A stretch of 26,779 nt of DNA. It comes from a virus. The position numbers and the translations under genes are program-made. Numbering within the stretch: position 1 is the stretch's first letter; the number at the start of each line of letters is the position of its first letter. The stretch lies in IMG/VR virus record IMGVR_UViG_3300020470_000176, positions 1 to 26,779 of that record, one strand, 5' to 3'. The notes beneath the pieces were generated by a model, which made no database searches, was not told the DNA's origin, and was given only the letters and a program-made list of their open reading frames with translations. Shown piece after piece: positions 1 to 26,779 of this stretch.

Positions 1-81
1 TATAGGGTAGAGTTAAAGGTAGAACTAACAGGTTCATCCGAATACTTTGATGATGATTATATATTTGAAGTAACTGACTAA
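1..81 (+). CDS. C-terminal end of a gene cut by the window edge
   Basis: An open frame from base 1 ends at the TAA at 79-81 and encodes the last 26 residues of a protein that starts outside the window. The visible piece is acidic and polar (ending FEVTD) and has no recognisable motif. Its stop codon overlaps the next ATG in the arrangement TAATG, which suggests translational coupling with the following virion-type gene. A structural role is inferred only from this position. Confidence 0.6.
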   Translation, partial: YRVELKVELTGSSEYFDDDYIFEVTD

Positions 82-1127
82 TGGCATTAGATAAAGAACT
101 AAGAGTTAAAGAACTAAACACAAGTGGTTCATCCGCAGTGAAGTCTATCGACCCGTATGGTAGACACAACTTCTTTGCAGAGCAAATGAAAGAAGTAAAT
201 GGGTCTATGGATGGTGAGATGTTTAGTAAACTAAAGAAGCCAAAATATGATGAGAAACAACTCTTATTAGCAATTGATGCAGATGTTGATGAACTAATTC
301 CAAAAGCACCCAAAGATTTACCTGATGTAGTTTTAAGAAGTGAGTATGATGCTTTACAAGAAGAATTAAATAAAGCTAATGCTAAAATAGAAGAACTAAA
401 TGATATTATAGCAGAACTTCGTTCAAAGGTATCAGATTTAGAATCACAAATAGCTGGATTAAAATCAGAATTAGATGCAGCATTACTTAGAGTAGCAGTA
501 GCTGAAAACTCAGCTGAAGCATCTGCTGATAAGTTTGCACAAACGGCTGTAGATTTACAACAAGCTATTCAGAAATCGGTAGCAGAAGCAATCGAAAGAG
601 TTTCATTAGAAGCGCAAGTAGAAGGTTTAGTAGCACAGAAAGAAGCACTAATCGCTCAGATAGGTTCATTGGAAGAACAATTTAAAGGTAAGAGTGCAGA
701 ATTAGCTCAAGGTGCTGGAACATCAACAGGAGATAGTTCATCAGGTTCATTCACAGCAAGGATTGCAAATGCTTCGCCGGGCGAAAATGATATGATTGTA
801 AAAGGTGCAAATGAGAAAAGGGGAGGACCTGATATTAAATGGGATGTGGGGCCTGATATTGTTGTGTTAAATACAACCGCAGAACCTCTAAATGTTAAAC
901 TTTCATCAAGTGATTCATTATTTACCGCAAATGATTCAGCAACGATTCCATCGGGTGATAGCGCAACATTAACAGTAAAAGTTAACAAAGGTAGGATGAA
1001 ACAATTAAAACCAAAAAGAAGTATATCAGCTTCAAAAGATAAACATTATAGTGGTAAAATAACAGTAACTGGTAATGGTGAGACATTTGAATTTGGTGCT
1101 AAACTAATAAAGAGAAGAAAGAAATAA
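81..1127 (+). CDS. Coiled-coil virion-type protein with C-terminal beta-sandwich-like domain
   Basis: The product has 348 residues. Residues about 84-210 form a long alanine/glutamate/leucine-rich heptad pattern typical of a coiled coil. A Ser/Gly/Thr-rich linker follows (about 211-225). The last 90 residues (about 255-345) alternate hydrophobic and Ser/Thr/Asp residues, as expected for an immunoglobulin-like beta fold, and end in a basic IKRRKK tail. No enzyme motif is visible. The ATG overlaps the upstream stop (TAATG), and the next gene starts three bases after this stop. With its large structural-type neighbours, it is most likely a fibre, whisker or baseplate-associated virion protein. 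I do not recognise a named family. Confidence 0.7.
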   Translation: MALDKELRVKELNTSGSSAVKSIDPYGRHNFFAEQMKEVNGSMDGEMFSKLKKPKYDEKQLLLAIDADVDELIPKAPKDLPDVVLRSEYDALQEELNKANAKIEELNDIIAELRSKVSDLESQIAGLKSELDAALLRVAVAENSAEASADKFAQTAVDLQQAIQKSVAEAIERVSLEAQVEGLVAQKEALIAQIGSLEEQFKGKSAELAQGAGTSTGDSSSGSFTARIANASPGENDMIVKGANEKRGGPDIKWDVGPDIVVLNTTAEPLNVKLSSSDSLFTANDSATIPSGDSATLTVKVNKGRMKQLKPKRSISASKDKHYSGKITVTGNGETFEFGAKLIKRRKK

Positions 1128-1130
1128 AAA

Positions 1131-3131
1131 ATGGCATTAAAGAATTATAAAGAAATATTACAAAAAGAAGCTCAAAGAGTAGATATCAAAGATAGAAAAA
1201 TCTTTGAAAGAGGTTCTTTGCCATCATTCTTTGGTAGAGGTGTAACTGATACTATTGAGTTTATTCTTTATGATAATGGTGATAATCAACTACCTCAAGG
1301 TGAAAGTGGTAAGTTAGTTAGATATGTAAATATTGCTGATGTAGAAAATATTAGAAAATATATCCTAATAGCAAGAGGTAAAACTTCTAATGCTACTACT
1401 GAATATTTTGTTGATATAGAAAGATTGATAAATGAAGCAGGATATAAAAACGGATTATTTAGAACTCAAATATCACTACTAAATAAAAGGGTTGGTAGTG
1501 AAGCAAATCAAAATAAGGTTTGGATACATGAAATATCACCATCAAGAACAGAAATAAGAGTTCTTCCAATCAAACCTGATACCCAAATAATGGAAGATGA
1601 TTTGAACGAAAGATATAATATATTTTTAAGAAACGGAGAATTTAGAGATGATGTTGTAAATCGGTTAGATGGATTTATAGATACTATAACTACAGAAAAG
1701 GTTTTAAAAAAACTAAACGCATTATTTGGAGCTGATTGGGTTAAAAATGTAAAAAGAGAATTTAAAATAGATGATTTTGAAAAATTTATAGACCAGTGTG
1801 TTGTAAAAGCAAAAGAAGCTATAGGGTATTATGTTAGTAATAGACAATATAAAATTGGTACTAAAGATTATGGAAAACCAATGATAGTAAATAAAAATCA
1901 AACAAGTTTTGATTTATCTACTTTAGTAAAAACATCTAATGAGATTATTTGTGATATAATCGCATTTTATTTACCAAAAAGAAATGTACAAGTTCAATCA
2001 GTACCATCTATAACTAAATTAGAATCAAGAGATAGAATAGATAGTATCCTACAATCATTTGGAACATCGAGAAAAATAGATACAAAAGTATCTGTTATGA
2101 AGAGGGTAGTAAAACCACTAAAGGTAACAAAAGCTAAAGTTGTTTCAGAAAAACCAGCTCCTTCAAAAGATGTAGTTATAAAAGGAGATACTAAAAGATA
2201 TTATTATTACCAAGTTACAAGTTTTCGAAAAAGAAGTCTTTTCAAAAGGAGAAAATCTTCTTTTGTAACAATTGAATATATCCAAATGGATGGTGATAAA
2301 GTTTCATTTACTTTACCAAATAAAAAATCTGTAAGAGTATGTGCTTTGGAGGGAAGTGTAAAAGCTATAAATGGTAGAGCTAGAATAATTAAAAAAGAAT
2401 TATGTGTAACAGATACACCTGTTCCAAAATTTATAACACCAAAAGTTCAAGATGATATTAAACCAAAAGATTTAACAAAAGACCAGCAAGATATTATTAA
2501 TAATTTACCTGATATAGATAAAATTAGAGAGAATATAAAGATTGAATTCCAACCACCTAAGTTTGATATGGAAAAAATGAGAAGAGAGATAAAGAAAAAA
2601 TTAACTTTACCTAAAATATCATTTCCAACATCTTTCTTAGTAGGAGCAGTTAATCCTGCTAATTTAGGTAAATTTACTGGATTTGTTCCAAAGGGGCCAG
2701 ATGCTAATATGTTTAACAGAACAGTCAATCAAAATTTAGCAGCTAGTTTTATGAGAAGTTTTAAACGAAAACCAAAACCAGTAATTAGAAGAAAACCTAT
2801 TCGTAAACCAACACCAATAGTACCAACAAGTCTTAGAACAATAAAACCTAATAATAATGTATTAAAAAATATAAGGAATAAATCATTGAACAATATATTT
2901 AGACCTAAAAGGAAAAGTGGTAGAGTTAGAACTGCTCCACCAAAAAGAAGATTCAATCAACCAATTCTTCCACAGCCAAGTAGAAAGGCAGGTAGAATTT
3001 CGTTTAGGAATATTAGAAAACCAAAATCTTCTTTAGGTAGTAGAACTACTAGAGCAGTTAGAAGTAGAGTAAGAAAAGGTACATTTCTTGGTAGAACAAG
3101 ATTAGCTAGGAGAAATAGAAATAGAGGATAA
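1131..3131 (+). CDS. Probable virion structural protein with a strongly basic disordered tail
   Basis: The product has 666 residues. The N-terminal 290 residues look globular and include the segment VWIHEISPSRTEIRVLP (about 130-146), which I recall from uncharacterised structural proteins of marine T4-like phages; that is memory, not a search result. The middle (about 350-430) looks beta-rich. From about residue 541 to the end the chain becomes Arg/Lys/Pro-rich with few acidic residues and is probably disordered. Its stop overlaps the start of the next gene (TAATG at 3129-3133), and that gene begins with an equally basic stretch. A baseplate or tail role is inferred from context. A nucleic-acid-binding or assembly role for the basic tail is possible but unproven. 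Confidence 0.7.
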   Translation: MALKNYKEILQKEAQRVDIKDRKIFERGSLPSFFGRGVTDTIEFILYDNGDNQLPQGESGKLVRYVNIADVENIRKYILIARGKTSNATTEYFVDIERLINEAGYKNGLFRTQISLLNKRVGSEANQNKVWIHEISPSRTEIRVLPIKPDTQIMEDDLNERYNIFLRNGEFRDDVVNRLDGFIDTITTEKVLKKLNALFGADWVKNVKREFKIDDFEKFIDQCVVKAKEAIGYYVSNRQYKIGTKDYGKPMIVNKNQTSFDLSTLVKTSNEIICDIIAFYLPKRNVQVQSVPSITKLESRDRIDSILQSFGTSRKIDTKVSVMKRVVKPLKVTKAKVVSEKPAPSKDVVIKGDTKRYYYYQVTSFRKRSLFKRRKSSFVTIEYIQMDGDKVSFTLPNKKSVRVCALEGSVKAINGRARIIKKELCVTDTPVPKFITPKVQDDIKPKDLTKDQQDIINNLPDIDKIRENIKIEFQPPKFDMEKMRREIKKKLTLPKISFPTSFLVGAVNPANLGKFTGFVPKGPDANMFNRTVNQNLAASFMRSFKRKPKPVIRRKPIRKPTPIVPTSLRTIKPNNNVLKNIRNKSLNNIFRPKRKSGRVRTAPPKRRFNQPILPQPSRKAGRISFRNIRKPKSSLGSRTTRAVRSRVRKGTFLGRTRLARRNRNRG

Positions 3132-6100
3132 TGAGATTTAGAAAGAGAAGAAATTTTAAAAAAGCACGACCATCTACTAGAAGAGGGCGTAATAGTGTAG
3201 GTAGAAAGAAACTGCCTAGTTCTTCACGAAATTTTTTATCTATAGTTAAGGCAAATGCTGGAGCACCAAGAATACCAGCTACAATACCTGTATCGGTTAA
3301 AAATACTATAGCATCTGCTATAGTAGCTGCAAGAGCACCAAAACCAATACCAACGCCAGCTCCACCTCGATTTACACCAAGACCAGCTCCTAAAAATCCT
3401 GTAGTAATAAGAAGGACTCCAGCGCCACCACCACGTAGAATCCCTCCAAGATTTACACCAAGACCAGCGCCAATCATTACTACACCGATTACAAGAAGTG
3501 CTTTACCATCTCCAGCTCCACCAAGAGCAGATAGAGGATTTCAAGATATAGCACCACCTATAATACAACCACCACCAAGAATTTCGGTTGGTGGTAGACC
3601 AAGAACTTTAGGTAATGCTCTTACTAATAACTTAGTTGTACCTGATAGAGTTCAACAAAGAATATTAGGTTCTCGTGGAGGAGGAGGACTAGATAGTGGT
3701 GGACTGAGTGGTCTTAGATTAAATAGAACTCAAGCTGGATTGCGTTTGCAAGGTGAAGGTTCAGGATTAAGAGGATTTTCAACTGATAGAGCTTTTGATG
3801 ATGCAATTAATGATGCTAATGTAAGAGCAAATCAAGTAATAAGAGAAAGTGGAGATAGAGATTTACTAAGAGGTGATGGAACTATGGCTCAATTACCAGC
3901 TAAACCTGCACCTTTTATCAAACCTAAACCACAAATAATAACACAACCAATAGTAGTATCACCGCCAGCTGGTAATGTTTCTGTTAATGTAACATCCAAC
4001 CCATCAGGCGCTGAGGTATTAGTTAATGGAACAAAGGTAAATTCACCAAACACACCATCACAATTATTTTTTACTCTTAAAGAATTACTTTCTAAAAAAG
4101 AAATTAGAGTTAGAAGAACTGGATATAAACCTAAACTTTATTATACTATTCAATCAAAAATTGAAGAAGAGGTTAAAATAAAACAAGTACCAACAGATGA
4201 TTTCGGTATTGGATTCGATACATCCTCTATAGATAGATTTAGATTAGGTGGTAGAGATAGATTTGGTGGAGGGCCATCTGTAATGGGTGGAGGGATAAGT
4301 GGATTCACAGGCCAACCAATACCTCTTGATAGAAATAACTTCAATAGAAGAATTTTCAGAAAGGTTGAAGAAAGAATACAAGTATTTAAAGTTGATGTTA
4401 AATACTATGAAAATGGAAAACAAAAAAACTTTGTTTCTGATTCTGTATCAAAAGTATTCCCATTACATTTTGATTTAGTTAAAAATAGTAAAGTAGACCC
4501 AGACCCAATAGATATTGATATTAAGGTACCTGATGATACACCACCACCACCAAAAGCAGTTCCTGAATTATTAGTTGTAGGAACAAGCGATAATGCAGTT
4601 GGTAAGTATGCGGCTACAATAACTTCTAAAACTGCTCCTGTTCAAAGAATTGGTTTAGATACTTTTAAATCCAAAGAATCTTTCGAAGTTACGATTAGAG
4701 CAAAACAACCTCAGGCGTATCAAATAAAAAAATTCTTTGTTTTAAAAAACAAAATAGAAGATGATGTAGATAGTAGATTCGAAGAAGTACCAGCGCAAGA
4801 AATTACATTAGAGGTAAACGGACCAATGAGTTGTGCTATAGAGTTTGTTAAAAATGTACCTATTTTAGTACCTTCTACAAGATTAAGTGGTACATCTTTT
4901 AAATACAACTTAGCATCACCGATACAAATACCTTTAGGATTTGATTCTACCAATTCAGATAAAACAACATTTAAATTAGATAGAACAACACTTACAGAAA
5001 CAGGTGATTCGGGTATATTCACAATAAGTAACAAAATGTTTAACAAAGGTGTTGGTCAATATACTGGATATGTTGTTCCAAGTAATAACGAATATGGAGA
5101 TGGAACACCAGTAAGATTTTCTATAAATGTTGTAAATGAAGTTAGAGTTTCAACTCCTGATATTATAAACATATCATATCCACAATTATTAAAAGGAGCT
5201 GACTTTGCAGGATATAATGTACCATTCTCTGTTCAGTATCAATCAGTAAACACAAACTTTGTAAACATTTATTTAGGTAATAAAAATATTCCATATGGTA
5301 AATTCTCACCAAATCAAAGTGTAGAATTTAATGTAGAGAGTATTATTAAAAAATTAGATGGTAAATATAAAGAAGATGGTGATAGTATCATATTTACAAT
5401 ATTATTACAACCACATAATACATCAACTAAAAAAGAAGTAATTGGTAAGTTAGAAGCTATTGATATAGAATTTGTAAAATCTGATTTAGAATTACCAAGA
5501 GATACTACTATAGAGCAATTATGTGATGGATTTGATTTCGATACAACTTTATTTGATGATGATACATCTAAATACTTAACACACTTAGCACATTTTGGAG
5601 CAGGTGATAATAAACTAATTACAACTTGGGATACTGATGACCAAACATTCGCAGAATATGATACGAATAACTTATTACAATTACCAGACCCAAATAATAA
5701 AACAGGTGGATTTGATGCATTAGTTCTAAAAATGTATGAACCTCTTCCAAAAGAAGTTCAGCCAAACCAAGAACTATGGATTTCTAAAATAGTAACTAGG
5801 CCTGTAATTGAAGAAGTTTCAATTATAGATGATTCAGAAGAATTTTGTGTAACAATTAAAGGACCTAACTTTATGGTTAATGATTGTGGTGCACCTGCTG
5901 ATACTGGATTTGAAATCATAGATGGATTGGTAGCTAGTGGTTCTGAATCATCAGCTAAACTTATTGATACATTCGTATCATCATCTGGTGTTGATACAAA
6001 AAAATTAAATATAGAATATGTTTCTTCATCTTATGATTTTATAGAAACAGAAAAAGGTTACTCTGTTGATGGAACTGTAAGTGAAGCATATAGATTCGAT

Positions 6101-8992
6101 AACTTTGTACACTTTGGTTCAGCAGAAGAAAGAGCAAGAAACTATTTTTACAAATTATCTCTTTTAGAAACTTACAAAAATGGTATAGCTACAATAGAAA
6201 GTGGTAGTGGTTCATCAACTGGTTCTTTATCTTTACTCAGAGAAAAAGAATCATTACAAAAGAAAATAAACGATGTAAAAGCTAACTTTGATGGATTTGA
6301 ACATTTCTTAACAGATTCGACATCATCATTAGCATTTCCAAAAGAATCAGATGGAGTATCCCTTCAATCAACTGGTAGTAGTGATTCAATAGCTTGGTAC
6401 AATACTCTCTTAGTATCTTCCTCAGCATATGATAAAGATAATGTAGATTATTTACCAAACAATATTCCTAATTACATTAAGAATGATGATGAACAAACTG
6501 ATTTTATAATGTTCTTAGATATGATTGGACATCATTTTGATATTCTTTGGACTTACATTACAGCGTTAAAGAAAAATATTAAGGTAGAAGAAAAACAAAG
6601 AGTTGGTATTAGTGATGATATGTTAAAACATATTCTTAAAAACTATAGTTGGATTCCACACTCTTCACAATCAACAAAAAGATTATGGGAATACGCTTTA
6701 GGATATAGAGATTCAAAACAAACATCAAAGTTAATTAAAAGTGGTAAAGAGTATGAAAATACAATTTGGAGAAGAATCTTAAATAACTTACCATATCTAC
6801 TAAAGAATAAAGGTACTCGTAGAGGATTAAGCGCAGTTCTTTCTACATATGGTATTCCATCATCACTCCTTACTATTATGGAGTTCGGTGGACCAAGACA
6901 ACAGGATTCACAAACAACTACATTTACATTTGATGATAGAACATCAGCAGTAGTATTACCAAATGCAACTGATGATGCATCTATATTAGTAGATTGGAAA
7001 TTAGAAAATGGTGTATCATCATCACACGCTATTGAAGCTAGATTTAAAACAAGTCAACAACATACACAATCACTTATTAGTAACGAACCATATTGGAATA
7101 TTACATTAGAACATCAGCATGGAGTTACTGGTAGATTAAACTTTTCATCATCATTTGGAGAGGTAATTACAGAATCAGGTTCATTATTTAACAATGAGTT
7201 TACACAACTTGTAGTAAATGTGAACCACCATTCGGCATCTGAAAATGGAACTTCTGAATCTATAGAATTAGTTGCTATGCAAGATTTCCAAAGTAGAATT
7301 AGAATGGGTATAAGTTCATCAACTGATTTTACTTCATCAATCAATACATTCTATAGTGGTTCTCAAATAGAATTTGGTACAGGATTTACTGGTTCTTTTG
7401 ATGAGATAAGAATATGGAGTTCATCACTTTCATCATCAGTAATTCAAGACCATACACTATTTCCTGAAAAGGTTAGTGGTAACCACATTTCATCTTCTAC
7501 TGAAGATTTAATGCTACGATTAGATTTTGAAAAACCTAAAAACTTAAATACAAATACTGTTATACCAAATGTTGCACCTGATACAGGTTCAAATGGAACT
7601 ATAAGATACGCTAGTTCTGCAACCGCTAGTAACTTTGATGATAACTCTACATATCCATATCACTACGAAGTGTATGATAGACAAGTAACAGCAAAAGTTC
7701 CTTCTATGGGATTCGGACCAGCTGATAAGTTTAGATTTGAATCAGCATCATTAGTACAAAATCTATCTTATAGACAAAGAGCTACAAAGAAAGCATTTGA
7801 TAGTGCACCATTAGATTCAAATCAATTAGGTATATTCTTATCACCAAACAAAGAATTAAATATGGATATTATAAAATCATTACCTGATTTTGTAATTGAT
7901 GATTATATTGGAGACCCATCACATCAATATTTAGATGATTATCCTGATTTAGAGGGATTAAGAGAATATGTGTTTGGTAGATATAACTTAAACATATACG
8001 AATATATTAATATTATAAAATATATTGATAAATCATTGTTTGAAACAATTAGACAAATGATACCTGCTAGGGTTAAAGTAATGGATGGATTACTGATTGA
8101 ACCTCACTTCTTAGAAAGAAATAAAGAAGAAAGAAAAAAACCACAAGCAGAGTTAATGGAATCTAAAGAGGGTGTACAAGATATTTCTAAAAACTCTATA
8201 GTTGATATTACATCATCTGTTGAAATGGAACAAGCAGATTTAGATTTAGAAAACTTAATTGAATTTGAACCATCTATACCACAACATGAAACTTTAATAA
8301 GTGAAAGTTCACAACCTAGTCTGTTGATTAACTATAATGATGTTAACGCAATAATAACAGATACAGAGGTAACAGAAGTATCAGCTAGTAGATTAGATTA
8401 CAATGTAATATTAGATGCTGAATCAAGTCAATCAAAACTATTAGAAGTTGATGTATTAAATAGTGAAATTATTGGATTAGACCCAGATGGATTAGCAAAA
8501 AATGGATTCGGATTAGGACCAGCAAAAAATGGTTTTATTCTTAGAACTACAAGAGATAAGTTTAATAATTACAAAAAAGAAAAACTTAGAGTTTGGGTTG
8601 TTAAAAAAGAAAAGAAATTTAAACAAAAAGTACAATTAAATCCGTTGGATAGTTCATTAGGTACAATTGTATCGGAATCAGCGGTAAGAACAAAAACAAT
8701 AATATCATTCACTTCACCATCTGGTTCATTAGCAAATTCAGTTGGTACTGTTGACCCAGACGGAACTATAGTACAAGTAACTGCATTAAATGGTTACTTA
8801 CCAACCCACCATAGAAATACATCCGATTTGACAACAGGAATGGAAAATTTATATTTTAAGGGTTGTAAACAAACACAAGCTACAACATTAGATGGAACTC
8901 CTCCAGTAGAGGTATTTACTACTAATCCTAACACTCTAAAAGTATCAGATAGTGGTAGAGGAAGTGGTGAACCGATATTAGAGATAGAATAA
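3131..8992 (+). CDS. Giant mosaic virion protein (PEGA-like, P2 gpI-like and LamG-like segments)
   Basis: The product has 1953 residues. The first 40 residues are very basic. Residues about 60-150 are Pro/Arg/Ala-rich with two copies of PPRFTPRPAP (78-87 and 105-114). Residues about 281-350 resemble a PEGA domain (VTSNPSGAEVLVNG). Beta-rich segments follow. Residues about 1120-1250 resemble P2 gpI-type tail proteins, including NNLPYLLKNKGTRRG at 1218-1232 and then a YGIP motif. Residues about 1260-1465 resemble a concanavalin/LamG-type lectin domain (SFDEIRIW). The segment MIPARVKVMDGLLIEPHFLER begins at about 1643. A baseplate or tail-tip protein that also binds glycans is the best reading. 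P2 gpI is normally only about 180 residues, so this would be a large elaboration. There is no frameshift across the 5.9 kb. Confidence 0.75.
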   Translation: MRFRKRRNFKKARPSTRRGRNSVGRKKLPSSSRNFLSIVKANAGAPRIPATIPVSVKNTIASAIVAARAPKPIPTPAPPRFTPRPAPKNPVVIRRTPAPPPRRIPPRFTPRPAPIITTPITRSALPSPAPPRADRGFQDIAPPIIQPPPRISVGGRPRTLGNALTNNLVVPDRVQQRILGSRGGGGLDSGGLSGLRLNRTQAGLRLQGEGSGLRGFSTDRAFDDAINDANVRANQVIRESGDRDLLRGDGTMAQLPAKPAPFIKPKPQIITQPIVVSPPAGNVSVNVTSNPSGAEVLVNGTKVNSPNTPSQLFFTLKELLSKKEIRVRRTGYKPKLYYTIQSKIEEEVKIKQVPTDDFGIGFDTSSIDRFRLGGRDRFGGGPSVMGGGISGFTGQPIPLDRNNFNRRIFRKVEERIQVFKVDVKYYENGKQKNFVSDSVSKVFPLHFDLVKNSKVDPDPIDIDIKVPDDTPPPPKAVPELLVVGTSDNAVGKYAATITSKTAPVQRIGLDTFKSKESFEVTIRAKQPQAYQIKKFFVLKNKIEDDVDSRFEEVPAQEITLEVNGPMSCAIEFVKNVPILVPSTRLSGTSFKYNLASPIQIPLGFDSTNSDKTTFKLDRTTLTETGDSGIFTISNKMFNKGVGQYTGYVVPSNNEYGDGTPVRFSINVVNEVRVSTPDIINISYPQLLKGADFAGYNVPFSVQYQSVNTNFVNIYLGNKNIPYGKFSPNQSVEFNVESIIKKLDGKYKEDGDSIIFTILLQPHNTSTKKEVIGKLEAIDIEFVKSDLELPRDTTIEQLCDGFDFDTTLFDDDTSKYLTHLAHFGAGDNKLITTWDTDDQTFAEYDTNNLLQLPDPNNKTGGFDALVLKMYEPLPKEVQPNQELWISKIVTRPVIEEVSIIDDSEEFCVTIKGPNFMVNDCGAPADTGFEIIDGLVASGSESSAKLIDTFVSSSGVDTKKLNIEYVSSSYDFIETEKGYSVDGTVSEAYRFDNFVHFGSAEERARNYFYKLSLLETYKNGIATIESGSGSSTGSLSLLREKESLQKKINDVKANFDGFEHFLTDSTSSLAFPKESDGVSLQSTGSSDSIAWYNTLLVSSSAYDKDNVDYLPNNIPNYIKNDDEQTDFIMFLDMIGHHFDILWTYITALKKNIKVEEKQRVGISDDMLKHILKNYSWIPHSSQSTKRLWEYALGYRDSKQTSKLIKSGKEYENTIWRRILNNLPYLLKNKGTRRGLSAVLSTYGIPSSLLTIMEFGGPRQQDSQTTTFTFDDRTSAVVLPNATDDASILVDWKLENGVSSSHAIEARFKTSQQHTQSLISNEPYWNITLEHQHGVTGRLNFSSSFGEVITESGSLFNNEFTQLVVNVNHHSASENGTSESIELVAMQDFQSRIRMGISSSTDFTSSINTFYSGSQIEFGTGFTGSFDEIRIWSSSLSSSVIQDHTLFPEKVSGNHISSSTEDLMLRLDFEKPKNLNTNTVIPNVAPDTGSNGTIRYASSATASNFDDNSTYPYHYEVYDRQVTAKVPSMGFGPADKFRFESASLVQNLSYRQRATKKAFDSAPLDSNQLGIFLSPNKELNMDIIKSLPDFVIDDYIGDPSHQYLDDYPDLEGLREYVFGRYNLNIYEYINIIKYIDKSLFETIRQMIPARVKVMDGLLIEPHFLERNKEERKKPQAELMESKEGVQDISKNSIVDITSSVEMEQADLDLENLIEFEPSIPQHETLISESSQPSLLINYNDVNAIITDTEVTEVSASRLDYNVILDAESSQSKLLEVDVLNSEIIGLDPDGLAKNGFGLGPAKNGFILRTTRDKFNNYKKEKLRVWVVKKEKKFKQKVQLNPLDSSLGTIVSESAVRTKTIISFTSPSGSLANSVGTVDPDGTIVQVTALNGYLPTHHRNTSDLTTGMENLYFKGCKQTQATTLDGTPPVEVFTTNPNTLKVSDSGRGSGEPILEIE
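3362..3472 (+). repeat. Two copies of a PPRFTPRPAP-coding repeat
   Basis: Bases 3362-3391 and 3443-3472 encode the same ten residues (PPRFTPRPAP) with different synonymous codons. They lie in the Pro/Arg-rich N-terminal region of the 1953-residue protein. The amino acids are kept while the codons differ, which points to selection on the peptide or an old duplication rather than a recent copying event. Confidence 0.85.
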
Positions 8993-9015
8993 TTTATTTA
9001 TTTTTTAGAAAAGTT

Positions 9016-9026
9016 ATATTTATATA
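9016..9026 (+). promoter_or_regulatory. Promoter-like motif ATATTTATATA upstream of the 208-residue gene
   Basis: The sequence ATATTTATATA lies in the 61-base gap after the giant structural gene and ends 27 bases before the ATG at 9054. The same 11-mer recurs at 11016 and 12315, and a 10-of-11 match occurs at 23465, each in an intergenic gap. It is near-palindromic, so orientation is uncertain. T4 late promoters use TATAAATA, and the reverse complement of this motif contains exactly that string. A promoter role is inferred. Confidence 0.5.
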
Positions 9027-9053
9027 TTGTAAACATATAGGGAATAAACAATT

Positions 9054-9680
9054 ATGGCATATTTAGATAACACAGAAATTACAGTCGATGCTATCCTCAC
9101 CAAAAAGGGTAGAGAGAAGCTCGCAACGGGTGAAGGTCTTAATATTACGAGATTTGCTTTAGGTGATGATGAGATAGATTATGGTTTATACGAACCAGCT
9201 CATCCTAAAGGTTCTGCATTTTATGATGCAGCTATTAAAGCAATTCCAATATTAGAAGCATCACCAGATGAAACACAAACATTAAGATATAAATTGGTAA
9301 CTTTACCAAAAGGAACAACTAAAATTCCAAAAGTAGAATTTGGTGTACCTTCTATCTCTGTTAATCAGGATAGTGGTGAAGTATCATTAAGTCCAACTAC
9401 ATCTCCATCAGGAAATACAACTGCAGGATATACAGTTGTTTTAGCGAATAAGAACGCTGGTACTGTTGTAGGTAGTGGATTATCAGTTTCAGCAGGTTCG
9501 GTACCTGTATTCTTAGGCGATGAGGTAACAACTACAGCAGCCGTAGAAGCAGGGTTAAAGTTTACATTTATTCCTAATCCGAATATAACTGAAACAATAA
9601 AAACAACAATAACGGTATATGGTAACGAAACAGGTGGTTCACAAACTATTCCTGTAACAATAACATATGTAACAACTTAA
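9054..9680 (+). CDS. Probable small virion protein with LTKKGREKL N-terminus
   Basis: The product has 208 residues. The N-terminus has a compact conserved-looking block at residues 15-45 (LTKKGREKLATGEG, then ITRFALGDDEIDYGL), which I recall as typical of an uncharacterised structural family in aquatic T4-like phages. Residues about 100-208 are Thr/Ser/Val/Gly-rich with alternating hydrophobics, suggesting a beta-sandwich domain. There is no signal peptide and no enzyme motif. It lies between large virion genes, has a promoter-like motif upstream and is followed 15 bases later by the next gene. A tail or baseplate accessory role is likely; the precise role is unknown. Confidence 0.7.
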   Translation: MAYLDNTEITVDAILTKKGREKLATGEGLNITRFALGDDEIDYGLYEPAHPKGSAFYDAAIKAIPILEASPDETQTLRYKLVTLPKGTTKIPKVEFGVPSISVNQDSGEVSLSPTTSPSGNTTAGYTVVLANKNAGTVVGSGLSVSAGSVPVFLGDEVTTTAAVEAGLKFTFIPNPNITETIKTTITVYGNETGGSQTIPVTITYVTT

Positions 9681-9695
9681 AGAGGGTAATTAATT

Positions 9696-10952
9696 ATGGC
9701 AGAAATAGCAGGACAACAAGGAGCAGCGTTAACTAATGAGTTAGCACAGTATCTACAAAACGCCGATGGTGATGTCTCTTCTGAAGAATTAGCTGGTATT
9801 ATAAACGAATACCTTAGTGGTGGTGACCAGCTAGTAGCAGATGCAGGAAGCATTGGTTCTGGAATTTACAAAAGATTTAGTGAATTTGACCAGATAACAG
9901 GTAAAGTTGAAGTTGTAACAACAGGTCTTTGGTCTGGTGATACAGGTTCATTAGCAGAACACCATACGGGTTCTCAGGCACAATCATCTTCAGGTGATTA
10001 TTTTTACAACATTTTTCAAACAGCATCTGTTGGAGACCAAGAATTACAATACGCAGTAGCATACGGACACATTAGTGGTAGTGGTTCAGTTGCCCTCTCA
10101 ACTAACGATAACGCTAAATTCCCAACTAAAGCAACATATATGCAGTATCGTTCTTATCTATTAGGACAAGAAGATTCTCACTTTACATTCGCATCCGCTT
10201 CAGGTACAGGCCATAATACTGAAGATTTCTTTGTGATTAATGTAGCAAGAGCAAGATATAAAGAACAATTAGATGCTGGTAACTGGTCACTTAAATTAAG
10301 TGGTTCAAGAGGAGCTATTACACTTATCGATGATAGTGGTAAGAAGTTCTCAGATACAGTTGGTAAAACAGGTAGAGTATTTGATGTAGTAAGTGGTTCA
10401 CTTAACTTAGGTTCTTCAGCAGAAGCAACTATAGATAGTAGATATACATCAGGTTCTACAGATGGTAATTCATTCTCAGTAGGACAAGGATATGGTATTT
10501 TCTATCCAGACCAAGGAATTATTATACTGAATCCTGGCGCAATAGAAGCAGAGATTGGATTCTCTCATCATACAGGTTCAAGTGTAACATTCTCAACAAC
10601 TGGTTCAAACTTTACTGGGGTAGATGCTGATAAAAAAGCACATCACTGGATATACGCAGCTATTAAGAATGGAAAAGATTTCGAAGCAAGAAGAACTGAG
10701 AATGTTTCTACATCACATTATTTTGTTAGAGCAAATAACAGAGAGTTTAACTTCTCTAACAACCCAACATTCGTAAGTGGTTCAGATAACGCATTCGCTA
10801 TCTCATCTTTTAAAAGAGACCCAAGAGTTTACATTACAACGATTGGATTATATAACAATGCAAACGAAATGTTAGCAGTAGCTAAAACATCACAACCGAT
10901 TGCAAAATCGTTTGATAAAGAAGTATTAGTGAAAGTTAAATTAGATTTTTAA
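9696..10952 (+). CDS. Virion-type protein with shared C-terminal ITTIGLY module and EF-hand-like N-terminus
   Basis: The product has 418 residues. Residues 20-31 (LQNADGDVSSEE) resemble an EF-hand or dockerin-type calcium loop, except that the first ligand position is Leu instead of Asp. The centre is Ser/Gly/Thr-rich and beta-like. The last 42 residues (YITTIGLYNNANEMLAVAK, ending VKVKLDF) closely match the end of the gene at 11044. Both also contain an EFN(F/Y)SxNPT block, so they are likely paralogues or share an attachment module. An AGAGGG ribosome-binding site at 9681-9686 supports the start. A rho-independent terminator follows. It is probably a virion structural protein; the exact location is unknown. 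Confidence 0.72.
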   Translation: MAEIAGQQGAALTNELAQYLQNADGDVSSEELAGIINEYLSGGDQLVADAGSIGSGIYKRFSEFDQITGKVEVVTTGLWSGDTGSLAEHHTGSQAQSSSGDYFYNIFQTASVGDQELQYAVAYGHISGSGSVALSTNDNAKFPTKATYMQYRSYLLGQEDSHFTFASASGTGHNTEDFFVINVARARYKEQLDAGNWSLKLSGSRGAITLIDDSGKKFSDTVGKTGRVFDVVSGSLNLGSSAEATIDSRYTSGSTDGNSFSVGQGYGIFYPDQGIIILNPGAIEAEIGFSHHTGSSVTFSTTGSNFTGVDADKKAHHWIYAAIKNGKDFEARRTENVSTSHYFVRANNREFNFSNNPTFVSGSDNAFAISSFKRDPRVYITTIGLYNNANEMLAVAKTSQPIAKSFDKEVLVKVKLDF

Positions 10953-10982
10953 ACCGTAGGCACACATTTCAAACAAAGTAAG

Positions 10983-11012
10983 AACCTCATCAAAAGTGAG
11001 GTTTTTCTTTTT
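10983..11012 (+). terminator. Rho-independent terminator
   Basis: A perfect seven-base-pair stem (AACCTCA at 10983-10989 with TGAGGTT at 10997-11003) closes a seven-base loop and runs directly into a T-rich tract (TTTTTCTTTTT). It lies 30 bases after the stop of the 418-residue gene and just before a promoter-like motif, so it separates two transcription units. This is the only clear intrinsic terminator I see in the window. Confidence 0.88.
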
Positions 11013-11015
11013 GTG

Positions 11016-11026
11016 ATATTTATATA
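11016..11026 (+). promoter_or_regulatory. Promoter-like motif ATATTTATATA after the terminator
   Basis: This is an exact second copy of the 11-mer, placed only four bases after the terminator T-tract and 17 bases before the ATG at 11044. A GAGGAG ribosome-binding site starts one base after the motif (11027-11032). The terminator/motif/ribosome-site order is what a new transcription unit should look like, though the short spacing would leave a very short leader. Confidence 0.55.
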
Positions 11027-11043
11027 GAGGAGTAATATATCAT

Positions 11044-12303
11044 ATGTTTAAAGAAATACCAGCAGAGAACGCAAATTTAAGACCATTTAGAACTCACAAA
11101 AATTATATACTTGGTGAGAATGATATTTCTGTTTATAAAGCAACCTCAGCATCTGTAGATGATTTTGATTTAAATTCAATACCTGCATTCGATAATAATC
11201 TTCTATTTGACCCAATCAATGAATCCAAAACTAATGATTTTTATCAAAGAGCATTATATCAATCTACATTAGCAAAATATTATCATCCTGATACAAAACA
11301 ATCTCCAATTATGGGAGGTGGTAGAATATCAAAGTTTGCTTATGGAAATCAAAGAACATTAGGTAAATCAATTGAATTACTACCAGTATCACAATCACAA
11401 TTTGGTGAAGAAATAAAACCAGGTTCTATAGAATTATATGTAAACACACCAGTAGTAGAATCTAAAGTAATCAAAGTTGTAGATGATGGTTTTGGTAATT
11501 TAGTAGAATCTAATAGAGCAGCTCAAATAATAAAATTAGATAATGAAACAGGTGAAATCATATTTGGTAACTTTGATGGAGATAGATGGGAAGGTACTAC
11601 AGATTTAACAAATTTTGAAAGTGGTTCATTAAATGTATTAACAATTACACCAATTGGTTCAGCAGATAGCAGAGCAACTGCTATAGCACCAGTATCTATT
11701 CTTACAATGGATTTTGAGTGTGGGATAATTAGATTTGAAGATGATGATAACCCATTTGGTTTAATCACAAATTGGCCAGAATATATTGTAGGAAATGTAT
11801 TCTATTCAGATGGATTAATTGTGATGAATGATGCAAATTGTCTTGGATTGGGTAATGGATTTACTTTAAAATATAAAGCAACACATACTATTTATGAGTA
11901 TGAATATTTTTTAGAAGTTGGTGATTGTGAATTTAACTATTCTCAAAACCCAACAGCAGTTACTGTTTTTAAAAGTGGTTCTTATAATTTCGAAACAACA
12001 CCTGTAGTAAGAGGTGTACCAGGTAAAACAGTTAAAATAACAGATATCTATAGTATAGATAGAAAACCATACTATAGTGGTTCGGTTACATCATCAGTTA
12101 CTAACGAATATATTAGTGGTAGTTGGGATGATTATTGGGAATCAGGTTCAACCGATTTGACTGGTTCTTATTTAGCACCATTTATAACTACAATTGGATT
12201 ATATGATGAAAACAAAGAAATGTTAGCAGTAGCTAAATTACCTAAACCAATAAAAAATCTACCAGACTATCCAGTTAACTTCTTGGTTAGAATTGATGTT
12301 TAA
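11044..12303 (+). CDS. Virion-type protein, paralogue of the preceding gene at its C-terminus
   Basis: The product has 419 residues. The final 40 residues (FITTIGLYDENKEMLAVAK, ending FLVRIDV) match the C-terminus of the 418-residue neighbour, and an EFNYSQNPT block at about residue 295 also matches it. The rest differs: residues 1-290 look globular, beginning MFKEIPAENANLRPFRTHKN, and there is no EF-hand-like loop. The shared module suggests both proteins attach to the same virion partner through it. The gene has its own promoter-like motif and GAGGAG ribosome-binding site and follows a terminator, so it can be expressed separately. A baseplate or tail position is likely by context only. Confidence 0.72.
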   Translation: MFKEIPAENANLRPFRTHKNYILGENDISVYKATSASVDDFDLNSIPAFDNNLLFDPINESKTNDFYQRALYQSTLAKYYHPDTKQSPIMGGGRISKFAYGNQRTLGKSIELLPVSQSQFGEEIKPGSIELYVNTPVVESKVIKVVDDGFGNLVESNRAAQIIKLDNETGEIIFGNFDGDRWEGTTDLTNFESGSLNVLTITPIGSADSRATAIAPVSILTMDFECGIIRFEDDDNPFGLITNWPEYIVGNVFYSDGLIVMNDANCLGLGNGFTLKYKATHTIYEYEYFLEVGDCEFNYSQNPTAVTVFKSGSYNFETTPVVRGVPGKTVKITDIYSIDRKPYYSGSVTSSVTNEYISGSWDDYWESGSTDLTGSYLAPFITTIGLYDENKEMLAVAKLPKPIKNLPDYPVNFLVRIDV

Positions 12304-12314
12304 TGAAAAAACTT

Positions 12315-12325
12315 ATATTTATATA
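12315..12325 (+). promoter_or_regulatory. Promoter-like motif ATATTTATATA upstream of the 59-residue ORF
   Basis: This is the third exact copy of the 11-mer, in the 36-base gap between 12303 and 12340. It is followed by AGAGGA (12328-12333), a good ribosome-binding site six bases before the ATG at 12340. Three exact copies in three different short gaps make chance an unlikely explanation even in AT-rich DNA. Confidence 0.55.
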
Positions 12326-12339
12326 AAAGAGGAAAAATT

Positions 12340-12519
12340 ATGGCTTCAATACTTGACTTATTTAAAGCTTCTGAGTTTTCAAAATTAGGAAAAGACTCAA
12401 AAGATAAAACCCCTATCTCAGTAGATGGTGGTAAGGATATATCTAAACCAGCAAACTTAGAAAAAGCTAGAGGCGGCAAACTGAATTTAAAAAAATATTC
12501 TGATTCAGTTGAATACTAA
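12340..12519 (+). CDS. Small 59-residue protein of unknown function
   Basis: The ATG at 12340 opens 59 codons ending at TAA 12517-12519. The start is supported by the AGAGGA ribosome-binding site six bases upstream and by the promoter-like motif before it. The product begins MASILDLFKASEFSKLGK and ends SDSVEY. It is rich in Lys, Ser and Asp, has no membrane segment or Cys pair, and looks mostly disordered after a short N-terminal amphipathic helix. I do not recognise it. It could be a short virion-associated or regulatory peptide. Confidence in expression rests on the upstream signals rather than on homology. Confidence 0.65.
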   Translation: MASILDLFKASEFSKLGKDSKDKTPISVDGGKDISKPANLEKARGGKLNLKKYSDSVEY

Positions 12520-12530
12520 AATTTTTGACT

Positions 12531-12935
12531 ATGCCAACATGGAAATATGGCGGTAAACTCATTACCGAAATTTCCGATATGCCTGAAGATTCTATAGGAT
12601 TTATATATAAAATCCGTAAAAAAATAACAGGTGAATTTTATATCGGGAGAAAATCTTTGTACGCACACCGAACACTACCACCACTAAAAGGTACAAAGAG
12701 AAAAAGAAAGGTGGTAAAAGAATCAAACTGGAAAGAATACCAATCATCACATGCTGAAGTAAAGAAGTGGGATGGTGATGATATTGAAAAATTCATCTTA
12801 CGATTCTGTAAAACAAAGAAAGCAATGACTTATTATGAGTTAGAAGAACAGATAAAACACAATGTTTTATATGAATCTCATTGTTTTAATGATAATATTT
12901 TAGGAAAATTCTTTAGAAAAGATTTGGAAAATTGA
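12531..12935 (+). CDS. GIY-YIG endonuclease, SegE-like
   Basis: The product has 134 residues from the ATG at 12531. A TTG six bases earlier is in frame but is a weaker start. The GIY-YIG pattern appears as GFIYKI (23-28) and FYIGRK (36-41). It is followed by a basic segment, then NWKEYQSS (66-73), the characteristic Trp/Tyr/Ser block, and an acidic YELEEQ (102-107) that should contain the metal-binding Glu. T4 SegE and its relatives are free-standing homing endonucleases of this type, about 200 residues long, so this is a short nuclease domain without an obvious DNA-targeting domain. It lies between virion and replication modules, a typical place for a homing gene. A processing role for the phage genome is also possible. 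Confidence 0.75.
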   Translation: MPTWKYGGKLITEISDMPEDSIGFIYKIRKKITGEFYIGRKSLYAHRTLPPLKGTKRKRKVVKESNWKEYQSSHAEVKKWDGDDIEKFILRFCKTKKAMTYYELEEQIKHNVLYESHCFNDNILGKFFRKDLEN

Positions 12936-12944
12936 AAAATTTTT

Positions 12945-12978
12945 CGTATATTTACATCGTATATTGTATATTTTACAA
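12945..12978 (+). promoter_or_regulatory. AT-rich control region with direct and inverted repeats
   Basis: In the 55-base gap before the long glycan/replication cluster, CGTATATT occurs twice 13 bases apart (12945-12952 and 12958-12965). A perfect inverted repeat follows, TTGTA-tattt-TACAA at 12964-12978. ATATTTACAT at 12948 is a near match to the 11-mer seen in the other gaps. This may be the promoter and operator of the cluster, but no factor can be assigned. Confidence 0.4.
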
Positions 12979-12990
12979 AAATAATGCCTT

Positions 12991-13668
12991 ATGAATGATA
13001 TTTTTAAAGGACCTGTTTACGATTTTTTAGTAAATAAGAGCATTAATAATAAAGGTGATTGGGGTGGTAATGGTGGTACTTTAGATGCATCAACACCTCA
13101 AAATTTGGAAAACTCTAAAAAAGGTAATACTTTTATGAGAGAGTTCTTACAAAGTATATCACCAAAAAATATTATTGAAACTGGAACAAACTATGGTTCA
13201 TTCAGTTTTACTTGCTATGAAACACTTTCTGATTTTAATTTATACACTTGTGATAATTATGATTTAGATGGAAGTGGATGTCCATCAGAAGAGTGTATTG
13301 ATTTCATAAACAATCACTATAATGATAATAAAGTAAAATATTATAACAAAACATCTTGGGATTTTTTAGATGAAATAAAAAAACTTAATATAAAATTTGA
13401 TTTAGCATGGTTAGATAGTGACCATCAATACAGATTTTTAAAACAAGAATTAGATACTGTATCTACTATGGGTGTAGAATATATTATGGTTGATGATTTT
13501 TGGTATGAAAGAGATATACAAATGGCTGTATTTGATTTTCTAAAAGAAAATAAAGAATATAGATTTCATTCGTTTAGTAACATTAGAGAAGAAATTGGTT
13601 CAATAACGATATTACAAAAAACAGGAAAAAACCAAAGTTTACATTATGAGTCTGACTCAGAGAGATAA
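12991..13668 (+). CDS. Class I SAM-dependent methyltransferase
   Basis: The product has 225 residues. Residues 62-71 (IETGTNYGSF) form the glycine-rich SAM-binding motif I. An acidic TCDNYD at 86-91 ends the second strand. FDLAWLDSDH (136-145) and VDDFW (167-171) match the later strands of the methyltransferase fold, in the style of the family Pfam calls Methyltransf_24. DNA methyltransferase motifs such as DPPY are absent, so sugar, lipid or protein methylation is more likely. It is the first gene of a long cluster with sugar-nucleotide and glycosyltransferase-like genes, which favours a sugar substrate. Its 3' end overlaps the primase gene by 23 bases in a different frame. Confidence 0.78.
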   Translation: MNDIFKGPVYDFLVNKSINNKGDWGGNGGTLDASTPQNLENSKKGNTFMREFLQSISPKNIIETGTNYGSFSFTCYETLSDFNLYTCDNYDLDGSGCPSEECIDFINNHYNDNKVKYYNKTSWDFLDEIKKLNIKFDLAWLDSDHQYRFLKQELDTVSTMGVEYIMVDDFWYERDIQMAVFDFLKENKEYRFHSFSNIREEIGSITILQKTGKNQSLHYESDSER

Positions 13669-14587
13669 ATCAGTTGTAATAAATATTTTAGATGAGGTTT
13701 TAGGAGTGGGTACATCTTTAAAAGGAGATGAGCAAGCACATCATTGTCCATTCTGCCATCACCATAAGAAAAAGTTACAAATAAATTTAAATACACAAAA
13801 GTGGCATTGTTGGGTATGTGATGCAAAAGGTAAAAAGATTCAAACTCTTTTAAAACGGCTGCATGTTGATTCTAAACGAATCAAAAAAGTTTATGAAATA
13901 TATGGAGATGATTACATTGTTTCCAAAACTACCGATGAAGAAAAGGTAGAACTAAGGTTACCATCAGAATTTAAATCTTTGTTAACAAAACCAAAAGGTT
14001 TAAATCCATTGTATAAAAAGGTGGTACAATATGCAAAGGATAGGGGAATCACTAAAGAAGATATTATTAGATATAATATTGGTTATTGTGATAGTGGTAT
14101 TTATACCAATCGTATTATTATCCCTTCCTATGATGTGGATGGTAGACTCAATTACTTCATCGCACGCTCTGTATATGTTGAGGAAAAGTTTAAATATAAA
14201 AATCCGCCAGTTTCGAAAAATGTTACAATATTCGAAAACCAAATAAATTGGAAACAACCCATTACACTTTGTGAAGGAGTTTTTGATGCGATGAGTATCA
14301 AACGAAATGCTATTCCCCTTCTGGGTAAGTTTATTCCAAAAACACTAATGGATAATATCTATAAAAAAGGTGTAAAGGAAATCAAAATATTATTAGATAA
14401 AGATGCACAAGACCAAGCTCTTTACTATGTAAATTATTTTATGAATAACGGAATCACAGTTACAAATATTTTACCTACAGAAAAAGATGCTGGAGATATG
14501 GGATTTACGGAAGTAAACAAAATGTTAAAACAAACAAAGAAAAGTGGGTTTGAAGATATCGTAACTCAGAAATTGATGGGAATATAA
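13646..14587 (+). CDS. DNA primase (zinc finger plus TOPRIM)
   Basis: The product has 313 residues and should make RNA primers for lagging-strand synthesis. A zinc finger is visible: HHCPFC at 32-37 and CWVC at 55-58 give four Cys ligands. The TOPRIM catalytic core is present: CEGVFDA at 209-215 has the metal-binding Glu210, LLDKDA at 249-254 has the DxD pair (251 and 253), and KDAGD at 280-284 is the typical final element. The size is close to T4 gp61 (about 340 residues) and there is no helicase domain, so the phage needs a separate helicase outside this window. It overlaps the methyltransferase gene by 23 bases and the next gene starts three bases after it. Confidence 0.9.
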   Translation: MSLTQRDKSVVINILDEVLGVGTSLKGDEQAHHCPFCHHHKKKLQINLNTQKWHCWVCDAKGKKIQTLLKRLHVDSKRIKKVYEIYGDDYIVSKTTDEEKVELRLPSEFKSLLTKPKGLNPLYKKVVQYAKDRGITKEDIIRYNIGYCDSGIYTNRIIIPSYDVDGRLNYFIARSVYVEEKFKYKNPPVSKNVTIFENQINWKQPITLCEGVFDAMSIKRNAIPLLGKFIPKTLMDNIYKKGVKEIKILLDKDAQDQALYYVNYFMNNGITVTNILPTEKDAGDMGFTEVNKMLKQTKKSGFEDIVTQKLMGI

Positions 14588-14590
14588 ATT

Positions 14591-15703
14591 ATGGAATCAG
14601 TAGACTATAATAATGTTAGAGAAAGTACAGTAGAAAGATTCTTTAATAAATACAAACTAATAGTATGTTTGCATGAAAGCGATTTAGATAAAGAATATCC
14701 TTTAGATATAGTTTTAAATGGTAATAAACATAGACCTATTGTTTTAGATTGCGTTACTTATGATTTACTAATAGATGATAAATTATATCAAACTGCATTA
14801 GATAACGGAGCAGATTTTATAGTAACATCAAACTTGTATCACGTAGGAAAACCAAACCATATATTATATGATAATAAACTTTATCAAAGTATATTTTATT
14901 TAGATAGAAAAGAATATTTTAAAGATTTAATAGAAAGAAGTTTTAAATTTTTAAGATTAAAAAAATTTACATTTTTGGCTAATCATATTAGATTTGAAAG
15001 ATTAGAAATATTTGATTGGTTATACAAAAAAGGTGTATTAAATGATGGTATTATAAATATGCCGAATCTAAATGGTGTATCTGAAGATGAAATCAATTAT
15101 TGTCTAACTGATGAACAAAAAGAAAAATACTTAGAATATAATTATGATTTTTTACCAATTAATGCAGATTTAGTTCCAAAGGAAACATTTACTGAAGATG
15201 CAAAACATCAAAAATGGTATGGTGGAGATAAAGGATGGGCAGATGTAGATGATTATGGGGAATCATATAATCCAATGTTGTACTTAAACTCTTACTTTGA
15301 AATACTATCAGAGACATACTACTATACACAAAATGTAAGATTGGATGAAGGTCAAAAAGTTAATCAAATTTCGGAAAAAACATTAAAACCAATAATGCAT
15401 TGTTTACCTCATTTTTGTTTAACACAAAAAGATTATTATAAAAAATTACAAGAATATGGACTTACATTTAAAAGTGAGATATTTAAATCAGTTTGGGAAT
15501 TTGATTCAATGGAAGCTGGATATGAAAAAACAAAAAAGTTTTTAGAAGCAAATGAGTGGTTATTTAATTTAACAAGAAAAGAACTACATACATTATATGT
15601 TAGTGCTTACTCAGAATTACATCACAATAAAAGGACACTACTTAAAAATTTCTCAATTAATGGTAAGATTGCATATACCACACCAAATTTAAATACTGAA
15701 TGA
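14591..15703 (+). CDS. Glycosyltransferase-like protein (copy 1)
   Basis: The product has 370 residues. The C-terminal half carries a pattern I associate with uncharacterised GT-B-type glycosyltransferases related to the fucosyltransferase GT10 group: NSYFEILSETYYY (233-245), then ISEKTLKPIMHCLPHF (260-275), then LQEYGLTF (286-293). Upstream, FTFLANHIRFERLEIFDWLYKKGVL (127-150) matches the usual NxxxxxHR-type block of the same group, although the usual His-Arg pair reads Glu-Arg here. Sampled DNA is very AT-rich (15 percent GC in 14881-14940). The gene ends in an ATGA overlap with the next SGNH gene. The donor sugar is unknown. It is clearly related to the gene at 16461, which supports one family with two members. 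Confidence 0.6.
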   Translation: MESVDYNNVRESTVERFFNKYKLIVCLHESDLDKEYPLDIVLNGNKHRPIVLDCVTYDLLIDDKLYQTALDNGADFIVTSNLYHVGKPNHILYDNKLYQSIFYLDRKEYFKDLIERSFKFLRLKKFTFLANHIRFERLEIFDWLYKKGVLNDGIINMPNLNGVSEDEINYCLTDEQKEKYLEYNYDFLPINADLVPKETFTEDAKHQKWYGGDKGWADVDDYGESYNPMLYLNSYFEILSETYYYTQNVRLDEGQKVNQISEKTLKPIMHCLPHFCLTQKDYYKKLQEYGLTFKSEIFKSVWEFDSMEAGYEKTKKFLEANEWLFNLTRKELHTLYVSAYSELHHNKRTLLKNFSINGKIAYTTPNLNTE

Positions 15704-16464
15704 AAAATATATTATCATTAGGTTGTAGTTGGATGCGAGGATTTCCTGAAGATAGAAGGGAAGAAAGAGCATTAGGATACTATTTGGGTAAAGAATTAAA
15801 TTTAATTCATTTAAATGGTGCTATATCATCGGGTGGTAATGATTTGATATTTGATAACTTTTTAAATATTCAAAACAATACACTTAATTTAGCATTATAC
15901 GATTCAAAAGGAGAATCGGTTTCACCTAATAACACATTTGTTGTTATTGGATTAACTGAACCAGCTAGAAGAAGTGTTTGGTGGGAAGGTAAATGGGGGC
16001 CAACATTTAGACCTTATTCTGATGATTATTGTGATTTTAAATTACCAACAGAAGTAAACTATTATTTTTCGCAAGAAGAAATAATTTACTATAATAATAT
16101 AAAAAATATAATTACACTTTACAATTATTTAAAAGCTAATAATTATAAGTTTGTAATTTTACAAGGATTAAAAAACTACTTTCACACTATGAATAAGTTT
16201 GTTAATGTAAAAGAACCAACATTTTTCAATACCTTAAAAGATGAGTTTTTAAAAATTAAAAATTCAAAAGAATGGATAAAGGAATGTTATAGGGATTGGA
16301 TAGTAAGTAATTCTAAAAATATAGTTTGGGCTGATAATGAAAAAAAAGTAATAGATTATTCAGAATTGCTGAGACTTGATAAACATCCAACTGAGCTGGG
16401 AGCTGAATCCTTTGCTAAGTATTTAATAGAAACATATAGTGAAAAGTTTGGAATTAAAATATGA
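15700..16464 (+). CDS. SGNH-type hydrolase/esterase-like protein (copy 1)
   Basis: The product has 254 residues. Block I is LGCSW with Ser10 as candidate nucleophile. SGGND at 44-48 fits the Gly and Asn oxyanion blocks. LDKHPTELGAESFAKYL at 226-242 carries the Asp227-x-His229 pair of block V. SGNH hydrolases remove or transfer acyl groups, often acetyl on polysaccharides, so a sugar deacetylase or acyltransferase is a reasonable inference. No signal peptide is visible, so it should act in the cytoplasm or reach the virion another way. Its start and end both overlap neighbours by ATGA, placing it between two glycosyltransferase-like genes. Sampled DNA at 16081-16140 is only 10 percent GC. Confidence 0.68.
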   Translation: MKNILSLGCSWMRGFPEDRREERALGYYLGKELNLIHLNGAISSGGNDLIFDNFLNIQNNTLNLALYDSKGESVSPNNTFVVIGLTEPARRSVWWEGKWGPTFRPYSDDYCDFKLPTEVNYYFSQEEIIYYNNIKNIITLYNYLKANNYKFVILQGLKNYFHTMNKFVNVKEPTFFNTLKDEFLKIKNSKEWIKECYRDWIVSNSKNIVWADNEKKVIDYSELLRLDKHPTELGAESFAKYLIETYSEKFGIKI

Positions 16465-17564
16465 TTTACACTTTAGAAGTAAATTTTGGTGATGGGATTT
16501 ATGTTCAATTAAATGAAATTTTACATAAAGCTGGTATTAAGTTTGAAACCTTAGTATATGATGTAGGAAATGAATTACATTCGGTTTCAATAGATAATAA
16601 TATTTTCGATTTTGTACAATCAAAAGTAACAAAAGATGATACTTTGATTATTGAATCATCTTACTTTTTTAGCTCTACTAAAGAAGATTTTGATTTTAGT
16701 AAATTAGATTCTTTACCATGCAGAACTTTTGTTTTACATTCAGAGAGTCGTTTTATAGATAAATCAAATGTTTTTAATCCACATTATGATTTAGATAATG
16801 TAGTTATAAACTCACCAAACTTTTACCTACTTAATTTTGGATTATCAAAATACAGATGGTTAATCCATACATTATTTGAAAGATATAGAAATATGTACAG
16901 AGATAAAATTTTCTATTGTACAAATGGTGTTTTTAAAGGACATAGAACATTACTTTATAGTTTACTAAAAGAAAACAATATTTTAGGTAGTACTTACTAT
17001 TCATATCAAGGTTATAGTAATTTGGATGAGGATTATGAAACACATTTTAAAAATATAGATGTAAGAAATCCAATAACGGAAAAATATTTTGAATCATTAA
17101 AAAAAGAATTACCGATTGTATTAGATTATGATTGGCATGGAAAGGTAGACCAAGCATCAGTAACATTACCATACACAACAAATTCATACATCTCATTAGT
17201 TTGTTGTACAAACTATCAACAAACAAAAGAAATCTATACATCTGAAAAAATATTTAAACCATTCTTTTCATTTCATATACCAATATTTTTTGGAGAAAGA
17301 GGATTATATAGTGTTCTAAAAAAACTTGGATTTTATTTATTTGATGATTTGATAGATTTATCATTTGATAACATTCAAGATAATGGAGAACGATTTTATA
17401 TGGCGTTTGACCAAGTTTATCATATAAACGGAATGGGTAAAAAAGAATTACATAACTACTATAGTAAAAAACACAATGAACTATTACATAACTTTAATTT
17501 ATTAAAAAAGTTAAGTGATGCTCAATTGGAAAATTTAAATAAATTAATTTATGATAATAAATAA
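16461..17564 (+). CDS. Glycosyltransferase-like protein (copy 2)
   Basis: The product has 367 residues and shares the layout of the gene at 14591: FYCTNGVFKGHRTLLYSLL (151-169) is the Asn...His-Arg block, NSYISLVCCTNYQ (241-253) precedes TSEKIFKPFFSFHIPIFFG (260-278), and LKKLGFYLFDD follows. This order matches the C-terminal nucleotide-sugar-binding region of GT10-like transferases. The two proteins are otherwise divergent, so they likely use different donors or acceptors. It starts at an ATGA overlap with the SGNH gene and its end overlaps the Mre11-Rad50 fusion gene by 14 bases. The sugar and the acceptor cannot be read from the sequence. Confidence 0.62.
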   Translation: MIYTLEVNFGDGIYVQLNEILHKAGIKFETLVYDVGNELHSVSIDNNIFDFVQSKVTKDDTLIIESSYFFSSTKEDFDFSKLDSLPCRTFVLHSESRFIDKSNVFNPHYDLDNVVINSPNFYLLNFGLSKYRWLIHTLFERYRNMYRDKIFYCTNGVFKGHRTLLYSLLKENNILGSTYYSYQGYSNLDEDYETHFKNIDVRNPITEKYFESLKKELPIVLDYDWHGKVDQASVTLPYTTNSYISLVCCTNYQQTKEIYTSEKIFKPFFSFHIPIFFGERGLYSVLKKLGFYLFDDLIDLSFDNIQDNGERFYMAFDQVYHINGMGKKELHNYYSKKHNELLHNFNLLKKLSDAQLENLNKLIYDNK

Positions 17565-20500
17565 AATTTATCACTTAGCAGATTTACACATTAGAAATCT
17601 GAAGAGACACAAAGAATACAGAGAAGTATTCAATAAATTTTTAAAACAAGTAAAAGAAGATAACATAGAAGATTCTATGATTTATCTTGCTGGTGATATT
17701 GCTCATGCTAAAACTGAGATGTCACCCGAACTCGTTCAAGAAATCAGTTGGTTTCTGACCGAGTGCTCTAAGCTTAGAGAAACTGTGTTAATCACTGGAA
17801 ATCATGACTGTAACTTAAATAATAACTATAGATTAGATGTACTCACACCTATTATCGAAAACCTTGGAAATCCTCGGATTCATTATCTTCGTGATACTGG
17901 CGTTTACAATATCCATAATCTCACTTTTGTTGTGTATTCTATACTTGATAGGAAGGAAAATTGGCCTAAAGGAGATACCATTGATGGAGAACATAAAATA
18001 TGTCTTTTTCACGGACCGGTAAACGATTCTAAAACTGATGTTGGATATATTGTATCATCCAACTCATTCACCGAAGAAATGTTCGATGGATTTGATATGG
18101 CTCTATTAGGAGATATTCACAAAAGACAAACTATTGGAGGAAACCATATCGCATATGCTGGTTCTATGATTCAACAAAATCATGGTGAATCGTTAGAAAA
18201 GCACGGATACTTACTATGGGATGTACCAACTCGTACATTCGAAGAATTTAACATTCCTAATGATTACGGATTCTACACTTTAGATGTAGACAATGGAGTG
18301 GTGCCTGATGTGGATGATATGCCTAAGAAACCTCGATTAAGAGTTAGGATATCAAATACTGACCCATCACAAATCAAAAGGGCTATAACTCAAATAAAGA
18401 AAAAGTATAAAGTTCAAGAGTTCACTGTAACTCGGATGGATACTTTAACCAAACAAAAAGTTGGTGAGTTTGATTCCAACTTAACAATTGGTAATGTTAG
18501 GGATGTTGAATTACAAAACGAACTCATCAAAGGGTACTTAGAAAGGCAGTACTTAGCAGATGATGATACGATAGATAAGATTCAGCAAATCAACAGAGAT
18601 ATCAATACCAAACTTACAGATGATGATGTAACTCCTAATATACAATGGATACCACAATCATTTGAGTTTACTAATATGTTCTCATATGGTGAGGATAACA
18701 AAGTTGATTTTACTAAAACAAAAGGTATCGTTGGTATATTCGCTCCCAATGCTAGTGGTAAATCAGCTCTCTTTGATGCATTATCCTTTTGTGTATATGA
18801 TAAGACAAGTAGAACTTATATTGCTAAGAACATACTTAATAATCGTAAAACACACTTTAGATGTAAACTACACTTCCAAATAGATGAGATAGATTACTAC
18901 ATAGAAAGAAGAGCAAAGTTAATCAACCACGGAAGAAATCTAAAAGTAGATGTAGATTTTTGGAGTGATGAGAATGGACACATAACTTCACTTAATGGTG
19001 AACAACGAAAAGATACAAACAAAATCATCATACAATACTTAGGTAAGTATGAGGATTTCGTACTTACTACTTTATCACTACAAGGTGATAATGCACTATT
19101 CATTGATAAATCACAATCCGAAAGAAAGGAGATATTAGCTCAATTTATGGGAGTAGATATCTTTGATAAACTATATGGATTGGCAAGTGATGAGAACAGA
19201 GATAACGCTTCACTTATCAGAAAATTCAAGAGTGATGATTTTACGACCCGACTCGCCGACATCGAAAACAATCTTAAATCTTCTATTGAGGAGTATGGGG
19301 AAATGGAAAAGGAACAAGATACTGCTAAGAGTAAAGAAGAAGATTTACAAAACCAAATTGTAAGATTAAATGAAAAGATTGTAAAGTTAAATGCTGATAG
19401 TGGTGTATCGATTGAAGATTTAGAAAAAAGATTAAAAATTCTACAAAAGAAAAAAGATAAGATACACACCGATAAAGATTCGATACAAAATAGAATAACC
19501 CAAAGAGAAGAACTACAAATAACGCTAGAAGAGATTTTAGATAAGTTTGATGAGGAAGTATTAGAAGAGGGAATGGGTTCTTTAAATGAAGCAAAATTAG
19601 AATCAGGTAAGGTTAAATCTGATTTAGATAAAATAGAAATAAAATTAGATTCTCTATATGAAAGAAAACAACATTTGGATTCACACAAATATAATGAACA
19701 ATGTGATATCTGTATGGAAAATTCACAAACTATTTTAGAGCAAAAAGAAAAAGTAGATAAAGAATTAGATGAAAAGGAATCAGAAAACAAACAATTAAAA
19801 TCTAAACTATCTGAAATAGAAATTAAAATAGATTCTTTAAAAACTTTAGAAGAAGAGTGGAAGAATTTCAATGAAGCTAAAGAAAAGGAAGATAAGATTG
19901 ATAGAGAGATATCTCAACTTATTAACAAGTTATCAACAATTGAAACTGAAGAATTTAAGAATTCTACCCAACTCGCTCAACAAGAACAACTTATTGAGGA
20001 ATATTATAAGAATGAAAAACAGATTAAGAAAAATAAAGAAGTAAGAGATGAGATTGTGGATGTTCGTTCTGATTTAACAAATATCAAACAAATAATCAGA
20101 AATAACAATACGGATATTTTAAGGATGAATGGTACAATATCTGCTCTTCAAAATCAAAAAGAAACAATTGAAGATAGAATTAAAGAGGTAAAGGATTTAG
20201 AAGAAACACATAACCTATTTGAATATTATCTTAATTCTTTGGGTAGAGATGGTGTATCATATGAGTTGATACAAAAAGCACTACCAATGATTGAAGGTGA
20301 AGTAAATAATATCTTAGGACAGATTGTTGACTTTGGAATGCAGTTAGAGATGGATGGTAAGAATGTTAACGCATTTATCGTTTACGATGACCAGAAGTGG
20401 GGATTAGAGATGTGTAGTGGTATGGAAAGGTTCATATCAGGTTTAGCGATTAGAATCGCTCTAATCAATGTTTGTAACCTTCCAAGACCTAACTTCTTAG

Positions 20501-20685
20501 TAATTGATGAAGGGTTTGGTACATTAGATAATGAAAATTTAACATCTCTTTATATGTTATTCGCATATTTAAAGACACAATTTGATTTTGTTATGATTAT
20601 TTCACATATCGATTCTATGAGGGATGTTGTTGATAGTTTAGTGGAGATTAAAAAAGTCAATGGATTTAGTAATGTAAAGTATTAA
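17551..20685 (+). CDS. Single-chain Mre11-Rad50 (T4 gp47-gp46, SbcD-SbcC) recombination nuclease
   Basis: The product has 1044 residues. Residues 1-230 are a metallophosphatase nuclease with all the usual ligands: DLH (Asp11, His13), GD at 48-49, GNHD at 83-86, His154 in FHG, and GDIH at 187-190. An ABC-type ATPase begins at about 370, with Walker A APNASGKS at 398-405. A long acidic coiled coil spans about 560-920, with a CDIC zinc hook at 718-721. SGMERFISG starts at 956 and is the signature motif, and FLVIDE at 982-987 is Walker B, followed by GFGTLD. In T4 and most hosts the two subunits are separate genes; here one uninterrupted frame joins them. The complex processes DNA ends for recombination-dependent replication. 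All catalytic residues are present. Confidence 0.93.
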   Translation: MIINKIYHLADLHIRNLKRHKEYREVFNKFLKQVKEDNIEDSMIYLAGDIAHAKTEMSPELVQEISWFLTECSKLRETVLITGNHDCNLNNNYRLDVLTPIIENLGNPRIHYLRDTGVYNIHNLTFVVYSILDRKENWPKGDTIDGEHKICLFHGPVNDSKTDVGYIVSSNSFTEEMFDGFDMALLGDIHKRQTIGGNHIAYAGSMIQQNHGESLEKHGYLLWDVPTRTFEEFNIPNDYGFYTLDVDNGVVPDVDDMPKKPRLRVRISNTDPSQIKRAITQIKKKYKVQEFTVTRMDTLTKQKVGEFDSNLTIGNVRDVELQNELIKGYLERQYLADDDTIDKIQQINRDINTKLTDDDVTPNIQWIPQSFEFTNMFSYGEDNKVDFTKTKGIVGIFAPNASGKSALFDALSFCVYDKTSRTYIAKNILNNRKTHFRCKLHFQIDEIDYYIERRAKLINHGRNLKVDVDFWSDENGHITSLNGEQRKDTNKIIIQYLGKYEDFVLTTLSLQGDNALFIDKSQSERKEILAQFMGVDIFDKLYGLASDENRDNASLIRKFKSDDFTTRLADIENNLKSSIEEYGEMEKEQDTAKSKEEDLQNQIVRLNEKIVKLNADSGVSIEDLEKRLKILQKKKDKIHTDKDSIQNRITQREELQITLEEILDKFDEEVLEEGMGSLNEAKLESGKVKSDLDKIEIKLDSLYERKQHLDSHKYNEQCDICMENSQTILEQKEKVDKELDEKESENKQLKSKLSEIEIKIDSLKTLEEEWKNFNEAKEKEDKIDREISQLINKLSTIETEEFKNSTQLAQQEQLIEEYYKNEKQIKKNKEVRDEIVDVRSDLTNIKQIIRNNNTDILRMNGTISALQNQKETIEDRIKEVKDLEETHNLFEYYLNSLGRDGVSYELIQKALPMIEGEVNNILGQIVDFGMQLEMDGKNVNAFIVYDDQKWGLEMCSGMERFISGLAIRIALINVCNLPRPNFLVIDEGFGTLDNENLTSLYMLFAYLKTQFDFVMIISHIDSMRDVVDSLVEIKKVNGFSNVKY

Positions 20686-20686
20686 T

Positions 20687-21370
20687 ATGAGTAGATTATT
20701 TACATATGGTTGTTCATTTACGCAAGGTATGTGGGAATTTGATGAATCATCAAGTGGTCCTGATGAATATAAAGGAGTGGGCACATCACATGAATTTGAA
20801 TACAATACTAAAAAAAATTGGGTAAGATTACTTGGAGAAAGTTTAGATTTGCATGTTGAAAACAAAGGATTTGAAGGAAGTGGTGTTTTATATGCTATTC
20901 ATTGTATTCATAGAGATATGTTTATGTATAACGAAAATGATGTAGTAATTATACAACTAAGTTATGGGGAAAGAAAATTTTCTCATTTACATAGATTTTT
21001 ACCACCACATTCTCACCAAAAACAAAAAGAGTGGTTAGAAAAAACACCCGAATGGATTGGTGCGGATGATACATTTCGTTTGGAGTCTTGGTATTTACGA
21101 AGTATTTTTGAAACACTACAGAAATTAAAAGTAAAAGTTTTCTTTTGGACTACACAAGAATTACCATCTGAATATGATTTAAATCAATATGAACATCTAA
21201 GATTAACATTTGATGAAACTCCACATTATTTAAATTGGATAGAACCCAAAAAAGAAATGTATTACGATTATGAATGGAAAGGAGATGGGGCAGTAGATTT
21301 TCACCAAAATGAAGTATCACATCAAGCTCAAAGTTTAATTTTTAAAAGACAAATAAAACAATGCGAATAG
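20687..21370 (+). CDS. SGNH-type hydrolase/esterase-like protein (copy 2)
   Basis: The product has 227 residues. Block I is TYGCSFTQG with Ser10 in the same position as in the SGNH protein at 15700. NKGFEGSGV (59-67) fits the block around the oxyanion glycine, and VDFHQNEVSH (203-212) gives the Asp204-x-His206 pair. The canonical block III GxND is not obvious, so catalysis is not certain. It starts one base after the Mre11-Rad50 stop and overlaps the dehydratase gene by ten bases. The two SGNH proteins share the N-terminal block but little else. A role in trimming or acylating a sugar is inferred from the neighbours. Confidence 0.65.
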   Translation: MSRLFTYGCSFTQGMWEFDESSSGPDEYKGVGTSHEFEYNTKKNWVRLLGESLDLHVENKGFEGSGVLYAIHCIHRDMFMYNENDVVIIQLSYGERKFSHLHRFLPPHSHQKQKEWLEKTPEWIGADDTFRLESWYLRSIFETLQKLKVKVFFWTTQELPSEYDLNQYEHLRLTFDETPHYLNWIEPKKEMYYDYEWKGDGAVDFHQNEVSHQAQSLIFKRQIKQCE

Positions 21371-22242
21371 TAGTAACAGGTGGTTTAGGATTTATAGGTT
21401 CTTCGTTTGTAGATTTATGTAAAAATTTAGGATACGAAGTTTTAGTTGTTGACAAAGAAACATACGCAGCTAATATAGATTGGTTAGCAGATGATACTGA
21501 TTGTATAATAGATGATATATGTAATACCACCGAATTTGATTTAGAAGAATATGATTATTTAGTAAACTTCGCAGCAGAATCTCATGTAGATAATTCAATT
21601 AAGGATGGTAAACCTTTTGTAAAAACAAATGTAGAGGGAACTTATAATCTTTTAGAATTAGCAAGGAAGAATAAAAACCTAAAAAAGTTTGTACAAATAT
21701 CAACTGATGAAGTTTATGGTGATTTGGATATGTTGAATATAGATGCATCATTCGAACAAAACTTTTTATATCCTTCATCATATTATTCAGCAACCAAAGC
21801 ATCTGCTGATATGTTAGTATATAGTTGTGGGCATACTTATGGATTACCATATATTATAACTCGTACTTGTAATAACTTTGGTATTAGACAACACAAAGAG
21901 AAGTTCATCCCTACAATTATCAATTCAATTAAAAATGATAAACCAATACCTGTATATGGTGATGGTAAACAAATCAGAGAATGGATTTGGGTTGAAGATA
22001 ATGTAAAACAAATATTAAAATTAATGTTAGAGCCAGATACAGGTACTTTTAATATTGGTAGTGGAGATTGTTTACAAAACATAGATATAATTAAACATAT
22101 AGGGGATTTGATTGGAAAAGAACCAAAATATGAATTTGTTAAGGATAGATTAGGACACGATAGAAGATATACTTTGGATACTGATTTTGTCAAACCCAAA
22201 ATAACAAAAACTTTATTTGAATATTTGGAGGAGAGAATATGA
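21361..22242 (+). CDS. rmlB: dTDP-glucose 4,6-dehydratase-like enzyme (extended SDR)
   Basis: The product has 293 residues. It should convert an NDP-glucose to NDP-4-keto-6-deoxyglucose using bound NAD. GGLGFIG at 7-13 is the Rossmann motif. STDEVYG at 114-120 has the Asp116-Glu117 pair specific to 4,6-dehydratases. Tyr142-x3-Lys146 is the SDR catalytic pair, and RLGHDRRY at 263-270 matches the RmlB substrate block. Cellular RmlB is about 350 residues, so this version is compact but complete in motifs. No rmlA, rmlC or rmlD partner is in the window, so the nucleotide (dTDP, UDP or GDP) and the end product are uncertain. It overlaps both neighbours, indicating co-translation. Confidence 0.87.
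   Translation: MRIVVTGGLGFIGSSFVDLCKNLGYEVLVVDKETYAANIDWLADDTDCIIDDICNTTEFDLEEYDYLVNFAAESHVDNSIKDGKPFVKTNVEGTYNLLELARKNKNLKKFVQISTDEVYGDLDMLNIDASFEQNFLYPSSYYSATKASADMLVYSCGHTYGLPYIITRTCNNFGIRQHKEKFIPTIINSIKNDKPIPVYGDGKQIREWIWVEDNVKQILKLMLEPDTGTFNIGSGDCLQNIDIIKHIGDLIGKEPKYEFVKDRLGHDRRYTLDTDFVKPKITKTLFEYLEERI
22227..22231 (+). promoter_or_regulatory. Perfect GGAGG Shine-Dalgarno site inside the dehydratase gene
   Basis: GGAGG at 22227-22231, extended by AGAG, lies seven bases before the ATG at 22239 and inside the last codons of the dehydratase gene. It decides the start of the 125-residue gene and shows that the overlapping gene is translated on its own signal. Together with AGAGGA and GAGGAG upstream of other starts, it shows the phage uses Shine-Dalgarno pairing. 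Confidence 0.85.
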
Positions 22243-22616
22243 AAAATTGGAAACCATTTGTAAAATACAACGATAAATTTTTAGATGCTATAAGCTGGTT
22301 TATGAAGGTAGGTGGAATATCATTATTTCCATTTATAATTTTAAGAGAACAATATAGAGATGGCAATGAGTTTTGGATAAAAAGAGGAAAGAAAACTATT
22401 AATCACGAAACAATACATTTTCAACAAGCTTTAGAATTAGGAGTGATTCCATTTTATATTTTGTATGTTTTGGAATGGATACTAAAATTACCAATCTATG
22501 GTAGTAAAGCATATTACAATATTTCATTTGAAAGAGAAGCTTATGATAACGATGATGATTTGATGTATTTAGAAATAAGAAGAAGATATAATTGGATAAA
22601 AAGGATTTTAAAATGA
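22239..22616 (+). CDS. Small HExxH protein with a membrane-like helix
   Basis: The product has 125 residues. HETIH at 56-60 is an HExxH zinc-peptidase-type motif, followed by FQQALELG and a hydrophobic helix at about 69-83 (IPFYILYVLEWILKL). FEREAYDND at 97-105 could supply a third metal ligand. The layout resembles a small uncharacterised family I recall from Bacteroidota genomes. A peptidase activity is possible but the protein is very short, so a metal-binding or membrane-anchored accessory role is equally likely. It starts at an ATGA overlap with the dehydratase gene and ends in an ATGA overlap with the UDP-glucose dehydrogenase gene, so it sits inside the sugar module. Confidence 0.68.
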   Translation: MKNWKPFVKYNDKFLDAISWFMKVGGISLFPFIILREQYRDGNEFWIKRGKKTINHETIHFQQALELGVIPFYILYVLEWILKLPIYGSKAYYNISFEREAYDNDDDLMYLEIRRRYNWIKRILK

Positions 22617-23446
22617 TTGGAATTATAGGACAGGGTTTTGTTGGTAATGCGATTTACCAAAAATTTAAAAATTACTTTGAAGTATTAACTTTTGATTTGG
22701 ATTCAAAATTATGTAATAGTACTTTAGAGAATATATGCGATAGATGTGAAACTATTTTTATATGTTTACCAACACCAATGAATGAAGATGGTAGTTGTTG
22801 TACAAATATTGTAGAAGATGTTTTAAAAGATATAGAAATACTTACATCATTTGAACAAAAAGAAAAAACGATTGTTTTAAAATCAACTGTATCACCTGGT
22901 GTAACAAAGAAATGGAATACTGAATTTAACTTTCTAAACATCGTATTCAATCCAGAGTTTCTAACAGAAGCAAATGCAGTAAATGATTTTGAAAATCAAA
23001 GTAGAATTATTTTAGGTGGACCAAGACCACAAACAACAAAACTAAAACAAATATATTCAAAAGTATTTCCAAAAGCACATATAATCAAAACAGATTCAAC
23101 ACACGCTGAAATGGTAAAATATCTTACAAACTCTTTTTTAGCTACTAAGGTATCTTTTGCAAATGAAATTTACCAAATATGTGATAAGTTAAAAATAGAT
23201 TATGATAAGGTAGTAGAGTACGCTGTGTTAGATGATAGATTAGGAAAATCTCATTGGGCAGTGCCTGGTCCTGATGGTGATTTTGGTTTTGGAGGACATT
23301 GTTTACCAAAAGATTTATCAGCACTTATTCATATAGCTATGCAATTAAATACAGAAACTAATGTTTTGAACGCAGTTGAAGAAACAAATGATGTTGTGAG
23401 ACAAAACAGAGACTGGGAGGATATGAAGGGTAGAGCAGTTATTTAA
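22613..23446 (+). CDS. Short UDP-glucose/GDP-mannose dehydrogenase family enzyme
   Basis: The product has 277 residues from the ATG at 22613, chosen because it forms an ATGA overlap with the upstream stop; an in-frame TTG at 22592 is less likely. GQGFVG at 6-11 binds NAD. CLPTP (51-55), NPEFLTEANAV (113-123) and EMVKYLTNSFLATKVSFANEI (166-186, with Lys169 and Asn173) are family blocks. GFGGHCLPKD at 225-234 carries the catalytic Cys230. Canonical enzymes have about 390-440 residues and end in a second Rossmann domain that helps bind the sugar nucleotide; that domain is missing. It would oxidise UDP-glucose to UDP-glucuronate, but the substrate is uncertain because of the missing domain. Last gene of the cluster. 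Confidence 0.83.
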   Translation: MIGIIGQGFVGNAIYQKFKNYFEVLTFDLDSKLCNSTLENICDRCETIFICLPTPMNEDGSCCTNIVEDVLKDIEILTSFEQKEKTIVLKSTVSPGVTKKWNTEFNFLNIVFNPEFLTEANAVNDFENQSRIILGGPRPQTTKLKQIYSKVFPKAHIIKTDSTHAEMVKYLTNSFLATKVSFANEIYQICDKLKIDYDKVVEYAVLDDRLGKSHWAVPGPDGDFGFGGHCLPKDLSALIHIAMQLNTETNVLNAVEETNDVVRQNRDWEDMKGRAVI

Positions 23447-23464
23447 TAACAATTCTACTTTTAC

Positions 23465-23475
23465 ATATTTATATG
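23465..23475 (+). promoter_or_regulatory. Promoter-like motif ATATTTATATG just before the fibre gene
   Basis: A 10-of-11 match to the recurring motif lies in the 30-base gap between the dehydrogenase stop and the ATG at 23477, with only one base between motif and start. If the motif is a -10 element, transcription would begin inside the gene, so either the transcript is leaderless, the true start is farther in, or the motif is not a simple promoter in this orientation. Confidence 0.4.
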
Positions 23476-23476
23476 T

Positions 23477-26400
23477 ATGGCAATCATAAAAAGATATTCA
23501 CCATTACAAAATCTTAAAAACTTTGATGTTTTTATCGAGGATAATAATCCTGATTCACAATATTTTAATATAACTGAATTAGGAAAAACATTAACTGGTG
23601 GTAAAAATGCTTTCTTATTTGATGGTAGTCCTTTTTTTGTAAAAGGTACAAAAGTTAGATTTGAAGCTACCGATGTTGATGGTAATCCTTTATTCATAGA
23701 ACCAGGAAGGCAAGGAGATAGAACATTCAGAGAAGGAACATCTATTGTGATGGCTATTCATGTTTATGATGATACTCCAATAGGAATTGGTACTTTAACA
23801 ATACTAGCAGAATTAGAAACTTATATAGATGCAAATGGTGTTGAAAGAAATATACCTGATGAGTTTAGAGGAACATTTAATGCTAGGTACACTCAGAACT
23901 TTAAGATTAATCCTAAAATACCAAATTCAACCCAAGTAAGATTTTTTAAAAGACCAACATTTACTGTAACTGAAATAGAAAAGCAGTTATTAATTAAAAC
24001 TAATATGAGTCTTAGTAAATCAGGTAGTATAATTGGTATACCTGAAGTACCTGATACTGGTTCTGATTTTTCTACTTGGACAGCCCCATCACAATATAGA
24101 ATCAAATTACAAGAAGGAAATAAATTTACACAATCAATGGATGAAAATACAACATTGGTTGTTAGTGATTTAGGATACTCATCTTCAGTATTAGAAGTAT
24201 TGAACGAAGATGAGATGTTAGTAAGAAAACCTTATCTAAAAGATAATATAGTTAATGAATTCACACCAGTATCATATTCTATGGATTTTGAATCTGTTGA
24301 AGATGCAACTGTAAATACTGGTTCAAATGTTATTGCATCATATGCAGAAATAAGATTAGAAAATCTAAAAACATTTACTGGTGATGTAGCTAGAATAAAA
24401 ATATTTAGAAAATCAAGAAATGATTTAGGAGATTTCCAAGTTGTACAAGAAAATAAATTAGATGCTACTGAATTATTAAGAGATTTTTCTGTACCAAATA
24501 GAACAGTAATTAATTATGGTAAATTAAGAAGAGAAAATATAGTATCTGAAGCAGGAGATGTTTATTATACAACATCATCTGGTGTATTGATTCATAATAA
24601 ACACTTAATAAACGCATTAGATATTGGTGCAAATCAATCAATAGAATCAGCTGGTACTATTGGTGAATTTGAAATAGTAAGTGGTTCAGAATATTCATTT
24701 AGTTATGTAACTAGGTATTCAGGTTCTGGTGCTACATCTGATTCAGATTCACTTAGATTTTTATTGGTAACATCATCAAATAACACTGGTACTCCAATAT
24801 ACACATCTCAATCAATTGATTTAGTTACTGGTTCTACTGAGTTAAATCCAAGTGGTATTAGTAATCATAATAGAGTTGTTAAAAACTTTGATGCATTAGT
24901 TAGTGGTAAATGTCAAATTAGAGTAGAAGCGGATACAGATACATCTACAGGAAGATTTTTATTTAGTAAATTATCATTAAAGAATGCTGAAGAATCTTCA
25001 TATTCACCTGATGAATATACTGCTATCGTAGATATACCAAGAAAGAACCCAACAGAACAATTTGATTTTAGAGTGGAGTTTTATGATATTAATAATAACT
25101 TCATTCCAATCAAAGTAGAACAAAGTGTACCATTTACAAAAGGTAATCAATCAAGAATTTTAGAAACAGCAGTAAATGTTTCAGCTTCAGGTGTAGCTGA
25201 TGCTGGTGATATATTAAGTGTAGATGGTGGGGTAGTACAAATAGCTAGTACAAATATTCAATCATCAACTATTGCTGGTTTAGGAGACCCAACTGTATTT
25301 CAAGCTTTAGTAGCAGATGCTACATCATCACTTGAAACTAAAACAACACAATTATCAGTAGCTACGGCTTCGTTGGAATCCCAAACAACACAATTATCAA
25401 TATCAACTGCATCACTTGAAGGTACAGCAATCCAACTAAACGCTGAAACCGCTTCTTTACAACAGAAACACACCGCATTAGCAACCGAAACCGCTTCATT
25501 ACAAGCTGAAACCGCTTCACTAAAACTAGCTACTTCTTCTTTAGAACTAACAACTGCTTCAATTGAAGCTCAGACTGCTTCATTACAATTAGCTACTGCT
25601 TCTTTAGAACAAACAACCGCTTCGTTAGAAGCAACTACTGCTTCATTGGTAGACCAAACAACACAACTAGCTACTGAAACGGCATCATTACAAGCTAAGC
25701 ATGATGTAATAAAAACTACAACTGCTTCATTAGAAGCAACTACTGCCTCATTACAAGCTACATCCGCTTCATTATTAATAAGTGCATCTGAAAATAGAGT
25801 TATAGACCCAACTACTGGTAAGATTATAAGAAGTACAAGTCCAAGTGGAACTGGTTTATTTATTAACGATACCGCGTTAGGATACGCTTCATCGGGTACT
25901 TTAAAAGCATTTTTAGATTCAAGTGGACAATTCTTCTTATCTGGTTCGGGTGGAAATAAATTACATTGGAATGGTACAGAATTACAAATAGTAGGTGATT
26001 TAACAGCAAGTACAGGTAACATTGGAGGATTTACATTAGATGATAATAAATTGATAGGATTTGTAAATGCTGGTGCTACAAAAGCAGTTCAATTAGATTC
26101 TGGTCAATCTGGTGATTGGACTTTTGATGGTGATGATGTTGGTGGATTCTTATTAACCACATCTGGTAGTGGTGATGTAGATAGTATAGTAAATAATGTA
26201 TGGGTAGCTGAACCCAATCAAAAGAAATTTTACTTTAGAGTAGGTAGTGATACCCAATTTATTAAATTTCAACAAAGCGATAATGTAGCTACTGGTGGTT
26301 TAGAAATAAGTGCATCTAACTTTTCTGTTAGTGGTTCTGTAGTTGAAGCAAAAAATGCTTCATTTGACCAGGTGAGTATTGCATCTACAGATAATGTATT

Positions 26401-26779
26401 TTCTGTATCACCGGCGGGTAGGATGATTGCAAAAAATGCAGATATTGAAGGGGATATAAGTGCAAGTGGTGGTAGTATTGGTGGATTTACAATTCAAGGT
26501 GACCAATTACTTGGTAGTGGTTCAAGTACAGGACAACTCATTTTAGATGGTTCAGGAACACCAAAGATAAGATTCGTTTCTTCATCTGTTGATATTGTAA
26601 CTTTAAGTTCACAAAATAGTTTATCTCCAATTGTTATAGGAGATGCACCTAGTATGTTAGGTTCATCCTTTACTTCACAGAATGCTAGTGAGACTGAAAC
26701 TGGGGTTGATTTCTTTGGGCACTCAGTATCACTTACACAATCACCATCAATAAAGGCTGAAGCTATATCTGCAGGCAGT
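23477..26779 (+). CDS. Long tail-fibre-like protein, open at the right edge
   Basis: An ATG at 23477 opens 1101 codons without a stop up to the window end, so the C-terminus is missing. The N-terminal 600 residues are beta-rich and look like a virion attachment and shaft region (start MAIIKRYSPLQNLKNFDV). Residues 616-769 are 22 unbroken seven-residue repeats of the TASLExx type, probably a coiled-coil stalk. After that, Gly/Ser/Asp-rich beta segments include two IGGFT blocks (849 and 1001), of a kind I recall from phage host-specificity and tail-tip proteins. It returns to virion genes after the glycan/replication cluster. A receptor-binding fibre is the most likely role. Confidence 0.75.
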   Translation, partial: MAIIKRYSPLQNLKNFDVFIEDNNPDSQYFNITELGKTLTGGKNAFLFDGSPFFVKGTKVRFEATDVDGNPLFIEPGRQGDRTFREGTSIVMAIHVYDDTPIGIGTLTILAELETYIDANGVERNIPDEFRGTFNARYTQNFKINPKIPNSTQVRFFKRPTFTVTEIEKQLLIKTNMSLSKSGSIIGIPEVPDTGSDFSTWTAPSQYRIKLQEGNKFTQSMDENTTLVVSDLGYSSSVLEVLNEDEMLVRKPYLKDNIVNEFTPVSYSMDFESVEDATVNTGSNVIASYAEIRLENLKTFTGDVARIKIFRKSRNDLGDFQVVQENKLDATELLRDFSVPNRTVINYGKLRRENIVSEAGDVYYTTSSGVLIHNKHLINALDIGANQSIESAGTIGEFEIVSGSEYSFSYVTRYSGSGATSDSDSLRFLLVTSSNNTGTPIYTSQSIDLVTGSTELNPSGISNHNRVVKNFDALVSGKCQIRVEADTDTSTGRFLFSKLSLKNAEESSYSPDEYTAIVDIPRKNPTEQFDFRVEFYDINNNFIPIKVEQSVPFTKGNQSRILETAVNVSASGVADAGDILSVDGGVVQIASTNIQSSTIAGLGDPTVFQALVADATSSLETKTTQLSVATASLESQTTQLSISTASLEGTAIQLNAETASLQQKHTALATETASLQAETASLKLATSSLELTTASIEAQTASLQLATASLEQTTASLEATTASLVDQTTQLATETASLQAKHDVIKTTTASLEATTASLQATSASLLISASENRVIDPTTGKIIRSTSPSGTGLFINDTALGYASSGTLKAFLDSSGQFFLSGSGGNKLHWNGTELQIVGDLTASTGNIGGFTLDDNKLIGFVNAGATKAVQLDSGQSGDWTFDGDDVGGFLLTTSGSGDVDSIVNNVWVAEPNQKKFYFRVGSDTQFIKFQQSDNVATGGLEISASNFSVSGSVVEAKNASFDQVSIASTDNVFSVSPAGRMIAKNADIEGDISASGGSIGGFTIQGDQLLGSGSSTGQLILDGSGTPKIRFVSSSVDIVTLSSQNSLSPIVIGDAPSMLGSSFTSQNASETETGVDFFGHSVSLTQSPSIKAEAISAGS
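25322..25783 (+). repeat. 22 tandem 21-base units encoding TASLExx heptads
   Basis: Bases 25322-25783 encode residues 616-769 of the fibre-like protein as 22 consecutive seven-residue units with no register break. About sixteen carry (T/S)(A/S)S(L/I) and the others are TTQL, AIQL, HTAL or HDVI variants, so a hydrophobic residue holds the fourth position in every unit. The DNA period is 21 bases with many synonymous changes. This is a protein-coding repeat, not a CRISPR array. Confidence 0.9.

What the first reader, a model, noticed from the sequence alone, without database searches (positions are those of the whole stretch)
17551..20685. Mre11 and Rad50 homologues fused into one polypeptide in a phage
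One uninterrupted 1044-codon frame carries a complete metallophosphatase nuclease (Asp11/His13, GD48-49, GNHD 83-86, His154, GDIH 187-190) followed by a complete Rad50-type ATPase (Walker A 398-405, CDIC zinc hook 718-721, signature from 956, Walker B 982-987). In T4 (gp47, gp46), E. coli (SbcD, SbcC) and eukaryotes these are separate proteins that assemble as a 2:2 complex. A fusion fixes the 1:1 ratio and tethers the nuclease to the ATPase base, which constrains how the complex opens. The nuclease comes first, followed by a linker at about residues 230-370.
Basis: partly seen in the sequence, partly recalled or inferred. Interest (0 to 1): 0.78.

Follow-up and report, generated by a model that had tools for sequence, protein, structure and literature searches.

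The report
Phage Mre11–Rad50 fusion, a known kind
One viral gene really does encode a DNA-break-processing nuclease and its ATP-driven partner as a single protein, but this fusion was described in 2011 and hundreds of related virus contigs carry it; the more unusual point is that in some relatives the nuclease half has since been cut in two by an inserted gene.

Summary
It is not a sequencing error: the junction is intact in 59 non-redundant full-length homologues, and residues 340–380 show no amino-acid change against four close relatives despite many silent changes. Residues 230–370 are not a plain linker: they hold the Mre11 capping domain, the helix-loop-helix Rad50-binding domain and only about 13 linker residues. 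The protein belongs to T4-related large phages as their only detected gp46/SbcC-like ATPase. It most likely does the job of T4 gp47+gp46: break resection, recombination-dependent replication, host-DNA degradation. N-Mre11/C-Rad50 fusions with the same GDxH substitution were reported for Mimivirus R555, a Bacillus phage and marine metagenomes (PMC3175470). So: a new member of a known kind. New here: in at least 25 related contigs the nuclease domain is split again by a glycosyltransferase-like gene, in a huge phage by a TnsA-like endonuclease gene at the same site, and in a third lineage with no inserted gene.

The parts
17551..20685 (+). Mre11-Rad50 (SbcD-SbcC, gp47-gp46-like) fusion gene, 1044 codons plus stop
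   Evidence: intact in 59 non-redundant full-length homologues
17551..18255 (+). Mre11-like metallophosphatase nuclease core, residues 1-235
   Evidence: phrog_100 E 8e-30; VIA-align Z 24.7 to SbcD 7dog_B over 4-296
17581..17589 (+). nuclease motif I, D11-L12-H13
   Evidence: D11 and H13 invariant in A4
17692..17706 (+). nuclease motif II, GDIAH 48-52
   Evidence: invariant G48, D49, H52
17797..17808 (+). nuclease motif III, GNHD 83-86
18007..18018 (+). nuclease motif IV, FHGP 153-156 (H154)
18109..18120 (+). nuclease motif V, GDIH 187-190; Asp188 in place of the first His of GHxH, as in R555; the insertion site of the split relatives follows at about residue 195
   Evidence: PMC3175470
18265..18435 (+). 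Mre11 capping domain (strands 239-247 and 260-268, helix 272-286, strand 291-295)
   Evidence: model m11c3a3529835; structural alignment to Mre11/SbcD reaches 295-306
18442..18486 (+). flexible stretch, residues 298-312 (pLDDT < 50)
18505..18606 (+). Mre11 helix-loop-helix Rad50-binding domain (helices 319-333 and 338-352)
   Evidence: [quoted passage not shown]
18607..18645 (+). true inter-subunit linker, residues 353-365
   Evidence: between end of HLH (352) and start of the Rad50 alignment (366); no nonsynonymous change in 340-380 against four close relatives
18646..19230 (+). Rad50-like ATPase lobe I (366-560)
   Evidence: VIA-align Z 30.7 to E. coli SbcC head 7yzo_D, model 366..1044; Pfam AAA_23 E 5e-12
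18742..18765 (+). Walker A APNASGKS 398-405
19240..19680 (+). ascending coiled coil, residues 564-710 with short breaks
19702..19713 (+). zinc hook CDIC 718-721
   Evidence: C718 and C721 invariant in 60 aligned sequences
19714..20241 (+). descending coiled coil, to residue 897
20335..20682 (+). Rad50-like ATPase lobe II (929-1044)
20416..20427 (+). ABC signature SGME 956-959
20494..20511 (+). Walker B FLVIDE 982-987
20518..20529 (+). D-loop GTLD 990-993
20605..20607 (+). H-loop His1019
13646..14587 (+). context: DNA primase upstream (also upstream of the fusion in Microcystis phage Mel-JY01)
   Evidence: phrog_47 E 1.4e-50

Best explanation
The gene encodes an R555-type Mre11-Rad50 fusion of a T4-related large phage and serves as that phage's gp47/gp46 recombination nuclease. 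Inferred working: two copies pair through their nuclease domains and their ATPase heads, giving the usual two-nuclease, two-ATPase complex from one gene product. Each HLH (319-352) docks onto the coiled-coil root of its own or its partner's Rad50 part, and the ~13-residue linker spans the short remaining gap to the ATPase. ATP holds the heads together on DNA ends; hydrolysis lets the nuclease reach and cut the DNA. The ends that result feed UvsX-type recombination and recombination-dependent replication, and host DNA is degraded. The fusion most likely arose by joining adjacent 47-46 genes of a T4-like operon. Shown: frame, motifs, domain order, folds, purifying selection, T4-like capsid gene in relatives, no other AAA_23 protein in the long relatives. 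Inferred: stoichiometry, conformational cycle, biological role.
For: Continuous frame and motifs. Nuclease, capping and HLH align to full-length Mre11/SbcD (3tho_B Z 24.2 over 4-355; 6s6v_A Z 23.7 over 4-356), and 366-1044 to SbcC/Rad50 (Z up to 30.7). dN/dS 0.03-0.09 over 236-356. All eight long records searched carry a T4 gp23 major capsid protein (E <= 1e-76) and exactly one AAA_23 protein, the fusion or its split form. In T4-like Aeh1 gene 47 is immediately upstream of 46, sharing one base; in S-SSM7 the order is 47, one small ORF, 46. Closest viral structures are giant-virus MR fusions, with Tenacibaculum phage proteins of similar length below them. R555 has the same GDxxH and GDxH motifs.
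Against: No activity has been measured. Asp188 replaces a metal-ligand His of canonical Mre11, so nuclease activity or metal preference could differ. Inter-domain placement in the model is uncertain (pTM 0.43). The long relatives are probably incomplete records, so 'only one' is not proof. The window is itself a 26.8-kb fragment without a capsid gene.
Confidence: 0.87

Rival explanations
1. The fusion is an assembly or sequencing artefact that hides a stop and a start between residues 230 and 370.
For: Only the general possibility with metagenome assemblies of AT-rich DNA.
Against: The same junction is intact in 59 non-redundant full-length homologues from independent contigs, in Microcystis phage Mel-JY01, and the junction codons are under purifying selection.
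Confidence: 0.01
2. The nuclease half is degenerate: the protein is mainly a DNA-tethering SMC-like ATPase with little or no nuclease activity (Asp188 for His; Gln for His13 in one clade).
For: GDxH instead of GHxH throughout the family; 16 loci have DxQ in motif I.
Against: All other ligands are invariant over 60 sequences, nuclease dN/dS is 0.05-0.10, Asp can bind Mn/Mg, and R555-type proteins share the change.
Confidence: 0.08
3. The protein acts in phage-host conflict, for example as a counter-defence or anti-competitor nuclease, rather than in replication.
For: Weak resemblance of a relative's nuclease half to the DS-8 anti-phage family model.
Against: The score is far below that family's cut-off (33 vs 790 bits), and DS-8 is a metallophosphatase-NACHT protein, not an MR fusion. 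The gene lies near a primase and is the only gp46-like gene of T4-like phages.
Confidence: 0.04

Closest known systems
Mimivirus R555-type Mre11/Rad50 fusion (Yoshida et al. 2011, PMC3175470; structural relatives in Tupanvirus, Catovirus, Klosneuvirus, Harvfovirus)
   Same: N-Mre11/C-Rad50 order, capping and HLH retained, short linker, GDxxH and GDxH motifs, abundant in aquatic viral metagenomes with phage-like neighbours such as primase
   Different: 1044 aa against 1351 for R555, so a shorter coiled coil; here in T4-related phages
Microcystis phage Mel-JY01 AAA-domain protein WWT39521.1
   Same: one frame, full-length alignment at 38% identity, primase shortly upstream
   Different: annotated only as 'AAA domain containing protein'
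T4 gp47 + gp46 (and Aeh1, S-SSM7 homologues)
   Same: same two enzymes, same gene order, T4-like capsid gene in the phages concerned
   Different: separate proteins; the S-SSM7 gp47 has GHxH where the fusion family has GDxH
E. coli SbcD + SbcC / T. maritima Mre11-Rad50
   Same: folds of nuclease, capping, HLH and ATPase head
   Different: separate proteins, 16-22% identity in the structural alignments; scores far below NCBIfam cut-offs
Aeromonas phage Aeh1 split NrdA (mobE insertion; 'genes-in-pieces')
   Same: precedent for the split relatives: a phage gene cut inside a functional region by an inserted gene, halves kept (PMC2988022)
   Different: different host gene; in the main split clade the inserted gene is glycosyltransferase-like; tail resemblance to Aeh1 is not significant

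Membership tests
R555-type Mre11/Rad50 fusion | single polypeptide, Mre11 part N-terminal to Rad50 part | tested here: met
R555-type Mre11/Rad50 fusion | GDxxH in motif II and Asp in place of the first His of GHxH | tested here: met
   GDIAH 48-52 and GDIH 187-190; R555 description
R555-type Mre11/Rad50 fusion | capping and HLH domains kept, followed by a linker of about 9-12 residues | tested here: met
   linker ~13 residues; expectation in PMC3175470
R555-type Mre11/Rad50 fusion | groups with R555 in a tree | tested here: inconclusive
   R555 itself was not in the tree; nearest viral models are fusions of its giant-virus relatives, Tupanvirus E 5e-70, 26% identity
T4 gp46/gp47 | two separate proteins | tested here: not met
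T4 gp46/gp47 | carried by phages with T4-type major capsid gp23 | tested here: met
   8 of 8 long records of relatives; not testable in the window fragment itself
T4 gp46/gp47 | needed for recombination-dependent replication and host-DNA degradation | not testable with these tools
   needs genetics
canonical SbcC / SbcD (TIGR00618, TIGR00619) | score over the curated cut-off | tested here: not met
   93 vs 478.5 and 34.9 vs 77.65 bits
Mre11-Rad50 fold superfamily | Mre11 nuclease + capping + HLH, and Rad50 ABC head with zinc-hook coiled coil | tested here: met
DS-8 anti-phage protein (NF053861) | metallophosphatase plus NACHT, score over cut-off | tested here: not met

The most novel reading that the evidence does not exclude
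Fusion followed by fission. In a sister lineage with at least 25 contigs, the already fused Mre11-Rad50 gene has been cut inside the nuclease domain, just after the GDIH metal motif, by a glycosyltransferase-like gene joined through overlapping stop/start codons. A 484-kb phage has a TnsA-like endonuclease gene at the same site, and a third lineage has the split without an inserted gene. All halves stay open, keep their catalytic residues and carry matching end extensions. The reading is that a homing-endonuclease-type element opened this site, the two halves reassemble through these extensions, and in one lineage a metabolic gene now occupies the slot.
Probability: 0.6. Interest if true: 0.55.

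Novelty: new member of a known kind. Interest (0 to 1): 0.3.

Why it matters
The fusion extends a 2011 observation to a large, common clade of T4-related phages and shows it is their only detected gp46-like protein. A compact 1044-residue single-chain MR enzyme would be a convenient structural and biochemical model of the complex. The split relatives matter more: they are a natural test of whether the Mre11 nuclease core must be covalently continuous, and a case of a catalytic domain divided at one site in three ways.

Tried and rejected
Intron in the interrupted relatives: no Rfam match in L023, L025, L041 or the window, and the insert is an ORF joined by overlapping stop/start codons. Split intein: no conserved Cys/Ser at the start of the insert and no conserved HN+Cys/Ser/Thr before the C half; extensions of ~28 and ~18 residues are short (sequence inspection). 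Homology of the split extensions to the Aeh1 NrdA tails: resemblance (V-D-x-[FY]-K-L) gives shuffle fractions 0.007-0.29 for the tail and 0.30-0.99 for the head, so not claimed. Tail search in phages: no match. Single origin of all splits: held together they are rejected (AU p 4e-83), but L047 is a long branch and one gain with re-fusion is not excluded. DS-8 defence link: rejected. The first structure model (16 sequences, pLDDT 71.8) was replaced by one with 60 sequences (pLDDT 80.4). Homologues in the genome collection were four contigs only: three metagenome-assembled bins with fusions (L133-L135), possibly phage contigs binned with hosts, and one weak partial match (L136); no cellular spread is claimed.
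Full report
WHAT IS THERE. The frame 17551-20685 on the + strand is open for 1044 codons. The N-terminal part matches the PHROG family of SbcD-like subunits (E 8e-30, residues 5-347), the rest the SbcC-like family (E 1e-50, residues 279-1044).

NOT AN ARTEFACT. After removal of near-copies, 59 full-length single-frame homologues (979-1064 aa) remained, at 38-95% identity to the window protein. Between the window and four relatives (L002, L004, L017, L038) residues 340-380 have no nonsynonymous change while 13-34% of synonymous sites differ; dN/dS over 236-356 is 0.03-0.09. The junction is a real, selected part of the protein.

ANATOMY. An AlphaFold2 model from 60 sequences (mean pLDDT 80, pTM 0.43) shows the nuclease core (1-235), a capping domain (239-295), a flexible stretch (298-312), two helices 319-333 and 338-352, and then the Rad50 start at 366. 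In a first model, residues 4-355 align with Mre11 including its C-terminal HLH domain (3tho_B Z 24.2, rmsd 6.6, 316 residues; 6s6v_A Z 23.7, rmsd 5.4, 327 residues). In the second, residues 366-1044 align with the SbcC head (7yzo_D Z 30.7, rmsd 3.2, 347 residues). So the 'linker at 230-370' consists of two known Mre11 domains and about 13 linker residues. Yoshida et al. estimated that 9-12 residues would bridge the two proteins in the T. maritima complex (PMC3175470). The coiled-coil arms are about 150-180 residues each, with an invariant CxxC hook.

CONTEXT. The window is a 26.8-kb virus record. Upstream lie a primase, a methyltransferase and a segE-like GIY-YIG gene; downstream are nucleotide-sugar epimerase and UDP-glucose dehydrogenase genes. 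Eight long records that carry the fusion or its split form (152-484 kb) all encode a T4-type gp23 capsid protein and only one AAA_23 protein each. Hence these are T4-related phages in which this protein stands in for gp46 and gp47. In T4-like Aeh1, gene 47 directly precedes 46 and shares one base with it, the arrangement from which a fusion is easiest. Mel-JY01, a Microcystis phage, has the same architecture with a primase upstream.

MECHANISM. Shown: both enzymes, all ATPase motifs, all nuclease ligand positions (Asp188 in place of a His). Inferred from the Mre11-Rad50 literature: dimerisation, HLH docking on the coiled-coil root, ATP-gated access of the nuclease to DNA ends, and a role in end resection for recombination-dependent replication and host-DNA breakdown. 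The claim that the fusion constrains opening is weak, since the HLH already attaches Mre11 to Rad50 in unfused complexes.

KNOWN OR NEW. Yoshida, Claverie and Ogata (2011, PMC3175470) described this fusion in Mimivirus R555 and twelve further proteins, including one from Bacillus phage 0305phi8-36, in the same order. They noted R555-like sequences as abundant in marine viral metagenomes and next to phage primase genes, and suggested operon-to-fusion evolution from T4-like genes. R555 shares two active-site features with the window protein: GDxxH, and Asp for the first His of GHxH. The closest viral structure models are giant-virus fusions (Tupanvirus E 5e-70). The finding is therefore a new member of a known kind.

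AN UNEXPECTED SIDE FINDING. In a sister clade (~40% identity) the gene is interrupted just after the GDIH metal motif. The first piece is 234 aa, ends in an extra ~28-residue tail, and its stop overlaps the start of an ORF of 294-315 aa. That ORF has weak similarity to heptosyltransferases and GT9 enzymes (NCBIfam E 0.0015-0.007; PDB 3tov E 0.65) and is followed by the 866-aa remainder, which begins with a ~18-residue head. It occurs in at least 25 distinct contigs. All catalytic residues are kept and both halves are under purifying selection (dN/dS 0.04 and 0.07; tail 0.08, head 0.19). In the 484-kb phage LR756508 the same site holds a different ORF with a TnsA-like endonuclease domain (Pfam PF08722 E 6e-6, just over its cut-off), partly similar to an 'endonuclease' of Bacillus phage Moonbeam. 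L219 is split there with only a short spacer. The tails of the three types resemble each other strongly (none of 2000 shuffles as good; the compared stretches include a few shared core residues), although a single clade of split genes is rejected. Fused relatives L184 and L221, sister to L219, lack the tail. A homing-endonuclease insertion that split an essential phage gene and left it functional is known for Aeh1 nrdA (PMC2988022). No description of a split Mre11 turned up in the literature searches made here, which cover open-access papers only.

LIMITS. No biochemistry; the window and most relatives are fragments; contig counts are lower bounds; R555 itself was compared only through the paper and through structure models of its relatives.

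Noticed in passing
L023-L030, L032, L033, L039-L043, L045, L155, L156, L233, L234, L236, L239, L240, L243, L245: Mre11 nuclease domain of the fusion split by a glycosyltransferase-like gene after GDIHKxQ, with overlapping stop/start codons and conserved end extensions; at least 25 contigs.
   Followed up: yes
L047:5962-10172 (LR756508.1): Same split site occupied by an ORF with a zinc-binding-looking N-terminus and a TnsA-like endonuclease domain in a 484-kb phage.
   Followed up: partly
L219:6500-6900: Same split site with only a short non-coding spacer; the two halves carry matching tail and head.
   Followed up: partly
L110-L116, L118, L119, L123, L125, L126, L128, L134, L135, L159: Clade of fusions in which the motif I metal-ligand His is Gln (SDIQIRN), with the other nuclease motifs kept; 16 loci.
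   Followed up: partly
L048:3001-6609: Distant 1202-aa fusion in a 735-kb uncultured phage.
   Followed up: no
window 14591-15703 and 16461-17564: Two ORFs that by eye resemble phage glycosyltransferases (a fucosyltransferase-like motif ...SEKIFKPFFSFHIPIFFG... in the second); no Pfam or PHROG match. The second overlaps the start of the fusion gene by 14 bases.
   Followed up: no
window 15700-16464 and 20687-21370: Two ORFs that begin with an SGNH-hydrolase-like motif (GCSWMRG, GCSFTQG); no family match.
   Followed up: no
window 3131-8992: 1953-aa ORF with weak laminin-G/PEGA-like matches, perhaps a structural or adhesion protein.
   Followed up: no
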